Source of the DNA: Bdellovibrionales bacterium
GTDB taxonomy: Bacteria > Bdellovibrionota > Bdellovibrionia > Bdellovibrionales > UBA1609
NCBI GenBank assembly: GCA_027459485.1
Contig: DAIDIG010000010.1
Coordinates: 1-64,000, forward strand
Direction of reading: 5' to 3'
DNA: 64,000 bases
Both the position numbers and the translations under genes were made by a program. Positions 1-64,000 of this stretch are shown one piece after another. How positions within the stretch are numbered: position 1 is the first letter of the stretch; every line of letters starts with the position of its first letter. Under the pieces are notes generated by a model. That model worked only from the letters and a program-made list of their open reading frames with translations, was not told the DNA's origin and did no database searches.

Positions 1-189
1 ACATAGCCGGAGTGCGCGCCGTATTTAACCGGTATTCGTATCTCAGCCGACAAAATTGAAATCACCTGTACAATAGTTTGTCATTTAAACCTATCGTCCG
101 TCTCATATTGAAACATTTCATTGAAATCCCTGTAAGAGCGGCGGGTTAAAGTTCATACTATATGAGTGCGCATCTTTTCGGGGGAGAAA

Positions 190-1737
190 ATGAAAATCAT
201 TGGCGCTCTAATGTTTTTGGTTTTTATTCCTAACGCCTACGCTGGGGGGTATTGCCCAGACGGCTACGTGCTCAGTTCAAATCAAATGCCAAACACGTGC
301 ATTCCTGCCAGTAATGTTCCGACTGTGACTCTCCCGACAGTGACAGTCACCGCTACTCGATTGCCAAGCTTTTCGCCACAATTGCAATCGTTCTCAATCG
401 GCATGCCTTCGCCCAGTATGCCCGAAATAAATTTTCCCAGTGGTAATCCTACAGCTCCTGAGCCAGCGGCGTCACAACCACCTCAATCGACCAGTTCCCC
501 TTACACAAACAATGGCGGCTCCCAGCAACAACCCCAACAACAGTCGACCGGCGAATCGTGTCAGCAAGCACAGGACGTCGCTTACAAATGTTGTACCGAC
601 CCAAGCTCATGCTTACTCAATGCGGGTGGCCCGAGCGATGCATCCGGCGTAACGACAAGTCTGATTCAAATGGTATTGGGGGCGACAACGAGTTTACCCG
701 GCGACATTTCGGCAATGTGTGGACGAATGAAGGATGTTTCGTATGCGTCGACGGCACTCAGCGCTTACCTCATCAGACAGTGCCACGCCGCCGTCGCGCA
801 TTGTGACGATCTTTGTAATGGCAATCGCAATGATATGGCGGTTTGTGATAAATATTCCGGCTCGGAATCGGCCCTCGCCGGACAAGCTCTTGCCGCGCAG
901 TTTAGCAATGTGATGGCCACGAAGTGCCAGAACGCCACTCAAGTGCAAAACTCGTTTGATAACCCGGATTGTTCAACGGCAGCGGCAGCCTCAACGCCAT
1001 TTTGCCAATATAAATGCAATCGCCCGGGCGCGCAGGCTGACCCGACATGCGCGGGGATTATCGCGGCCATGCAGAACAATAGTATGAACAGTGGCCTTGG
1101 CATTAACAATAACAGTGGTGCTGCGACGAGCGGCTTCCCCGGTTTACCGCCGACTCCGGCCGAGCCGCCACAACAAGCGCCGTGTGTCGCGGGTTCAGCC
1201 GCACCGTGCGGTGGCTCACCTCAGCAGGCGGCTCTCGCTCAACCGATGAACCCGAACATGATGCCGCAAGGGCCGACCTTACCTATGGACGGCGGCATGG
1301 GCGGCCCTGACAACGGCGCACAAGGCGCGACTCCACAACAGGGGTGGAACGCCGACATTCTTCGCGGAATTGCTTCGGGTAACGGTTATTCGTCCGCCCC
1401 CATGATGACGGGCGGTGGCGGCGGCGGATATTCATCGTCGTATAATTCTCAAGGGCAACATCTAAATCCGTTCGGGCAGCCGTTTAACCTGCGCGATTTT
1501 CTACCCGGCGGCAAACTCGCCAACAATAAACCGCGGCTGAATGTTTTTAGAGGGCTCGCCTCGCAATACGCCGATATCAACCCGCGCAGCCGTGACATTT
1601 TTCAAGAAATTTCGGATCGCTATTATGCCGTCTGCTTGCGCCACATGCTGTACAATTGCGACAGTCTCATCAAATATCACAATCAGAAACGTCACTTCAC
1701 GGGTCTCGGTGCTGCCGCAAAATTGGGGCAAAACTAG
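190..1737 (+). CDS. Exported Cys-patterned, Gln/Pro/Gly-rich protein with C-terminal DIF motif
   Basis: I do not recognise the family. The ATG at 190 follows a strong GGGGGAG ribosome site and gives a clean signal peptide of about 18 residues ending NAYA; an in-frame GTG at 166 is less likely. The 515-residue product has a Pro/Gln/Ser-rich stretch (about 70-125), a Cys-rich segment (about 125-285) with many paired cysteines including the pattern CTDPSSC followed by GGP, a second Gln/Pro/Gly-rich stretch, a Gly run, and a basic tail with the motif RDIFQEISDRYY. The cysteines suggest disulfides in the periplasm or outside the cell. It lies 12 bases before a gene with a similar Gly-run and DIF-type tail, so the two are probably co-expressed and act together. 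Function unknown. Confidence 0.8.
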   Translation: MKIIGALMFLVFIPNAYAGGYCPDGYVLSSNQMPNTCIPASNVPTVTLPTVTVTATRLPSFSPQLQSFSIGMPSPSMPEINFPSGNPTAPEPAASQPPQSTSSPYTNNGGSQQQPQQQSTGESCQQAQDVAYKCCTDPSSCLLNAGGPSDASGVTTSLIQMVLGATTSLPGDISAMCGRMKDVSYASTALSAYLIRQCHAAVAHCDDLCNGNRNDMAVCDKYSGSESALAGQALAAQFSNVMATKCQNATQVQNSFDNPDCSTAAAASTPFCQYKCNRPGAQADPTCAGIIAAMQNNSMNSGLGINNNSGAATSGFPGLPPTPAEPPQQAPCVAGSAAPCGGSPQQAALAQPMNPNMMPQGPTLPMDGGMGGPDNGAQGATPQQGWNADILRGIASGNGYSSAPMMTGGGGGGYSSSYNSQGQHLNPFGQPFNLRDFLPGGKLANNKPRLNVFRGLASQYADINPRSRDIFQEISDRYYAVCLRHMLYNCDSLIKYHNQKRHFTGLGAAAKLGQN

Positions 1738-1749
1738 GGAGTTTGAAGG

Positions 1750-2721
1750 ATGCGCCATTCAATAAATTCGATACGAATCATGGTGATCATTTTTATGTTC
1801 GCTTGTGGTTCGTATGGTTGGGCCGGCGGCCCCGCGGCGGCTACGCCTGCACCAGCTGCGACTGCGACCACAAGCACTGGAATCGGATCGGCGGTTGAAG
1901 GCGGGATGGCGATGGGTGCCGTAAGCGCAATGACTTCCGGGAACATATCCGGCGCTGCCACAATGGTCGGCGGCGTCGCGCTAACAAGCGCTGTCGAATC
2001 ACAATCCGCGTACAATCCCCTCGCGCACACTTGTCACAGCGGATACGGATGGGCTTGTCCGCTCGCCGCTATGGCTCTCACTGCGGAAATCTCAAGCCTG
2101 ATTAACGCCGCCAAATCAAAAGGGACCGCAAGCGATGTCAGCGGCGGCTCAAATTGCAGCGACCCCAGTAGTCCGTTCTGCTCCTCAGGTGGACCGCAAA
2201 GCAACACTCTCAACCCGACTAACAATATGGGCACAAGTGGCAATCTTACGCCCGATGGTGGCCCGTCTCTACCGGCGGCGCAAAGCGCCCTCAATGCCCT
2301 TAATAACCAGGGGTACTCGTTCAACCCAAATACTGGAATGGTTACAACTCCGAATGGGACGTATCCAAGCGGGGCCTTTGCAAACGGCCAAACGATGGCT
2401 AACGCAGGAATTATCCCGCAATCTGAAGTACCGACAGTGGATAAGACCCTGAAGGGTCTTTTAGATAAGTACACCGTTTCAGCCATGGCCATCAAAGGCG
2501 GTGGCGGCGGTGGTGGCGGCAACAATACGCAGGTGCAATTCTATAACCCGAATGCCGGGCTCTTTGGCAAACGTCGCGTGACCGCTTCAGCTCAAACGGC
2601 CGGGCTTACCCGCCAGCTGGCAAATGGCGAAGTCATCGGGTCAGCGACAGACGACATTTTTGCAATGATTCACCGTCAATACATGAAGCAAACAAAATTA
2701 GGCGAATTTATTCAGAAATAA
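1750..2721 (+). CDS. Exported Ala/Gly-rich protein, partner of the preceding gene
   Basis: No family recognised. The 323-residue product starts at ATG 1750, with GAAGGA just upstream, and has an N-terminal hydrophobic signal segment (about 8-25) followed by an Ala/Gly/Thr-rich stretch that could be membrane-interacting. Two cysteine pairs occur (HTCHSGYGWAC and NCSDPSSPFC followed by GGP). Near residue 250 there is a run of eight glycines, then about 50 residues, then ATDDIFAMIHRQYMKQ at the end. The order Gly run, basic spacer, DIF motif is the same as in the upstream protein, which suggests paralogy or a shared binding role for the tails. Convergent with the murU-like gene, whose stop is 23 bases away. 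Confidence 0.75.
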   Translation: MRHSINSIRIMVIIFMFACGSYGWAGGPAAATPAPAATATTSTGIGSAVEGGMAMGAVSAMTSGNISGAATMVGGVALTSAVESQSAYNPLAHTCHSGYGWACPLAAMALTAEISSLINAAKSKGTASDVSGGSNCSDPSSPFCSSGGPQSNTLNPTNNMGTSGNLTPDGGPSLPAAQSALNALNNQGYSFNPNTGMVTTPNGTYPSGAFANGQTMANAGIIPQSEVPTVDKTLKGLLDKYTVSAMAIKGGGGGGGGNNTQVQFYNPNAGLFGKRRVTASAQTAGLTRQLANGEVIGSATDDIFAMIHRQYMKQTKLGEFIQK

Positions 2722-2744
2722 AACCTGAAACGACTGTGCACGTG

Positions 2745-3758
2745 TTAAAGCACGACTTGTCGCCTGAGCGCCACGAGTTCGTTGATATGAACGTTCGGGC
2801 CGACGACTGAAGATTCAACAACTCCCTGTAGAAAACGCGCGTCTTGACCAATCACCGCGAAATTTTGCACATCGGCGCCGGGGCCGATCTCGCTGTTCTC
2901 GCCCATAAAGACATAAGCCGATGGGTTGCCGCTAAAGTGTGCTCCTGTGGCGAGCCATTGCCGATTGTTCACGTGGTTCATTTTGTGGCCAAACCGCTCT
3001 TGCACGGCGAGAAGCTGCTTTGCGTATTTGGCTTTTTCAAGCTCAATCAAAGCCCGCTCGGTCGACGCGACAAACGATTTCATATCGGTCGTGTCGAGCC
3101 ACAGGATGTCGGGGTCTTGATAAGCCATGACCCGTTCGCCGGCTCGAATCGCCGGGATCAAACACTCGTGAAAAATATGAAACGCGCCAGTTTTCGGCAT
3201 GAAATTAAAAATGCGCGGCGAAAATACGAATACGCCCGCGAAGTGCTGGGCGTTTTCGCCATCTTTTTCGCCGAGACGAGTGATCGTGCCGTCGGGTTTC
3301 GCCCACACTCCGCCCATTGTTCGGCCGGCTTCTGGATGCACGGTGGTCAATAGCGTCGCGAGAGCGTTAGCCTTACGGTGAAACTCAACAAGTGGGCCAT
3401 AGCCCGCGCTGTGCGCGAACACGTTGACTTCATCGCCGTTCGCAACAATGAATTCGTCGCCGGCAAGGTGCGCTTCTGCCGCGCGAATGCCGCCGCCACT
3501 GCCTAGAATTTCAGGCTCGTGCGAAAACTGCAAACCATATTTTGCCTGCGCGCCGGCGAGTTCGCGCGCCGCCGTTTCAACAGTTTTCGGCAAATGATGC
3601 GTGTTGATCGCGATCGTTTTCGGCTTCAGTTTTTCGATTTCAAATAGTGAATACCCCAATAGCGGGATGTTCAAAAATGGGATGGCGGGTTTCGCCACCT
3701 TTTCCGTCACCGGCAAGAATCGCGTCCCCAAACCGGCGCACAAAAGCATGGCATTCAT
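2745..3758 (-). CDS. murU: MurU-like sugar-1-phosphate nucleotidyltransferase
   Basis: A nucleotidyltransferase of the GT-A/NTP_transferase fold. The N-terminus carries the signature GLGTRFLPVTEKVAKPA, which binds the nucleotide triphosphate, and the catalytic domain covers about residues 1-235. Residues 236-337 look like hexapeptide-type left-handed beta-helix turns (for example SEIGPGADVQNFAVIGQDA), which the short Pseudomonas MurU lacks. The start overlaps the stop of the AmgK-like kinase by four bases (ATGA), so translation is coupled. AmgK plus MurU convert N-acetylmuramate to UDP-MurNAc in cell-wall salvage; the pairing is the main reason for this name. A mannose-1-phosphate guanylyltransferase-like role remains possible because of the extra C-terminal domain. 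Confidence 0.7.
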   Translation of the reverse strand: MNAMLLCAGLGTRFLPVTEKVAKPAIPFLNIPLLGYSLFEIEKLKPKTIAINTHHLPKTVETAARELAGAQAKYGLQFSHEPEILGSGGGIRAAEAHLAGDEFIVANGDEVNVFAHSAGYGPLVEFHRKANALATLLTTVHPEAGRTMGGVWAKPDGTITRLGEKDGENAQHFAGVFVFSPRIFNFMPKTGAFHIFHECLIPAIRAGERVMAYQDPDILWLDTTDMKSFVASTERALIELEKAKYAKQLLAVQERFGHKMNHVNNRQWLATGAHFSGNPSAYVFMGENSEIGPGADVQNFAVIGQDARFLQGVVESSVVGPNVHINELVALRRQVVL

Positions 3759-4813
3759 CGCGCACCTTGCGTGGGGTTTGAATAGTTATACTGCAAAAGC
3801 CCGTTGTCGCGAATGATTTGCGAAAACACGGCGTACTCGGGGTAATGGCCGAGCGTCTCGCTCACCTTTTTGACTGTCGGCTCGAGATATTTCAGATAGC
3901 GCCGATCTTCGCGCATATTAAAAAAGCTCGCGAAGCTGCCACAGGCCTTGAAGCAACGCTGAATCATTTGCAGGCGGAATACCTTATCAAAATTCGCGCG
4001 GTTTATCGGCTGATCGCGATATTCGTTTGCCTGCTCGATGTAATAATCGAGAATTTGCCCGCGAGCCGCGTCGTTCAGATCGACGTAGGAGTCATGCACC
4101 AAAGAAACCAAATCGTATTGAATCGGCCCCATTCTCGCGTCTTGAAAATCGATCACCCGCACTTTACCGAATTTCACCATTAAATTGCGCGAATGGTAAT
4201 CGCGGTGGCAAATTAATTTCTCTTCGTGGTCGAGCTTTTCGCAAATATCCAGAAACACACGGTCCAGCTCGGCGCGCAAGGGTGAACTCAATTTCACTCC
4301 GCAAAACTTTTCGATCAAGTGCTCGCGACCGTAGTTCATCTCCCACAACAGCTTTTCGGTATCAAATGCGATGTTAAATGCCACGCAGGGGTTTTGGCCG
4401 CCGTGATCGCGAGACGCTAAGTAGTGTATTTTGATGAGCTCGTCGATCGCTTGTTTGTAAAATGGTTGGGCGACGGACTGATTTTGATTCTCCCAAAACT
4501 TGCGCTCAAGTGTCAGGTCACCCAAGTCTTCGAGCAAAACGAGCCCCAGCCCGGCCGATTTGGCGATCACTTTCGGCACTTGAACGCCATGGCTTTCGAA
4601 ATGAGAAAGCACATTCAGAAACGGGTACCGGCCGTCGTCTTTAAACGGCTCCCAGACCATCAGAACGTAGGATTGATCGCCTACCACGATGCGGTAGTAC
4701 CGCCGCGAGCTCGCATCGCCCGCCAGCTGTAAAACAGAAATATCGGACGAACCGAGCGCGGTCGTTAAAAAGGCTGTCGATTTGGCGTCAAGGGATGCAC
4801 CGTTGGCCATCAC
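3755..4813 (-). CDS. amgK: AmgK-like anomeric sugar kinase (aminoglycoside phosphotransferase fold)
   Basis: A 352-residue cytoplasmic kinase. It shows the aminoglycoside phosphotransferase/choline kinase fold: a glycine-containing loop DASSRRYYRI near residue 33, a hinge LLEDLGDLTLE near 110, the catalytic loop CHRDYHSRNLMV near 205 and the metal-binding DFQDARMGP near 225. In Pseudomonas, AmgK phosphorylates the anomeric carbon of MurNAc and GlcNAc and feeds MurU. The gene overlaps the MurU-like gene by four bases. GTG 4813 is directly followed by ATG 4810; either may be the start. The upstream hypothetical gene ends 20 bases away, so the three probably form one operon. Confidence 0.8.
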   Translation of the reverse strand: MMANGASLDAKSTAFLTTALGSSDISVLQLAGDASSRRYYRIVVGDQSYVLMVWEPFKDDGRYPFLNVLSHFESHGVQVPKVIAKSAGLGLVLLEDLGDLTLERKFWENQNQSVAQPFYKQAIDELIKIHYLASRDHGGQNPCVAFNIAFDTEKLLWEMNYGREHLIEKFCGVKLSSPLRAELDRVFLDICEKLDHEEKLICHRDYHSRNLMVKFGKVRVIDFQDARMGPIQYDLVSLVHDSYVDLNDAARGQILDYYIEQANEYRDQPINRANFDKVFRLQMIQRCFKACGSFASFFNMREDRRYLKYLEPTVKKVSETLGHYPEYAVFSQIIRDNGLLQYNYSNPTQGAR

Positions 4814-4833
4814 CCCATGCTGACAGAATTCGC

Positions 4834-5424
4834 TTAATTTGTGAACCTAAGTTTGCTCGTCGTCGCGACCACAAAATGGACGCCGTCGTCGGGCACGTCT
4901 TCGGCCAACTCTTGGGCAAACCGCGACAGACGATCTTGTTCGTCAGTCGTGAGTTTAGAAATTTCAGGGATAAAAACCGTGACAGCGCCTAACTTTTTCA
5001 TCGCTTCAGAATCGGCCCAAACCTCCCGACTTATGTCGTGGTAGTTCACGAGGGCATAACGCCCGGACGCGTGGTGCAGATCGACGGCTCGCCGCCAATT
5101 GGCCTCCGTGTCGCCCGAGATGAACGCGAGCCGCTCTGACGGTTCGGGCGCCTGGCGTTCGTTCCAACTCAACGGAAAGCGCTGCGGTCGGTATTCATCG
5201 AGCCGTAGGACCTTGTCTGAGCGATCGATTTCTTTAAGTTCTATAAGTTTTTCGATATGAGCGACTTCATCGCCGAGGCGTTCGCGTTTTCTTCGGCCCG
5301 ACTCGACGTCCGCCATCATTTCGCGAATCAGTTGCTTGATTTGTCTGACCTTCTCAGAGGTCAGGCGGCCCCGGCGATCTTCTAATCGCGCAAATAACAT
5401 TTTAGAAAGACGTTCGACTTCCAT
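4834..5424 (-). CDS. Hypothetical protein with a C-terminal half resembling a degenerate AAA+ core
   Basis: Not a family I can name. An upstream ATG at 5451 exists, but ATG 5424 has GGAGGG four bases before it and is preferred; the product is then 196 residues. The N-terminal half is charged and helical (about 1-75), probably a coiled coil. The C-terminal half has TVFIPEISKLTTDEQDRL and then VVATTSKLR. These look like the Walker B helix and the sensor-1 strand (AATN) of sigma-54 activators, but no Walker A loop or GAFTGA loop is present. This likeness is my inference and is weak. It is the first gene of the amgK-murU operon and lies downstream of a candidate sigma-54 promoter. Confidence 0.6.
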   Translation of the reverse strand: MEVERLSKMLFARLEDRRGRLTSEKVRQIKQLIREMMADVESGRRKRERLGDEVAHIEKLIELKEIDRSDKVLRLDEYRPQRFPLSWNERQAPEPSERLAFISGDTEANWRRAVDLHHASGRYALVNYHDISREVWADSEAMKKLGAVTVFIPEISKLTTDEQDRLSRFAQELAEDVPDDGVHFVVATTSKLRFTN

Positions 5425-5529
5425 CAGCCCTCCGCGTGCTGTTGCCGCCATCGCTGTTTCATGCCCCGAGACACACTCACCCCATCAGATGACACGAGTC
5501 ACGGCGCTTTCGTTTATAAAATATCGTAA

Positions 5530-5545
5530 TACAAAAGCCGTGCCG
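5530..5545 (-). promoter_or_regulatory. Candidate sigma-54 (-24/-12) promoter for the amgK-murU operon
   Basis: On the minus strand the sequence reads TCGGCACG-GCTT-TTGTA (the first T lies at 5546). Against the known consensus YTGGCACG-N4-TTGCW it differs at two positions: T to C in the -24 box and C to T in the -12 GC. The -24 GG is intact and the spacing is right. Transcription would start about 12 bases downstream, leaving a leader of roughly 95 bases to ATG 5424. A sigma-54 activator gene lies immediately upstream on the same strand. Confidence 0.45.
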
Positions 5546-5701
5546 ATTTTGCACGATTCGGCTGTCAATAGTTTCGACATTATTCTACAAATTCACGAAG
5601 GCCGATGTGCTCGATTTGCGAGGTGAATTTCGCGTCAGCTGAGCCACCGGTAAAATGGGCCGACGAAGGCGAGAAACTCCTTCATTGTTGAAACGCTCTA
5701 C

Positions 5702-5727
5702 AAATTGTAAACACGCCTGTAAATTGT
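5702..5727. repeat. Direct repeat AAATTGT, possible activator binding site
   Basis: AAATTGT occurs at 5702-5708 and again at 5721-5727, start to start 19 bases, close to two helical turns. The flanks are partly shared (ACAAATTGT and GTAAATTGT). It lies about 160-180 bases upstream of the candidate sigma-54 promoter, a usual distance for an enhancer site of a sigma-54 activator. A housekeeping promoter on the plus strand (TTGTAA, 17 bases, GTTATA) overlaps the same bases and is an alternative reading. Confidence 0.25.
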
Positions 5728-5788
5728 GTTATACCAACACTTCAACTTTGGGAGGCTGAAACGTGTACGCCGCTGCTAGCTGCTCGCT

Positions 5789-7339
5789 CTACTTTGCCAT
5801 TTTACGCTTATCGAGGCCGTATTTTTCAACTTTCATGATAAGGCCGGCGCGGCTGATGCCGAGTTCTTTGGCAAGTTTGGATTTGTTCCAACCCGTACGG
5901 CGTAAACCGTCACGGATGAGCTCGCGCTCGACGTCTTCTAGCGCGTCTTTGAGTTTGCCGTGAAGTCTTGTACCTTGAACTTTCGCCTTATCTGACGTTT
6001 CAAGAATTTTAGACGAAAGCATCTCGGCCGTGATTTTTGACTCGGCCCCGGCCAGAACAATGACTCGCTCAAGCTCGTTTTGCAACTCGCGAACGTTACC
6101 GGGCCACGCGTAATCGTAGAGCTTCTCAAGCGCCCGTTTGGTGAGAATTTTTTTGCCGTGTGCTTCTTCGGAGCGGCTCAAGAAGAAATCGACAAGAAGC
6201 GGGATATCTTCTTTGCGCTCTCTCAGCGGCGGCACTGTAATGTTGATCACATTCAATCGATAGTACAAATCTTCACGAAAGAGATTTTGCTCGACCATTT
6301 CTTTAAGGTTGCGGTTTGTTGCGGCGATGACGCGAACGTTGACGCGTTTCGGGTCGACCGAGCCGACAGGCATGAACGTGCCTTCTTGCAAAACCCGTAG
6401 AAGTTTAACTTGCATCGTCGGTGATGTGTCGCCGATTTCATCCAAGAAAAATGTGCCTTTGTCGGCCATTTCAAAGAGACCGCGCTTATCGCGAATTGCG
6501 CCCGTGAATGAACCCTTCACGTGACCAAACAATTCCGACTCGAGAAGATTGTCGTTAAAAGCCGAACAGTTTTGAATCACGAAAGCCTTGTCTTTTCTCG
6601 TCGAATTGTAGTGAATTGCGCGCGCGATGAGCTCTTTACCCGTGCCGTTTTCGCCTTGAATAAGAACAGTTGACTCGGCCTGTTTGATTTTGTCGAGCAA
6701 GTTATAAAGAGTCTGCATCGGCTTAGACTTGCCGATCATATTGTCGTATTTATAGCGGCTGCCGAGTTCCTTATTAAGCTCGCGGATCCGATTTTCGCGC
6801 GACGTAATCTCAAGGTGCAGAGTCACGATCTCTTGCGCGACAAGCTCTACGAGTTCGATGAAATGTTCGCGATCTTGATCTTCGACGTGTTTAATTTTGC
6901 TGATCGCGCTTTGGATGACTTCATTCGTCGCACCAAAGGCTGCAAGACGTTCGCGCATTTCGGCAATCCGATTGGTAATCTCGGCATCTTTGAAAAAGCC
7001 CATCGCGACGACCATGCCCATGCACTCGTTTTCGATATAGATCGGCATGATGACGACATCAAACCCGGCGGTGTCCCACTTCTTCACGACAAATCGATTG
7101 TTGGTTTGTTTCAAACCTTCGACTGACTTGTGAGTGAGTTCGGCGAGACTTTCAATCGCCGCCTCTTTCGATAGAAGCATCTTTACCGCGGGATTCGCAT
7201 AGTTTGCAGCTTTCAGGTCGGGGCCGCGCGCGACACCGCGTTCATCGGTGAATACGATGTCGATATTCCACCATGAAGATAAAATCTGTTTCAGCTTTTT
7301 GATGACGTGTATGTGTTCGAATTCATCCCAATTAATCAT
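5789..7339 (-). CDS. Sigma-54-dependent transcriptional activator with PocR/GAF-like sensor domain
   Basis: A 516-residue enhancer-binding protein. Residues 1-165 form a PocR/GAF-like sensory domain with several aromatic residues and no phosphorylatable receiver domain, so a small ligand or protein partner is the likely signal. A short coiled coil follows (about 170-195). The AAA+ domain (about 200-435) has Walker A GENGTGKE, Walker B FFLDEIGD, an arginine-finger region LFREDLYYRLNV, and the sigma-54 contact loop as GSFTGA instead of the usual GAFTGA. The Fis-type helix-turn-helix is at the end (NKSKLAKELGISRAGL). A FliA-like promoter precedes the gene, and a candidate sigma-54 promoter lies just after it, before the amgK-murU operon, which is its most obvious target. 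Confidence 0.93.
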   Translation of the reverse strand: MINWDEFEHIHVIKKLKQILSSWWNIDIVFTDERGVARGPDLKAANYANPAVKMLLSKEAAIESLAELTHKSVEGLKQTNNRFVVKKWDTAGFDVVIMPIYIENECMGMVVAMGFFKDAEITNRIAEMRERLAAFGATNEVIQSAISKIKHVEDQDREHFIELVELVAQEIVTLHLEITSRENRIRELNKELGSRYKYDNMIGKSKPMQTLYNLLDKIKQAESTVLIQGENGTGKELIARAIHYNSTRKDKAFVIQNCSAFNDNLLESELFGHVKGSFTGAIRDKRGLFEMADKGTFFLDEIGDTSPTMQVKLLRVLQEGTFMPVGSVDPKRVNVRVIAATNRNLKEMVEQNLFREDLYYRLNVINITVPPLRERKEDIPLLVDFFLSRSEEAHGKKILTKRALEKLYDYAWPGNVRELQNELERVIVLAGAESKITAEMLSSKILETSDKAKVQGTRLHGKLKDALEDVERELIRDGLRRTGWNKSKLAKELGISRAGLIMKVEKYGLDKRKMAK

Positions 7340-7407
7340 TCTTCCACCCCTTCGGAAGTCTCAGCCGGTGTGTAAACATTGGTCAGCTTCACGGCCTCAC
7401 GCTCAAC

Positions 7408-7434
7408 TTATCGTCAAATTTTTTTACAACTTTA
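7408..7434 (-). promoter_or_regulatory. FliA (sigma-28)-like promoter upstream of the sigma-54 activator
   Basis: On the minus strand the sequence reads TAAAGTTG, 11 bases, GACGATAA. The known enterobacterial FliA consensus is TAAAGTTT-N11-GCCGATAA, so 14 of 16 positions agree and the spacing is exact. The -10 box is about 68 bases from ATG 7339, giving a leader of roughly 60 bases. The neighbouring stretch also contains TTGACC and TTGACG, but no good sigma-70 -10 box sits at the right distance from them. Confidence 0.5.
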
Positions 7435-7480
7435 GGGTCAAATTCGTTTGAGGTACCGACTTTGCAGGATAGGTTTTCTT

Positions 7481-10264
7481 TTATAGATGGTAGTCTTTTA
7501 AATAGCGCCCCGTGATGCTTGCCCGTACTTTGGTCAAGTCTTCGGGTGCCCCTTCGGCGATAATTTCACCGCCGCCGTCGCCGGCGTCAGGGCCCATGTC
7601 GAGAATGTAGTCAGACGCGGCGATGATGTCGAGATTGTGCTCAATTAAAAGCACGCTCCCACCCGATTCAACCAGGCGATTGAGCACGCGAATCAGAAGC
7701 TGGATTTCACGAAAGTGAAGCCCCGTCGTCGGCTCGTCTAAGATATACAAGGTCGAGTCCTGATGCGATTGCGAAAATTCGCGGGCGATTTTGAGGCGCT
7801 GACTTTCGCCGCCGCTCAAGCTTCTGGCACTTTGCCCAAGACTTATGTATTCAAGCCCGACCTCTTTAAGAATAGAAAGCGGGCGTCGAATGTTCGGGTA
7901 ATTGACGAAAAAGTCCATGGCTTCAGCCACGGTCATAGACAAAATTTGGTGAATGTTTTTACCGCGATAAGTGATCTCGAGCACTTCGGGCCGAAATTTT
8001 TTGCCGTCGCACGCATCGCACGGGATTTCAATGTCATCCATGAACATCATGTCGATCACTTCAACACCGAGGCCCTTGCATACGGGGCATCGTCCCCCGT
8101 CGACGTTCAAGCTGAATGTACTCGGCGTATACGCCGCGACTTTAGCCTCTTGCGACGAGGCCATGACGGTGCGAATGGCGTCGTAAACTTTCATGTACGT
8201 CACCGGGTTACTTCTCGCCGTCGTGCCGATCGGCGATTGATCGATGAAAAGAACGTTTTTTAGATGTTGTGAGCCACTCAGTTTTTTATGCGGCAATGCC
8301 GGTAAAAACTCGATATTCAATTCGCGCGCAAGAGCGGGATATAGCGTATCGGAGACGAGACTCGATTTGCCCGAACCGCTGACGCCGGTGACTGTCACAA
8401 TCCGGTGAAGCGGAATGCGCGCAGTCACATTTTTGAGGTTGTGCCCTTTGCAACCCTCAACCGACACCACATATTTGTAATTTGAAATATTAACCGGTCT
8501 CACGGTTCGAAGCGGTGTCCACGGCCGATCGGGTTTTAAATACGGGGCCGTTGACGATTTCGGCGAGTCGTAAAATTCTTGACGAGAGCCTTGAAAAACA
8601 ATTTCACCGCCGAGGTGCCCGCTGCCCGGGCCCATTTCGAGGATGTGATTCGCATTGTTGATCACGTCGTGGTCATGCTCGACGACGACCAAAGTGTTAT
8701 CGAGTTGATTGAGTTTGTGTAAGACCTGAATCAATCGCTCGTTGTCGCGCGGGTGAAGACCGATCGTCGGTTCGTCGAGAACGTAGAGCGTTTGCGACAG
8801 GCCGACGCCCAATTGATTCGACAAATTCATTCGCTGAAATTCACCGCCCGACAATGTTTTTGTGGCGCGATCCAACGTCAAATACCCGATGCCGACATCG
8901 CTCAGATACTCGAGACGCGATACGATTTGCCGATAGGGTTCAGCGCAAATTTCGCGCTCGGCATCTGAAAGCTGAACGGTTTTCATGTGAGCTAAAAGTT
9001 CATCCGCCGTCATCGCGCAAAGGTCGGCAATTGTTTTGCCGTCAATTTTGACTTGCAACGCCTCGGGTTTGAGCCGACTGCCATGACAGTCGGGGCACTG
9101 GAACGGGCTTTTGTGTCGCGCCAAAAAAACGCGCACGTGCATCTTGTACTTTTTCGTCTCGAGGTATTCAAACAGACCCATGACGCCGAAAAAGTCGTCG
9201 TTCCCCCTCCAGATCTGGTCGCGCTGTTTAGATGGCAGATCTTGCCAGGCAGCGTGAAGATCGATGCCCACTTTCTTGCAATAATTAAAAAGAGCACGTC
9301 GATCTTTCGCCCCGCTCGGCATGGCGAACGGTTTGATCGCGCCCTCCGCGATCGACAAGCGCGGATTCGGTATCACCTTCGCCTCATCCACCGTTAAAAT
9401 GTTACCGAAGCCTTTACATGTGGGGCAGGCTCCCACCGGTGAGTTGAAGCTAAAAAGACTCGCGTGGATGTCGGGGAAGCGATACCCGCAAATATGACAC
9501 GAAACCTCTTCGCTCAAAAGGAGCCGGTCGCCTTCGGTCGTGATGGCTTCGGCGCGCGCAAAATTCAAATGCGTGTTGTATTTCAGCGAAAAGTGATACG
9601 CCTGCGTGACCGAGTCGACAATACGGCCGCGCTCGCTCTCTTCAAACGCCAAGCGATCGACCATAATATAAAAATCATCTTTGGGGAGTTTTGTTTTCGC
9701 GCTCAGCTCGTCAATTTTACCTTTGCGGTAGATTCGCAAAATGCCGTCTTGCAAAAGCTCGGCGAGAAGCCGCTTGTCTTTAAGTGAACGATGAGCTTTT
9801 GACACGGGCGCGAGCACATATCCGCGCCGCCCCAGGTACATTTCAAGAATTTTACTGGCGGCCCGAGTGGGCGGCTCTTTTTCAAGCTGCACACCGTGGT
9901 CGGGGCAAAATGCTTTACCGACCTTCTCATAAAGTAGCCGCAGAAAATCGACAATCTCGGTCGACGTGCCAACGTTCGATCGCGACGACTTCACGCTGTT
10001 TTTTTGCTCGAGCGAAATCGCCGGCGGGATGTTCTCGACACCTTCGACGTCGGGCTTGGGCGCCTTGTTTAGAAACTGCTTCGTGTAATTTGAAAGACTT
10101 TCGATGTAGCGGCGCTGGCCTTCGGCGTACAATGTTTCAAACGCGAGCGAACTTTTGCCGGAGCCGCTGGGGCCGCAAATAACCGTGAATGAACCGAGCG
10201 GGATTTTAACGTCGATCCCTTTCAGATTATTTTGTCTCACCCCCCACAGGTGAATTTCACTCAT
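7481..10264 (-). CDS. uvrA: UvrA, excinuclease ABC subunit A
   Basis: The 927-residue DNA-damage recognition ATPase of nucleotide excision repair, full length for the family. Two ABC modules are visible: Walker A GPSGSGKSSLAFETLYAEG near residue 31 with signature LSGGEFQRMNLSNQLG, and Walker A GVSGSGKSSLVSDTLYPA near 630 with LSGGESQRLKIAREFS. Both zinc-finger regions are present (CHICGY with CPTCKGFG; CPVCKGLG with CDACDGKKF). The ATG overlaps the stop of the upstream penicillin-binding protein gene by four bases, so the two are translationally coupled, an unusual pairing of repair and cell-wall genes. Confidence 0.98.
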   Translation of the reverse strand: MSEIHLWGVRQNNLKGIDVKIPLGSFTVICGPSGSGKSSLAFETLYAEGQRRYIESLSNYTKQFLNKAPKPDVEGVENIPPAISLEQKNSVKSSRSNVGTSTEIVDFLRLLYEKVGKAFCPDHGVQLEKEPPTRAASKILEMYLGRRGYVLAPVSKAHRSLKDKRLLAELLQDGILRIYRKGKIDELSAKTKLPKDDFYIMVDRLAFEESERGRIVDSVTQAYHFSLKYNTHLNFARAEAITTEGDRLLLSEEVSCHICGYRFPDIHASLFSFNSPVGACPTCKGFGNILTVDEAKVIPNPRLSIAEGAIKPFAMPSGAKDRRALFNYCKKVGIDLHAAWQDLPSKQRDQIWRGNDDFFGVMGLFEYLETKKYKMHVRVFLARHKSPFQCPDCHGSRLKPEALQVKIDGKTIADLCAMTADELLAHMKTVQLSDAEREICAEPYRQIVSRLEYLSDVGIGYLTLDRATKTLSGGEFQRMNLSNQLGVGLSQTLYVLDEPTIGLHPRDNERLIQVLHKLNQLDNTLVVVEHDHDVINNANHILEMGPGSGHLGGEIVFQGSRQEFYDSPKSSTAPYLKPDRPWTPLRTVRPVNISNYKYVVSVEGCKGHNLKNVTARIPLHRIVTVTGVSGSGKSSLVSDTLYPALARELNIEFLPALPHKKLSGSQHLKNVLFIDQSPIGTTARSNPVTYMKVYDAIRTVMASSQEAKVAAYTPSTFSLNVDGGRCPVCKGLGVEVIDMMFMDDIEIPCDACDGKKFRPEVLEITYRGKNIHQILSMTVAEAMDFFVNYPNIRRPLSILKEVGLEYISLGQSARSLSGGESQRLKIAREFSQSHQDSTLYILDEPTTGLHFREIQLLIRVLNRLVESGGSVLLIEHNLDIIAASDYILDMGPDAGDGGGEIIAEGAPEDLTKVRASITGRYLKDYHL

Positions 10265-13086
10265 TCCGATAAATCCTGTTTGTAAAAATCCTGTACGCGG
10301 TTGTCCGCATTATCCAGAGTCTTCTTTGGTTCTGTGCCCGAGATAAATGCCTGCCGGGCGATTTCCTTTGAACGAGGTGTTGCCAAAAGGCCGGTCTTGT
10401 TGTCAATGTTCGCGAATACAATTCCGTCCGGCACCGAAAAATCCCGCACCGGTAGGCCCTCGTGGGCATCTTTCATATAGCCGACCCAAATCGGCAACGC
10501 CGCTCGCGCGCCGACTTCGCCTTTACCAAGAGATGCGGCCTGATCATCGCCCACCCAGACCCCTGCCGCGATATCGGGGGTGTAACCCAAAAACCAGGCG
10601 TCGATGTAATCGTTCGTCGTACCCGTTTTGCCGGCAACGGGGCGCCCCAGCGCGCGCGCTCGCATGCCTGTGCCGCTATTCACGACTCCTTGAAGAAGAC
10701 TTGTGATCACATACGCGGTCTGGGGTTTGATCAGCTGATCCGGATCATCAAAAAAGATCGGCGATTCTTTGTCGGGATGAACGGCTTGTGGAGCGTTGGG
10801 CGCCGGCGCACCCGGCTTCGCTTGAGCCGTAGGCACAAGTTGCGGACTTGGCGAAGCTTCACCGCTTAGTGTGGCGTTGAATTTCGCAACGGCATCGGAG
10901 GCAGCCGTCAGGGCCGCCGAAGGGTCCTTCGGGTTAGCGATCAGCGCTTTGGTGTAAGCGAGATAGGCCACGCGGCGGCGAGCAAAATCGACTTCGAACG
11001 GCTTCATCTGAGCCTGAAATTTCTCGTCAAGCGAAACTGAACCGAGAATTTTTTCACCGTTTTTGTCATCCACCTGGTGGATGATCATCGGGCTCACGCG
11101 CCGACCGAGCTTGCCGAATTCGGCAAACACCTTGGTCATCTCGTAAAGCGTGACGCTACTTGAGCCCAGCGTGAGCGTATAATCTTGATTAAGCGGGCTG
11201 AAAATACCCAGTCGTCTTGCGTAGTCGATCGCAAGTTGGATGCCGATTTTCTCTAGAATCTTCACGCTCGGCACATTCATCGAATGGATAAGCGCGTTTC
11301 GAAACAACACATCACCTAAAAAATGGCGCGAGTCATCGCTCGGCGTCCAACGGTTTTCGAGCGTCTCGCTTTTTTTACCGTCTTGAACGGTTTGCTGCTG
11401 TTCAAACACAATCGGAGCGTCGGTGATTTGAGTCGCGGGAGTGAACCCTTTATCAAGAGCCGCTGCATACACAATGGTTTTAAAGGCAGAACCCGTTTGC
11501 CGCGAAGTTTGAAGCGTGCGATTGAGCTTCGACAAATTGAAGTCGTAGCCGCCGACCATGGTGATCACATCGCCACTTTTCTGGTCGAGCGCGAGAAGCG
11601 CCGCCTGCGTGACGGGCTCCTGTTCGAGTTGCACTTGCGCGTAGTGATTAAAATTCGGCAGGTTGCTCGGTCTTTTGTAACGCCGCTTTTCGCGCTGACG
11701 AAGTTTTTGAAGCGCGTCGCTGATTCGTTGTGACGAAAATTTAGAATCTACGACCTGAATCAAAATGACGTCGCCTTTTTTCAAAACCTGGCTCGGCGCT
11801 GTCGGGCCGGCGTCTTGGTTCATAAACACATTCACGTTCGGGTCGGGCTTTCGCGCCCACTTCATCGAATCAAAATCGATGAGACCTTTGGCCTCGGCAA
11901 ATCGCACGGTTACAAGCCCCCATTGGTCGTCGACCTTCATCACGACGGCCTTCATGCGATCCCCCACGTGAATGTAGTCGGGCAGCGTCCCGTCATCGTA
12001 TTTTGTCAGATTGAGCGGCGGCAGCGCGGGGAAGGTCCCATCCGGCTGCAAGATTTTGTACGGCTCTTCTTTTTCGATCACCGAGTTTCGCGTTTGAACG
12101 AGAATTTGTGCGATCTTCGCCGGATCTTCTTCATGACCAAGCGGGCCGCGATACCCTTCGCGCTTATCTAGATCGCGCAACCCTTGGCGCAACTCTTTTC
12201 GCCCCGCCATTTGTCGTTGAAGATCAAGGCTTGTGTACACTTTTAGCCCGTCGTCAAAAACCGCGGCTTCGCCGAGCTTTGACACCAATAATTGTTTCAC
12301 GGTTTCGAGGTAATACGGGGCTTGGTCTTCATCGGGGTGAATGTAAATCTTCACAGGTGCATTGAGGGCCGCTTGTTCGTCTTGCGGCGTGATCATTTTA
12401 TTTTCGAGCATTCGTTTTAAAACGTAGCGTTGACGCTCTTTCGCGCGACGAGGGTTGTGCACGGGGTTCATTTCAGACGGGCCTTTCGGGAGTCCCGCCA
12501 GTATCGCGGCCTCGGGCAGCGTGATGTCTTTCAAATCCGTGTCGAAATACGTTTTGCAAGCCGTCGCGACACCGTACGAATTCTGACCGAGAAAAATTTG
12601 ATTGAGATAAAGATAGAGGATGTCGTCTTTTGAAAGAGTCTTTTCCATCTCAAGCGCGAGAAGCATCTCTTTGATTTTGCGCGTGTAGGTCTTTTCATTC
12701 GACAGAAGCAGCGATCGCGCGACCTGTTGCGTGATGGTCGATGCCCCCTGCACTTTGCCGCCGGCGCGAAGGTCGACCAAAAGCGCGCGCAAATTTGCGA
12801 CAAGGTTGATGCCGCCGTGATGGTAAAACGACGCGTCTTCGGCGGCGAGAAATGCATTTCTCACAACCATCGGGATGTCTTTCAAGGGCACAAGCTCGCG
12901 GCGCTCAATCGAGTACTCGCCGATTTTTTTTCCGGTTCTATCGTAAACCTGCGTCACCAGAAGCGGCTTATAGTCATCAAGCGTAATCATGTGCGGCAGC
13001 TGGGTTTTCAGATAAAAAACGTAACCGGCCGCCGCACCGACGCCCAATAGACCCATAACCAACACAAGTGCGATGAACTTTTTCAC
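10261..13086 (-). CDS. mrcA: Class A penicillin-binding protein (PBP1A-like)
   Basis: A bifunctional murein synthase of 941 residues, on the long side for the family. It starts at GTG 13086 with GGGGAG six bases upstream. One N-terminal membrane helix (about 4-26) is followed by the GT51 glycosyltransferase domain with EDASFYHHGG and a GASTITQQVAR motif, then a linker with an OB-like region, then the transpeptidase domain with SAFK (active-site Ser), SMN and KTGTT. An insert of about 60 Ala/Pro-rich residues lies between the SMN and KTGTT motifs. It acts at the periplasmic face of the inner membrane and is coupled to uvrA downstream. Confidence 0.95.
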   Translation of the reverse strand: MKKFIALVLVMGLLGVGAAAGYVFYLKTQLPHMITLDDYKPLLVTQVYDRTGKKIGEYSIERRELVPLKDIPMVVRNAFLAAEDASFYHHGGINLVANLRALLVDLRAGGKVQGASTITQQVARSLLLSNEKTYTRKIKEMLLALEMEKTLSKDDILYLYLNQIFLGQNSYGVATACKTYFDTDLKDITLPEAAILAGLPKGPSEMNPVHNPRRAKERQRYVLKRMLENKMITPQDEQAALNAPVKIYIHPDEDQAPYYLETVKQLLVSKLGEAAVFDDGLKVYTSLDLQRQMAGRKELRQGLRDLDKREGYRGPLGHEEDPAKIAQILVQTRNSVIEKEEPYKILQPDGTFPALPPLNLTKYDDGTLPDYIHVGDRMKAVVMKVDDQWGLVTVRFAEAKGLIDFDSMKWARKPDPNVNVFMNQDAGPTAPSQVLKKGDVILIQVVDSKFSSQRISDALQKLRQREKRRYKRPSNLPNFNHYAQVQLEQEPVTQAALLALDQKSGDVITMVGGYDFNLSKLNRTLQTSRQTGSAFKTIVYAAALDKGFTPATQITDAPIVFEQQQTVQDGKKSETLENRWTPSDDSRHFLGDVLFRNALIHSMNVPSVKILEKIGIQLAIDYARRLGIFSPLNQDYTLTLGSSSVTLYEMTKVFAEFGKLGRRVSPMIIHQVDDKNGEKILGSVSLDEKFQAQMKPFEVDFARRRVAYLAYTKALIANPKDPSAALTAASDAVAKFNATLSGEASPSPQLVPTAQAKPGAPAPNAPQAVHPDKESPIFFDDPDQLIKPQTAYVITSLLQGVVNSGTGMRARALGRPVAGKTGTTNDYIDAWFLGYTPDIAAGVWVGDDQAASLGKGEVGARAALPIWVGYMKDAHEGLPVRDFSVPDGIVFANIDNKTGLLATPRSKEIARQAFISGTEPKKTLDNADNRVQDFYKQDLSE

Positions 13087-13204
13087 GTCAAACTCCCCGT
13101 TCTCATTGACGTTTCAGTCTATCACCGCCAAGAGACTGGGGCTATGAATACATTTTGTTCTCGACGCGCGCCATACGCGCTCACGATTGAGCGGTCGAGC
13201 TCTG

Positions 13205-14893
13205 CTATTTGCTAGTGCCGTTCGATGAGTGCGCGGCCGGCGTACTTGTCGAAGTGCTCGTCGGCGTGCTCTTCGACGTGCTTTGCGCCGACTGGCTGTC
13301 TTGAGTTGCCGATGGGCCTCCAAAATAACAATCGGCTGGGTCACCGCTCAAGTCATGGCATAATTTTGCGGCCTCACGTGAAGCCGGGTCGCTCGTGCAC
13401 TGCGCGAAATCTGCTGCGGCCGTAATAAGACTGTCGCCGTCACCCAAAAAGTTTTTCGGGTCTGAAACCGCCTTACTTTCCGCTTTTTTCGCTTTCAAAA
13501 TGCTCGAATTCGCCGCTTCGAGAGCGTTTAATTCCAGCTGTAGTTGGCCGATTTCTGAATTGACGCCGGCTTGGCCGTCCATTGAAATTTGCCCGACCGG
13601 GTCATTGAGCCCGTTATTCATATTCTTATGATCCGAAAGCATCGAGCGAATCATTTGCTGAACACTCTGCTGCACGCTTTGCATGCTCGCCCCGTTGTTG
13701 CCCATTAGCGCGTTCAGTTTGGTATCTTCTGCCTGCATTTTTAATTGATACTTTGATGCAATATTTTGAAGATTCTGGTTATGCTGCTGCGATAGTTGCT
13801 GCATCTCGGTTTGGTTTTGTTGCGAAAGGCTGACCTCTTGTTGTTCAACTTTTAGTATTTGGCTTTGATCGCTACTTATTTCGGTATTCGCTATTGTGAC
13901 GTTGATGTTTGCTTTGCTTTTAATCGATTCAACTTGGGCCTCGTAAGTAAGCGTTTGCAAACACGCCGCGTACTCGGCATAGGCGTAATTGCCCGCCCGC
14001 TGCTGAAGCGTGTTGCCGGCCTGATTCCACAAATCATTTTGCGTTTGTACTTTTAGCGTGCCTTGGCTGATGAGTTTGGTTCGGTCATTAATTCTCTTTT
14101 GAACTTGCCCGATCGCATACTGATAACACTTGTCAGCCGCCTTATTGAGATCATCCGTTTCTTGCGCTCGTATTTCTGTGATTTTAATGGTCTCGGCCTT
14201 TTCATTGGTTTCGAGCTGAGTCAGCTGGCCATCCAGTTTTTGTGCCTTTTTTTGCTGTTGTTTCGGGAGGGTTTGAGTCATCAGTTTTTGATATTGGCTA
14301 TTTTCGTTCGCCGTATCTTTCTGAAATTTGGCCTGCAACTGCTGCATCGTGTTTTTGATTTCATTCGCTTTCAGCGTTTTATCTTGAATTTGCTTTTTGA
14401 CTTTATCTATTTTTTTTTGATTCTTTGTGAGCTGTTTTCGCAACTTATCAAGGCCCGGGCCGCTCGCCGGGCAAGCGTCAATTTTGTCGATTTCGCTTTG
14501 CGAATACCCGCCGAAATCTTGCGCCGAATAATAATTCGTCGACGATGCGCTGTCTGTCGAATTCGAAGAGGTGTCGGTCGAATCACTGCTCGGGTGATTT
14601 GGGGGAACATTGGCGTTCGGGTCATTTTCGCACTTGTTGTAAGCGTCTTCGCACGCTTTATGTGCTAGCCGCCCGCATGCTGTGAAAAATTTCTTGGCCG
14701 CGGATTGATATTCTTCGGCGTATTGTTTGCAATAGTTTTGTTGATTTTGCCCGCCCATTCCTTTGGCGACATCTAGGGCGACAAGCTCTTTTAGTAGCTC
14801 ACTTGTCGAAACCTTTTGCTGACCGGCCGCATAGGTCGCTGCCGCAAGAAATGTCGAAAATCCAATGACCACCAATGTAAGAGTTTTAGTCAA
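13205..14893 (-). CDS. Exported Gln-rich coiled-coil protein
   Basis: No named family. I place the start at TTG 14893: GGGGAG lies eight bases upstream and the resulting N-terminus (KTLTLVVIGFSTFLAAATYA) is a normal signal peptide; the longer frame from 14914 adds seven residues before it. The product is about 562 residues: a Cys-containing helical segment (about 40-95), a Ser/Thr/Asp-rich linker, then a long heptad-like, Gln/Lys-rich region (about 140-460) that should be a coiled coil, and a Ser/Thr-rich end. Near the C-terminus DPADCYFGGPS resembles the DPSSC...GGPS element of the protein at 190-1737. It follows the TadE/G-like gene and may share its function. Confidence 0.75.
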   Translation of the reverse strand: MTKTLTLVVIGFSTFLAAATYAAGQQKVSTSELLKELVALDVAKGMGGQNQQNYCKQYAEEYQSAAKKFFTACGRLAHKACEDAYNKCENDPNANVPPNHPSSDSTDTSSNSTDSASSTNYYSAQDFGGYSQSEIDKIDACPASGPGLDKLRKQLTKNQKKIDKVKKQIQDKTLKANEIKNTMQQLQAKFQKDTANENSQYQKLMTQTLPKQQQKKAQKLDGQLTQLETNEKAETIKITEIRAQETDDLNKAADKCYQYAIGQVQKRINDRTKLISQGTLKVQTQNDLWNQAGNTLQQRAGNYAYAEYAACLQTLTYEAQVESIKSKANINVTIANTEISSDQSQILKVEQQEVSLSQQNQTEMQQLSQQHNQNLQNIASKYQLKMQAEDTKLNALMGNNGASMQSVQQSVQQMIRSMLSDHKNMNNGLNDPVGQISMDGQAGVNSEIGQLQLELNALEAANSSILKAKKAESKAVSDPKNFLGDGDSLITAAADFAQCTSDPASREAAKLCHDLSGDPADCYFGGPSATQDSQSAQSTSKSTPTSTSTSTPAAHSSNGTSK

Positions 14894-14928
14894 TGCTCGA
14901 TCTCCCCATATCAATTCGATACAGTTTT

Positions 14929-14934
14929 ATTGTA
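14929..14934 (-). promoter_or_regulatory. Weak candidate -10 box TACAAT
   Basis: TACAAT on the minus strand matches five of six positions of the sigma-70 -10 consensus and lies 35 bases before the TTG start of the coiled-coil gene, in an A-rich stretch. No good -35 element stands 16-18 bases upstream. It would give the gene its own promoter in the 131-base gap after the TadE/G-like gene. Confidence 0.25.
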
Positions 14935-15024
14935 GCTCCTTTTTTTTATGAAACGAAACACTGCCCTCGTTTTTGGCTGTTGGGCGTATCAAAATGAGAC
15001 GGGGCCGGACCAACGGCTGAACAG

Positions 15025-17268
15025 TTACCACGGCGGTTGATTCTGAATGGAGCCCGTCCCCGCGCCGCCGATCGGGATATTGCTACTCGTGAGCATTTGC
15101 TTTGACACAAGCTTAACCGAGTAGCCGCTGCGGCCGCCTTCTTCGATACACGCGCCCGGCGCAGCTTGCGAAAGCGTACTACTATAACTGCCGTTACCCA
15201 TGAGACTGTTCGGTATACCGCAACTGCCAAGACGGCTTTGCCCTGCCGAACTCATCGGGTCGGGCGGATAATTGCCATACGCGGCGTCGCCCACCCAACT
15301 TGTCAAAACATGTTGGGGAGCGACCACATGCCAAAAAGCCATCGGTGAATACACCGGCGAGTTGGCCGGCACCGGCCCGCCCGTCGAACCCGTCGTGCCC
15401 ATCACGTTTTCTTGCCCATTAGCAACTTTGATTTGGTCGATGACAGAAAACTCGGGCACAACTGAAGGTCTTTGCCCCATGTCGGCAAACGGTGCCAACG
15501 GCGTCGGCGAGTTCAAATATTTCATTCCGCTTACGAGATACGGCAAATACCGCTGCGGAAAATTCGGTTGAATCGAATAATAAGTGATGTCGAACAAATC
15601 CGGCGCCACGGCAGCGACTTCGTATGGGCGAATCATCGAAGTCTGTTGCGGCATATTCGTCGACGCACCCGGAATCTGATAGGGCCACGCGAGTCCGTCG
15701 TTGTCTTGGCCGGCGCCAAAATTATCTACATCCAAATAATCGTTAAAACTGGCGCGATAAGGCCCCATGTTGAAACTTAAGCCTTGCATTGATTCGTTCC
15801 ACAAAGCCGAAGACGCCCCCAACTGATCGCCGGGAAATCGCGAATAGTTCGGCACCAAATCTTTCGGCAGCCGTGAGTTCATCATGCCGCCTGAGGCAAG
15901 TCGTTGCGGCTCAAGTTGTAGCGGCGGGCCATCTGAGCCGGATTGCGCGCCGGTGCCCGAACCGCCACCCGTGGGTTGTGTCCAAGTTTGCCCGTACCAG
16001 GGCCCGATTGTGCCGCCGAAAGGCATGGCGTAAGCGGTCGCCGTGAGCTCAACAGCTCGATGAAAGAACGGAAAAAACAGTTCGCGCGGTTTTGATTTCG
16101 CCTGAACGGCGACATATGCCCAGTACCACGGGTTTTTTTCGACACCTAAATATAAACCGTTCGTGCCACTCGTCGCGACGGATGGCTCAGTGAGCGCTTG
16201 GACTTCGTGCAGAAGTTCTTGCACGTTGGCTGGGCCAAAGGTGCTGTTGAGCTGCGTTTGCGCCGTCGGCCCGGTCGGCAAGGTATATATCGCTTGCTCG
16301 TTGCCTTGGCTGGAACACGACCCCGACGACCCGATGAAGTTCTGATAAAATAGCGTAAAAAACACGTCGATGTCAGGCAGCCAAATACTCGGGGGAACAC
16401 CCTGCAAACTATTAAATACCTGAAGCCCTTGCGGCCCCTCAGCCTGAAACCCGGTCAGATTCGTCGAAGTGAGATTTTTAATCAAAGTTTTGTAGACGCC
16501 CGTATACACGCTGCCGGGTGGCTGATTGGCTAAAATGGCTGGGTCCATGATGTCGACCATCGAACTTTGCGTTTGGTCGATCGGCTGAGCGAGATTGTTG
16601 GCGAGCGCGTGAATGAGCTTCATCCGCTCTTGCGCCTCGAGCGCGTACGAAACAAAAATCGTGGCGGCATACCACCAATTATAGGCGGCGTAGGAATCGC
16701 ATGTTTGCGCGATTTGCGTGTTAATTTGTTGCGCGAACGCTTGATAAGCCTCAGTAAACGGCAGAAACGGAACCGAAAATGTCGGCACCGGCGCGTTCGG
16801 AAATTGAAAATCCGCACAATGGCAACCGTTGTCATTCACTTGACTCCAGAGCGGGTAAATCACACAGAGTGGCGGTGGTGACCCGTCGCGCGTAATGCTC
16901 GCCCAAAGGTCGGTTTCTGACGGCGGTACTTGCTGAACGCTCAGCGGACAAACCTGGGTAGAGGAAGAATTACCGGTCACGGCATCACGACTCATATTGC
17001 CCAAATAGTAATACCGAAAGTTCAGAAGCTTCCACGCCTGGCGGATTTGGTAATTCGTGTGCGCGATGGCGTCTAGTATTTCGGCTTGCTTGCCCGCGGC
17101 GTAATAAGCCGCAAGGTCGGCGGCGTTTTGCAAATTGATTTTATCGTGCACGACGAGCGCAACGTTGATCGCCATTGCAAAAAAAATGAAGAGGACTTGA
17201 AAAATCAAGGCCACGAATATGGCCATTTGGCCGTTTCGATTAGTAATTTTTGACAAGGTGTCGCGCAT
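15025..17268 (-). CDS. TadE/G-like pilus-assembly-type membrane protein
   Basis: A 747-residue protein whose first 70 residues fit the N-terminal domain of TadG-type Flp-pilus proteins: a short basic end with NGQMAIFVALIFQV, one hydrophobic helix (about 14-36) and then NLQNAADLAAYYAAGKQAEI. In known Tad systems such proteins sit in the inner membrane with a large periplasmic part. The remainder (about 70-747) is Pro/Gly/Gln-rich with scattered cysteines and no domain I can name. No other Tad gene (TadA ATPase, RcpA secretin, Flp pilin) is in the window, so whether it makes a pilus is open. It is transcribed ahead of the exported coiled-coil gene. Confidence 0.75.
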   Translation of the reverse strand: MRDTLSKITNRNGQMAIFVALIFQVLFIFFAMAINVALVVHDKINLQNAADLAAYYAAGKQAEILDAIAHTNYQIRQAWKLLNFRYYYLGNMSRDAVTGNSSSTQVCPLSVQQVPPSETDLWASITRDGSPPPLCVIYPLWSQVNDNGCHCADFQFPNAPVPTFSVPFLPFTEAYQAFAQQINTQIAQTCDSYAAYNWWYAATIFVSYALEAQERMKLIHALANNLAQPIDQTQSSMVDIMDPAILANQPPGSVYTGVYKTLIKNLTSTNLTGFQAEGPQGLQVFNSLQGVPPSIWLPDIDVFFTLFYQNFIGSSGSCSSQGNEQAIYTLPTGPTAQTQLNSTFGPANVQELLHEVQALTEPSVATSGTNGLYLGVEKNPWYWAYVAVQAKSKPRELFFPFFHRAVELTATAYAMPFGGTIGPWYGQTWTQPTGGGSGTGAQSGSDGPPLQLEPQRLASGGMMNSRLPKDLVPNYSRFPGDQLGASSALWNESMQGLSFNMGPYRASFNDYLDVDNFGAGQDNDGLAWPYQIPGASTNMPQQTSMIRPYEVAAVAPDLFDITYYSIQPNFPQRYLPYLVSGMKYLNSPTPLAPFADMGQRPSVVPEFSVIDQIKVANGQENVMGTTGSTGGPVPANSPVYSPMAFWHVVAPQHVLTSWVGDAAYGNYPPDPMSSAGQSRLGSCGIPNSLMGNGSYSSTLSQAAPGACIEEGGRSGYSVKLVSKQMLTSSNIPIGGAGTGSIQNQPPW

Positions 17269-17310
17269 GGGCGACCTTAATTCTAACCGTTTTTAACAAA
17301 AGGCGAATCG

Positions 17311-18099
17311 ATGAAATTTTCGTACCGGCAAATAGTCCTGCTTTGTGGTCTCTTTATCTCGACAGCGAGTCTGGCGCGCAAAAGCGCGCCTAGCGCTTCG
17401 ACAAAACCAGCCTTCGAAGCATACGAAAAGTTTGTTTTAGGGGGCGAACACGCGGGCTATGCGATTCAGCGCTACACATTCGACGCTCAACATAAGACCA
17501 TCACGTCCATTTCATACACATATGTGAAGGCGGGGAGCCATAAGACAATCGAAAGTCTCGTAGCCAAATCCGATCTCAATTTCGAACCGATCAGTTATCA
17601 ATATACGGCGCTCGTTGACGGCAAGCCGGTACTAATCAATGCGCGTTTTCACAATAAAAAAATGACGGCGATTGAAATCAACGGCAAGAAGAAATTGAAA
17701 CTCACGGCAACCGTGCCGAAAAACGGGTTTTTGTCGACGTTTCTCAATTATGTGCTTTTAAAAAACGGCCTGAGTGTCGGCAAGGCCTATAAGTTCTATG
17801 CAATGGCCGAAGAAGACGGCAAATTCTTAGAGGGTTCAGCGCAGATTTTATCTGAAACCAAAATCAAAAACGTGCCGGCTTATAAAGTAAAATTTCATTA
17901 CAAAACGGACTTTGTGTCACTTTTGTCGAATAAAGGCGAGCCGCTCGGCACGCGCTCAGACGCTCAAGACGCCAGTACCGAAATCTCGCCGAAGGCCGCG
18001 GCGATCGACGGCATACCGTTCAACGAGGGGCAGATTAAAAAGCTTTTCGGCAATATCCCTGACGGAGTGATCAATCAGATTTACCCTTCTAAGGGCTAG
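17311..18099 (+). CDS. Exported protein of unknown function, DUF3108-like in appearance
   Basis: A 262-residue protein with a signal peptide (first 22 residues, ending SLARK or nearby). The start ATG 17311 has AAAGG eight bases upstream. The mature part is all-beta in character with repeated short strands such as VLGGEHAGYAIQRYTFD and KFYAMAEEDGKFLEGSAQI, which recalls periplasmic proteins with a DUF3108- or LolA-type open barrel; this comparison is from general pattern only. No catalytic motif is evident. It is divergent from the TadE/G-like gene, 42 bases away, so the two may share regulatory DNA. Confidence 0.7.
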   Translation: MKFSYRQIVLLCGLFISTASLARKSAPSASTKPAFEAYEKFVLGGEHAGYAIQRYTFDAQHKTITSISYTYVKAGSHKTIESLVAKSDLNFEPISYQYTALVDGKPVLINARFHNKKMTAIEINGKKKLKLTATVPKNGFLSTFLNYVLLKNGLSVGKAYKFYAMAEEDGKFLEGSAQILSETKIKNVPAYKVKFHYKTDFVSLLSNKGEPLGTRSDAQDASTEISPKAAAIDGIPFNEGQIKKLFGNIPDGVINQIYPSKG

Positions 18100-18101
18100 T
18101 T

Positions 18102-18123
18102 GAGCGCGCAACGAATGGCGCTC
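18102..18123. other. Hairpin after the exported-protein gene
   Basis: GAGCGC (18102-18107) and GCGCTC (18118-18123) form a six-base stem with a 10-base loop just after the stop at 18099. There is no T-run, so it is not a standard Rho-independent terminator; an overlapping alternative stem GCGCT/AGCGC also exists. It could protect the 3' end of the transcript. Confidence 0.3.
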
Positions 18124-18188
18124 TAGCGCGGGGCTCCCACAACAAACGGCTATGAAGTCCGCGCAAACTATGTTGCAATAGTAAAAAT

Positions 18189-19295
18189 ATGAGCACGTCT
18201 GTTGGCCAACTTTTTTTCGTGGGGCTTCAAGGTCCCGCCCTTAGTGCGTCCGAAGCCGATTTTCTCGTTAAAAATGATATCGGCGGCGTGGTCTTGTTTG
18301 CGAGAAATCTCACCACCCCCCAAGAATTGCATAAGCTCTGTACAGACATCCAAAATTTGCGCCCCAAAACTGCTTCAAAAGCGCCTTTTTTCATCGCGAT
18401 TGATATGGAAGGCGGCCGCGTTCACCGCTTAAAGCCTCCGTTTACACAGTGGCCGTCGGCCGGCAAACTATCTAAGCTCAACTCGACATCGATGGCGTTT
18501 AAATTCGCCAATATGATGGGTGAAGAGATGCGCTCGGTCGGGATCAACATCGATTTCGCTCCGTGCGTGGACGTGCTCACGAACCCCGACAACACGCTGA
18601 TCGGCGATCGTTCGTTCGGCTCTGACCCCGAGCAAGTCGCGAAAATGGCCTCGGCCCTGGTGCGTGGTTACATCAAGGCGGGAGTGATCGCGTGCGCCAA
18701 ACACTTTCCTGGTCACGGCAATACGATCGTCGATAGCCACGAAGAACTCCCCATTGAAACAGTCGATTTTTCGACGCTCGAATCGCGCGAACTTGTACCG
18801 TTTAAAAAAGCGTTTCGCGCGCGCATGGATATGGTCATGACCGCCCATATTAAGTACGAGAAAATCGATGCGCATCATCCCGCGACGCTTTCGACCGAGA
18901 TCATTCAAAAGTTGCTGCGTAATCAGCTTCGTTATCGCGGTCTCATCATTAGCGACGACCTCGACATGAAAGCGCTTGCGAAGTACTACCCGCGCGAACA
19001 GATCCCCGTGCTTGCGCTCAAAGCCGGATGCGATTTGCTGCTTTACTGCAATGATTTTACGAGCCCGCCGGTTGGCCTTGAAGCTGTCAAAAAAGCGATT
19101 CAAGACGGGCATATTCCGGTCGCCTCCATTCAAGAGTCTCTCAAACGAGTCACCGATTTGAAAAGCGAAGCACTCAAAGACTACATGCCGCGACCGTTTT
19201 CAGATGTTTCGAAAATCGTCGGGCACCCCGAACATTTGCGGGTGGCAAAAGCGATCAACGATGGGTTCATCCCCGAAGATTTGCGTAATACTTAA
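18189..19295 (+). CDS. nagZ: NagZ-type beta-N-acetylglucosaminidase (glycoside hydrolase family 3)
   Basis: A 368-residue family-3 glycosidase. NagZ removes GlcNAc from anhydro-muropeptides in the cytoplasm during cell-wall recycling. The hallmark CAKHFPGHGNTIVDSHEELP near residue 174 includes the His of the Asp-His catalytic dyad loop, and the nucleophile lies in LIISDDLDMKAL near 255. There is no signal peptide, which fits a cytoplasmic enzyme. With the AmgK- and MurU-like genes this gives the window most of a muropeptide salvage route. No clear ribosome site precedes ATG 18189, and the A-rich leader is short. Confidence 0.93.
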   Translation: MSTSVGQLFFVGLQGPALSASEADFLVKNDIGGVVLFARNLTTPQELHKLCTDIQNLRPKTASKAPFFIAIDMEGGRVHRLKPPFTQWPSAGKLSKLNSTSMAFKFANMMGEEMRSVGINIDFAPCVDVLTNPDNTLIGDRSFGSDPEQVAKMASALVRGYIKAGVIACAKHFPGHGNTIVDSHEELPIETVDFSTLESRELVPFKKAFRARMDMVMTAHIKYEKIDAHHPATLSTEIIQKLLRNQLRYRGLIISDDLDMKALAKYYPREQIPVLALKAGCDLLLYCNDFTSPPVGLEAVKKAIQDGHIPVASIQESLKRVTDLKSEALKDYMPRPFSDVSKIVGHPEHLRVAKAINDGFIPEDLRNT

Positions 19296-19403
19296 AACTC
19301 GCCGCTCGATCGCGAATTTCGTCACTTGAATTGCAAAAAATCACATGCTCAAATCGCGCTCTAGGCCCATTGTTAAACCATTGCCCTCTCACGCTTATTT
19401 TCT

Positions 19404-19420
19404 TTGGCGTGGATATTGCG
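19404..19420 (+). promoter_or_regulatory. Candidate sigma-54 promoter upstream of the TonB-like gene
   Basis: TTGGCGTG-GATA-TTGCG matches the known YTGGCACG-N4-TTGCW pattern at 10 of 13 positions, with the GG and GC pairs both intact and 10 bases apart as required. The start of transcription would fall near 19431, 20 bases before ATG 19451, which has its own GAGGAG ribosome site. A competing sigma-70 reading is TTGAAT (19326) with TCAAAT 17 bases on. Confidence 0.4.
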
Positions 19421-19435
19421 AGCTTTATCGCAATA
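19414..19435. promoter_or_regulatory. Inverted repeat overlapping the -12 region
   Basis: TATTGCGA and TCGCAATA form a perfect eight-base dyad around a six-base centre. It covers the -12 element of the candidate sigma-54 promoter and the predicted start point, so as DNA it could be a repressor site. As RNA, if transcription began upstream, it would be a hairpin just before the ribosome site of the TonB-like gene. Confidence 0.4.
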
Positions 19436-19450
19436 ACCGAGGAGATAGCG

Positions 19451-20332
19451 ATGGGCAATTCAGAATCAAACTGGCGATCACAACTCAGTTTCATTTTCTC
19501 GCTACTGTTGCACGCAGGGGCCATTGCCCTGATTGCGTTGGGGCCGACGATGATTGAGAACCGCTTCGGTAACCAGGGGACCCAGCCCGAACCTGTCGAC
19601 ATGACGATTGTGAGCCCACCGAGCGCTCCGAAAGTTGTCGCAGTCAAGCCGGCACCCGTTTCAGTTAAAGCAGCGCCTGTTGTCGTCAAAGCGAAACCCC
19701 AAGTTCGTCGCCCGCCGAAAATCGCGAAAGTTGTAGTACCGAAACCTGTTGTGGCAAAGACCGTCATAGCAAAACCCGTCATGCGGAAGTCTGTCGCGGC
19801 CATACCGGTCGTTAAGAAAGTGGCGGCGATAGCACCGGCCCCCATCAAGAGAATTGCAGAGCCCGTAAAGCCAATCGCGGCGGCAAAAGTTGAACCACAG
19901 ACCCAAGCGGCCGTTGCGCCAGCCGTTTCGCCAATTCAAACGAGTGCGCCTGTCAAATCCGCTGCGCCTGTTGCTCCGTCAGTCGCGGGCACACCCACCG
20001 GTTCAAAAACGATTGCTGTGACACAAAATTATTTGTCGCTTCGGCAGATGCCGGGCAATCAACCGCCAGCTTACACGCGGGTCATGCGGTTAAATCGCGA
20101 ACAAGGCGTCGGGCAGCTTGTTTACTTTGTAAATCGCGACGGAACGGTCAGCGATGTGCGATTGACTAAGTCCACCGGTTTTCCAGACCTCGACAAGGCC
20201 GCAGTCGACGCGTTTTCAAAATATCGCTTCGTACCCGGGCAGCAAGGCTACACGGTCCACAATTTCGAATTTGTTTTAAATGGCCCGGCTATCGCAGACG
20301 GCCCCGGGCTAAGAACGACGATGAATAACTAG
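19451..20332 (+). CDS. TonB-family energy-transducer-like protein
   Basis: Start ATG 19451 follows GAGGAG; a longer frame to 19331 has no ribosome site. The product has 293 residues: a short cytoplasmic end, one membrane helix (about 13-32), a long Pro/Ala/Lys/Val-rich periplasm-spanning region with repeated VKP/AKPV units (about 50-180), and a C-terminal TonB_C-type domain (about 195-285) with VGQLVYFVNRDGTVSDVRL and DKAAVDAFSKYRFVPGQQG. Known TonB proteins couple the proton motive force, through ExbB/ExbD, to outer-membrane receptors; neither ExbB nor ExbD is in the window. It may instead serve envelope stability, as some TonB-like proteins do. Confidence 0.85.
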   Translation: MGNSESNWRSQLSFIFSLLLHAGAIALIALGPTMIENRFGNQGTQPEPVDMTIVSPPSAPKVVAVKPAPVSVKAAPVVVKAKPQVRRPPKIAKVVVPKPVVAKTVIAKPVMRKSVAAIPVVKKVAAIAPAPIKRIAEPVKPIAAAKVEPQTQAAVAPAVSPIQTSAPVKSAAPVAPSVAGTPTGSKTIAVTQNYLSLRQMPGNQPPAYTRVMRLNREQGVGQLVYFVNRDGTVSDVRLTKSTGFPDLDKAAVDAFSKYRFVPGQQGYTVHNFEFVLNGPAIADGPGLRTTMNN

Positions 20333-20364
20333 CGCGCGCCCTACGAAGGCAAGTGCAACACGAA

Positions 20365-20493
20365 TTAGTCGCCGAACAGTTCAGATGCAGAACGAGTCGA
20401 CCCGTTTTTGCGGATGACTCTTTTGCGCGCGCGACCCTGGCGCGCGACTTTTCTTCGGCGAATTCGATCAGTGACTCTAGTTTTCGAAGCCAT
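20365..20493 (-). CDS. 42-residue Arg/Lys-rich small protein
   Basis: A short gene with strong support: ATG 20493 has AAGGAG six bases upstream, and the stop TAA is at 20365. The product begins MASKTRVTDRIRRRKVARQG and ends SASELFGD; about 14 of 42 residues are Arg or Lys, all before residue 35, followed by a Ser/Thr-rich linker and an acidic end. I cannot name the family. The layout resembles small ribosome- or nucleic-acid-associated proteins. It lies 27 bases downstream of the outer-membrane barrel gene on the same strand and converges with the TonB-like gene 32 bases away. Confidence 0.72.
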   Translation of the reverse strand: MASKTRVTDRIRRRKVARQGRARKRVIRKNGSTRSASELFGD

Positions 20494-20520
20494 AAAAAAC
20501 TCCTTAATAACCCCGCCGAG

Positions 20521-21408
20521 TTACCAAAACGGCAGGCGCAAGTCAACGCCCTGCATATAAACACCGGCGGCAGCCGCGTCATCTTTAATGTAGTAATCGG
20601 CTTTGAGTCGCGGGCCATCGAAGGTCAACCCGGCCGTCCAATAGGTAAGGTTAAAGTATTCATCACGATCAAAGCCGAAACGGGTCCACAGCATCGACTC
20701 AAGCCGCGATTCAAACCCAAGCTGGTACTCGTTCAAATGGTGCGGGTTCGCGACCTGAATCTCCGACACATCCGCGCGTAGATGAAAATCATTCATCAAA
20801 ATGTAAGTCGCACCGACGGCCACTTTGTTCACTTCTTGAATATCCATCGGCACAGCCTTATCACGGCCCATTACGTTGTAATCGACGAAGGCAATACCAA
20901 GCGTCGGGAGCGGATTGTAAAGTACTCCGAGGTTGCCATTCCACTGAATGTAGGCGTCACCCTGATCAACGACACTTCTCAGATAGGTGAACGATGCGCC
21001 TAACGATAGGTGCGACCATGCATACTGGCCAAGCGCCAGCTCGTGGTAATCTTCGGTCACCCTCGGCAAATCTTGAAAGGTGCGAACCCGATGCACATAC
21101 ATATAAGCGCCCGAACAAAGTAGCCCTGGCGCGTTGTCGGTCAAAGTCGCACCGTAATATTGGTCACTCTCGCCGGGCATGTCAGAGCCATCGGAGTAAA
21201 AAATCGAAGTCGAGCCTTGAGATGCATCGACCAATGTTGCTGGGTTATGAATGAATTGCTCGCCATCTTCAGTCGAGGCCCGGCCGGCTCCGCCAGCCCC
21301 GCTGGCGACTGGACCGGTAATATATTGTGCATGACCCACAGCCGCAAAAAGGGTTAACATCAAAGTCACGACAATGCTGAAAAAACAATACTGGTACTTG
21401 CTACCCAT
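20521..21408 (-). CDS. Outer-membrane beta-barrel protein (OmpP1/FadL/PorV-like)
   Basis: A 295-residue protein with a signal peptide (about 1-27, ending VGHAQ). The mature N-terminus GAGGAGRASTEDGEQFIHNPA resembles the start of OmpP1/FadL or PorV-type barrels, where an early Gly/Ala-rich stretch precedes NPA. The rest has alternating polar and aromatic strands and the last residues are LRLPFW, the terminal aromatic expected of a BamA-folded barrel. Its first 35 bases overlap, head to head, the first bases of the M23 peptidase gene. Likely a passive channel or a hydrophobic-solute transporter; the substrate is unknown. Confidence 0.75.
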   Translation of the reverse strand: MGSKYQYCFFSIVVTLMLTLFAAVGHAQYITGPVASGAGGAGRASTEDGEQFIHNPATLVDASQGSTSIFYSDGSDMPGESDQYYGATLTDNAPGLLCSGAYMYVHRVRTFQDLPRVTEDYHELALGQYAWSHLSLGASFTYLRSVVDQGDAYIQWNGNLGVLYNPLPTLGIAFVDYNVMGRDKAVPMDIQEVNKVAVGATYILMNDFHLRADVSEIQVANPHHLNEYQLGFESRLESMLWTRFGFDRDEYFNLTYWTAGLTFDGPRLKADYYIKDDAAAAGVYMQGVDLRLPFW

Positions 21409-22549
21409 CCTGGGCCTTACCCTAACTCTGTGGTTTCACCACCATCATCACATCAAACTTGCGCGCGCCGAGACAGTTCCTGCACCAACTGCAGATCACC
21501 CAACACTAAACGGACGCTTGGCTAAAGTCGAGCCCGGCGAAGATTTGCTTTCGATTCTCGGCAAGTTCGGTTTTTCGGACCAAGAAAGTTTTCGTGCGAT
21601 CGCTGACGCGCGTTTGCCAAAAAAATTCCTGATCGCGCCGGGCGAAATTTACCGGATTACCCGCCGAAAAACCCGTGTCGATCTTCGCTTTTATGACCAC
21701 GCGGCTCCGATCGCCTATCACCTCTGGCGAGAGCGCAAGCTGCATACTGCAACCGCTTCGGTCGGCGGCCAAATTGAACACATTAAATTCGACGTCCGTT
21801 TCATAACCGTTCGCGGGCGCGTTGAGAATTCTCTGATCGAGTCCGTCGCGCATGCGGTCGGCGATGAACTCGTTGCCTACCGGTTCATGGACGCCTTTTT
21901 GCTCGATACGGACTTCCCCAAAGATCTACAACGAGACGCCGCATTTTCTCTGACCATTGAAAAGCTATACGATCGCGGCGAATTTATTCGCTTCGGCAAA
22001 GTCCGCCGCGCCGAACTCGAACTTGCCGGGCACAACGTTGTTCGCGTGTACGAGCCGCTCCGGCACGGCGGGATTTTTTTCGCGCGCTCGCTCGACAGTG
22101 TCGATCGACCCTTCTACGCGCCCGTCGACCACATTCAGATTTCGAGTCTCTTCAATCGCCGCCGGTACCACCCCATAAAACATAGAATCATCCCTCATTT
22201 GGGGGTCGACTTTGAAACAAGTGAAGGCCAACCCGTGTACGCCGCCGCCAACGGGCAAATTGAACGCCTGGGGCGCAATCACGCCGCCGGGCGATTTGTC
22301 GTTCTCCGCCACTCGAACGGCTATCAAAGTTTCTACGACCATCTCAGTCAGGTAGCCAATATTCACCCGGGCCAAAATGTTTCAGCCGGGCAAGTTCTCG
22401 GCTACGTCGGCTGTTCGGGTTATTGCACAAGACCGCACCTGCATTTTGCCGTGAAGCGATTTGGCGTTTTTATTAACCCCATCCATCTGATTCGCGGCTA
22501 TGCATTTGACCAGCGCCGCGAAATCGCAAGCTTGCTGTCACACAGGTAA
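21374..22549 (+). CDS. M23-family peptidoglycan endopeptidase, membrane-anchored
   Basis: A 391-residue protein with an N-terminal hydrophobic anchor or signal (about 6-21) followed by a natural run of five histidines. A central OapA/LysM-like region (about 45-110) leads to the LytM/M23 domain (about 270-370), with the zinc site complete: HLGVDFETSEGQPVYAAANG supplies His and Asp, and RPHLHFAVK gives the HxH pair; the catalytic-region YDHLS is also there. Known relatives cut peptide cross-links in murein. The gene starts inside the 5' end of the divergent barrel gene. No clear ribosome site precedes ATG 21374. Confidence 0.9.
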   Translation: MLKKQYWYLLPILGLTLTLWFHHHHHIKLARAETVPAPTADHPTLNGRLAKVEPGEDLLSILGKFGFSDQESFRAIADARLPKKFLIAPGEIYRITRRKTRVDLRFYDHAAPIAYHLWRERKLHTATASVGGQIEHIKFDVRFITVRGRVENSLIESVAHAVGDELVAYRFMDAFLLDTDFPKDLQRDAAFSLTIEKLYDRGEFIRFGKVRRAELELAGHNVVRVYEPLRHGGIFFARSLDSVDRPFYAPVDHIQISSLFNRRRYHPIKHRIIPHLGVDFETSEGQPVYAAANGQIERLGRNHAAGRFVVLRHSNGYQSFYDHLSQVANIHPGQNVSAGQVLGYVGCSGYCTRPHLHFAVKRFGVFINPIHLIRGYAFDQRREIASLLSHR

Positions 22550-22653
22550 CTTGCAGGTTCATTTGTCGGCGACGGCTGCCTTGTCACGAACGTAAATTTA
22601 TTTTCATATAGGCCCAACTTCGCTGTGATGCCGCTCTGGTAAATAGATTAGCT

Positions 22654-23391
22654 GTGAAACGCATCTTGATTTTTCTTCTCACTGCACAAACGATTCTCGG
22701 TTTCAGCCCGCCCGCCATCGGCGTTGATTGTTGCGGCCAGGGGCACACCGAATACAGCGCCGACGGTCTATTATTTCGCGACATCATGTACACGACAGAG
22801 GGGGATCTTCTTCTCCGCCACGTAGTCGACCCGAAAGAAAAGTGGTTTCGTTTTCAAGAGTGTATGTTGGTGCCGTCTAAAACCCCGTCTCGCGAGGGTC
22901 ACACCATCGGCGCGTGCTATAATTTGTCGCCTAAATATTACGACACCTCGGCATCGCGAATGTTAGTCGGCAATAAGTTCGCCCGCTATCTTCACCACGA
23001 TCTTCGCAGCGTTCAGTACGTGCAAAAGTTTTCGAAATGGGTTTTGCCATTCTTAACATTTTGGGCCGTACAGCGCTCGTTTGTGGAGTGGAGCCACTTT
23101 TACGCACCGGCTTTCGCCGCCGTTCGCTTTCGAACCGGCGTGATGGCAACGCTATTATCAATTGCGACCTCAATTATGGGAGCCGCCGTGTGGAACGCGT
23201 GGACATCGGATATCCCTTCAGTGGAGTCGAGCCTGAGGAACGACGACCCCCATGCTGAAAAACAAACCCAAAACGCACTCAAAGGCGAAGATATCTATTT
23301 GCTGATTCGCACGGCACTCCGCCAAACTTTTGCCGACCCGGCCATCAATCGCTACCGAATTGTCGAGCAAAATTCAGGTTTTGGGCAATAA
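22654..23391 (+). CDS. Exported or membrane protein of unknown function
   Basis: A 245-residue product from GTG 22654; no strong ribosome site is visible, so the start is uncertain. It has a signal peptide (about 1-24) and then VDCCGQGHTEYSADGLLFRD with a vicinal cysteine pair. Two hydrophobic segments lie near residues 128-143 and 164-183, and the C-terminal 50 residues are charged. No family recognised. It is followed, after 93 bases, by a separate gene with its own FliA-like promoter. Confidence 0.65.
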   Translation: MKRILIFLLTAQTILGFSPPAIGVDCCGQGHTEYSADGLLFRDIMYTTEGDLLLRHVVDPKEKWFRFQECMLVPSKTPSREGHTIGACYNLSPKYYDTSASRMLVGNKFARYLHHDLRSVQYVQKFSKWVLPFLTFWAVQRSFVEWSHFYAPAFAAVRFRTGVMATLLSIATSIMGAAVWNAWTSDIPSVESSLRNDDPHAEKQTQNALKGEDIYLLIRTALRQTFADPAINRYRIVEQNSGFGQ

Positions 23392-23423
23392 TTTCAACTG
23401 CTTAGATGGCCAGTGAAAAACGC

Positions 23424-23452
23424 CTCAAGTTGAGGCGGACTTTAGCCGATAA
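23424..23452 (+). promoter_or_regulatory. FliA (sigma-28)-like promoter
   Basis: CTCAAGT (23424-23430) and GCCGATAA (23445-23452) lie in the 93-base gap before the gene at 23485. GCCGATAA is a perfect FliA -10 box; TCAA is 16 bases upstream, one more than in the enterobacterial consensus, and the CTCAAG form of the -35 box is common outside the enterics. The -35 box sits in a perfect inverted repeat, CGCCTCAAGTTGAGGCG (23421-23437), which could bind a regulator; on the minus strand it is followed by five T residues. Confidence 0.5.
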
Positions 23453-23484
23453 ATACGACGTAAGTCGATGCTCGAGGGGGATGA

Positions 23485-24729
23485 ATGCCGAAGCTGCACA
23501 CGAAAAAACGGTGGCTTGTTTTTTTGGTTCTTGTAGTCGGAATAGTTTCAGTGCCAATTTTTTATTTAAATTGCTCGGGCGCTCCCGCTAGCGGAAATTT
23601 CGACGCCGCTTCGACTGCCCAAAGCGCGCCCTTTGCTTATCAAATGCAGATCGACACCCTTGGCTATATGTCATGCGGCGATCTGACGTATCAACAGTAT
23701 GACCCGAGTACTTTTTGGAGCTTCAAAGCGGCGGCTTTGCGTTCGCCGACAGCCGGCATTTCTTTGACTCCGGACTTTATCGGCACTGTGCAAAATGAGT
23801 CCGACACCCAACAACAGCAAGTGCTCCAGGCCACGCCGCTTTTAAATTACTACCCGGACATGAGCATTCGTTGGGCCAACGACGTGGTCGACGGAGGGCC
23901 CAATGGCCTCGTCTATTCAAGTAATCAAGGCGGAGGTGATTATTACGCCGACGCGAATTTTCTCGGGAGTGTGACACTCGGCCAGTTTGCGCAAATATTC
24001 ACTACTGGTACGGAGTCGGCTTGGCACAATTCGTACTCAAATTCATCCAGCAGTAATATCCCTTTTTCGTCCCCACCTAATTTAACTTACCTTAGCTATC
24101 CGGGTACTGGCGGGCTCGATTCTGTTCCAAACTCGATTCGCTGTGCCACAAGCGCCGGTACGTATAGCGGTTGCCCAAGCGGCGAAACGGCCGGCTCAGC
24201 ATATCTGACAACGGAATTCGCGACAGCGCAGACGGAACAAGGCGTGTCTGTTGGCGGCTCACCGTCTGAAGCTTACGGATACGGTTATCGTTTTACCTAT
24301 GGTCACGGTCATTATCAAACTGGCGGACCGGCTCGCGCCGTTCTCGGAGTCACTGAATACAATTTGGCGAGCGACACTCAAACCGGATCAAATTGGACGT
24401 GTCAAAATTATGAAGTTGTTTACCCCGGCGACCTCGGCGCCACTATCACGTGCCCGAACCCCAATGGTCGAACGACGCCGAGCTCCGGCAATGCACTTGA
24501 ATCCGCTGTTGCGCAAATGCTACCAGGCTGGACTGTGGATTACGCCTATGGCTGCGCGGTACCCCCTTCGTCAGCAACGAGTGGGCAGTTTTGCGAAGGC
24601 ACATATGCGATGCATACTTCGTACTCGAGCGGCATCAATTACACGACGCCGACACAATATGTTGGCAGCAGCTGCTCGACCGCATCGAACAATTGCCCTC
24701 ACATCGTTTCTGTTTGCGTGCGCAACTAG
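23485..24729 (+). CDS. Exported, possibly lipid-anchored Ser/Thr/Tyr-rich protein
   Basis: A 414-residue protein from ATG 23485, with GAGGGGG just upstream. The N-terminus has a basic end, a hydrophobic helix and then YLNCSGAP. The cysteine is placed as in a lipobox, but Asn at -1 is unusual, so lipid modification is uncertain. The rest is rich in Ser, Thr, Gly and Tyr with several cysteines in the last 130 residues (for example NWTCQNYEV, ITCPNP, YGCAVPP, NNCPHIVSVCVRN), typical of a disulfide-stabilised extracellular beta protein. No family recognised. Its FliA-like promoter links it to motility-phase expression. Confidence 0.75.
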   Translation: MPKLHTKKRWLVFLVLVVGIVSVPIFYLNCSGAPASGNFDAASTAQSAPFAYQMQIDTLGYMSCGDLTYQQYDPSTFWSFKAAALRSPTAGISLTPDFIGTVQNESDTQQQQVLQATPLLNYYPDMSIRWANDVVDGGPNGLVYSSNQGGGDYYADANFLGSVTLGQFAQIFTTGTESAWHNSYSNSSSSNIPFSSPPNLTYLSYPGTGGLDSVPNSIRCATSAGTYSGCPSGETAGSAYLTTEFATAQTEQGVSVGGSPSEAYGYGYRFTYGHGHYQTGGPARAVLGVTEYNLASDTQTGSNWTCQNYEVVYPGDLGATITCPNPNGRTTPSSGNALESAVAQMLPGWTVDYAYGCAVPPSSATSGQFCEGTYAMHTSYSSGINYTTPTQYVGSSCSTASNNCPHIVSVCVRN

Positions 24730-24779
24730 TGAAACGATTTAATCTTGATAATTTGGCTTGGTCCGCCTAACTTGCGGAT

Positions 24780-25664
24780 ATGATCAGAGTCAAAAAGGCG
24801 CTTATCCCGGCGGCCGGCCTTGGCACGCGATTCTTGCCGGCGACAAAGTCCATACCTAAAGAAATGCTCCCGGTCGTGGATCAGCCGATTTTACTTTACG
24901 TTGTTGAAGAAGCTGTTCGCGCGGGCATTGAAGACATCGTTTTGATTGCGGGCCGCGGCAAACACGCCATAGAAGATTTTTTTGATCGCTCGTATGAGGT
25001 CGAAGACCAGCTTCTTAAGGCTGGGCGCGAAGACTTGCTTCAGCGAATTCAAAGAATCCGTGACATGGCAAACATCATTAGCATTCGGCAAAAAGAGGCG
25101 CTCGGTTTGGGCCATGCGGTTTTTTGCGGGCAACCCGTTATCGGCAACGAGAATTTCGCCGTATTGCTGGGCGACGAAATCATGTATTCAGAACCCGGCG
25201 AGCCGACCGTCATCGAACAGCTCGCGAAGATTTTTATCGAAACTGGGTTGTCAACTGTGGCGGTTATGGAAGTCGCCCCTCAAGACGTCGAAAAATATGG
25301 CATCGTCGCAGCTGAAAAAACTCGCGATGGGTATTTTCGCGTCAGCGAAGTCATAGAAAAGCCGACGGTACAAAGCGCTCCAAGTCGCCTGGCATTGCCG
25401 GGGCGCTACATATTCACTCCCCAAATCTTCGATTACTTGAGAGACGCCAAGCCCGGCAAGAATAATGAAATTCAGCTCACGGATGCGATGACCGCCCTAG
25501 CTAAAAATCAAGGCCTTCTCAGTACGTTATTTCAAGCTAAGCGATTTGATGCTGGCGATAAACTCGGCTATCTTATTGCAAACATCGAACTTGCTTTAAT
25601 GCGTCCGGATCTCGGGCCGCAATTAAAGCAGTATTTGCGAGGGTTGGCCCGTGAGATTTCGTAG
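24780..25664 (+). CDS. galU: UTP-glucose-1-phosphate uridylyltransferase
   Basis: A 294-residue GalU, full length. It makes UDP-glucose from glucose-1-phosphate and UTP for glycan and envelope synthesis. The signature GLGTRFLPATKSIPKEML is at residues 13-30; FAVLLGDEIM marks the metal/nucleotide site and KYGIVAAEK with VIEKP the sugar-binding region. The last 14 bases overlap the next gene, an exported protein, implying coupled translation. It shares the fold but not close sequence with the MurU-like protein at 2745-3758. Confidence 0.95.
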   Translation: MIRVKKALIPAAGLGTRFLPATKSIPKEMLPVVDQPILLYVVEEAVRAGIEDIVLIAGRGKHAIEDFFDRSYEVEDQLLKAGREDLLQRIQRIRDMANIISIRQKEALGLGHAVFCGQPVIGNENFAVLLGDEIMYSEPGEPTVIEQLAKIFIETGLSTVAVMEVAPQDVEKYGIVAAEKTRDGYFRVSEVIEKPTVQSAPSRLALPGRYIFTPQIFDYLRDAKPGKNNEIQLTDAMTALAKNQGLLSTLFQAKRFDAGDKLGYLIANIELALMRPDLGPQLKQYLRGLAREIS

Positions 25665-26547
25665 CTCGCTTTTTTTTGTAGCCGTACTATTTTATTCTTC
25701 GTTTGGCCACGCTTACATCCCACCGTATTGGATGATCTTGTCGCGAACGGCGCAAAACCACGGCAAAGGCGCTTATACCATCAACGAAGACGTCGCGTTT
25801 CCGAACCCTGCCGCTCCGACTGGAATGAATGGAATGCTGATGACTCACGAACACTGGGTGATTCTCGATGATTTGCACATGCGGCTGGATGTTCGCGGAG
25901 TGGGCGATCTGCAAAACCAAATTCATTTGACATACGTGTATCAAAACGGCGAACGGTATTATTTATCAGAAACTGGCGTACGCCGAGCCTCACGCGCGCC
26001 GGCGACATGGTTTGAACCGTTCTTTACATTTCGCAGTTCCCGCGCCTTTCAATCTTTTGCTGTCGCTCGTGGTGTCACTCCCCCAGACTCGGCACGGAGC
26101 CGACCGCAACGTTTTTCTATAAAAAAGCCGGCCCCGCCGACCGCCGAAGCCTTTCTTCGATTAGCGCGAGTCGACGGTACTGTTTCGTATGCGATCGGCG
26201 AACCGTCCCCCGTCGGTAGTTCAAATTTACTGCCCGGTCTTTGGATCAAGCAGGATCAGTTCGTTGTTAAAAAAGTTCGCTACCCGTCCGGCGTCGAAAT
26301 TTTGGCGCAAAAATATCGTCAATATAAGTCGCTCTGGTATCCCCAGATTTTGTCTGTTAAATGGGCGGACGGTAAAGCCCAAATCACGGTCACTTCGGTC
26401 ACGCCCCTTGCCAATGAAAAGATCGCGAAAAAGCGTGTGAACCCGCGCGAGCTTTCAATGTCAAGGGCGCACGATAACGAACCGGGCTCACCGCTGTTGC
26501 TACCAACAAATTCGGCGGTTCGCGAGTTTTACACTCAAATGAGGTAA
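25651..26547 (+). CDS. Exported protein of unknown function
   Basis: A 298-residue protein overlapping galU by 14 bases and ending two bases before priA, so it sits inside an operon. The signal peptide is about 21 residues (SLFFVAVLFYSSFGHA). The mature part has beta-rich stretches (HEHWVILDDLHMRLDVRG; IHLTYVYQNGERYYLSETGV) and a Pro/Arg-rich centre. The later half, PGLWIKQDQFVVKKVRYPSG, recalls outer-membrane lipoprotein-sorting (LolA-like) open barrels, but the match is only by eye. No catalytic motif. Confidence 0.7.
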   Translation: MRFRSSLFFVAVLFYSSFGHAYIPPYWMILSRTAQNHGKGAYTINEDVAFPNPAAPTGMNGMLMTHEHWVILDDLHMRLDVRGVGDLQNQIHLTYVYQNGERYYLSETGVRRASRAPATWFEPFFTFRSSRAFQSFAVARGVTPPDSARSRPQRFSIKKPAPPTAEAFLRLARVDGTVSYAIGEPSPVGSSNLLPGLWIKQDQFVVKKVRYPSGVEILAQKYRQYKSLWYPQILSVKWADGKAQITVTSVTPLANEKIAKKRVNPRELSMSRAHDNEPGSPLLLPTNSAVREFYTQMR

Positions 26548-26549
26548 CC

Positions 26550-28580
26550 ATGGCGAAAGAACACGAAGCTGTGTCTTTCGCACACGTCGCGGTGAATGCT
26601 CCGCTTCTTCACTCGCTTGTTTATAAATCGAGTGAACGGCTGAACCGCGGCGACTCGGTCTTTGTGCCGCTCGGGCATCGACGTGAGCGCGGAGTTGTGT
26701 TCGATATCAGCCCGCCTAAGACATCCGGCGAATTCACGATTCGCAATGTGTTCGAAAAAGATGAGACTCGCCCCTTGCTCTCAGACGTATTTTTAAAATG
26801 GCTGGAGTGGCTCTCCGAGTATTACGTGCATCCTCTCGGGCAGGTGGCGGCGCTTGCCTTCCCGCCGCTTGATCCTCGCAAAAATTCAAAGCCGCGCTTG
26901 TCAAAAAGGCCGGCGGTCGTGAAAGCGACCGAACTGAAATCGAAGCCAGTTTTGACTGAGGAACAGGCGTATGTCGTTTCGTCAATTTCTGTTGAAAGAA
27001 ATTTTGAGGCACACCTCGTATATGGTGTCACGGGTTCTGGTAAGACCGAAGTTTATTTTCGCGCGCTCGAAAATGCCCTTCAATTAGACGACGGCAAAGG
27101 GCAGGGGCTTGTGCTTGTGCCTGAAATTTCTCTCACGCCTCAGCTCGTTCAACGCTTTGCCGAGCGGTTTGGCGATCAAATCGCGGTTTTGCACTCTCAG
27201 CTGACCGATCGTGAGCGCACGGATCAATGGTGGTCGATGGTTTCGGGCCAAAAAAAAATACTGGTCGGCGCACGATCGGCTCTTTTCTGCCCACTCCCTC
27301 ATTTGCGACTGATCGTCGTCGACGAAGAACACGAGGCGAGCTACAAGCAAGAGGAGAAACTTCGCTACCACGCGCGCGATGCCGCCGTGATGCTCGCGCG
27401 CTCACTCAACATTCCGGTCATTTTAGGCTCTGCGACTCCGAGCCTCGAATCCTGGCTGAATGCGAAGCGCGGCAAATACAAACTCCATAAATTAGAGCGG
27501 CGAGTGGCTGAACGGGCCATGCCGCAAACTGAGATTCTAGATCTTCGCGCGAATAAAAGAGAAAGCGCGCCGGAGGTTTTTTGGTTGTCCCCACAACTCG
27601 AAAGCGCGATGCAATCGGCGCTTGAGCGCAACGAACAGACAGCGTTATTTTTAAATCGGCGCGGTATCGCGCGAACGGTCCTTTGCGGCGAATGCGGCTT
27701 TAGCTATCAGTGCCCCAACTGTACCATTGCGCTCACTCTGCACGGGGAACGAAATTTGGTTTGTCATTTTTGCGACTATCACGAGCTATTAGCGGAAATC
27801 TGCCCGTCTTGCCGCGAAGGTGAACTCAAATCGCTCGGCCTTGGTACCGAACAAATTGAGCGGAGTTTGAAAGAGCGCTTTCCGAACGCCCGGATTGCGC
27901 GTGCCGATCGTGACGAGATCCACTCCCGCGAGTCGCTTGAGAATTTGATTCGGGGAATGGAAGATCACGACATTGACATTCTCGTCGGCACGCAAATGAT
28001 CGCCAAGGGGTTGGATTTTCCAAAACTGACCCTGGTCGGTCTCGTGTTGGCGGATGTTGGGTTTAACATCCCAGATTTTCGCTCAACCGAACGCGCCTAC
28101 CAGCTCGTCACTCAAATGAGCGGGCGTGCCGGTCGCCATCAAATCGACGGCGGGCGAGTCATTGTTCAAACCTATAATGTTGAACATCCGGCACTGCAGT
28201 TCGCGCTCTCTCGAACTTATGCCGAGTTTGCCGACCATGAGCTCGTTTCGCGGGAGGAGTTCGGTTACCCGCCGTTTTGTAAACTGGCCGCAATCCGCGT
28301 TTTGGCCGGTGATCGCGCGCTTGGCGAACAGACAATTGAAAAAATCGCGGTACGGGCCGAGTTGCTCAAAAAGCAGCTCGCGGCTTATGGTGACATTCAA
28401 ATTTTAGGCCCGGCCGAGGCGCCGATGGCCCGGCTCCGAGGCCAGTATCGATTTCACTCGCTATTCAAATCGAAGGGATCGCATTTAAGTGCATTCTGTC
28501 GCCAGCTCCTCGGTGATGAAAAGTGGATCCCCTCATCGACCAAAGTACAGGTCGACATCGATCCGATGAGTTTGCTTTAA
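26550..28580 (+). CDS. priA: PriA, primosomal helicase
   Basis: The 676-residue replication-restart helicase, a little shorter than the E. coli protein. The 3'-DNA-binding domain occupies about 1-105, followed by the superfamily-2 helicase: Walker A GVTGSGKTEVYF, DEEH box VVDEEHEASYKQ, and motif III ILGSATPS. The zinc region (CGECGFSYQCPNC ... CHFCDYH ... CPSC) carries eight cysteines. Later motifs GTQMIAKGLDFP and QMSGRAGRH complete the helicase core. It begins two bases after the previous stop. Confidence 0.97.
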   Translation: MAKEHEAVSFAHVAVNAPLLHSLVYKSSERLNRGDSVFVPLGHRRERGVVFDISPPKTSGEFTIRNVFEKDETRPLLSDVFLKWLEWLSEYYVHPLGQVAALAFPPLDPRKNSKPRLSKRPAVVKATELKSKPVLTEEQAYVVSSISVERNFEAHLVYGVTGSGKTEVYFRALENALQLDDGKGQGLVLVPEISLTPQLVQRFAERFGDQIAVLHSQLTDRERTDQWWSMVSGQKKILVGARSALFCPLPHLRLIVVDEEHEASYKQEEKLRYHARDAAVMLARSLNIPVILGSATPSLESWLNAKRGKYKLHKLERRVAERAMPQTEILDLRANKRESAPEVFWLSPQLESAMQSALERNEQTALFLNRRGIARTVLCGECGFSYQCPNCTIALTLHGERNLVCHFCDYHELLAEICPSCREGELKSLGLGTEQIERSLKERFPNARIARADRDEIHSRESLENLIRGMEDHDIDILVGTQMIAKGLDFPKLTLVGLVLADVGFNIPDFRSTERAYQLVTQMSGRAGRHQIDGGRVIVQTYNVEHPALQFALSRTYAEFADHELVSREEFGYPPFCKLAAIRVLAGDRALGEQTIEKIAVRAELLKKQLAAYGDIQILGPAEAPMARLRGQYRFHSLFKSKGSHLSAFCRQLLGDEKWIPSSTKVQVDIDPMSLL

Positions 28581-28588
28581 TAGAAGTA

Positions 28589-29488
28589 ATGAATGACAAC
28601 CTGCAGACGCATGCGTGCCCCCGATGCGGCAACGAAGCCACAAAACTGATCCCCGTTGATGCGGGTATGAAGTTGATTCTTAAACAAACCGGCGAGGGCG
28701 CTCAAGAGCTGCCGGCGCAAGTCTGTTCAGCTTGTTACAACGAGCTCACGGCCAGCGTCTCTCAAGGCGTAAAGCTTCGCCTTGAACAGCAAGCCAAAGA
28801 AAAAAATCGGCACCTTTTATGGAAGAGCCGCGTCGGCATTGTTAAACAGGCCCGGCAAATGATGCAGCAGAAAATGTACTCAGAAGCCGCCGTCAATTAC
28901 GAAAAATATTTACGCGTGCTTGAGATATCATACGACAAAAAATCCGGCGAGTTAACACCCGATCTGTTTGGCAAAAGCTCTCGCTCGAAAGAACTCACGG
29001 TCATCGCCACGTGTTACTGGGATCTCATGCTGATTTACGACACCAATCCGCAATACCGCGATCGCATGATGAAGGCCGCAAAGAAATTGGCAGAATTCGT
29101 TCCCTATTCAACCATATATCCTGACATCGCCAAAAAAGCGCAAATCTTCGCCGGTTCGGCTAAGAATTCCGATATTGTGAATGAATTTTTACGCCTCTCA
29201 AAGGCGGGCCCGGCACGGTGTTTTATCGCCACCTCCGCCTTTGGCAGCGAAAATCACCCGGTGGTTCTCACGTTACGCGAGTTTCGCGATCAGGTGCTCG
29301 TGCGCACAAAAACGGGTATGCGGCTCGTGGTTTTATATTATCGCCACTCCCCCCGGGTCGCGCGTTATTTGGATAGTCGACCAAAACTCGCGCGGGTCGT
29401 CCGCTTGCCGCTCGCTTGTCTTGCGCAGCTTCTGAGGGCGATAACGCGCTTGCGACCCACTAATGCGTCTGGTACCTTTTTTGAATGA
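28589..29488 (+). CDS. Zinc-ribbon plus CFI-box C-terminal domain protein
   Basis: The frame is open from 28523, inside priA, but ATG 28589, eight bases after the priA stop, is the better start; the product is then 299 residues. An N-terminal zinc ribbon (CPRC ... CSAC, about 10-48) is followed by a helical, TPR-like centre (about 80-205) and the motif CFIATSAFGSENHPVVLTLR near 210, which is the hallmark of CFI-box-CTERM proteins. The end holds aromatic/basic helices that may be membrane-associated. The function of this family is not established. It overlaps the next gene by four bases. Confidence 0.75.
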   Translation: MNDNLQTHACPRCGNEATKLIPVDAGMKLILKQTGEGAQELPAQVCSACYNELTASVSQGVKLRLEQQAKEKNRHLLWKSRVGIVKQARQMMQQKMYSEAAVNYEKYLRVLEISYDKKSGELTPDLFGKSSRSKELTVIATCYWDLMLIYDTNPQYRDRMMKAAKKLAEFVPYSTIYPDIAKKAQIFAGSAKNSDIVNEFLRLSKAGPARCFIATSAFGSENHPVVLTLREFRDQVLVRTKTGMRLVVLYYRHSPRVARYLDSRPKLARVVRLPLACLAQLLRAITRLRPTNASGTFFE

Positions 29489-30504
29489 AGTTTGTCATCG
29501 TTTCAGATGGGCTTGCCGGCTTTTTTCTCGCAAATTTGCTGGTGAAGAAAAATCACGACGTTACGCTCGTTGATACCGGCAATGAGCCGCAAACCCCTGA
29601 ACGTTTTCGCGACATCGGGTTTTCATTTTTACCGAACACCGATACCGTTCGCCGCGGCCTTTCGCTTCTCGAAGAAGGTTTTGAAATGCCGTTTGAAATC
29701 CACGAGCATGAAAGAGCGCCGATCACTGTTGAGGGTCATGACATTAAACCGTTTGTCGGGTTTGGCGAAAGTCGATCGGTTGCGGTTCAACCGCTCAGCT
29801 TGTTCAACGCACCGTCCAGTCTATCCATCAGCTGCGCCGAGAAAATGATCATTGAAAATGCCTTGGCCAACCACCGGTTCAAAGTTCTACCGTTTTCAGA
29901 AATGAGTTCGATCCAGATCGTCGGTAATTTAATCGAGCGGATCACGATTAATGGTCAAACTGATCTCGAAGCCGATCGTTATATTTTTCTTAATTCGCCC
30001 CATGAGATTTTGCCAATATTGCCACCGGAGCTCGTCGGCTCAAAAACGCGGACTCGACTTGCGAAAACCTCTTCGTGGGCCCGACTCGCATTGCGGCTGA
30101 ATCATGCCGAGCCTCTGCCGCCAGTCAGAGAACTCGTCTTTTTATTGCCGAATCAGCCCGATGCCCCACCGTGCGTGGGCCAAATCGATGAGAGCCTCCA
30201 CTGTTCAACTTGGTTGACATTTGTACCGACTGAACTAGCCGATGACCCGGCCTATGTCGCCGATACACTGAAAGATATGCGCAAATTGGTCAAAAGGTCG
30301 TTCCCAATGTCAGAACCACAACCCAAAGAAACCGTCGCGGTAGTGCCGCGGGCGCTTGCCGATTTGTCGTGGATTTTTGAAAATCAAGATCTCATGCATA
30401 TAGCGGATAACCTTGTAATTTCTCCGCGCCTCGCGACCCAGTCTGTAGGATTTTCGCAAAGCGTTGAGGCGCTATCGCGCGCCGCAATTTCGTGTTACCA
30501 CTAG
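29485..30504 (+). CDS. FAD/NAD(P)-binding Rossmann-like protein
   Basis: A 339-residue protein with a dinucleotide-binding start (FVIVSDGLAGFFLANLLVKK ... VTLVD, residues 3-32). The usual GxGxxG is changed: SDGLAGFF keeps only part of the pattern, so cofactor binding may be altered. Later sequence resembles the substrate-binding part of glucose-inhibited-division or amine-oxidase-like flavoproteins only loosely (VISPRLATQSVGFSQSVEA near the end recalls the FAD-closing motif). Start overlaps the CFI-box gene by four bases. Substrate unknown. Confidence 0.65.
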   Translation: MKFVIVSDGLAGFFLANLLVKKNHDVTLVDTGNEPQTPERFRDIGFSFLPNTDTVRRGLSLLEEGFEMPFEIHEHERAPITVEGHDIKPFVGFGESRSVAVQPLSLFNAPSSLSISCAEKMIIENALANHRFKVLPFSEMSSIQIVGNLIERITINGQTDLEADRYIFLNSPHEILPILPPELVGSKTRTRLAKTSSWARLALRLNHAEPLPPVRELVFLLPNQPDAPPCVGQIDESLHCSTWLTFVPTELADDPAYVADTLKDMRKLVKRSFPMSEPQPKETVAVVPRALADLSWIFENQDLMHIADNLVISPRLATQSVGFSQSVEALSRAAISCYH

Positions 30505-30522
30505 CCCACTATTAACGACACA

Positions 30523-30572
30523 CTTTCCGTTTCTTTCTGGTGCTTCGTAAGCAACGAAGTTCCTGCGGAAAG
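30523..30572 (+). promoter_or_regulatory. Structured leader of rpsB, possible S2 autoregulatory element
   Basis: Two nested stems: CTTTCCG (30523) pairs with CGGAAAG (30566-30572), and inside them CTTCGT pairs with ACGAAG around the loop AAGCA (30543-30559). The structure ends 12 bases before the ribosome site AGAGAGG and 25 before ATG 30597. Leaders of rpsB bind S2 in other proteobacteria and repress translation; by position this is a candidate for the same control, but I cannot match it to a known motif. Confidence 0.45.
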
Positions 30573-30596
30573 GTGGATTAACCAGAGAGGTACAAT

Positions 30597-31543
30597 ATGT
30601 CCGTCACGATTAAAGAGATGCTCGACGCCGGTGTGCACTTCGGCCACCAAACCCAGCGTTGGAACCCAAAAATGAAACCTTATGTTTATGCCGATCGAGG
30701 TGGAATCCACATCATCGATTTGCAAAAAACGGTTGTGCACGCCAAGCACGCGTCTGATTTTATTAAATCGGTTGCAGCGCGCGGCGGCCGGTTGATTTTT
30801 GTCGGCACAAAAAAGCAAGCCGTTGAACCGATTTTAGAAGCGGCTAATAAGTGCGGGCAGTTTCATGTGACGAAGCGGTGGCTTGGCGGGATGCTCACGA
30901 ACTTTCAAACGATTCAAGCGAGCGTCATGCGGCTTCGAAAAATCGACCAGATGCGTGAAAAGCGCGAGCTCGACTACTTCTCTAAAAAAGAACGCGCTCA
31001 AATTGAAAAAGAATATATAAAACTCAACGATTATCTCAGTGGCATTCGAGAAATGAAAGATATGCCGTCGGCCATGTTCGTCATTGATCTCAACAAGGAG
31101 CACATCGCGGTTGCCGAAGCTAAACGGTTGGGCATTCCAGTTGTCGCGATTGCCGACACAAACACCGATCCCGAGCTGATCGACTTCCCAATCCCCGGTA
31201 ACGATGATGCGATTCGTTCCATTAAGCTTTTTGCCAATATGGTCGCCGATGCGTACATCGAAGGCGCAAAAGTTTGGCAGGAAGAATTGAAAAAAATGGC
31301 AGATTCAAAAGCGAAAGAAGAAAAAGTAGAGCGTCCCGTTAAAGCAGAACGGCCATCGCGTCGCTCTGAAGCGGCCAGCGAAGGCGGCCCCGCCGTCATC
31401 AAAGTCGCAAAGGGTCGCAAGTTCGTCGCTGCCGGAACTGCCGATGAAGTTGAAATCGAAATGGAACTTGATTCGCGCGAAACCGAAGAGCCGCAAGAAA
31501 CTGAAACTGACACAAGCGCGACGCCCACCGGAGGGTCCGAGAA

Positions 31544-31547
<4 letters not shown>
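30597..31547 (+). CDS. rpsB: 30S ribosomal protein S2
   Basis: Ribosomal protein S2 of 316 residues. The core (about 1-230) is typical: [19 protein letters not shown] at the N-terminus, [28 protein letters not shown] and [11 protein letters not shown]. After residue 235 there is an extra tail of about 80 residues, first basic ([19 protein letters not shown]) and then acidic and Thr-rich, not found in E. coli S2 (241 residues). The stop overlaps the tsf start by four bases. The ribosome site AGAGAGG is strong and a stem-loop leader precedes it. Confidence 0.98.
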
Positions 31548-32907
<1,360 letters not shown>

Positions 32908-32923
32908 AAATAGGATCAAGGCG

Positions 32924-33481
32924 ATGACAGAACAGCTCAAGTCCAAAGCGGAAAACTCAATGAAAGCCGCAATTGCGGCGCTAGCGAATGAACTAAAAAA
33001 GGTCAGGACAGGTCGAGCACAAGTCAGTATGCTCGATTCCGTTCGCGTGAACTACTACGGTCAGCTTGTGCCGCTCAACCAAGTGGGTTCCGTTTCATGC
33101 CCAGACGCGCGATCTTTCATGATCGCCCCGTGGGAGACAAATTTACTTAAAGAAATCGAGCAGTCGATCATAAAGAGCGATATTGGTATGGCGCCGCAAA
33201 ACGACGGCAAAGTGATTCGTCTTCGCTTGCCCGAATTAACCGAAGAGCGCCGCAAAGACCTTGTTAAAAATATCAAGAAAATCGTTGAGGACGCGCGGGT
33301 CGCAATTCGAATGGCTCGCCGGGAGGCCAATGACGCGCTGAAAGAAGCCCTGAAAAATAAGGCAATCAGCGAAGACGAAAACAAAAAGGCCACTGATACC
33401 ATTCAAAAACTGACGGACGATCACATTAAAAAAATTGACCAGATCGGCGTCGACAAAGAAAAAGAACTTCTGACTCTTTAG
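32924..33481 (+). CDS. frr: Ribosome recycling factor
   Basis: RRF of 185 residues, the standard length. It releases ribosomes from mRNA after termination with EF-G. Conserved stretches are LKKVRTGRAQVSMLDSVRV near residue 26, PLNQVGSVSCPDARSF, and RLPELTEERRKDLVKNIKK. ATG 32924 has AAGG at a good distance. Twelve bases separate it from uppS. Confidence 0.98.
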   Translation: MTEQLKSKAENSMKAAIAALANELKKVRTGRAQVSMLDSVRVNYYGQLVPLNQVGSVSCPDARSFMIAPWETNLLKEIEQSIIKSDIGMAPQNDGKVIRLRLPELTEERRKDLVKNIKKIVEDARVAIRMARREANDALKEALKNKAISEDENKKATDTIQKLTDDHIKKIDQIGVDKEKELLTL

Positions 33482-33493
33482 CCAAGATCGCCG

Positions 33494-34225
33494 ATGAGTA
33501 AAGCCAACCACGTAGCAATCATCATGGACGGTAACGGGCGCTGGGCGCAAAGCCGTAGCCGCCCTAGAACTTACGGTCACATTCAGGGTGCGCGCGTGGC
33601 AAAAAAAATTATAACCGCGGCTGTCGAGCGCGGTCTTTCGCACCTAACCTTGTTTGCATTTAGCACAGAGAATTGGCAGCGGCCGAAAACTGAGGTGAGT
33701 TTTTTGATGCGTCTTTTGGCCCATCAGATTCGCCGTGAGCAAAAAACGTTGATGACGAACAACGTGCGCTTCAGCACGATTGGTGACTTGTCGGCACTCC
33801 CAAACTTTGCGAAACAAGTTGTCGTCGATGCCACAAAATTGACAGAGGATAACACGGGCCTGCGCTTGATATTCGCCCTCAACTACGGCGGCCAACAAGA
33901 GATTCTAAATGCCGTAAAAAAGGTGGCGGCTGAGGTTCAGCGCGGGGCACTTAACCCTGAGGAATTGACTCAAGAAACTTTTTCTTCTTTTTTAGATACT
34001 CATGCATTCCCGCCTCCGGATCTCATTATTCGCACGAGCGGCGAAAAGCGAATCTCCAATTTCATATTGTGGTCAAGTGCCTATTCTGAAATGTATTTTG
34101 TCGAAAAGCACTGGCCCGATTTTACCGCCTATGATTTCGATCTTGCGCTTGCCGATTTCACCAAGCGCTCCCGTCGTTTCGGCAAAGTACTAGAGTCCAT
34201 ACCCCCGGTGGCGGTCGCACCTTGA
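33494..34225 (+). CDS. uppS: Undecaprenyl diphosphate synthase (cis-prenyltransferase)
   Basis: UppS, 243 residues. It builds the C55 lipid carrier for murein and other envelope polymers. Signatures are HVAIIMDGNGRWAQ near the start with the catalytic Asp, TLFAFSTENWQRP, NYGGQQEI, and the closing RTSGEKRISNFILWSSAYSE. The stop overlaps the TTG start of cdsA by four bases (TTGA). The dxr gene found next to uppS in many bacteria is not here. Confidence 0.97.
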   Translation: MSKANHVAIIMDGNGRWAQSRSRPRTYGHIQGARVAKKIITAAVERGLSHLTLFAFSTENWQRPKTEVSFLMRLLAHQIRREQKTLMTNNVRFSTIGDLSALPNFAKQVVVDATKLTEDNTGLRLIFALNYGGQQEILNAVKKVAAEVQRGALNPEELTQETFSSFLDTHAFPPPDLIIRTSGEKRISNFILWSSAYSEMYFVEKHWPDFTAYDFDLALADFTKRSRRFGKVLESIPPVAVAP

Positions 34226-35043
34226 CGACTTCTCTTCAAAAACGAATTGTTTCGGCTGCCGTGATGCTTTTGCTGATGGGGCTAACGGTGAAGCTTTTCG
34301 GGGCTCGAGGCCTACTGGCCTTGGGCCTTATCATTTGTTCAGTCGGTGTTTATGAATTCGTGCAACTCACAATCGTACCGCTTAATCAGGCGCCCTGGTT
34401 GATATGGTTCTACAACTTAATAGCCACCCTCGTATTGGTGGCTGCTGGCGTAAGTGATCCTGCACATTGGGTTTACCTTTTTCTAGCGCTCATACCGGTT
34501 ACATTGTCGCTTGCACTCTGGTCGCGACGCGATTTCGCCGATCCATTTTCCCTGCAGCCGTTTGCTGGGCAAATGACCCTCGGGCTTCTTTATACGGGAG
34601 TGCTACCCGGCATGACGTTACATCTTCTGCTTACACCTTTGGGCACCAAGTGGTTTGCACTTTTGCTTTCAGTCGTTTTTGCCGGCGACATCTGCGCATA
34701 TATGGGCGGCTCGATTTTTGGCGGGCCAAAGCTCATGCCCACGGTTTCACCAAACAAGACCATTTCCGGTTCGATATCAGGTTTAGTGGGTTCAGTGGTT
34801 ATCGGAATAATTTTTGCTAAAGTTTTTAAAATGTCGACCTCGCTCTTTGTCTCGATCGGTTTGTCTCTCACAATCGGTGCTGTGGCTCAAAGCGGTGATC
34901 TGTTCGAGTCGCTATTGAAACGGAACCGGAACGTGAAAGACTCCGGCCATTTTCTGCCTGGTCATGGGGGCGTTCTAGATCGTCTAGACGGGGTTTATTT
35001 CGCGGCTCCTATAATTCTTTGCGCCGCCCACTGGTTTTCATAA
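34222..35043 (+). CDS. cdsA: Phosphatidate cytidylyltransferase
   Basis: CdsA, 273 residues from TTG 34222. It makes CDP-diacylglycerol, the precursor of bacterial phospholipids. The protein has about seven to eight membrane helices and the family signature toward its C-terminus, VKDSGHFLPGHGGVLDRLDG, with SGDLFESLLKR before it. It is coupled to uppS and ends 23 bases before the rseP start. Confidence 0.96.
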   Translation: MTTSLQKRIVSAAVMLLLMGLTVKLFGARGLLALGLIICSVGVYEFVQLTIVPLNQAPWLIWFYNLIATLVLVAAGVSDPAHWVYLFLALIPVTLSLALWSRRDFADPFSLQPFAGQMTLGLLYTGVLPGMTLHLLLTPLGTKWFALLLSVVFAGDICAYMGGSIFGGPKLMPTVSPNKTISGSISGLVGSVVIGIIFAKVFKMSTSLFVSIGLSLTIGAVAQSGDLFESLLKRNRNVKDSGHFLPGHGGVLDRLDGVYFAAPIILCAAHWFS

Positions 35044-35066
35044 CGGATATTACTTACAATGGTTGG

Positions 35067-36779
35067 ATGACAGGTCTTTTCGCGTTAATCCATAAAGTTC
35101 TCATCGACGTCGGTCCCTTCTTCATCATGCTCGGGCTTTTGATTTTCGTGCACGAACTGGGACATTATCTTGTCGCAATTTATTATGGGGTTCGAGTTGA
35201 AACGTTCAGCTTGGGCTTTGGCAAAAAACTGTGGTCTTATAAGCGTGGCGAGACGACCTACAAGATCGCCGTCATACCGGTTGGCGGTTATGTCAAGATG
35301 TTCGGCGACGACCCCACCGTTGCAATCCCCGAAGGAGAGAAGCAGTTTGCATTTCTTCATAAGCGCCTCTGGCCGCGAACAGCCATTGTGCTCGCCGGCC
35401 CCTTGATGAACTTGTTGTTTGCTGGCTTGTTATTTGCCGCCGTAGGTATGGTCGGCCAGCAAGTGCCCGGAACCCAACTCGGGGACATCGCGCCCAATAC
35501 GGCTGCCTACACCGCGGGTTTTCGATCGGGCGATACAATCAAAAAAATTGACGGCAAGCCCGTGGTTAAGTGGTCCGATGTAAAAAATTATCTCGAAGCG
35601 CATGCTAACCGTCAGCTCTCATTTTCCGTGCAAGACGAACTCGATAAGAAAATTCGCCTCGTCACGGCCATTCCCAAACTTGAAAAAAACGGCTTCTTGT
35701 TTAGTCTCAAACGCCAAATTGGAAAAATCGACGGCCTCACGACCGACTCGGCGGCCACGATGATAGGGATCGCCGACCCTCACTCCGCAGCTGCACAAGC
35801 CGGATTAAGAAGTTTGGATATCATCGAATCAATCAACGACAAACCTGTGCTTTTTTGGCGCGAGCTTGGGCTTAACCTGATGAAATCGGCAAAAGCCGGC
35901 GGCGAGTGGAAGTTGAAAGTGCAAGCTTACGCGCCTCAGTTTGACGATTCTTCACCTATAAAGAATACGACAGCGACGCGAGTCGTTTATCTTAAAGTTC
36001 CAAGAGTCTTACCGACCAGCGGCCATGGCTTGCTGCGCGCTCTCGGAATAGAGCGCTCGGACATGTTTTTGGCTTCAATCAAAAAGTCTTCGCCCGCCGA
36101 TAAAGCAGGCCTTCGCAAGGGAGATGAAATTGTCGGCATCGATCATCAATTAACGAACAAATGGCAGGACGTTCTTGATCGGGTGAAGGCCTACAAGGCG
36201 GCACAAGGCTCGATTCATTTTAAAGTCCTTCGCGACGGTAAATTTATCGATCTCGATATTACTCCTGAGCTCATCGACTTGCCATCTGACAATGGCGCAA
36301 CTGAGAAGCGCTATGCAATCGGTGTCATGCCGGCCGTTATGACCGTTAGCGGAAATAGCTATATTTTGAAATATACAAATCCTATTCGTGCTTCCGTTTA
36401 CGGGGCTCAAGAGGCCTACCATTGGACGAAGCTCATTGCCATTAGCTTTTTGCGGCTTGTACAAGACAAAGTTTCGGCACGAAATTTAGGCAGTGTGATT
36501 TCTATTGGCCGTGTGGCGAGCCGTTCATTTCAAGCCGGTCTCGCGGCATTCTTAAATATGATGGCTGTTATATCGATCGACTTATTTTTATTAAATCTTT
36601 TGCCGGTTCCCGTTCTCGACGGCGGACATCTTTTGTTTTTTACTATAGAAGCCGTGAAGGGGGCTCCGTTGAGTCTGCGCAAAATGGAAATTGCGCAGCA
36701 AGTTGGTCTTGTGCTTCTTTTAAGCCTTATGATATTTGCCCTATTCAATGACATCAGCCACCTCATCTCATCCTGGTAA
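35067..36779 (+). CDS. rseP: RseP/site-2 protease-like membrane metalloprotease with three PDZ-like repeats
   Basis: An intramembrane zinc protease. I use ATG 35067; a TTG at 35019 inside cdsA is the longer option. The 570-residue product has HELGH (about 29-33) in the first membrane helix and the second metal motif LPVPVLDGGHLLFF near 510. E. coli RseP, with 450 residues and two PDZ domains, cleaves anti-sigma-E RseA. Here three PDZ-like repeats are visible between the membrane parts (APNTAAYTAGFRSGDTIKKI, PHSAAAQAGLRSLDIIESIN and KSSPADKAGLRKGDEIVGID). Substrate unknown; envelope-stress signalling is likely. The tsaB start lies inside its last 32 bases. Confidence 0.95.
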   Translation: MTGLFALIHKVLIDVGPFFIMLGLLIFVHELGHYLVAIYYGVRVETFSLGFGKKLWSYKRGETTYKIAVIPVGGYVKMFGDDPTVAIPEGEKQFAFLHKRLWPRTAIVLAGPLMNLLFAGLLFAAVGMVGQQVPGTQLGDIAPNTAAYTAGFRSGDTIKKIDGKPVVKWSDVKNYLEAHANRQLSFSVQDELDKKIRLVTAIPKLEKNGFLFSLKRQIGKIDGLTTDSAATMIGIADPHSAAAQAGLRSLDIIESINDKPVLFWRELGLNLMKSAKAGGEWKLKVQAYAPQFDDSSPIKNTTATRVVYLKVPRVLPTSGHGLLRALGIERSDMFLASIKKSSPADKAGLRKGDEIVGIDHQLTNKWQDVLDRVKAYKAAQGSIHFKVLRDGKFIDLDITPELIDLPSDNGATEKRYAIGVMPAVMTVSGNSYILKYTNPIRASVYGAQEAYHWTKLIAISFLRLVQDKVSARNLGSVISIGRVASRSFQAGLAAFLNMMAVISIDLFLLNLLPVPVLDGGHLLFFTIEAVKGAPLSLRKMEIAQQVGLVLLLSLMIFALFNDISHLISSW

Positions 36780-37485
36780 AATTGTTTTAGCGGTTGAGAC
36801 TTCAACTTCTCTTGGTAGCCTTGCGCTGATTTCAGGTCAGAACACACTTAAGCAACTGACTTGGCAACGGGAGGGTTCGCATAGCGAACTAGTGACTAAA
36901 TCTTTCGATGAACTGATGAAATCGTTAAATCTGCATTTGCAGAGCATAGCCTATATTGCTGTGGGGGTTGGCCCCGGCAGCTTCACCGGCATTCGCGTCG
37001 GGGTTAACTTCGCTCGCGCGCTAGGCTTTAGTCTATCCCGCCCGGTTTTTGCGATGAATTCACTTCATTTGCTCGTGCACCAAAAGTCGCTTGAGACTTA
37101 TCGCAGGCCAGTTTTCGCATTGCAATATGGTTTTCGGGATATCTTTTACGTCGGTGAATATTGCCTGGCCCAAGGTATAACAACAAATTTTATTGAGGTT
37201 CAAAAGCCGCGTGCTGTTGTCGCTCGAGATGTCATAAAATTCATACCCGCAGGCGCACGTGTCGTTGGCGGCGGGTTACATGCCCTCGAGACTTTACCCG
37301 GCGGGCCATATCTTGGATCTTGGTCCACGGATCTGCGAGACACGACGGCACCCGAAGCTTGCTTTTTTTCCAAGACTTTAGTGGGTATTTCTGAAAATCC
37401 GCCACTAACTGATTGGATTCACACGGTTCCTCTTTATATTCGCGCGTCAGAAGCCGAAGAGAAACTGCGGTCTTGCGCAGATTAA
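36748..37485 (+). CDS. tsaB: TsaB, tRNA threonylcarbamoyl-adenosine partner protein
   Basis: TsaB, 245 residues from ATG 36748, overlapping rseP by 32 bases; a TTG at 36736 is also possible. With TsaD and TsaE it makes the t6A37 modification of tRNA. The ASKHA-type fold shows KIVLAVETSTSLGSLALI near the start and the hallmark GVGPGSFTGIRVGVNFARAL near residue 75. The other Tsa genes are not in the window. Twelve bases lie before the ATPase gene. Confidence 0.9.
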   Translation: MTSATSSHPGKIVLAVETSTSLGSLALISGQNTLKQLTWQREGSHSELVTKSFDELMKSLNLHLQSIAYIAVGVGPGSFTGIRVGVNFARALGFSLSRPVFAMNSLHLLVHQKSLETYRRPVFALQYGFRDIFYVGEYCLAQGITTNFIEVQKPRAVVARDVIKFIPAGARVVGGGLHALETLPGGPYLGSWSTDLRDTTAPEACFFSKTLVGISENPPLTDWIHTVPLYIRASEAEEKLRSCAD

Positions 37486-37497
37486 TTTGAGGCGATT

Positions 37498-38469
37498 TTG
37501 AAAACGGTTGCAAACCTGAGTGACTATAAAAGTACAACGCGCGGCACGGGCTCGCCCTCGTCGATCATTCTCGCTGTCGGTGGCGGCAAAGGCGGCGTCG
37601 GCAAAAGTTTCTTGAGCACCAATATCGGTATCTTTCTGGCGAACATGGGGTTTAATACGATCATCGTCGATTGCGATCTTGGGGCGCCGAACGTGCACAC
37701 GTGTTTGGGTGAAGCGCCCCCTAAATTGAATTTTCATCAATTTCTTTCCGGTCGCCTGGAGAATTTCGAAGCAGCCGCAGTTGCCACCCAATTTGCCAAA
37801 CTTCGCTTTATTGCGGGCGGCAATGATCACCAGGAGCTCGCCAATATAACAATCCACGACCAGAGCCGCCTTATGTCGGCGATTTATACACTAAACGCCG
37901 ATTTCACCATTTTGGACTTGAGCGCAGGCACGCACACATCGACATTGGATTTCTTCTTAATGGCGGACCGGCATCTGATAACTCTGACACCCGACCCGAC
38001 CAGTATTGAAAATGCATATCGATTTATGAAGGCTGCCTTCTTTCGCCGAATAAAACGCTTTGAACGACAGCTCGGCCTTGAAGCTCTCGTTGCGTCTATT
38101 ATGGCGGAGCCCGAGAAGAATGAAATTCGCGTGCCGGCTGATTTGTTGAGTCGAATTTTGAAAGAAAACCCCGAGGCCGGAAGAGAGCTCGAAAAGTTTA
38201 TGCATCACCTGCGATTTGAACTTGTCATCAATCAAACTCGAAGCACAAAAGATGTTCAGCTTGCCAATTCTGTCTCAACTGTTTCAAAGAAATACTTTGG
38301 CCTGCCAGCGGGCGTGCTCGGGCATCTCGATTATGACAACGCCGTGTGGCACGCTTTGCGAAAGCGGCGTCCGCTGATTTTAGAATTCCCCAACAGTCCT
38401 TTATATGCTCAGATTTTGGCAATTGCGCGCGACTTAGCAAGTCCACACTTAAAAAAAGCTGTGATATAG
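37498..38469 (+). CDS. MinD/ParA-type P-loop ATPase (FlhG-like)
   Basis: A 323-residue ATPase from TTG 37498, with GAGG upstream. The deviant Walker A loop GGGKGGVGKSFLSTNIG is near residue 30, followed by VDCDLGAPNVHT and FTILDLSAGTHTSTLDFFL. The C-terminal part has a stretch RIKRFERQLGLEAL and PADLLSRILKENPEAG. Proteins of this group place flagella, pili or other polar structures; FlhG/YlxH is the closest type by eye, but an assignment needs a tree. It sits directly before a RodZ-like gene, which suggests a role in cell shape or polarity. Confidence 0.85.
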   Translation: MKTVANLSDYKSTTRGTGSPSSIILAVGGGKGGVGKSFLSTNIGIFLANMGFNTIIVDCDLGAPNVHTCLGEAPPKLNFHQFLSGRLENFEAAAVATQFAKLRFIAGGNDHQELANITIHDQSRLMSAIYTLNADFTILDLSAGTHTSTLDFFLMADRHLITLTPDPTSIENAYRFMKAAFFRRIKRFERQLGLEALVASIMAEPEKNEIRVPADLLSRILKENPEAGRELEKFMHHLRFELVINQTRSTKDVQLANSVSTVSKKYFGLPAGVLGHLDYDNAVWHALRKRRPLILEFPNSPLYAQILAIARDLASPHLKKAVI

Positions 38470-38487
38470 TTTATCGCTGAACATTTA

Positions 38488-39210
38488 ATGCGCGGCGAAG
38501 ATGAAGCAATGCAGATGCGCGAAGGGGCTCGTGCGGCTATGGCCGGAAAAACGTTTGATCAAAATTTTTATGATCTATTAGAGATTCCGCGAAATGCCGC
38601 ACATCATGAAATCGTAGCCGCGTACCAGCGCGCGAAAGAAGCGTACTCGCCTGATAGCCCGGCTCTTTACACGATGTTTTCAAAGGAAGAGGCGACCGAG
38701 CTGCGCCGACTTATCGATGAGGCGTTCATGGTTCTTGGTAATCAAACAAAACGCCGAGAATACGATAATATTTTGCTGGCTCGCGAGGGGCGAAGTGAAA
38801 CCGAGCGCCCGCCTGCCCAACCTGCTCCAACACCGTCGGTTTCGCCTGCCCCCAACATACCGGCGCCGGCCAATACAAATGCTCCCTTACCCGAGGGGTT
38901 CGCCCGTAGCCGATTGAGTGTTTACGAAATCAGGGCCGATATGGAGCATGAAATTGCGAACCAAAAAAATTTCGACGGCCCATTTCTGCGCAAAGTTCGA
39001 CAATACAAAGGGATTCATGTCGATCAAATGAGTAAAGAAACACGCATCAGTCGAAGTTATATCGTCGCGGTCGAAGCCGAGGATTTCGATGCGTTGCCCG
39101 CCCCGGTTTTTGTTCGAGGCTTTATAATACAAATCGCACGCATTCTGGCGCTTGATGAAAATCGCGTCGCGAATTCATACATGACCCGTTTAAATGTCAA
39201 AGAATCTTGA
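38488..39210 (+). CDS. J-domain-like plus RodZ-type helix-turn-helix fusion protein
   Basis: A 240-residue two-part protein. Residues 25-95 have a J-domain shape (FYDLLEIPRNAAHHEIVAAY ... LIDEAFMVLGNQTKRREYDN), but the HPD tripeptide that activates DnaK is replaced by SPD (AYSPDSPA). A Pro/Ala-rich linker (about 105-150) joins it to a RodZ/XRE-type helix-turn-helix of about 70 residues (LRKVRQYKGIHVDQMSKETR ... YIVAVEAEDFDALPAPVFVR). No membrane helix follows, unlike in RodZ. The start may be ATG 38488 or 38509. The last 17 bases overlap rluD. Confidence 0.85.
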   Translation: MRGEDEAMQMREGARAAMAGKTFDQNFYDLLEIPRNAAHHEIVAAYQRAKEAYSPDSPALYTMFSKEEATELRRLIDEAFMVLGNQTKRREYDNILLAREGRSETERPPAQPAPTPSVSPAPNIPAPANTNAPLPEGFARSRLSVYEIRADMEHEIANQKNFDGPFLRKVRQYKGIHVDQMSKETRISRSYIVAVEAEDFDALPAPVFVRGFIIQIARILALDENRVANSYMTRLNVKES

Positions 39211-40201
39211 GCATCAAAAGGCTATTTATTTTTTGTTTACATCTCAAATTAGCGATATCCGCCTTGATAAAGCTCTGGCTTCGGATCCGCGTATTTTAAG
39301 CCGCTCGCAAGCGACCAGTCTTATAGATCGGGGGTTTGTCACACTGAATGGTAAAACCGTCAAACCCGCGCACAAAACCGTCGTCGGCGAAGAGTATTCG
39401 GTTGTTATCCCGAATGAAGAACCGCTCGAGCTACTGCCTTATGAGTTCGCACTTGATATATTGTTTGAAGACGACCACCTGCTCGTTCTCAATAAACCTT
39501 CGGGTCTAGTTGTGCATCCGGCAGCGGGGCATAGACAGCAGACGCTCGTCAATGCACTCGTCCATCACACAAAAGATTTAGCCGCTGGATTTGCGGCCGG
39601 CAGACCGGGCATCGTCCACCGCATTGATAAAGACACGAGCGGACTTCTTGTAATCGCTAAGTCCGAGCGTGCTCTGCGTGGTCTTGCCAAACAATTCAAA
39701 ATGAAAACCGTCCATCGAATTTATTGGGTGGTCTCGTATGGTCTATTTAAGACAAAACATGGAACCATCACAAGCTACATCGGTCGCCACCCTGGTGATC
39801 GAAAAAAGTTCGCATCTCTTCGGGCCCAAGGTAACGATTTGCCCAAAGGCAAGCTCGCCATTACTCACTATGACGTGCAAATGGTTCATCCTTCGGGGCT
39901 TTCGCTTGTTCACTGCAAACTCGAGACCGGTCGCACCCATCAGATCCGTGTTCATTTATCGGAGATGGGGCACCCGATTGTCGGCGATCCAATCTATTGC
40001 ACGGCTCATCGGCTAAAATCGCTAAAGTCCGGCGCAATAAGAAAACTGTTTGAGTCGATTCCGCACCTGATGCTTCATGCGGCTGAACTCGGCTTTACTC
40101 ACCCTATAACGGGCGAGGTTCATCGCTTTTCAGCACCGTGGCCGCGCGAACTTCAACCGTATTTGCAGACGGTCGGGTTTTTGCCTGGAGCCCAAACGTG
40201 A
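39194..40201 (+). CDS. rluD: RluD-family 23S rRNA pseudouridine synthase
   Basis: A pseudouridine synthase of 335 residues with an S4-like RNA-binding domain (about 23-85: RLDKALASDPRILSRSQATS) and the catalytic domain after it. The active-site stretch GIVHRIDKDTSGLLVIAK near residue 145 has the catalytic Asp in HRIDKDTSG. HLHRAGRTHQ-type substrate residues appear as LETGRTHQIRVHLSEMG. RluD modifies uridines in helix 69 of 23S rRNA; RluC/A-type specificity cannot be excluded. It overlaps the upstream gene by 17 bases and pgeF by four. Confidence 0.95.
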   Translation: MSKNLEHQKAIYFLFTSQISDIRLDKALASDPRILSRSQATSLIDRGFVTLNGKTVKPAHKTVVGEEYSVVIPNEEPLELLPYEFALDILFEDDHLLVLNKPSGLVVHPAAGHRQQTLVNALVHHTKDLAAGFAAGRPGIVHRIDKDTSGLLVIAKSERALRGLAKQFKMKTVHRIYWVVSYGLFKTKHGTITSYIGRHPGDRKKFASLRAQGNDLPKGKLAITHYDVQMVHPSGLSLVHCKLETGRTHQIRVHLSEMGHPIVGDPIYCTAHRLKSLKSGAIRKLFESIPHLMLHAAELGFTHPITGEVHRFSAPWPRELQPYLQTVGFLPGAQT

Positions 40202-40917
40202 ATTCAGGGCCAAAATTTGTTCCGGTTATGTGCAACAGTGAATTCCTCGGTTTCGAACAGCGAACCGAGCATCATTTATTTTTTTTTGGAACCCGCCACG
40301 CAACCCTAGAAAACCTGAAAGAGACCTATCCGAATATTCGGTTTTTTCGGATGAAACAAGAGCATGGGGATCGGCTGACGATGGTCCCGACGCCGAGCGA
40401 ATCGGAACCGCGCGCGGATGCGATCTGGTGTGCAGAACGTAACGCCGGCGTCGTCGTTTCGACTGCCGACTGCGTACCCATACTCATCGCTTGTAATGCC
40501 TGGGTGACGTCCATTCATGCCGGCTGGCGTGGCGTACTCAACGGCATTACATTGCAAACACTTCGCTCACTTCTTGCGAATCATGGTGACCGAACCGACC
40601 GCGTGTTGGCGTTTATAGGCCCACACATCCAGCAAGAACATTTCGATTTTGATCAATCGGATGCCCAACCGTTTTATGATTTGGCAAACTCCCTGCGTAT
40701 CGACCCCGAGACCGCCCTACGTAAAAGCCCGATCCACGAAAATAAAGTTAAGATTTCACTCAAAGAATTCATTCATGCTCAACTTAAGGCGAGTGGCTCG
40801 ATCGCCCCGCTAAATATCGATGAATTTTTGGTCGACACCTACAGTCACAAGGACTTTCATTCATATCGGCGAGACAAGGTCGCCGGCCGCAACCTAAGTT
40901 TTGTCGCCCGGCTTTAA
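40198..40917 (+). CDS. pgeF: PgeF/YfiH family peptidoglycan editing factor (multicopper-oxidase-like)
   Basis: A YfiH-family protein of 239 residues from GTG 40198, which overlaps the rluD stop by four bases; a longer frame to 40138 exists but lies inside rluD. The zinc/copper ligands are all visible: the His of KQEHGD, the Cys of STADCVPI and the His of HAGWRGVLNG. E. coli PgeF removes wrongly inserted serine from murein stem peptides. This gene extends the murein theme of the window. Confidence 0.92.
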   Translation: MNSGPKFVPVMCNSEFLGFEQRTEHHLFFFGTRHATLENLKETYPNIRFFRMKQEHGDRLTMVPTPSESEPRADAIWCAERNAGVVVSTADCVPILIACNAWVTSIHAGWRGVLNGITLQTLRSLLANHGDRTDRVLAFIGPHIQQEHFDFDQSDAQPFYDLANSLRIDPETALRKSPIHENKVKISLKEFIHAQLKASGSIAPLNIDEFLVDTYSHKDFHSYRRDKVAGRNLSFVARL

Positions 40918-40957
40918 GCTATTTGCGGGAACGCCATAAGATCGATAGTCTTATTGT

Positions 40958-41428
40958 ATGATCACATCGCGACCCAAATGGCTCCGCACCAGCTTCGTGT
41001 TCTTTTTTCTCTTATTTATTGTTTCAACAATTTTTTACTTTAGCTCGTCGGCCCGATCTCCTCTTCGCGAAGTTTTCGCCCCGCCGCCAAGAAAAATATT
41101 GTCGGTGGCAGTCGGGGCCGTCGTGCCTGGTGTGAAAGCTAAAGTGGTGAAAGTTCAAACTCCAGAGGGGCTCTTCGTAGAAGTGTACGGCCCGATTAAA
41201 GACGGCGTACCGCCGCTGCTTCAGTCGATCAAACTCCCAGATAAACAAGATGCCCTTTTTCAGTTTCAAGGGCGCGCAACAGACCTCGCATTAGAGGACC
41301 TCAATAACGACGGGCTTTTTGAAATAATTGCTCCCACATACGACGCGTCGCTGGTGCCACATCTCAACATCTACCAGTATAAGAAAGACGCCAAATTATT
41401 CGCGCCGTATGAAAAACAATCAAATTGA
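40958..41428 (+). CDS. Small membrane-anchored protein with an FG-GAP-like motif
   Basis: A 156-residue protein with one N-terminal membrane helix (about 9-31). The periplasmic part has a beta-strand pattern and the sequence LALEDLNNDGLFEIIAPT near 112, which matches the calcium-binding core of FG-GAP/VCBS repeats (DxNxDG). Only one such repeat is seen. No family recognised. It follows pgeF after 40 bases and is probably in the same transcription unit. Confidence 0.7.
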   Translation: MITSRPKWLRTSFVFFFLLFIVSTIFYFSSSARSPLREVFAPPPRKILSVAVGAVVPGVKAKVVKVQTPEGLFVEVYGPIKDGVPPLLQSIKLPDKQDALFQFQGRATDLALEDLNNDGLFEIIAPTYDASLVPHLNIYQYKKDAKLFAPYEKQSN

Positions 41429-41477
41429 CGTGCTGCGGCGCGCGTGGTAGAAGTTTCGTCTTCGGGAGTCTCTCAGA

Positions 41478-42227
41478 GTGAAATTGCGTTTATTTTTAAT
41501 TCTGTCGATGTGCGTTTCGGGCCTTGGCTTTTTCGTCGGGTGCATGGATGTGCCGCCGACCGGTCAGCTCAATGATTACTGTGGCGTACAGCACCCAGAT
41601 CCCGGAATGATTGATGGCTCTAACACTCCGGTTTTACCGAACCCAATCGTCCTTCGCTCCAGTCAGCCCTTTACGCCCCCCAAAGCCGATTATGCTTTTC
41701 AATATGCGAACGTTTTCTATAATGACACCTACAACCATCTTCATTTTTATTTCAACGTGGAAAAGGATAATAACGGCAATTTGAATGCAAGCCTGATTTG
41801 CATGTCAGGCAGTGGTCAGAAGCCCGGGATGAAAACATTTAATTCAATACCAGTGCCTTTTGTTTCTGATGTTTTGTACGATGGTAAAAATCTCGAGGTG
41901 CGAAAGCACGAGCTGACGTTTCGTTTTGGCCAGCCGACGGATTTGTCAAAGCCGTACTTAAGACAACCTATAACTATTGACCCTACGGGCCCCTCGTCGT
42001 ACGCCATCGGTTCAACCTTTGACGTCTTTGCGGGTTACACGGGTATTCAGCAAACATTTAATAAAATTGCCAATTCGGGCGGCTACCTTCTCTGGATCAA
42101 CGGGAATCGCCCGGCCCTTGGGCAAGATGCCACGGGGACAGGCCTCAACCTGAAAGAGCTCATCTATTTAAATCCCGTTACACCACAACAGCGAGCTGCG
42201 ATCGATCATCTGCCACCGCCGAAATAA
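41478..42227 (+). CDS. Putative outer-membrane lipoprotein
   Basis: A 249-residue lipoprotein from GTG 41478, with GGGAG nine bases upstream. The signal sequence ends FFVGC, a good lipobox, followed by MDVPP; the +2 Met does not block outer-membrane sorting. The rest is beta-rich with one further pair of cysteines (DYCGVQ; LICMSG). No enzyme motif. It is the last gene of the plus-strand run and converges with mltG 14 bases away. Confidence 0.75.
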   Translation: MKLRLFLILSMCVSGLGFFVGCMDVPPTGQLNDYCGVQHPDPGMIDGSNTPVLPNPIVLRSSQPFTPPKADYAFQYANVFYNDTYNHLHFYFNVEKDNNGNLNASLICMSGSGQKPGMKTFNSIPVPFVSDVLYDGKNLEVRKHELTFRFGQPTDLSKPYLRQPITIDPTGPSSYAIGSTFDVFAGYTGIQQTFNKIANSGGYLLWINGNRPALGQDATGTGLNLKELIYLNPVTPQQRAAIDHLPPPK

Positions 42228-42241
42228 CTTCACCTAAATTT

Positions 42242-43312
42242 CTACGACGCGTGCGCTTTTTCTTTTGCCAATTTTTTCGATAAATCTCGCCACGATTTGC
42301 CTTCGCGTGCGCGAGGGTTTAGTTGATATTTTTGAACGGCCCGCAGATGTTGGGCGAAATTTTCTGAAAAAACATGGGTGCCGTCGTTTCGGCTCACAAA
42401 GTAAAGATATCGAGTCTCAGCGGGGTGGACGGCCGCCCAGAGCGCATCTTTGCCTGGGTTCGCAATCGGCCCCGGTGGGAGCGCATGAATGACGTAGGTG
42501 TTGTAAGCGGTAGGGCGCGAGATATCGGAACGCCGAATGTTCACCGGCCGCGTGCCGCTTTCAAGCCACATTCCATAAATGATCGTTGGGTCGGACTGAA
42601 GACGCATTCCCTTCTTGAGTCGATTGTGAAAAACCGAAGAGATCAGCGCGCGTTCGTTGGGCGCCCCCGTTTCCTTTTCAATAATGCTCGCGAGAGTGAC
42701 CTGCTCGCGCACGCTCATTTTAACAGTGGCGCCCTGATCAGCCGAACGGATTGCTTCTTCAAAACGGTTGTACATCATGCGAACAATTGCACTCACGGGA
42801 GTGAATTTCGTAATTAGATACGTGTCGGGAAACAAATACCCTTCAAGCGAATTCATCTGCTGCCCGGTGATCTCCTTGGCCTTTTTCGCGTCCGTGACGA
42901 ACTTCAAAAACTCGTCGCCTCGATGCGGCCACATCCGATTTAGTGAATCGCGAATGTCAAAAATGTTGCTCCCCTCGGGGACGACAAGCGCGTGCCGAAT
43001 GCTTTCACCCGAGGTCAAAATATTCAATATCTGATGGGGGCTCATGTCTTTGTACAAAGCGTATTCGCCGACTTTTAATCGGGCCGTGTTACCCGTTAAT
43101 TTCACGAGCCAAATGAATTCTTTAGCGTCTGAGATCAGCCCCTGATCTTCGAGTTGTCGCGCAACGAAATGTAAGCCGGTGTTGTACGGCACTTCGAAAA
43201 CAACCTTTTCGTGATTGCTCGAAGAGGGATGATAGGCAAATCGCTCCATCTGCCAAAACAAGATCCCGCTCAGTAATACCGCAACGAGAATAAGCCCGAC
43301 TACTTTGGCCAA
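42242..43312 (-). CDS. mltG: MltG, endolytic murein transglycosylase
   Basis: MltG (YceG family), 356 residues. The start is TTG 43312 with AGGAG seven bases before it. One N-terminal helix (about 3-22) anchors it in the inner membrane. A LysM-like lobe precedes the catalytic domain; the active-site Glu lies in LASIIEKETGAPNE near residue 215, and the family motifs LQSDPTIIYG and YNTYVIHALPPGPIANPG follow. It cuts nascent glycan strands and sets their length. It sits 14 bases after astD, an unexpected partner. Confidence 0.95.
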   Translation of the reverse strand: MAKVVGLILVAVLLSGILFWQMERFAYHPSSSNHEKVVFEVPYNTGLHFVARQLEDQGLISDAKEFIWLVKLTGNTARLKVGEYALYKDMSPHQILNILTSGESIRHALVVPEGSNIFDIRDSLNRMWPHRGDEFLKFVTDAKKAKEITGQQMNSLEGYLFPDTYLITKFTPVSAIVRMMYNRFEEAIRSADQGATVKMSVREQVTLASIIEKETGAPNERALISSVFHNRLKKGMRLQSDPTIIYGMWLESGTRPVNIRRSDISRPTAYNTYVIHALPPGPIANPGKDALWAAVHPAETRYLYFVSRNDGTHVFSENFAQHLRAVQKYQLNPRAREGKSWRDLSKKLAKEKAHAS

Positions 43313-43326
43313 ATTAATTCTCCTGG

Positions 43327-44847
43327 TTAATCCTTAAATTCGTACGGTAGACCTGGAGGGAATTTTATCGGCAGCGCGGTCGGATCTTCAAGGCTCGCCA
43401 CAGGAATCGTACAGTATTGAATTGCAAAATGCCCAGATGGGCGGTCATTGCCTGATTTGCCCATGCCACCGAATGGCAGTCGCGAACTGGATCCGTTAGT
43501 CGTACGATTCCAATTCAAAAGGCCGACCTTCGCATCGAGAAAGGCCTTGTCGTAGAGCGCACGATCTTTGGTGAAAAGCGCCATTACAAGTCCGAACCCT
43601 GAAGCATTCACAATATTGAGCGCTTCATCGATTTCATCGACCGTGTAGATCGCGATGTTCGGGCCGAAGATTTCATTTTTTTGATATACGGATTCGCGAT
43701 TGAATCGATCAACCGTATGAATAGACGGCGTCACGTAATACCCTTCGTAGCCGACGTCTAGTTGTTTGCCTCTCATTATGCACTCGGCACCTTCGCGTTT
43801 GGCAATTTCTTGAAACCGCAAATATTTTTCAACCGAATCTTTGCTGATCAATGGGCCCATAAATGAATTCGTCGACCAGTGACCCACGGCTATCTTTTTC
43901 GCGTTGTCGTGAAAAGTCTCGATGAACTGATCGCGAAGGCTCCGGTGGATAATCACCTTACTCGTACATGAGCAGCGCTGACCCGTCGTCATGTAGGCGC
44001 CGACAAGCGTTTCATAAACCGCCTTTTTCATATCGGCATCCGACCAAATGACTGTCGAATTCTTGCCGCCCATTTCGAGGGCTAAAATCTTCCAGTAGTG
44101 ATCGAGCGTATCCTTTTTTATTTTTAAGCCAACTTCGTATGAGCCGGTGAAAAGTACGCCGTCCACGTCATCGTGTTGAACGAGTCGCCGACTCGCCTCG
44201 CTTTGCCCTTGGATAAGATTGAAGACACCCTTCGGCAAACCGGCCTGATGAACAATCTCGGCCATTAGCTGCCCCACGGCCGGTGTCTTATCCGACGGTT
44301 TAAACACAACGGTATTGCCCGAAACGAGGGCCGGTATGATGTGGCCATTCGGCAAATGCGCCGGAAAGTTAAAGGGACCAACCACGGCCATCACGCCGCG
44401 AGGCTTGTATCGAATCACGCCTTCGATACCTGGCAAAGCATTGGCTACATGTTCGTCCGCAATAAGCCTTAAAGAATGTTCGAGAGTAATATCAATCTTA
44501 TTGGCAAGTGCAGCCGCTTCGGTTTTGGCTTCCCACATAGGCTTACCGACTTCGCGCGCAATCAGTTCGGCCATTTCGTCTGATCGCGCTTGAAAGGCGG
44601 CCTTAAGCTTAAGTAAATATTCCTTTCGTTCGTTGAGCGGCATGTGAGCCCACGTACGATAGGCCGCCTTAGCTGCTGAGCAAGCCATGCCAACGTGATC
44701 GTATGAGCTTTCAACCGCTATCACATGATCTTTCAAATCGGCCGGAGATTCTATTGCCCAACTCCCGTCAGAGCGTTTGGGTTTTACAAACTCGCCGTCG
44801 ATATAATCGCCTTTGTATTCCATCGGCTTTAAAATCAGATTTTTCAT
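43327..44847 (-). CDS. astD: AstD-like succinylglutamate-semialdehyde dehydrogenase
   Basis: An aldehyde dehydrogenase of 506 residues, close to AstD in length and layout. The catalytic Cys is in MTTGQRCSCTSKV near residue 295 and the general base Glu in LALEMGGKNSTVI near 260. AstD oxidises N-succinylglutamate semialdehyde to N-succinylglutamate with NAD. Its start overlaps the stop of the succinyltransferase gene by four bases, which supports the AST-type assignment over a generic dehydrogenase. Confidence 0.88.
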   Translation of the reverse strand: MKNLILKPMEYKGDYIDGEFVKPKRSDGSWAIESPADLKDHVIAVESSYDHVGMACSAAKAAYRTWAHMPLNERKEYLLKLKAAFQARSDEMAELIAREVGKPMWEAKTEAAALANKIDITLEHSLRLIADEHVANALPGIEGVIRYKPRGVMAVVGPFNFPAHLPNGHIIPALVSGNTVVFKPSDKTPAVGQLMAEIVHQAGLPKGVFNLIQGQSEASRRLVQHDDVDGVLFTGSYEVGLKIKKDTLDHYWKILALEMGGKNSTVIWSDADMKKAVYETLVGAYMTTGQRCSCTSKVIIHRSLRDQFIETFHDNAKKIAVGHWSTNSFMGPLISKDSVEKYLRFQEIAKREGAECIMRGKQLDVGYEGYYVTPSIHTVDRFNRESVYQKNEIFGPNIAIYTVDEIDEALNIVNASGFGLVMALFTKDRALYDKAFLDAKVGLLNWNRTTNGSSSRLPFGGMGKSGNDRPSGHFAIQYCTIPVASLEDPTALPIKFPPGLPYEFKD

Positions 44848-45896
44848 TGCTTCCGCCCATGGGCTCGTTTTTTGTTACTGTCGACAAGAGGGGTCATGTA
44901 GACGAGATCGTTAGCCGAAACTTCAAGCAAATGCCGCGTTTTATCTGGAACTATTAAATTGTCGCCCTCAATTAAATAGGCTGAAGCAACTGCGAGAAAT
45001 TGACCGTCTCGGCTCACCGACACGATTGCCTTCTGTTCAAATGAAGCATTTGTTGCCGACGAGACCCTTAAAAGCCGTGCGCTTTTAATGGAGGTTACAT
45101 TCTTTGCCTTCACCTTGAGGTGCGGCCCACCATCAAATGGGTCGACTTCATTCATGTAAGTAAAGCCAAGAGATTCTAAGAGATGTAAGGCTGCTTGTGT
45201 TTCTTGTGACACGCGGCCAAGCACTAAACGCGCTTTCGCGTCGAGCAGACACAAATAGATATCTTCTTCCGGGAAGAGACTCCGAATAAATTCTTTATTC
45301 TTTTGGCTAAGCAGATCGGCTTCTTGGTAGGGCATGCCGGTGAAGCGACGTCCCAGGGCTTCCCAAAACTCACTGCGGCCTTCTTCAGTCAACGGCGGTG
45401 CCATTTGCGCGTAAAGTTCTTCTTCGAATCGCTCGGGGTGCATACCAATGTAGTTGAATCGCGAAAGACTCGCGAGCTTGCCGATCTTTTCAGGCCGGCT
45501 TCGATACGAACGGTCGACGACCAGACCGCCGATTTCGGTCGGGCCGTTTTCGTTTATCTTCAAACGCAATATTTGATGGATAAATCCGACGCCAAGGTCG
45601 CGGCTAAAACGCTCTTTTTTCAAAATTTCAAAACTGTAAGTCGGCTCGCCCGGCGTGCCGTGCTTAGCGACAATTTGTGAACTGCCGCACAATACCTTTT
45701 GATCTCGATCTTCAACGACAAAGACATACTTGGCTTCTTCTTTAGGTAGGTCGCCGCGAAATGAGGCCTCGCTCACCTCGACCTTATCGGTAATCGCCCG
45801 CTTATCCGCCGGCAGGTTTAGCAGCGAGAACTGCCGCGCGAGCGATAAAAGACCGTCGACGTCATCAGCCGTTGCGCTTCGAATCACAAAACTCAT
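44844..45896 (-). CDS. astA: Arginine/ornithine N-succinyltransferase (AstA-like)
   Basis: An acyltransferase of 350 residues from ATG 45896, one base after the stop of the M20 gene; a longer frame to 45956 lies inside that gene. Family features are FVIRSATADDVDGLLSLARQ at the start, EIGGLVVDRSYRSRPEKIGK, and DPFDGGPHLKV. AstA-type enzymes add succinate from succinyl-CoA to the alpha-amino group of arginine; AruF/AruG forms also use ornithine. Without AstB in the operon, ornithine may be the natural substrate here; this is inference. Confidence 0.88.
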   Translation of the reverse strand: MSFVIRSATADDVDGLLSLARQFSLLNLPADKRAITDKVEVSEASFRGDLPKEEAKYVFVVEDRDQKVLCGSSQIVAKHGTPGEPTYSFEILKKERFSRDLGVGFIHQILRLKINENGPTEIGGLVVDRSYRSRPEKIGKLASLSRFNYIGMHPERFEEELYAQMAPPLTEEGRSEFWEALGRRFTGMPYQEADLLSQKNKEFIRSLFPEEDIYLCLLDAKARLVLGRVSQETQAALHLLESLGFTYMNEVDPFDGGPHLKVKAKNVTSIKSARLLRVSSATNASFEQKAIVSVSRDGQFLAVASAYLIEGDNLIVPDKTRHLLEVSANDLVYMTPLVDSNKKRAHGRKQ

Positions 45897-45897
45897 C

Positions 45898-47253
45898 TCA
45901 TACCTCGCGTGCCTGCAAAACGTTCTTATAGAACGCGATTGCTGTCTTAAGTTCACTTATCCGCACGTGTTCAAGCGATGCCGGCTCATGCGCGAGCCCG
46001 TTCCCCGGCCCAAAAATCGCGGTTTTCACGCCGAGCCGGTTAAACACGTTCGCTTCCGTGCATTGGTGGGCCGCAATCCCCTGCATTGATAGGCCCAGCG
46101 CAGAGGATACACCCTTTAATCGTGTAATGAAAGGCTCCTCGATTCGCTCAAAAATCGGCGGCTTATAATCAACAATATGAAACTGGGCCCCTGCCGCAGC
46201 GCAATCGAGACGCAGTTTTTCCAACCATCTTTCGTAAATTTCGCGATCGGCCGCCGGGACGAGCCGACACACGCCACTCAGCTTCACCTCTTCGTTCAGC
46301 ATTCGAATCTGACCCACGTTGAGAGTTGAAAAAGGTGGTGAAAAATCATCCGCCTCGACCGTCTTGAGTTCGATTGCCAAGTGCTTAATTCGATCCCCAA
46401 CCGCAATTAATTTAGTAATGACCGTTTCTTGCAATTGATCGACTATTTGCACTTCAAGCTCAACAAAAGTAGGATAGGTATCGGCGCTTGTGCCGCCGTC
46501 TATGGATAGGACGGCAATCCCGCTGGGTAGCTTTTTCATGTAATCAATCATGCGAAATATGGGGTTGTCGGGAAGGCCAAAATCAACCCTTGCTTTATTG
46601 GCGGCATTCGAGAAAACCTTGCTTTGGGAGTAGGTCCCCTCAGAAATGCTCTGCTCTTCGATGTATTCTCGTTCACGAACCGTTAATGGCAGCGCGATTT
46701 CAACTTTTGCATACCCCGGCGCTCGCGTCGCCAGGCGAAGGCCCGTCGGCGAACCGACAAGCGCCATTCGCGGTTTAATTTTTTTTTGTCGGATAAGCCG
46801 AATCGCACCGGTGCCGCTTTCGCGACCGAACGTACCGAGCAGTGCCGCAGCCGGCGCCATAGATTCACATGCGGCCTTAAACGCTATCAATTTACATAAA
46901 AAATCCAATTTGCCGTCGCACGCGCCAAGCCCGAATAACTCATCGCCATTCACGCTCGCATTGAATGGATTGGCTCCCGTTTTTGTCCAGGTCGCGTACT
47001 CGCCAGGGTCGGCGGTATCAAGGCGTGAGCTTAAGAGAAGATCGGCGCCGCCAGCCGAGAGTTCGGCATGGGTAACGACAATGTTCGCTTGGCTAACGCC
47101 GTTCCAGGTGTCTTCTAAGATTTCAGCGCGAAGTCCCCACGAACGCGCTAGCTCCGCCAGCCATCGAGCAACCGAAGACGTTCCCTGCCCGGTTGTGGAA
47201 TCAATCGAGATCAGTTTGCACGAAAGCTCCACGAGGTCGCGGCTCTCGTTCAA
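45898..47253 (-). CDS. M20-family amidohydrolase-like protein with altered active site
   Basis: A 451-residue protein of the M20/ArgE/DapE type; overall order and stretches such as NGDELFGLGACDGKL and VGSPTGLRL match the family. Compared with DapE, the first His ligand (GHLDT) is Arg (SRLDT), the catalytic Glu of DEE is Arg (GRE), and the ligand Glu of GEPTGL is Ser (GSPTGL), while Asp in GACDGK, the second Glu and the final His (LAHEP) remain. Gene position suggests a succinyl-glutamate desuccinylase replacing AstE, but the lost residues argue for altered or no hydrolysis. Overlaps the aminotransferase gene by four bases. Confidence 0.8.
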   Translation of the reverse strand: MNESRDLVELSCKLISIDSTTGQGTSSVARWLAELARSWGLRAEILEDTWNGVSQANIVVTHAELSAGGADLLLSSRLDTADPGEYATWTKTGANPFNASVNGDELFGLGACDGKLDFLCKLIAFKAACESMAPAAALLGTFGRESGTGAIRLIRQKKIKPRMALVGSPTGLRLATRAPGYAKVEIALPLTVREREYIEEQSISEGTYSQSKVFSNAANKARVDFGLPDNPIFRMIDYMKKLPSGIAVLSIDGGTSADTYPTFVELEVQIVDQLQETVITKLIAVGDRIKHLAIELKTVEADDFSPPFSTLNVGQIRMLNEEVKLSGVCRLVPAADREIYERWLEKLRLDCAAAGAQFHIVDYKPPIFERIEEPFITRLKGVSSALGLSMQGIAAHQCTEANVFNRLGVKTAIFGPGNGLAHEPASLEHVRISELKTAIAFYKNVLQAREV

Positions 47254-48629
47254 GCGATCTCCGAAATCGACTTCTCTATAATTTCACCTGCACAGCGGAT
47301 ATCTTCGCTCGTGATTACAGCCGGAACCAAAAATCTCAATCGATAAACACCATGCCCGCAAGTAAAACAGATGAGCCCATTTTTAAATAGGGCGTGCGTG
47401 AGTTTATCGACTTTTTCTTTCACACCACCAAAGGGAGTAACGGCGATCATGAGACCCATTCCCTCCGGGCTTTCTAATTTGCCGCGACAGCTTGTTTCAC
47501 TCAGGCGCTTGAGCATGCCGATAAATTCATTGTGGATTTGCTGAATCTTACCATTCGGGCCCATATAGTTTTCTTTGTCGAGCACTTCAAGAATTTCATG
47601 CCCGGCCGAAAGTGCCGCCGAAGAACCCGAAAAGGTGCCTGAGATAAGGCCGGGTTTTGGGTTCATCTCTTGCGTAAAAAATGTGGCGCCGGTTTGAGCC
47701 GTTTTCGCAACCGTACAGACGTCGACGTAATCGCCGATGCCGAGCGTTTCAAAAGCGAAAAATTGACCAGTGCGAGTGAACGTTTGCACTTCATCAACCC
47801 ACACTGGAATTTTCTTTTCACGGCAAAATTCTAACATCGGTAAAAAGAATTCTCTCGGCGCGACATTGTACCCGCCCTCCCCCTGCATCGGTTCAAAAGT
47901 AAAACAACTGACATTATTCTCGTGCTTTGCCACGTGCTCTTTCATAATCCGCAGCGAGTTTTCAATACTGCGTGCGTCGTGTTTATCAAACCAGGGTATT
48001 CTCAAGACTTCTTGGTATTCGGGTAAGCCCACCCGAAACCCGGGGTTGTCGGTGATCTCGGCCATCATAGTTGACCGGCCAGCGAAGGCCGATTTCATTG
48101 CCAATATCATCCGTGCGGGAGTGGCCTTTTGCCGGCACGCCTTCAACGCATTTTCGTTTGCTATCGCTCCGCACGTCGATAACCAGACGTGTTTGAGCCG
48201 ACTGCGGCGGCTGGCAATTTCGAGAATTTTTTTACTGAATTCGTAGTACTCGCGATTGGGCTGTAGATTGCCCTGAATCACAACATCGCTCAATGCGCCT
48301 CTCATGGCTGCGGCCATGACCCGCGGGTGACTGTGGCCAAGAACGTGAATACCGATGCCGTTTATTAAATCGAGTTTCACACTACCGTCTTCTAGCTCAA
48401 CATAACAGCCACGACCGACTCCCGAACCGATGTAGGGGTAATGCAGCGGCCGACCGCGCACCGTGCCCAGCTGGCCGACCAGCTCCTTCATATGCTCCAC
48501 GCGTTCGGGATCAGGTGGGCGCACACCCTCGATTTGCGCCGAAGCGCTGGCGATTTCTTTAAGAGCATCCTGAACAAGTGTTTGAATTTTCGTCGATTGA
48601 GCGACCATTTGGCCTTTTGTTGTTGGCAT
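47250..48629 (-). CDS. Class III PLP aminotransferase (lysine/ornithine type)
   Basis: A 459-residue omega-aminotransferase and the first gene of the operon; ATG 48629 has AAGGTGA before it. Motifs of class III enzymes are present: FEPMQGEGGYNVAPREFF near 240, VWVDEVQTFTRTGQFFAFE with the PLP-contacting Asp, and AKTAQTGATFF, whose Lys is the likely PLP-bound residue. The sequence style is that of L-lysine 6-transaminase. In AST-type pathways the same role is played by AstC (succinylornithine transaminase). Substrate cannot be fixed from sequence alone. Confidence 0.85.
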   Translation of the reverse strand: MPTTKGQMVAQSTKIQTLVQDALKEIASASAQIEGVRPPDPERVEHMKELVGQLGTVRGRPLHYPYIGSGVGRGCYVELEDGSVKLDLINGIGIHVLGHSHPRVMAAAMRGALSDVVIQGNLQPNREYYEFSKKILEIASRRSRLKHVWLSTCGAIANENALKACRQKATPARMILAMKSAFAGRSTMMAEITDNPGFRVGLPEYQEVLRIPWFDKHDARSIENSLRIMKEHVAKHENNVSCFTFEPMQGEGGYNVAPREFFLPMLEFCREKKIPVWVDEVQTFTRTGQFFAFETLGIGDYVDVCTVAKTAQTGATFFTQEMNPKPGLISGTFSGSSAALSAGHEILEVLDKENYMGPNGKIQQIHNEFIGMLKRLSETSCRGKLESPEGMGLMIAVTPFGGVKEKVDKLTHALFKNGLICFTCGHGVYRLRFLVPAVITSEDIRCAGEIIEKSISEIA

Positions 48630-48672
48630 AACTTCACCTTTCCATGGAGAAAAATTTTACTCTTCGCAGTTA

Positions 48673-49515
48673 ATGAAAACAAGGTTAAGATCGATAGCAA
48701 TGCGCCTATGGATTTGTATTTTCCTATCATTTGAATTTTCGTTTTTGGCTCGCGGCGCCACTACGACACCGCCCGCACCGACACAGGCAACTGAGGCGCC
48801 GGCATCTTATTCGGCCGGTTTACAAAATTATCAAGAAGGTCATTACGACCAGGCGTTTACGGCATTCCAAAATTATTTTAACGCCGGCCATGATTCCGCA
48901 CCCCTCGATTACAATTGGGGATTAACAGCCGTTAAGGTTAAAAAAGCCGGCCTGGCTGCTGGCCTACTGCGGCGAGCCTTGTTTCTAAATCCTGACCTTC
49001 GTCAGGCCTACGCCGCACTCGACATTGTTCTCGAGGGGCTCCCGCATGAGTGGAACGAAGATCCCTCGACATGGACGCAATTCCGCACCCAGTTACTAGA
49101 CAAATTGACCTTGAACCAGACACTTCTTCTCGCTTGGATATTTTTCTGCCTAAGCGGGCTATTACTCGTTCGTTACTTTGCGCGAAGACGGCAGGCACTG
49201 CGTGACCAGAAACCTTTGCCAGTTTTCCCGTCCCTTTCTGTAGCGCTCGCCGTTTTGTTCGTTTTCTCGTTTACCATTAGCGCCGCCAAAATAATTTCAC
49301 TGAACGAAGTGCGCGCAACCGTTATTTCGGCGACGCAATTGCGGACGGGCCCGGCGGCGCAAGACAATGCGATTTTCGATTTACTTGAAGGCTTTGACGT
49401 GTCGGTTAAGTCGATCCAATCTGGATGGGTGCAAGTCGAGCTTGATTCAGGCCAAGTGGGATGGGTGCCCGCCCAGACGCTTTTTCAACACACGGGGCAT
49501 CGGCGTTTATGGTGA
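48673..49515 (+). CDS. BatE-like protein: TPR repeats, two membrane helices and an SH3-like domain
   Basis: A 280-residue membrane protein. After a signal sequence (about 1-28), TPR-like repeats occupy about 45-120 (YSAGLQNYQEGHYDQAFTAF; APLDYNWGLTAVKVKKAGLA). Two membrane helices lie near 152-167 and 186-208, and residues 210-280 form a bacterial SH3-like domain (ATQLRTGPAAQDNAIFDLLE ... WVQVELDSGQVGWVPAQTLF). The order resembles BatE of the Bat system, but no BatA-D genes are near. It overlaps the next gene by seven bases and starts 43 bases from the divergent aminotransferase gene. Confidence 0.8.
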   Translation: MKTRLRSIAMRLWICIFLSFEFSFLARGATTTPPAPTQATEAPASYSAGLQNYQEGHYDQAFTAFQNYFNAGHDSAPLDYNWGLTAVKVKKAGLAAGLLRRALFLNPDLRQAYAALDIVLEGLPHEWNEDPSTWTQFRTQLLDKLTLNQTLLLAWIFFCLSGLLLVRYFARRRQALRDQKPLPVFPSLSVALAVLFVFSFTISAAKIISLNEVRATVISATQLRTGPAAQDNAIFDLLEGFDVSVKSIQSGWVQVELDSGQVGWVPAQTLFQHTGHRRLW

Positions 49516-50054
49516 GTTACATTTGGGAGAATTTTTTTCGAAAAGACTCGTCGGCGACAGACCACGACAGGGCTTTATCAGAAAATTATTTATTTAAGGG
49601 TCTCAGCAAATCTGAAATTTCATTTATAAAATCGCTCGTGCACCACAGAGTTTACAAAGCTGGCGAATCCATTTTTCGTCAGGGCGAACTCGGCATCGGT
49701 ATGTATATTATCATCGCGGGCAATATTAGCTTTTCGGTTGAAGACGGTTCGTCGCCCGACCCGCAAAAAGCGCGCTACATCACCCGCCTGAGTGCCGGCG
49801 ATTTTTTTGGCGAGATCGCTCTCGTCGAGCAAGCCGGCCGGCGGACGGCAACGGCGACCGCGACGAGTGAATGTTCTCTTCTGGGTTTTTTCAAGCCGGA
49901 TCTCGCCGAAGTCATAGAGCGAAATCCCCGTCTCGCTGTAAAAATTTTAAATCGGCTCGGCGAAGTATTAGCCCGTCGTCTCAAGGAGACGACTAGCCGC
50001 TTAACCGAGATCAAGCAGGAACGCAAAGATACCGAGACGCCCGGTGGCAATTGA
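49509..50054 (+). CDS. Cyclic-nucleotide-binding domain protein (CRP-like sensor without HTH)
   Basis: A 181-residue protein from ATG 49509, overlapping the SH3-protein stop by seven bases. The cyclic-nucleotide-binding fold covers about 30-160: GELGIGMYIIIAGNISFSVE and the phosphate-binding cassette FGEIALVEQAGRRTATATA, with the Arg that binds the phosphate in place. No DNA-binding helix-turn-helix follows; the end is a basic/acidic helix. It may regulate a neighbour, such as the AI-2E permease, by binding cAMP, cGMP or a dinucleotide. Ligand not determinable here. Confidence 0.85.
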   Translation: MVSYIWENFFRKDSSATDHDRALSENYLFKGLSKSEISFIKSLVHHRVYKAGESIFRQGELGIGMYIIIAGNISFSVEDGSSPDPQKARYITRLSAGDFFGEIALVEQAGRRTATATATSECSLLGFFKPDLAEVIERNPRLAVKILNRLGEVLARRLKETTSRLTEIKQERKDTETPGGN

Positions 50055-51111
50055 GCAGGCGTGGCGGCGTCGAAACCGCATCCAGTTTATCGCCTTTTTA
50101 TGCATTCTTGCTCTGACCCTTGTCGGCGTAATCGTGTTCGAAAATCTTTTATTCGCGTTTGTCGTCGCTATCATGAGCGGTTTTCTTCTCGCGCCTGTCG
50201 TATCCTATATTGAAGTTCGCGGAATGCGCCGGCTCACCGCCGTTTTAATTGTCTATTTTTTTCTTGCCGTACTCGCGACCCTGGTTATCTGGGCCTTTGT
50301 GCCGGCATTGGCCGAACAGTTTAATACTCTGCGCGCCGGTTTGCCGCACTATTTGGATGCTCTTGCGAAACTCTTGGATTCTCTTTCTGAAAATTTGAAC
50401 TCAAATGCGGGCGGCATTATTCATATTGACCTCGGTGACAGGGTCAGGGTGTGGCTCGTTGATCGGTCGGCCGCTTTCGCCGCGAGCCTGCCCGAATACA
50501 TTTCGACATCCGTCACGGTTTTACTTCTTTCACCGATTCTGACTTTTTTTATTTTAAAAGACGGCCAAACAATTTCACGCCGTCTTTTAGGGCTTGTCCC
50601 CAATAGTATTTTTGAGCTGACACTAAGTCTTCAGAGTCAAATATCCGCGCAGATCGGGCAGTTCATACGCGCGCGCCTACTTGAATCCGTGATTGTTAGC
50701 CTTGTCGTGTTGATCGGACTGTGGATTGTCGGATTTCCATTCCCGATTCTTCTCGCCTTGTTTGCGGGAGTGGCAAACCTCATCCCCTATATTGGGCCGA
50801 TTTTCGGTGCCATCCCGGGCTGCATAATCGCTTTCGCCAATGCCGGGGTCGGCGCTAAATTTCTTTTTGTCATTGTTGTGTACACATCAGCCCAACTGAT
50901 CGACATATTTTTCATTATACCGCTCGTGGTGGCGCGAATTGTCGACTTGCATCCCCTCACTGTTATATTTGCGGTCATTCTCGGATCAAAACTTTTAGGG
51001 GTTCTTGGGATGTTGATATCGATCCCGGTGGTCGCCGCCCTCAAAGTGATTATCGTCAATATTTATCGCCATTTGACCGACGATCTGATCGAGCCTACAC
51101 TGCGCCTATGA
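50044..51111 (+). CDS. AI-2E family transporter (PerM/YdiK type)
   Basis: A 355-residue integral membrane protein from GTG 50044, 11 bases inside the previous gene. It has about eight membrane helices in the family pattern, with a pair at the N-terminus, a helical soluble part (about 90-150), and the typical FAGVANLIPYIGPIFGAIPG near 240 and LHPLTVIFAVILGSKLLGVL near 300. Members export autoinducer-2 or sodium/protons in other bacteria; the substrate is not known here. Overlaps bamD by four bases. Confidence 0.9.
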   Translation: MAIEQAWRRRNRIQFIAFLCILALTLVGVIVFENLLFAFVVAIMSGFLLAPVVSYIEVRGMRRLTAVLIVYFFLAVLATLVIWAFVPALAEQFNTLRAGLPHYLDALAKLLDSLSENLNSNAGGIIHIDLGDRVRVWLVDRSAAFAASLPEYISTSVTVLLLSPILTFFILKDGQTISRRLLGLVPNSIFELTLSLQSQISAQIGQFIRARLLESVIVSLVVLIGLWIVGFPFPILLALFAGVANLIPYIGPIFGAIPGCIIAFANAGVGAKFLFVIVVYTSAQLIDIFFIIPLVVARIVDLHPLTVIFAVILGSKLLGVLGMLISIPVVAALKVIIVNIYRHLTDDLIEPTLRL

Positions 51112-51857
51112 AGCGCCTAAGCATCGCGACCACACTGTTTATGGCAGTCACCATTCTTGTGGGCTGTTCGTCGGCCAAAAAAGTTGACACGAGCACGGCC
51201 TCCGGCGCTTTCAAATTGGGGCAAATGTATGAAAAAGATGAGCGCTATGACGAGGCTATTAGCGAGTATTCGGATGTTAAGAATAAATTTCCATATAGCC
51301 GCTTCGCTGTTGAAGCCCAGCTGAAAATTGCCGACCTACAGTTCAAACAAGAAAACTACGCCGAGGCTGAAAGCGCCTACCGGCTTTTCAAAGAGTTCCA
51401 CCCGAACTATTCCAAAACCGATTATGTCACCTATCGCATTGGGCTCAGCATATTTGATCAGCTTCCGCCCACAATCGATCGGGATCTAAGCCTTGCCAAA
51501 ACGGCGATTGATAGTTTCAATGAAGTCATTAAGAATTATCCGGCTAGCGACTATGCAAAAAAGGCACAAAAATACATCGCGAAATGCAAAAAGATGCTCG
51601 CTGAAAAGGACAAATACATCGCCGACTACTATTTTGGCCAAGAGAAATGGACCAGCGCACTTGGCCGCTACGAAGACTTGATGCGGGATTACCCCGATCA
51701 GGGCTATCAGGTTCAGGCCCTTTATGGCGCCACGGTTGCCGCCTATAAAATGAAAGACATGGAGCGTTCGAAATCTTATTTTAAACAGCTTCTTGAGGAC
51801 TTTCCAAACTCGCCCCAACTTGCCCGAGCACGAAAGGAATTAGCCGATGGATTTTGA
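51108..51857 (+). CDS. bamD: BamD, outer-membrane assembly lipoprotein
   Basis: BamD of 249 residues, a normal length. The lipobox is ILVGCSSAKK near residue 20. Five TPR-type repeats follow, including GAFKLGQMYEKDERYDEAIS and YPASDYAKKAQKYIAKCKKM, matching the BamD pattern. BamD is an essential partner of BamA in barrel insertion. It overlaps the AI-2E gene by four bases and the next TPR gene by 11. Confidence 0.93.
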   Translation: MKRLSIATTLFMAVTILVGCSSAKKVDTSTASGAFKLGQMYEKDERYDEAISEYSDVKNKFPYSRFAVEAQLKIADLQFKQENYAEAESAYRLFKEFHPNYSKTDYVTYRIGLSIFDQLPPTIDRDLSLAKTAIDSFNEVIKNYPASDYAKKAQKYIAKCKKMLAEKDKYIADYYFGQEKWTSALGRYEDLMRDYPDQGYQVQALYGATVAAYKMKDMERSKSYFKQLLEDFPNSPQLARARKELADGF

Positions 51858-52593
51858 CGCCGAATTAGAGCTTTTTGCCACGGCTGAAGAATATTTTAAG
51901 GGTAACCGGTATGTTGAGGCCGAACCGCTGCTCAACCAATTAGTATTGAAAAATTCAAAACGCCCCGAGGTTTTTCACATGCTCGGGACGATCTATTATG
52001 ACCAGGGCAAATTTAATAAGGCCATCCGATCTTTTCGACGAGCTCTGGAGTTGAACCCCGGCTACACGGATTCGTCTGTCGGTTTGAGCGTTATTCTGAA
52101 TGACATCGGACGTTATGAAGAGGGCCAAAAAGTTTTCGATGAAGCGCGTGCGATGCTTACGATGAAAAGTCCTGAAACAGAAAATCATCACTTGGATGAG
52201 CGTTTTTCAGCAAAACACGATGAGCTTGGCGAGCTCTACCTGCGGCATGGTCGGTTCGATGAGGCTTTGCATGAATTTCAAAAGGCGCTTGCCCTTACAA
52301 GGTTACGCCGCCCTGAAATTTCGGTTTCTGTGGCTGAGTGTCACATTCATTTGAATAACTTCCCACTTGCGATTCGCGAACTGCGCCTGGTTGTCAGAGA
52401 GTTCCCGCAGTTTGTTCCGGCACGCTTAAGGCTGGGTAAATGCTACTACGATTCACAGCAGGTACCGGAAGCGATCGAGCAATGGGAAGCCGCCCTTCGA
52501 CTTGAGCCCGCGAACTCGACGGCGAAAGATTTTCTGCGACTGGCACAAACAATTCAGGTAACTTCGCTCAATTCACCGCAGTTCGAGATATAA
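51847..52593 (+). CDS. TPR-repeat protein
   Basis: A 248-residue soluble protein made mostly of TPR units, for example VFHMLGTIYYDQGKFNKAIR, LGELYLRHGRFDEALHEFQK and ARLRLGKCYYDSQQVPEAIE. There is no signal peptide, so it is cytoplasmic, in contrast with BamD just upstream (11-base overlap). TPR proteins bind other proteins; the partner is not known. It precedes hpt by 25 bases. Confidence 0.85.
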   Translation: MDFDAELELFATAEEYFKGNRYVEAEPLLNQLVLKNSKRPEVFHMLGTIYYDQGKFNKAIRSFRRALELNPGYTDSSVGLSVILNDIGRYEEGQKVFDEARAMLTMKSPETENHHLDERFSAKHDELGELYLRHGRFDEALHEFQKALALTRLRRPEISVSVAECHIHLNNFPLAIRELRLVVREFPQFVPARLRLGKCYYDSQQVPEAIEQWEAALRLEPANSTAKDFLRLAQTIQVTSLNSPQFEI

Positions 52594-52618
52594 TCGCCGG
52601 TAAGGCGTGGAGGCAAAC

Positions 52619-53134
52619 ATGGCGCAATTAAAGAGCAATATGATTCCTTTTATGACCGCGAAAGAACTAGACGAAACCGTGCAAGTGCTCGCGCGCCAAA
52701 TCGAAAAGGACTACCCAGAACAAGAGATTGTGATGATTTGTCCTCTCAAAGGATCCTGTCTGTTTGTTGCTGATCTTGTGCGTAAGCTTCGTCAGCCTGT
52801 TCTCGTCGATTTTGTTCACGTGACATCGCCAAAAGGAGAAACAGTTAGAATATTAAAAGATATTTCGATCGATATCTCCGGCAAACACGTCCTTATCGCA
52901 GAAGAAATCATCGATGCCGGCCGAACGCTCAGTTTTTTAAGAGCACGACTTCTTACGGCCAACCCAAAGAGCTTAAAGATTGTAGCGCTTTTAGATAAAC
53001 CGGCGCGGCGCGAACTGCCGATAAAACCGGATTACGTTGGCCGAACAATCAACGACCGCTTTGTTATCGGCTATGGCATGGATAGCGAAGAGCTCGGCCG
53101 TAACTACAAAGATATTTATAATTACGCGAATTAG
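52619..53134 (+). CDS. hpt: Hypoxanthine phosphoribosyltransferase
   Basis: A purine salvage phosphoribosyltransferase of 171 residues, from ATG 52619 with GGAGG upstream. PRPP-binding motif EEIIDAGRTLSFLRARLL (near 100) and MICPLKGSCLFVADLVRKL near 44 are standard; the C-terminal FVIGYGMDSEELGRN also fits. It salvages hypoxanthine and guanine. It converges with rimO, 26 bases apart, with no clear terminator. Confidence 0.94.
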   Translation: MAQLKSNMIPFMTAKELDETVQVLARQIEKDYPEQEIVMICPLKGSCLFVADLVRKLRQPVLVDFVHVTSPKGETVRILKDISIDISGKHVLIAEEIIDAGRTLSFLRARLLTANPKSLKIVALLDKPARRELPIKPDYVGRTINDRFVIGYGMDSEELGRNYKDIYNYAN

Positions 53135-53160
53135 CCGCGTTTTAATTTAATGGTTGATGT

Positions 53161-54528
53161 TCAGACTATGCGCCCAACAATGTCATAGTCGTGACTCGCC
53201 GTAATTTCGACATCCACGAAATCGCCGACGCTCGCCTTACCTTCATTGATGTAAACCATTCCATCAATATCGGGGGCCTGTTGAGACGTGCGCGCCTTAA
53301 GCAAAAGTTCCGTTTCGTCGCTAAACCCTTCAACCAAAACGCGAAACACCTGCCCCACGAGACTTTTATGTTTTTCTCGGCTGATTTTACGTTGAAGCGA
53401 CATCAGACGTTGATAACGCGTCTCTTTTGTCTTCTCATCAATTTGACCCGACATTGAACCGGCCTTCGTTTGCTCTTCAGGCGAATACTTGAAGCAGCCG
53501 GCCCGATCGAATTTTTGCTCTTCAACGAAATCTAACAACTCTTCAAACTGTTCATCTGTCTCGCCGGGAAAACCCACTATGAATTGCGTGCGGATAACAG
53601 CCTCTGGAATTTTATCTCGAATTCGATTAATGGCCGTCTCGATTTCAGCTTGAGTCATTCGCCGGTTCATTGCCTTCAGCATGTCGTCATTGATGTGCTG
53701 AAGCGGCATATCGAAATACTTCACGAGGTTATCACGAGTGCGGATGAGCTCTACGAGATCTTCACTGATGCCGTCCGGGTATAAGTACAGCACGCGAATC
53801 CATTTGGCGCCTGATTCATCCGACAAGGCCTTCAAGAGCTCATAGGGTGACTCGACGGCGTTGGCGTCCTGCCGGCGCAAATCCCAACCATAATCGGTAA
53901 AATCGTGTGAAATGACGATTAATTCTTTTACACCGCCGGCAACGAGCAATTTCGCCTCAGCTACGACGGCTGATATAGTGCGCGATTGCAAATTGCCGCG
54001 AATAAGCGGAATGGCGCAAAACGCACATCTTTTTTTGCAACCCTCAGAGATTTTAATGTATGCCCGATGGCCTTGGGAGTTGATCCTCGGTGTTTCATCT
54101 TTTTGTAGATAAGTCGGCAGGTGAAAAAACCGCTTTTCGCTGTTGCCGCTTTCGCGGCCGCGCAAAATATCGGGTATATTTTGAAATTCGCCCGAACCCA
54201 CAAACAGATCGGCTTCAGGTAAGCCTTTGACAAGTTCGTCTTTGTATCGCTGAGTAAGGCAGCCGGCGACCACGAGATTTTTTAGCCGCCCTGATTTTTT
54301 TAGCTCGGCCATCTCAAGAATTTTGTCGATCGATTCGCGCTTTGCATCTTCAATGAACCCGCACGTGTTCACGATTACAGTATCAGCTGATTCGGCATCT
54401 TCACTAACCGAATAGCCATTTTTTGAAAGAGCGCCCAGCATGATTTCAGTGTCGACCAGATTCTTCGGGCAACCGAGCGACACAAAGTGAACGCGTTTTT
54501 TTGAAGAAGGCCCCGTAGACGGTTTCAT
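53161..54528 (-). CDS. rimO: RimO, ribosomal protein S12 methylthiotransferase
   Basis: A radical-SAM methylthiotransferase of 455 residues that thiomethylates Asp89 of ribosomal protein S12. The N-terminal cluster cysteines are in FVSLGCPKNLVDTEIM, VNTCGFIEDAK and GCLTQRYKDEL; the radical-SAM site is GCKKRCAFCAIPLIRG near 155; the TRAM domain ends the protein. ATG 54528 shares one base with the lolA stop (TGATG). RimO rather than MiaB is supported by FVSLGCPKNLVDTE. Confidence 0.95.
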   Translation of the reverse strand: MKPSTGPSSKKRVHFVSLGCPKNLVDTEIMLGALSKNGYSVSEDAESADTVIVNTCGFIEDAKRESIDKILEMAELKKSGRLKNLVVAGCLTQRYKDELVKGLPEADLFVGSGEFQNIPDILRGRESGNSEKRFFHLPTYLQKDETPRINSQGHRAYIKISEGCKKRCAFCAIPLIRGNLQSRTISAVVAEAKLLVAGGVKELIVISHDFTDYGWDLRRQDANAVESPYELLKALSDESGAKWIRVLYLYPDGISEDLVELIRTRDNLVKYFDMPLQHINDDMLKAMNRRMTQAEIETAINRIRDKIPEAVIRTQFIVGFPGETDEQFEELLDFVEEQKFDRAGCFKYSPEEQTKAGSMSGQIDEKTKETRYQRLMSLQRKISREKHKSLVGQVFRVLVEGFSDETELLLKARTSQQAPDIDGMVYINEGKASVGDFVDVEITASHDYDIVGRIV

Positions 54529-55211
54529 CAATTGACCACCGTGACTTCGGCATTTTTGGGCGGAACAAAATTAAAAACGCTACCCGGCAAATTCACGGCA
54601 AAATCCGTGTGACTGAATTTGAATTCAGTCTCGTTTTCAAGATCATCCGTATAACTGAGGTCGTCGATTTCTTTTTTTTGCGAATTCACTCGCAGCTCGA
54701 TCGACTGGACTCCCTCTGCCGACTTTTTTTTCTTTTCTAGATCAACCGTGAGCTCGTTGCCTGCCTGCTTCTCAAACTTAATTTTGAACTGATCCCAAAC
54801 GTGCTCATCGCCGAGGAAAAGCGCAATCGGAGCCTGACTTTCGCGATCCAGCGCTGCAGATCTCATTTTTAAGACTTGAGAGCCCCCGCCGAGTTCCTTT
54901 GGCGTCGGTGTCATGACCCAAACTATCGATCGATCGAATACGATTGTGGTAGGGTCCGGCGACTTTAAATCGACTCGGACACGGCCTTTAGATAAAGAAA
55001 TCTCACCATCTGATTTTTTCGTTTGATCGAGCATGGATATTGTCACGGTTCGCTCTATTTTGCATTTCACACCTTTAGCGACTTGGTAGCGATGAACGAC
55101 CGCTTTGAGAATAGAAAAGGCCCTACTGTTGCCGGCAACCGTCTGCTGGGCGTGACCCGAAGCCAACATGCTGATTAATAATAGAGCCGAGAAAACGACA
55201 ATATTGCGCAT
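54528..55211 (-). CDS. lolA: LolA, outer-membrane lipoprotein carrier protein
   Basis: A periplasmic LolA-family protein of 227 residues with a signal peptide (about 1-21, ending SGHAQ). The open-barrel strands are clear and the C-terminal motif VFNFVPPKNAEV is the family mark. LolA carries lipoproteins from the LolCDE transporter to the outer membrane, relevant to BamD and the other lipoproteins in the window. It touches the rimO gene by one base and the comF-like gene ends 19 bases before it. Confidence 0.9.
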   Translation of the reverse strand: MRNIVVFSALLLISMLASGHAQQTVAGNSRAFSILKAVVHRYQVAKGVKCKIERTVTISMLDQTKKSDGEISLSKGRVRVDLKSPDPTTIVFDRSIVWVMTPTPKELGGGSQVLKMRSAALDRESQAPIALFLGDEHVWDQFKIKFEKQAGNELTVDLEKKKKSAEGVQSIELRVNSQKKEIDDLSYTDDLENETEFKFSHTDFAVNLPGSVFNFVPPKNAEVTVVN

Positions 55212-55230
55212 TGCAGAATGTTATAGCCAA

Positions 55231-55935
55231 TCACCTCAAACCTCGCAAGCGGGGGCGGTTAAATAGTGTCCATATTTCAAAATGTGGAGGTTTACCGAGA
55301 CATTTATAGGCATAGGCTGCGGTACTGCCGGTAGTGACGATATCGTCGACAAAAATATATAAAAATTCAGCTGATAACCTCGGCGTGCCTCGAAGACCCA
55401 ATCTCTGGGCCGACCAGCGTTGAGCCAGAGATTTCGTCTTCTGTGCGCCCAGCCCGACCCTTTTGAGACACGGTAAATAAGTTGCGCGGGACAGATCTGC
55501 AATGTTCCACGCCAACTCTTCGGCATGGTCTCTATGCCCGTGTCCGCTACTTGGAGCGGGTACTATCAACCATGGCCGGCCAATTGTCTTTTCGATGGGC
55601 TTTCGCAACTCGGCTCGTAAGGTCAGCAATTCCGCCGCATAGGGTTCAAATATCGACGGCGGCCCACCGCCCTTTAACGAAGCCGCGAATAATCTAAAAA
55701 ACTCGTGTTCGCGCTCCGTCCATTTGTAAAGAGACAAAATGGGGGTTCCATCTTGAACCCTAGCCCACTGCTTGTATTGCCGCAGTTTTGCGAAACGTTC
55801 GCAGGTTAAACAAAGGTATCGTGTCGTGTCCGTTTTGGCGTAACAAATCGGGCAAACCCGTACACAACCGGACAACCAATGACTGAATTGAGTATTGAAA
55901 TTCGCAAGCGACTCCATTACTGAGCGCTGTTGCAA
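55231..55935 (-). CDS. ComF-family phosphoribosyltransferase-like protein
   Basis: A 234-residue ComF/GntX-type protein. The N-terminus has a zinc-ribbon-like pair CPICYAKTDTTRYLCLTC; the C-terminus has the PRPP-type loop YIFVDDIVTTGSTAAYAYKC. ComF proteins support DNA uptake in naturally competent bacteria, but the biochemical reaction is not settled. It lies between rlmH (23 bases) and lolA (19 bases) in an operon with no other competence gene. Confidence 0.85.
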   Translation of the reverse strand: MQQRSVMESLANFNTQFSHWLSGCVRVCPICYAKTDTTRYLCLTCERFAKLRQYKQWARVQDGTPILSLYKWTEREHEFFRLFAASLKGGGPPSIFEPYAAELLTLRAELRKPIEKTIGRPWLIVPAPSSGHGHRDHAEELAWNIADLSRATYLPCLKRVGLGAQKTKSLAQRWSAQRLGLRGTPRLSAEFLYIFVDDIVTTGSTAAYAYKCLGKPPHFEIWTLFNRPRLRGLR

Positions 55936-55958
55936 AACTCGGGCCTCAGAAATCTAAG

Positions 55959-56429
55959 TTACTCGTTGTGGTACGGTAGCCCTTTCCAAATCGAGAGCGC
56001 GCGATAGATCTGCTCGAGAGCGACGACGCGGGCAACGTGATGATTTAAAGTCAATTGCGAGAGCGAAATGCTCGCAGCCGCCCGTTTACGAACGCCTTCA
56101 GCAAAACCGTAAGGGCCGCCAATCGCAAAAATCATGCGGCCCGATTGACCCAAATTTTTCACCAGGTAATCGCTGAATGCGCGCGAATCGCGAAATATCG
56201 CACCCTGCTCATCGAACAGGATAAGTCGGTCATTGGATTTTAATTGTTTAAGGAGCGCCTTCGCTTCCGCCTCGCGTTTATCTTCGAGCTGCTCACGGGC
56301 GCGAGACGGCGATCGAATTGCAAATTCTGAAAATGAAGCGAGAACAGAGATTTTTTTGGTAAATTCAGCCGCTGCAAGTTCGGCCCATTTCGATGTCTGC
56401 CCTTGAAAGTAATAGATTTCGAGCTTCAT
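55959..56429 (-). CDS. rlmH: RlmH, 23S rRNA pseudouridine-1915 N3-methyltransferase
   Basis: A SPOUT methyltransferase of 156 residues, the normal size. I start at ATG 56429, which overlaps the upstream fusion gene's stop by four bases; a frame to 56540 lies inside that gene. The SAM-knot motifs are IFAIGGPYGFAEGVRKRAAA and the ending NHHVARVVALEQIYRALSIW with GLPYHNE. RlmH methylates pseudouridine 1915 in helix 69, so it follows RluD-type modification. Confidence 0.94.
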   Translation of the reverse strand: MKLEIYYFQGQTSKWAELAAAEFTKKISVLASFSEFAIRSPSRAREQLEDKREAEAKALLKQLKSNDRLILFDEQGAIFRDSRAFSDYLVKNLGQSGRMIFAIGGPYGFAEGVRKRAAASISLSQLTLNHHVARVVALEQIYRALSIWKGLPYHNE

Positions 56430-57505
56430 GGCAGTACGATCCGCACGGCCCCCTCCCACAAATTTTCGATCCGGTATTCTGTGCGAACGTAATCGAAAAA
56501 TATGTGAATCATGAGTGTTCCGTAGTCGACGATGATCCATCGCCCCTCTTGCGCGCCCTCTGTGCTTTGCGGATAAATATCAAAATCATCGCGCGCCTGT
56601 TTGACTATGCTTTCAGCGAGCGCGCGAGTGTGACGCGTACTTGTACCGGTCATTACAATCGAAAATTCTGCCGGCTGACTGAGTTCGCGCAGATCGTAGC
56701 ATTGAATGTTAATGCCCCCATGATCGGCCGCTACCTTAGCGCAATATTTTGTGAATTGACGATAATCATCAACTTTTTGGTCGCGCGGAGTATAAAGTGA
56801 ATTTTCACTTATGTATTGAATGACTGAAGCGGGAGTCAAATGTTCAACACTTTCGCCGCGTCGAAGTTTTCGGCGGATATCTGAGGCCGACACGTCAATA
56901 TCTCGAAGAGTGACAAATTGAATTGTCTTTTTTGAATTGAGCTGCCCGCGAGATCCGCGCAACGCTTTGAGTTCAGCTTGAAGCCAGCCGGGCAGTCGCT
57001 CCTTTGATAACTTGAACTCGTATCCTGGTCGCGTCGTGACAACCAGATGTACAAGCGTCAGAAGTTTTTCATATTCTCGCCAACCGTTAAAACCGTTGAG
57101 CTGGTCGGCGCCCATACAAAGGTAAAACTCGGCTCCGCGCATTTTCGTCTTGAGTGCCTTAACTGTATCGATCGTGTAGCTCAGACCCCCACGCTCGATT
57201 TCATCTGCGACAACTCGCACTGACGGGAAGCGCTCTAAATCGTTTAAAGCTCGTCGTGCCATTTGTATTCGGTGCTCACCACCGGCTGCGCAAACGCTCA
57301 GACGAAACGGATTTTGATTGGCGGGAATAACGAGAATCTCGTCAAATTTCAATTGGGCCTTTAGCGATTCAATCGAATTGAGATGGCCGTAATGAATCGG
57401 ATCAAACGTGCCGCCGAAAATGCCTATCTTTTTAAGCTTTTTTGCGCGCGCGGGCGCGACCCGTTTTCGTCGCGGCGGCGTCTTTTTTTTGCTCTTCTTT
57501 TTCAT
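56426..57505 (-). CDS. nadD: NadD-RsfS fusion: nicotinate-nucleotide adenylyltransferase plus ribosome silencing factor
   Basis: One 359-residue frame joins two normally separate proteins. After a very basic N-terminal extension (about 1-25), the NadD part has IGIFGGTFDPIHYGHLNSI with the HxGH-type site and SASDIRRKLRRGESVEHLTP at its end (about 26-235). Residues 245-358 match RsfS/YbeB: NIQCYDLRELSQPAEFSIV, TGTSTRHTRALAESIV and WIIVDYGTLMIHIFF. NadD makes NaAD from nicotinate mononucleotide; RsfS binds L14 and keeps 50S subunits apart in starvation. The 5' end overlaps the end of obg by 74 bases in another frame. Confidence 0.93.
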   Translation of the reverse strand: MKKKSKKKTPPRRKRVAPARAKKLKKIGIFGGTFDPIHYGHLNSIESLKAQLKFDEILVIPANQNPFRLSVCAAGGEHRIQMARRALNDLERFPSVRVVADEIERGGLSYTIDTVKALKTKMRGAEFYLCMGADQLNGFNGWREYEKLLTLVHLVVTTRPGYEFKLSKERLPGWLQAELKALRGSRGQLNSKKTIQFVTLRDIDVSASDIRRKLRRGESVEHLTPASVIQYISENSLYTPRDQKVDDYRQFTKYCAKVAADHGGINIQCYDLRELSQPAEFSIVMTGTSTRHTRALAESIVKQARDDFDIYPQSTEGAQEGRWIIVDYGTLMIHIFFDYVRTEYRIENLWEGAVRIVLP

Positions 57506-58538
57506 CAAAAACCATTTCTCCCATGAGTTTAACCAGCACGTTTAAATTTTTGCGAGTCACGGCCGAAATCGATACGACCTCGATGACATTGATTTTACCG
57601 GCCGACTTAAATTTTAAAAATTTGGCCGTGAGTTTTTCAATTTCTTCGCTTGAAAGCACATCTGTCTTATTGAGCGCCACGATTTGCGCCCGCGGGCTCA
57701 GCGGCGCGAAGTCTTCTTGATCGCGCATTGCCTTGTCGTACGATTTTAATTCGTCGTTGATATCTTTAAAATCCTGAACTGGATCTCGCCCGCTCACTCC
57801 GCTTACGTCGATCATGTGAACAAAAAATTTGGTTCGCTCGATATGCTTTAAAAACTGAATGCCCAGGCCGTGGCCCGAATGAGCGCCCTTGATGAGCCCT
57901 GGCATATCGGCCACGACAAAATTGGCGTCTTCGTCGAGGCGAACAACCCCAAGGTTTGGCGTGAGTGTTGTAAATGGGTAATCGGCGATCTTGGGGCGCG
58001 CCGCCGAAATTGCTGAGATCAATGTTGATTTGCCGGCATTCGGGTAACCTATAATCCCCACATCTGCGAGAAGCTTGAGTTCAACATTCACGGTCGCGCT
58101 TTTACCCGGCATACCTTTTTGCGCTATGTCCGGTGCTTGATTCACGCTGCTTTTATAAAAAGTATTGCCTTTGCCGCCGATGCCGCCTTCAAGAAACAGG
58201 AATTCATCATCGACCGCTAAATCCCTAACGACGTGGTCGTTTGCATCTTTAATGACTGTGCCGGGCGGGACCATAATGATGAGATCTGTACCGTCTCGAC
58301 CACTTCGATTTTGACTTCGGCCGGGTTCGCCATTTTCAGCGTGGTATTTAGTTTTTATTTTTAGATCGAGAAGTGAATGAAGCCGCGACGACGTTTTGAA
58401 AATAACATTGCCGCCGCGCCCGCCATCGCCGCCGTCCGGTCCGCCACGCGGGACGTATTTTTCGCGGCGAAAGCTCACGCAGCCGGGCCCACCTTTACCG
58501 GAGGCAACTTCGATGGTGACCTCGTCAATGAATTTCAC
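57432..58538 (-). CDS. obg: Obg/CgtA GTPase
   Basis: The ribosome-associated GTPase Obg, 368 residues. The glycine-rich OBG fold is at 1-158 (KGGPGCVSFRREKYVPRGGP), followed by the G domain with GYPNAGKSTLISAIS, DMPGLIKGAHSGHGLG and the base motif NKTD. The C-terminus after about 335 is basic (KTGRARARKKA) and overlaps the fusion gene. Position after rplU and rpmA is the classic arrangement. Confidence 0.97.
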   Translation of the reverse strand: MKFIDEVTIEVASGKGGPGCVSFRREKYVPRGGPDGGDGGRGGNVIFKTSSRLHSLLDLKIKTKYHAENGEPGRSQNRSGRDGTDLIIMVPPGTVIKDANDHVVRDLAVDDEFLFLEGGIGGKGNTFYKSSVNQAPDIAQKGMPGKSATVNVELKLLADVGIIGYPNAGKSTLISAISAARPKIADYPFTTLTPNLGVVRLDEDANFVVADMPGLIKGAHSGHGLGIQFLKHIERTKFFVHMIDVSGVSGRDPVQDFKDINDELKSYDKAMRDQEDFAPLSPRAQIVALNKTDVLSSEEIEKLTAKFLKFKSAGKINVIEVVSISAVTRKNLNVLVKLMGEMVFDEKEEQKKDAAATKTGRARARKKA

Positions 58539-58559
58539 AGGTTTAAATTGATTCGACGA

Positions 58560-58835
58560 TTATGCTGCTGATGCTGGGGCTTGAGCGGCGTAAACACTTA
58601 CGCGGAATTTTTGCTTATTCACGCGCTCGAATTTCACCTGACCGGCAATAACAGAGTAAATCGTGTGATCGCGACCCATTCGAACATTGCGACCCATAAA
58701 AAACTTAGTGCCGCGCTGGCGCACGAGGATCGTGCCCGGCAGAACATTTTGCCCGCCAAACCGTTTCACTCCGAGCCGTTTACTTTCGCTATCGCGACCG
58801 TTTCGTGTACTACCCGCTGCTTTTTTTGATGCCAT
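58560..58835 (-). CDS. rpmA: 50S ribosomal protein L27
   Basis: Ribosomal protein L27, 91 residues, with the standard [20 protein letters not shown] start, which reaches the peptidyl-transferase centre, and [19 protein letters not shown] short Ala/Pro-rich end is added. It lies 15 bases after rplU and 21 before obg. Confidence 0.98.
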
Positions 58836-58850
58836 ACTGTCAAACCTCTT

Positions 58851-59396
58851 TTATTTTGCCGACTTTTTTGTAGTGGCCGCCTTTTTTGTGGCGCCCTTTG
58901 CTTTCGCGCGCGGCTTGGCCGCAGCCTTTTTTGTGGCGGTTTTTGCCTTTTTCGCGACTGCTGCTTTTTTCTCTTTAGGCTTATTCTCTGTTTTTAGGGC
59001 TTCGTTGGCTCGTTGAGCCTGTCTTTCCAATTTCTTTGCCGGGTCTACGACAACAGCCGTCCGCTCTGCTTCGCTCACTTCACCCGTCGGGCCGTGAATC
59101 GCCTTTACAAAAAGCTCTGTGTAGTATTGTCGGTGCCCGTGCAGTCGGCGATAACCTTGACGACGTTTTTTCTTAAAAACGATAACCTTCGGCGATCGGG
59201 TTTGCTGGGTGACAACCATTGTGACCTTCGCGTTTTTTACGGTTGGCTCGCCAACGTGAATTTGGTCGCCGCCAACCAAAAGAACCTCGTCCACTTCAAA
59301 CTCAGCGCCTAGTTCACGGGGGAGTTTTTCAACGCGGAGGGTGTCTCCGGCGCGGACTGTATATTGTTTTCCGCCGGTGCGAATGATGGCATACAT
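58851..59396 (-). CDS. rplU: 50S ribosomal protein L21 with a histone-H1-like tail
   Basis: L21 of 181 residues, from ATG 59396 with GGAGG eight bases upstream. The L21 core (about 1-103) is normal: MYAIIRTGGKQYTVRAGDTL at the start, and KKKRRQGYRRLHGHRQYYTE. The last 75 residues are unusual for L21: Lys/Ala-rich repeats such as KAKTATKKAAAKPRAKAKG, like histone H1 tails. A TTGACA promoter lies just upstream. Confidence 0.96.
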   Translation of the reverse strand: MYAIIRTGGKQYTVRAGDTLRVEKLPRELGAEFEVDEVLLVGGDQIHVGEPTVKNAKVTMVVTQQTRSPKVIVFKKKRRQGYRRLHGHRQYYTELFVKAIHGPTGEVSEAERTAVVVDPAKKLERQAQRANEALKTENKPKEKKAAVAKKAKTATKKAAAKPRAKAKGATKKAATTKKSAK

Positions 59397-59446
59397 TTTT
59401 AAGACCTCCACTAAAAACCGATTTCGGGATGCAATTTTAAGAGGTT

Positions 59447-59477
59447 AGTATCTGCCATGACGCGTAAGTTCTGTCAA
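59447..59477 (-). promoter_or_regulatory. Candidate promoter for the rplU-rpmA-obg operon
   Basis: A perfect TTGACA -35 element (minus strand, 59472-59477) overlaps the stop codon of rng. The best -10 is GATACT at 59447-59452, 19 bases downstream, which is a long spacer; CAGATA at 17 bases is another choice. Transcription would begin near 59440 and leave a short leader to ATG 59396. Confidence 0.45.
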
Positions 59478-61000
59478 CTTCTTGAGCCGATCTCAATGTC
59501 AAATTGCTCGAGATGGAAGCCGGGTTCAACTTTGAAGGCCACCGAGTGCCCCAGTACGATCTCAGTTTGCTCAAGAGCCTCGGCTTCTTCCGCGTAAATC
59601 CAGTCGGCCACCTCAGAATGGCAGTGAATGACTACTCCCCGGCCCTTATGGCGCAAAGCTTCTTTTTCAAGGGCCCGGAAGATCTCGTGGGCTACTGTTG
59701 CCTTTTGCTTAATATAACCGCGCCCTTCGCAGTATGGACAAGGTTCGCATAGAGCGGCGATAAGACTCGGCCGATTGCGTTTTCGGGTCATTTCAACAAG
59801 GCCAAGATCTGACATGGGTGAAACGACGGTTCGAGCCCGATCCTTGGTTAACTCTTCTTTGAGGATGTTTAACACCTTTTCACGGTGGGCTTCCTTTTCC
59901 ATATCAATAAAGTCGATGATGACAATGCCGCCGCAGTTGCGGATGCGGAGTTGATGGGCGATTTCGCGGGCGGCCTCGATATTCGTCGTCACGATCGTGT
60001 CTTCGAGGTCGCGCTTGCCGACGAACTTGCCGGTATTCACATCAACAACAACAAGCGCTTCGGCCTCATCCACCACGATATACCCGCCTGATTTCAGCCA
60101 AATTCGCCGGCTTAAGGCGCGCTGAATCTCAAGGTCGATGTCGTACAGATCAAAAAGCGGCTTATCGCCCCGGTGTAAAAAAATCCGGTTTTTGAATTGC
60201 GGCAAAAACTGGCTCACGAAATTGAGCACTTTTCTTTGCACCGTCTGGTCATCGACGATCACGCGCTCCACCCGTTCATTCAGCAAGTCTCGCAGGGCGC
60301 GCAGTTCGACATCGATTTCGGCGTGAATGAGCCCCGGCGTTTTTTTCTTTTCATAAGAGGCCTGCACATCGGCCCACAACCTCGAAAGGTAGTCGATGTC
60401 GGCTAAAATATCGGTCTCTGAGGCACCCTCACCGGCTGTGCGAACGATGATCCCGCCCTGCGTGTGGGCACTTTCGACAATCTTTCGAAGCCTGGCGCGT
60501 TCGTTTTCATCTTCGATACGGCGAGAAACTCCGCAATGCGCGACGGTGGGCATGTAAACGACTGTTCGCCCCGGCAAAGAAATGTGGGTGGTAATTCGCG
60601 AACCTTTTGTCCCCAGCGGGTCTTTCGCCACTTGAACGAGAAGATACTGGCCTTCTTTGATCAAGTCTTGAATTGGCGGATGCGTTTTATTCCCATCACC
60701 CTCGCCTTTTGGCTCGCCCATCGGCCGCGTATCATCGTCGTCTGCCTCTTCGAACGTGTCTTCGTTCGCCGCGGGGCCATTTATATCCCCCACATAAAGA
60801 AAAGCGGCACGGGCTAGGCCAATGTCCACAAAAGCGGCTTGCATCCCGGGTAATACGCGTAAAACTTTTCCCTTATAAACGGACCCGACCATAGTTGGTG
60901 AAAGTTTACGTTCTATTTTCAAATCGAGTAGAGTGCGGTCCTCAACATAGGCGACACGGGTCTGGCTCGAATGCACATTGATTAAGATTTCCGCGGACAT
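59474..61000 (-). CDS. rng: RNase G/E-family endoribonuclease
   Basis: An RNase G-type protein of 508 residues without the long C-terminal scaffold of RNase E. An S1 domain (about 38-130: GSVYKGKVLRVLPGMQAAFV) is split by an acidic insert near 75-105. The catalytic domain has VVVDVNTGKFVG and GIVIIDFIDM, whose acidic residues bind Mg, and CEPCPYCEGRGYIK, the zinc-link motif. It matures rRNA and degrades mRNA. The ATG lies inside a perfect palindrome shared with the pilT side. Confidence 0.95.
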   Translation of the reverse strand: MSAEILINVHSSQTRVAYVEDRTLLDLKIERKLSPTMVGSVYKGKVLRVLPGMQAAFVDIGLARAAFLYVGDINGPAANEDTFEEADDDDTRPMGEPKGEGDGNKTHPPIQDLIKEGQYLLVQVAKDPLGTKGSRITTHISLPGRTVVYMPTVAHCGVSRRIEDENERARLRKIVESAHTQGGIIVRTAGEGASETDILADIDYLSRLWADVQASYEKKKTPGLIHAEIDVELRALRDLLNERVERVIVDDQTVQRKVLNFVSQFLPQFKNRIFLHRGDKPLFDLYDIDLEIQRALSRRIWLKSGGYIVVDEAEALVVVDVNTGKFVGKRDLEDTIVTTNIEAAREIAHQLRIRNCGGIVIIDFIDMEKEAHREKVLNILKEELTKDRARTVVSPMSDLGLVEMTRKRNRPSLIAALCEPCPYCEGRGYIKQKATVAHEIFRALEKEALRHKGRGVVIHCHSEVADWIYAEEAEALEQTEIVLGHSVAFKVEPGFHLEQFDIEIGSRS

Positions 61001-61012
61001 ATCCGATATGTC
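60996..61012. promoter_or_regulatory. Perfect 17-base palindrome between rng and pilT
   Basis: GACATATCCGATATGTC is a perfect inverted repeat about one central C, lying in the 14-base gap between two divergent genes and reaching into the rng start. Each arm contains ATG on its own strand: the minus-strand copy is the rng start codon, and the plus-strand copy (61008) is seven bases before the pilT start and in another frame. It may be an operator; no leader room remains for separate ribosome sites. Confidence 0.5.
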
Positions 61013-61014
61013 TT

Positions 61015-62391
61015 ATGCGGATGGCACAGATAGATCAATTGTTTAAAATAATGGTCGCTCAAAACGCATCTGACCTGCATCTCAGTGCTGGTTCTCCGCC
61101 GTTTTTGCGTATTCACGGCGAAATGGTCAAACTCGATCACCCCGCGCTTACAAACGAGGGCGTGCAGGCCCTGATATTTGAGATTTTAACCGAAAAGCAG
61201 CGCCGGCTGTTTGTTGAAAATTGGGAGCTCGACTGTTCGTATGCGGTCAACAATTTAGGCCGCTTTCGTTGCAACGTCTTCATGCAGCGCCGGGGGATGG
61301 GCGGAGTGTTCCGCGTGATCCCTGAAAAAATCAAAACACTCGGCGAACTCGGCCTACCCGAAACGCTCAATCGCTTGATCTCGATACCCCGTGGACTCAT
61401 TCTGGTCACCGGGCCCACGGGTTCTGGAAAATCGACGACTTTGGCGGCGATGCTCCACACGATTAACATGACCGAGCGCCAGCACATTCTAACAGTCGAA
61501 GACCCGATCGAATTCGTGCACGAAAACCGTCAGTCGCTGTTCAACCAGCGCGAGGTGAGTTCTCACACGAAATCGTTCGCCAATGCCCTGCGCGCCGCGC
61601 TTCGCGAAGACCCCGACACGATTCTCGTGGGCGAGATGCGCGATCTCGAAACTATTTCACTCGCCATCACGGCGGCTGAGACCGGCCACTTGGTGTTTGG
61701 CACGCTCCACACGAACTCGGCCGCGAAAACAATCGATCGAATTATCGATGCATTCCCTGAGACGCAGCAAGCGCAGATACGAGTCATGCTTTCGGAGTCT
61801 CTGCGTGGAGTGGTGGCACAAACGCTCTTCCCCCGGGCGGATCAACCCGGGCGCGTAGCGGCGATTGAAATTCTCATTAACACATTTGCGTGCGCAAACC
61901 TCATTCGCGAAGGCAAAACGTTTCAAATCCCGTCGATCATGCAAACCAGTATCAGTGATGGCATGATCAGCTTCGAAATGTATCTGAAAAAACTTGTCGA
62001 AGAAGGAAAGGTGTCGAAAGAAAATGCCGACAACTTTCTCGGCAAAAATAACAAAGACAAAGGTTCGCCCCTCGCTTCGGGCTCGTCTCAAGCTGCGGGC
62101 TCTGCACATGGCGGTCCGGCTCGACCGGCGAAAGCTCCACCTGCTCCACCCGTACAAGCGCCTGTAACGGCGACAGGCCGCCCAACCGCTGCGTCTATCG
62201 GCACAGCGACGAGCACGGCGGCAAAGACGGCGGGCGCAGCCCCACGCCCGGCGACTCAAACCGGTCAGCAAAACCCGGCGGCACCGCCTTCAACGGGCGG
62301 AATTACAATTCACTCGGTCGAAGATGAAAAGCCCGCGACCGGCGGACTAAAAGGCTTCGTCTTCGGCGGCGGCGGCAAAAAAGCCGGCTAA
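61015..62391 (+). CDS. pilT: PilT-type pilus retraction ATPase with a long Pro/Ala-rich tail
   Basis: A 458-residue secretion-type ATPase. The core (about 1-345) is PilT: ASDLHLSAGSPPFLRIHGE near 18, Walker A GPTGSGKSTTLAAML near 140, ILVGEMRDLETISLAITAAE (Walker B) and the His box FGTLHTNSAAKTIDRIIDAF. PilT pulls type IV pili back into the cell for twitching. After 345 there is an Ala/Pro/Thr/Gly-rich tail of over 100 residues ending GGLKGFVFGGGGKKAG, absent from standard PilT (about 345). ATG 61015 or 61021 may be the start. Divergent from rng by 14 bases. Confidence 0.93.
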   Translation: MRMAQIDQLFKIMVAQNASDLHLSAGSPPFLRIHGEMVKLDHPALTNEGVQALIFEILTEKQRRLFVENWELDCSYAVNNLGRFRCNVFMQRRGMGGVFRVIPEKIKTLGELGLPETLNRLISIPRGLILVTGPTGSGKSTTLAAMLHTINMTERQHILTVEDPIEFVHENRQSLFNQREVSSHTKSFANALRAALREDPDTILVGEMRDLETISLAITAAETGHLVFGTLHTNSAAKTIDRIIDAFPETQQAQIRVMLSESLRGVVAQTLFPRADQPGRVAAIEILINTFACANLIREGKTFQIPSIMQTSISDGMISFEMYLKKLVEEGKVSKENADNFLGKNNKDKGSPLASGSSQAAGSAHGGPARPAKAPPAPPVQAPVTATGRPTAASIGTATSTAAKTAGAAPRPATQTGQQNPAAPPSTGGITIHSVEDEKPATGGLKGFVFGGGGKKAG

Positions 62392-62463
62392 CCTTCTTCG
62401 GCAATAGCGCCGGAATTCAATTTTCATAACCTTGCGTTAATCGCGGGAGTAAGCGGTTAAAAC

Positions 62464-62910
62464 TCAAAACGACCAATTGTACGCAAAGAGCGGGAAGGAC
62501 GGATGTGCTTGCGCTCGAAGCGCGCCCTCGGATTGCGGCGCCAGTGGATCATTGTACAAGTCGGCGCTGTCTTGATCGAAGGTCTCGTATGGGCGAGTGG
62601 CGGCATTGTAAGTCGTGTAAATCGTGCCGGTTATGATCCCGACTGCGAAACCAAAAGCGATGTTCGAGAGGTGATCTTGTGGCCGGCCATAAAAACTCAG
62701 AGTACTTAACCCCAGCACTCCGCCGGCAAGACCAGAAAAAATAATGATCGCGATTTGTTTACGCGTGCCCGAGAGGTGCGGCCGATCGGGTGACCCGTCT
62801 GCGGCTTGCGCGCCCGAATCGTTTTGAGCCCAAGCGCGACCCGCCAGACTTGTTTGGATCAGACAAACGGCAAAAAGTAAGCTCGCACACGTTTTCATGA
62901 TTTTTCGCAT
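62464..62910 (-). CDS. Small exported protein with two membrane helices
   Basis: A 148-residue protein from ATG 62910 or, more likely, ATG 62898, which overlaps the acyP stop by four bases. A signal sequence (about 1-28, ending GRAWA) is followed by a charged stretch and two glycine-rich hydrophobic helices (about 52-70 and 84-100). The end is aromatic and ends NWSF. No family recognised. Co-transcribed with acyP. Confidence 0.65.
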   Translation of the reverse strand: MRKIMKTCASLLFAVCLIQTSLAGRAWAQNDSGAQAADGSPDRPHLSGTRKQIAIIIFSGLAGGVLGLSTLSFYGRPQDHLSNIAFGFAVGIITGTIYTTYNAATRPYETFDQDSADLYNDPLAPQSEGALRAQAHPSFPLFAYNWSF

Positions 62911-63197
62911 GGTCCCTCGCTGTCTTCTACAATATCAAATTTTTTGAGGCTCTCTTGCAAGCCGATTTTTCGCGCTTCGACGCGATCGACCTTGGCGCGC
63001 GCTGGCCCTTGACCCAACAATTTAGAAAATTTCGCAAGATCCGCACTCGCCCCTTGGGCGAGCGCTTCGACCCGGCCGTCGTGCAAATTGCGCACCCATC
63101 CCACTAACGAGAGTTCATCGGCCCGTGCTTTCGTGAAAAAGCGGTATCCCACCCCTTGAACCCGACCGCTGATAATAAGTTGTTGCGCTTCGACCAT
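62895..63197 (-). CDS. acyP: Acylphosphatase
   Basis: An acylphosphatase of 100 residues from ATG 63197; the open frame continues to 63254 without a ribosome site. The two family signatures are seen: QLIISGRVQGVGYRFFTKAR, with the catalytic Arg, and VGWVRNLHDGRVEALAQG, with the Asn. It hydrolyses acyl-phosphates such as carbamoyl phosphate and 1,3-bisphosphoglycerate. It starts 73 bases from the divergent deoA/pdp gene and overlaps the small membrane-protein gene. Confidence 0.9.
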   Translation of the reverse strand: MVEAQQLIISGRVQGVGYRFFTKARADELSLVGWVRNLHDGRVEALAQGASADLAKFSKLLGQGPARAKVDRVEARKIGLQESLKKFDIVEDSEGPCEKS

Positions 63198-63270
63198 GGT
63201 TTGATGATAGTGGCCGCGGTCACAAAGGTCACGCCCGCGCTTAAATGGCGGCACCTGTAACGGAGATGAA

Positions 63271-64000
63271 ATGTCGTATATACCGGCTGAGCTAATTAAT
63301 AGAAAAAAGCGAGGCGGCCGGCACTCGCCCGAAGAAATCGGCTGGATTATCTCGGCCTTTACTCGCGGTGAATTTAAGGATTACCAAATGGCGGCGTGGG
63401 CCATGGCCGTCTGGTTCAGCGGTATGACCGACGACGAAATCAGCGCGTTGACAATGGCGATGCTTCAATCCGGTTCTCGCTTTGATTTTTCAGGCCTTAA
63501 ATCTGCGCGCGTCGACAAACATAGTACCGGTGGAGTTGGGGATAAGACTTCGCTTATCATCGGCCCGCTTCTTGCGGCGTGCGAAGTTTATATGCCGATG
63601 ATTTCCGGCCGCGGACTCGGGCACACCGGCGGCACGCTTGATAAGCTCGAGTCGATCCCCGGGTTTCGGGTGAATTTAAGTCGCGAAGAATTCGAGTCTC
63701 ACGTCGCCCGGCACTATTTTGCGGTGATGGGGCAAACGGCCGACATTTGCCCGGCTGATAAGAAATTTTATGCCCTTCGCGATGTCACCTCGACTGTCGA
63801 TTCGCTCCCCTTGATTTGCGCGAGCATAATGTCGAAAAAACTCGCCGAAGATTTAACGGCTCAGGTGCTTGATGTGAAATTCGGCTCAGGCGCGCTCATG
63901 AAAACTTTAGATGAGGCACGTCGATTGGCGCGCGCACTTAAATCAATCGGCGAAAAAAGCGGCCTTCGCGTGACGGCGGTCATCACGAGTATGAACCAGC
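63271..64000 (+). CDS. deoA: Pyrimidine/thymidine phosphorylase, 5' part (cut by window end)
   Basis: The first 243 codons of a nucleoside phosphorylase; the frame is open to the end of the window. ATG 63271 has GGAG before it. The pyrimidine-nucleoside phosphorylase signature VDKHSTGGVGDKTSL is at about 82, and SGRGLGHTGGTLDKLESIPG follows. It splits thymidine or other pyrimidine nucleosides with phosphate, for salvage. DeoA and Pdp types cannot be told apart from this part. The truncation is only the window edge. Confidence 0.93.
   Translation, partial: MSYIPAELINRKKRGGRHSPEEIGWIISAFTRGEFKDYQMAAWAMAVWFSGMTDDEISALTMAMLQSGSRFDFSGLKSARVDKHSTGGVGDKTSLIIGPLLAACEVYMPMISGRGLGHTGGTLDKLESIPGFRVNLSREEFESHVARHYFAVMGQTADICPADKKFYALRDVTSTVDSLPLICASIMSKKLAEDLTAQVLDVKFGSGALMKTLDEARRLARALKSIGEKSGLRVTAVITSMNQ

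Follow-up and report, generated by a model that had tools for sequence, protein, structure and literature searches.

A TadG-type protein encoded outside the tad locus is a candidate tip minor pilin of the Tad pilus in Bdellovibrionales

Introduction

The Kil (Tad) pili of Myxococcus xanthus carry Tip complexes (KilLMN), whose large minor pilin, KilN, has an N-terminus of the pilin type. Section 8 of the report on this system (PMC12075869) places the KilN1-3 clusters apart from the main locus, so that residence in the tad locus is not a defining feature, and records that no PDB homologue was found for the KilN4 head. The Tip homologues described there beyond the myxobacteria are structural, with none at the sequence level, and a Bdellovibrio Tip is already predicted (Fig. 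7b and Suppl. Fig. 25 of PMC12075869), with its genes unnamed in the text sections of that report. In Caulobacter and Aggregatibacter, CpaL/TadG is predicted to be located at the pilus tip with two small minor pilins (PMC12607857).

The means by which predators of the Bdellovibrio type recognise prey and enter it are an open question; the Flp/Tad pilus is required, and a literature search found no experimental definition of its tip in these predators. The passages of PMC5430801 consulted treat the machinery and the Flp pilins; the words TadE and TadG are absent from them and the two genes here designated P1 and P2 are unnamed. Below, we compare with these systems a TadG-type gene and its neighbors in a 64,000-nucleotide stretch of Bdellovibrionales DNA (the window).

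A TadG-type protein with a large distal domain

Both of the ORFs from which this analysis began exist, one for 569 aa at 13205..14914 and one for 747 aa at 15025..17268, both on the minus strand. The second is predicted to encode a large minor pilin of the TadG/KilN type, hereafter TadG. The TadG-type N-terminus proposed in the initial annotation is confirmed by a Pfam match of residues 13-58 to PF13400 (Tad/TadG N-terminus, E 5.3e-9), and the very large remainder, >650 residues, is predicted to be folded (AlphaFold2, 747 aa, pLDDT 82.1, pTM 0.87), with the Tad N-terminal helix followed by a second long helix and then by a distal domain of beta structure and loops. In alignment A1, which has the window sequence as its first row and leaves out WIN, L115, L109, L155 and L102 as cut, duplicate or wrongly started, six cysteines of TadG are kept in 38 to 45 of the 45 rows. 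Residues G13 to F18 (17215..17232, minus strand) form a G-x4-F motif, with G13 present in 45/45, Q14 in 44/45 and F18 in 44/45 of the aligned rows, and match the G/A-x4-F/E consensus for a prepilin peptidase site preceding a hydrophobic helix (PMC12607857); cleavage there is predicted from the motif.

Searches of the PDB with the TadG model returned 13 Foldseek matches, 0 at E <= 0.001, and a best VIA-align Z of 3.3 to a ZorA chain, set aside as long-helix similarity. A TadG sequence profile had 0 matches in the PDB, and NCBIfam and PHROGs searches gave no usable result. A single scan of genome_contigs yielded 2 relatives. CpaL has a vWA domain with a MIDAS, whereas Pfam and fold searches matched none in TadG, although such lists can miss one. 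TadG resembles CpaL/TadG in its G/A-x4-F/E site and large exposed domain (PMC12607857), and resembles KilN in its N-terminus of pilin type, its big distal part lacking a PDB homologue, and its conserved stem and variable head (PMC12075869). Beyond the order, most of the TadG matches listed cover no more than profile positions up to ~200, a pattern that would correspond to a stem that is conserved and a head that varies, as in KilN. The likeness to KilN drawn here is one of features.

Tad machinery and the distribution of TadG

The initial annotation had remarked that no ATPase, secretin or pilin is nearby. This holds among the window proteins scanned, which cover part of the 64 kb, but all are present elsewhere in the source genome, on contig C6. 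The Tad locus there comprises Flp, an ORF resembling a prepilin peptidase, two TadE/F-like pilins, RcpC, RcpA, a TadZ-TadA fusion and TadB; genes for an RHS protein and for a small exported protein come next. Pfam matches were obtained for RcpC, the secretin, the T2SSE ATPase and T2SSF. This is the same machine as that of the B. bacteriovorus hit locus (Bd0108, Bd0109) and TAD operon bd0109-0119 (PMC3818213, PMC5430801). A large TadG is absent from the source genome's own Tad locus, and the TadG gene, on contig C10, is outside the tad operon. As in M. xanthus, where tip genes can sit outside the main locus (PMC12075869), a Kil-like Tad machine occurs here in a predator, but, unlike KilN, TadG is encoded beside P1 and P2 and separately from the TadE/F genes, which are in the tad locus. 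Two pilin-like ORFs precede RcpC in 19 of 20 fetched Tad loci, the 19 in which RcpC was located, and no large TadG was seen among the displayed genes of these 19. In three genomes (G006, G040, G046), TadG is ~10-12 kb from rcpC.

TadG was matched in 55/59 related Bdellovibrionales genomes, and in 45/45 of the good genomes. PF13400 matches occur in 53/59, at one place per genome except in G019, which has two, and by-eye comparison places each inside a TadG match, so that these genomes have no PF13400 gene family other than TadG. Tad genes elsewhere in the genome, to which the initial annotation had looked for support, are universal in this set, with rcpC in 59/59 relatives. Across the phylum, TadG was matched in 174/191 genomes, RcpC in 187/191 and both in 172, with RcpC present and no TadG match in 15 and TadG lacking RcpC in 2 (Fisher p 0.04). 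This co-occurrence is weak evidence, since conservation in this order extends to almost everything. Flp was matched by PF04964 in 37/59 genomes, only 3 above the cut-off, and PF04964 had no match in the source genome, where inspection by eye nonetheless shows a Flp-like ORF.

P1 and P2

Distant from TadG in the window, P1 (166..1737, plus strand; profile A3) is predicted to be an exported, Cys-rich helical protein with a long Gly-rich linker, and P2 (1750..2721, plus strand; profile A2) an exported Gly-rich protein, the two having in common a C-terminal signature, in P2 IGVxxDNIFxMIxRRY. The P1 model is poor (pLDDT 59.1, pTM 0.34) and was read for gross architecture alone. P2 was found in 56/59 relatives and P1 in 52/59, the latter an upper estimate because it includes weak or partial matches and cross-matches to the P2 C-terminus (for example G002:C359). 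P1 or P2 is located <=6 kb from TadG in 31/55 genomes, a count based on one TadG place per genome and, for split genes (G028, G031, G047), on the C-terminal fragment. P1 and P2 are more tightly linked to each other, being together in 32 of the 36 genomes in the table of P1 places that have both, and in 8 genomes the pair is apart from TadG. P1 paralogues are multi-copy, with several places per genome and up to 7 (G029), including tandem pairs and triplets, and some stand alone as tandem copies close to flagellar or other genes.

P1 and P2 are best read, from these patterns, as conserved partners of TadG. Adjacency of the three genes alone proves little, because a dozen unrelated genes, including NagZ, MurU/AmgK-like and UvrA, are syntenic at the TadG block as well. 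One such neighbor, a divergent DUF3108-like gene (17311..18099, plus strand), is kept in the order (cluster 2, in 41 loci) and is probably not a functional part; its equivalent in G117 matches PF11306 at E 9e-4, below the cut-off.

The coiled-coil gene and an inversion

The 569-aa product of the ORF at 13205..14914 (minus strand, TTG start) is, as originally described, an exported Gln-rich (Q 12%) coiled-coil protein, with no Pfam family matched. It had been proposed as the fourth member, with TadG, P1 and P2, of an exported system. The part of this proposal that stands is the recurrence of TadG, P1 and P2 (55, 52 and 56 of 59 genomes) and their frequent proximity; the coiled coil does not share it. 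By sequence it was found in 4/59 genomes, and blastp at 1e-4 detected resemblance to the coiled coils of five genomes only (L145, L146, L150/L185, L036, L184), the remaining positional equivalents being matched by place, length and composition alone. In 14 of 15 testable genomes, the equivalent ORF is directly upstream of a PBP1-type gene, not beside TadG; in the fifteenth, the fetched stretch ends within the region. In the window, the PBP1-type transglycosylase/transpeptidase gene (10261..13086, minus strand; PF00912 E 1.3e-62, PF00905 E 5.5e-23) is separated from the coiled-coil gene by 118 bp. The coiled coil was therefore rejected as a TadG partner, its natural neighbor in relatives being the PBP1-type gene, and it probably belongs with this cell-wall gene.

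Its position beside TadG probably results from one inversion event spanning 14.9 kb or more. In the same-genus contig G004:C20, NagZ and DUF3108 (leftward) are followed by TadG, P1 and P2 (rightward) and then by NTPT, APH, x205, sig54, UvrA, PBP1 and COIL (all leftward), an order that places one inversion junction in the window between the coiled coil and TadG (14915..15024) and the other near the contig end (1..165), contig G000:C10 beginning at window base 1. No inverted repeat was seen at the breakpoints. Judged from the window alone, the inversion could be an assembly artefact, a reading that is not favoured because the matching second junction, between P2 and a gene that we take to be of xseA type, is present in the same-genus sister genome G005 (L152). 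P1 is on another contig in G005, and the second breakpoint may therefore differ in detail. The case illustrates how a conserved gene can acquire, through an inversion, a misleading 'operon' neighbor.

The coiled coil had also been linked to P1 by the likeness of DPADC...GGPS to DPSSC...GGPS. The letters are present, but this was rejected as homology, as GGPS is missing in the nearest P1 relatives (alignment A3), in which the site reads CNNPSACLLNSNSASQ in L151 (54% identical) and CGNPASCITSDPSTDAE in L032. The P1 profile, at E <= 1, missed the coiled coils of the window and of L145, L146 and L150, and the likeness is most likely due to chance.

A model for the pilus tip

We favour, with a probability of about 0.6, a model in which TadG is the large tip minor pilin (TadG/KilN/CpaL type) of a single Kil-like Tad pilus, at which P1 and P2 dock, and from which the coiled coil is excluded. 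As the Tad loci examined have two small minor pilins and no large TadG, TadG is best read as the missing tip pilin. The N-terminal pilin segment would insert TadG in the inner membrane, where the Tad-locus prepilin peptidase is predicted, from the observed motif, to cut after G13. The alpha-1 helix would then form a bundle with the products of the two small TadE/F-like pilin genes observed beside rcpC, a complex proposed by analogy with KilLMN and CpaJKL. With the observed machinery, this tip would prime the polymerisation of Flp that the TadZA/TadB motor drives, and would exit via the RcpA secretin, so that the disulfide-bearing distal domain faces prey. Exported P1 and P2, which co-occur and end in the shared short helical signature, would dock on or next to the TadG tip and so enable it to bind or engage prey. 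PilY1 is a large exported adhesin and sensor carried on the minor-pilin tip of type IVa pili. The tip proposed here would work like this arrangement, which is discussed in PMC12607857; the pilus class is different, and the likeness is a functional one.

A more speculative, and on balance doubtful, extension is that P1, P2 and the P1 paralogues are exchangeable prey-binding heads or cargo recognised by the TadG tip. Each would have a variable Cys-rich body on a Gly-rich tether, with one short C-terminal docking helix (FLPGG...RGLAG...ITG..S-W/F-EKI..RY). If true, the Bdellovibrionota pilus would act as a launcher whose tip adhesins can be swapped, and prey range would gain a modular genetic basis.

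A credible but less likely alternative keeps TadG as the tip pilin of the Tad pilus and takes P1 and P2 to be unrelated proteins, of the envelope or adhesins, that stay nearby only through the general synteny of the block. The inclusion of unrelated genes in the long conserved gene order, the 8 genomes with the pair away from TadG, the stand-alone tandem P1 paralogues and genome G024, where TadG and RcpC are present and neither P1 nor P2 was matched, are all consistent with this. It accounts less well for lineages in which the order is rearranged and the trio is nonetheless adjacent, as P1-P2-TadG in G026 and with P1-P2 convergent to TadG in G042 and G052, or for an attachment requirement for Bd0150 like that for tadC, if the tag is right (PMC6561027).

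That TadG, P1 and P2 form a separate surface or secretion platform, with the Tad-type N-terminus a mere membrane anchor and the Flp/Tad machine unused, would fit the location of TadG outside the tad operon and the two genomes with TadG but not RcpC. This appears improbable given the retention of the G-x4-F motif in 44/45 rows, the lack of any other large TadG in the Tad locus and the presence of RcpC in every relative. Least credible, and very improbable indeed, is one unrecognised surface machine made of all four exported proteins: adjacency in the window, predicted export of all four and a superficial Cys motif argue for it, but the adjacency stems from the inversion, the coiled-coil gene belongs in position to the PBP1-type gene, and the motif is not conserved. 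The tip-pilin model remains our preferred reading.

Predation in B. bacteriovorus

The TadG, P1 and P2 genes of G117, a genome that we infer to be B. bacteriovorus HD100, are presumably Bd0148-Bd0150, a tentative assignment made from an anchor and one residue check. By count from Bd0113, the two tad-locus pilins of HD100 would be Bd0114 and Bd0115. The analysis names a candidate tip protein that is nearly universal, together with two partner genes, and tentatively ties two orphan HD100 genes, Bd0149 and Bd0150, to it. No paper listed by the literature search mentions Bd0148. Bd0149 is mutated in biofilm-forming host-independent strains, and Bd0150 is needed for attachment and killing; in Table 2 of PMC6561027, the Bd0150::tn mutant is listed as attach-, kill- and round-, like the TadC mutant Bd0470.

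TadG-type protein and its distribution

The window is bases 1-64000 of contig C10 of a 2.75 Mb genome in 34 contigs; the named relatives that a sequence search returned are uncultured Bdellovibrionales. Both ORFs named in the initial annotation are present, a 747-aa TadG-like protein (TadG; 15025-17268, minus strand) and a 569-aa Gln-rich exported coiled-coil protein (13205-14914, minus strand), and a Pfam scan confirmed the Tad-type N-terminus of the former by matches to PF13400 (E 5.3e-9) and, weakly, PF07811. TadG is matched in 55 of 59 related Bdellovibrionales genomes, including all 45 with ≥90% completeness and low contamination; the four without a match (G003, G005, G013 and G016) are each <90% complete. 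PF13400 occurs in 53 of the 59 relatives, at one place in each save G019, which has two, always inside TadG matches, and another TadG is otherwise absent. The second TadG-like gene of G019 (C15:41-1288), found in this one genome and partial at a contig end, might encode an alternative tip. A G-x4-F motif is present in 44 of 45 aligned TadG sequences, and the profile built from these 45 rows matches 174 of 191 genomes in a phylum sample. Inside the order the match is full-length in most genomes; outside it, most matches listed span only approximately the first 200 profile positions, yet the ORFs are mostly 500-970 aa, so that, judged by sequence, the stem of TadG is conserved and its head varies. 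The structure model for TadG is confident, and fold searches with it returned no PDB match.

Tad genes elsewhere in the genome

RcpC, a Tad-pilus protein, is present in all 59 relatives. The tad locus of the window's own genome, on contig C6 (L164), is a hit-type locus encoding a Flp-like pilin, a prepilin-peptidase-like ORF, two TadE/F-like pilins, RcpC, a secretin, a TadZ-TadA fusion, TadB, an RHS/DUF6531 protein and a small exported protein. The last two, a Bd0109-like protein and a 105-aa Bd0108-like protein (L164:14482-16481), directly follow the tad genes, and the hit locus is therefore conserved in this genome. TadZ and TadA form one protein, ParA-like plus T2SSE (L164:11256-13538), and ORFs of 720-770 aa resembling this fusion occur in many relatives. 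Of 20 tad loci fetched, 19 gave an RcpC match by blastp, and in all 19 two pilin-like ORFs stand directly 5′ of it among the genes listed. As a large TadG is absent from the genes listed for these loci but present elsewhere, the window protein is the natural candidate, and is probably a tip pilin of TadG/KilN type on the Tad pilus of this order.

In excerpts of the literature, Kil Tips are KilLMN minor pilins, a B. bacteriovorus Tip being predicted from structure (PMC12075869), and Kil systems, from which TadG was listed as absent in 2021, occur in Myxococcales, Bdellovibrionales and Bradymonadales (PMC8460266). Predation is reported to need flp genes, the TAD operon being bd0109-0119 (PMC5430801); Bd0108-Bd0109 are covered in PMC3818213 and CpaL in PMC12607857, and Tad is unmentioned in the excerpted text of PMC12034629.

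Probable partners of TadG and the inferred HD100 counterparts

The exported proteins P1 (166-1737) and P2 (1750-2721), both on the plus strand, matched no family in the Pfam scan. Single-sequence searches found them in 18 and 32 of the 59 genomes, profile searches in 52 and 56 (within the 45 genomes of good quality, 40 and 44). In 31 of the 55 TadG-bearing genomes at least one of the two genes shares a contig with TadG at a distance of ≤6 kb; P2 does so in 30, in 27 of them on the strand of TadG, and P1 in 25. Contig ends separate the genes in several of the other 24, and the window itself scores as a miss because of an inversion. P1 and P2 are ≤6 kb apart in 32 of 36 genomes. The proposal that four exported proteins form one surface system is supported, by co-occurrence and gene order, for TadG, P1 and P2, with P1 and P2 probably partners of TadG. 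TadG would sit at the pilus tip, P1 and P2 may dock there, and the assembly could contact prey.

According to alignment and predicted structure, P1 consists of a helical domain rich in Cys, a Gly-rich linker that is disordered, and a helix at the C-terminus. Approximately 44 C-terminal columns are common to P1 and P2 (hhalign probability 95.7%); P1 C-termini are among the next matches of a P2 C-terminal HMM, most individually weak, and tandem stand-alone P1 paralogues have the same C-terminus. Such Cys-rich exported paralogues, with near-identical C-termini ending ITGPHSNIWxKIQNRY, adjoin flagellar genes in L205 (7094-11554, three copies) and L207 (7567-10691, two). In same-genus genomes, an exported putative zinc metalloprotease (HELGHAFGLCD) adjoins P1 (L032:11401-12243; also L151 and L153); none is beside P1 on the window contig.

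In genome G117, coordinate 97049 is base 130 of a 101-aa ORF, after which come an RHS gene and tad genes; as 97049 lies inside bd0108 of HD100, at c.127 (excerpt of PMC11323537), G117 was taken as B. bacteriovorus HD100. TadG (131949-134168), P1 (134263-135723) and P2 (135732-136742) form a row there. Counted from MotA, which we take to be Bd0144, they would be Bd0148, Bd0149 and Bd0150, although a raw ORF count falls two or more tags short. A reported Bd0149 mutation, c.767G>T, G256V (PMC11323537), fits P1, whose residue 256 is Gly (GGT), but neither TadG, which has Asn at that position, nor P2, which has Trp; among 14 genes of sufficient length, one other has Gly there as well. According to excerpts, Bd0150::tn shares with TadC (Bd0470) its defects in attachment, killing and rounding (PMC6561027), and the bd0149 promoter has been employed as a native promoter (PMC12622784).

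Gene order and the coiled-coil protein

Clustering of ORFs from ~20 kb around TadG in relatives revealed a recurring order: NagZ< [two transporter genes<] DUF3108-like< TadG> P1> P2> NTP-transferase< APH< x< sigma54 activator< UvrA< PBP1< coiled coil<. All of it lies on one same-genus contig (G004:C20; L032 and L184) and, split over two contigs, in G001. In the window these genes recur, but the P1-to-coiled-coil block, ≥14.9 kb, is inverted, so that the coiled coil abuts TadG, and P1 and P2, which fall at the start of the contig, seem distant. In G005, of the same genus, P2 adjoins an xseA-type gene that lies beyond the coiled coil in G001, G002, G004 and G015; the other junction of such an inversion would be expected to look like this.

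The coiled coil, which matched no family in the Pfam scan, does not stand as a fourth member of the set, its adjacency to TadG resulting from the inversion. Upstream of the PBP1-type gene (10261-13086, minus strand), 20 loci were inspected and PBP1 located in 17; once L191, at an edge, and L185, which shares a contig with L150, are set aside, 15 testable genomes remain. A same-strand ORF of 460-600 aa is immediately upstream in 14, separated by 76-241 bp or, in L184, by 667 bp, and the fifteenth (L193) is truncated by the end of the fetched stretch. The gap in the window is 118 bp. The coiled coil is therefore an exported protein that evolves fast and is linked to a cell-wall enzyme of PBP1 type, possibly as a cell-wall synthase partner in predators. 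This arrangement of a coiled-coil/Cys protein directly upstream of the PBP1-type gene (window 10261-14914) is order-wide.
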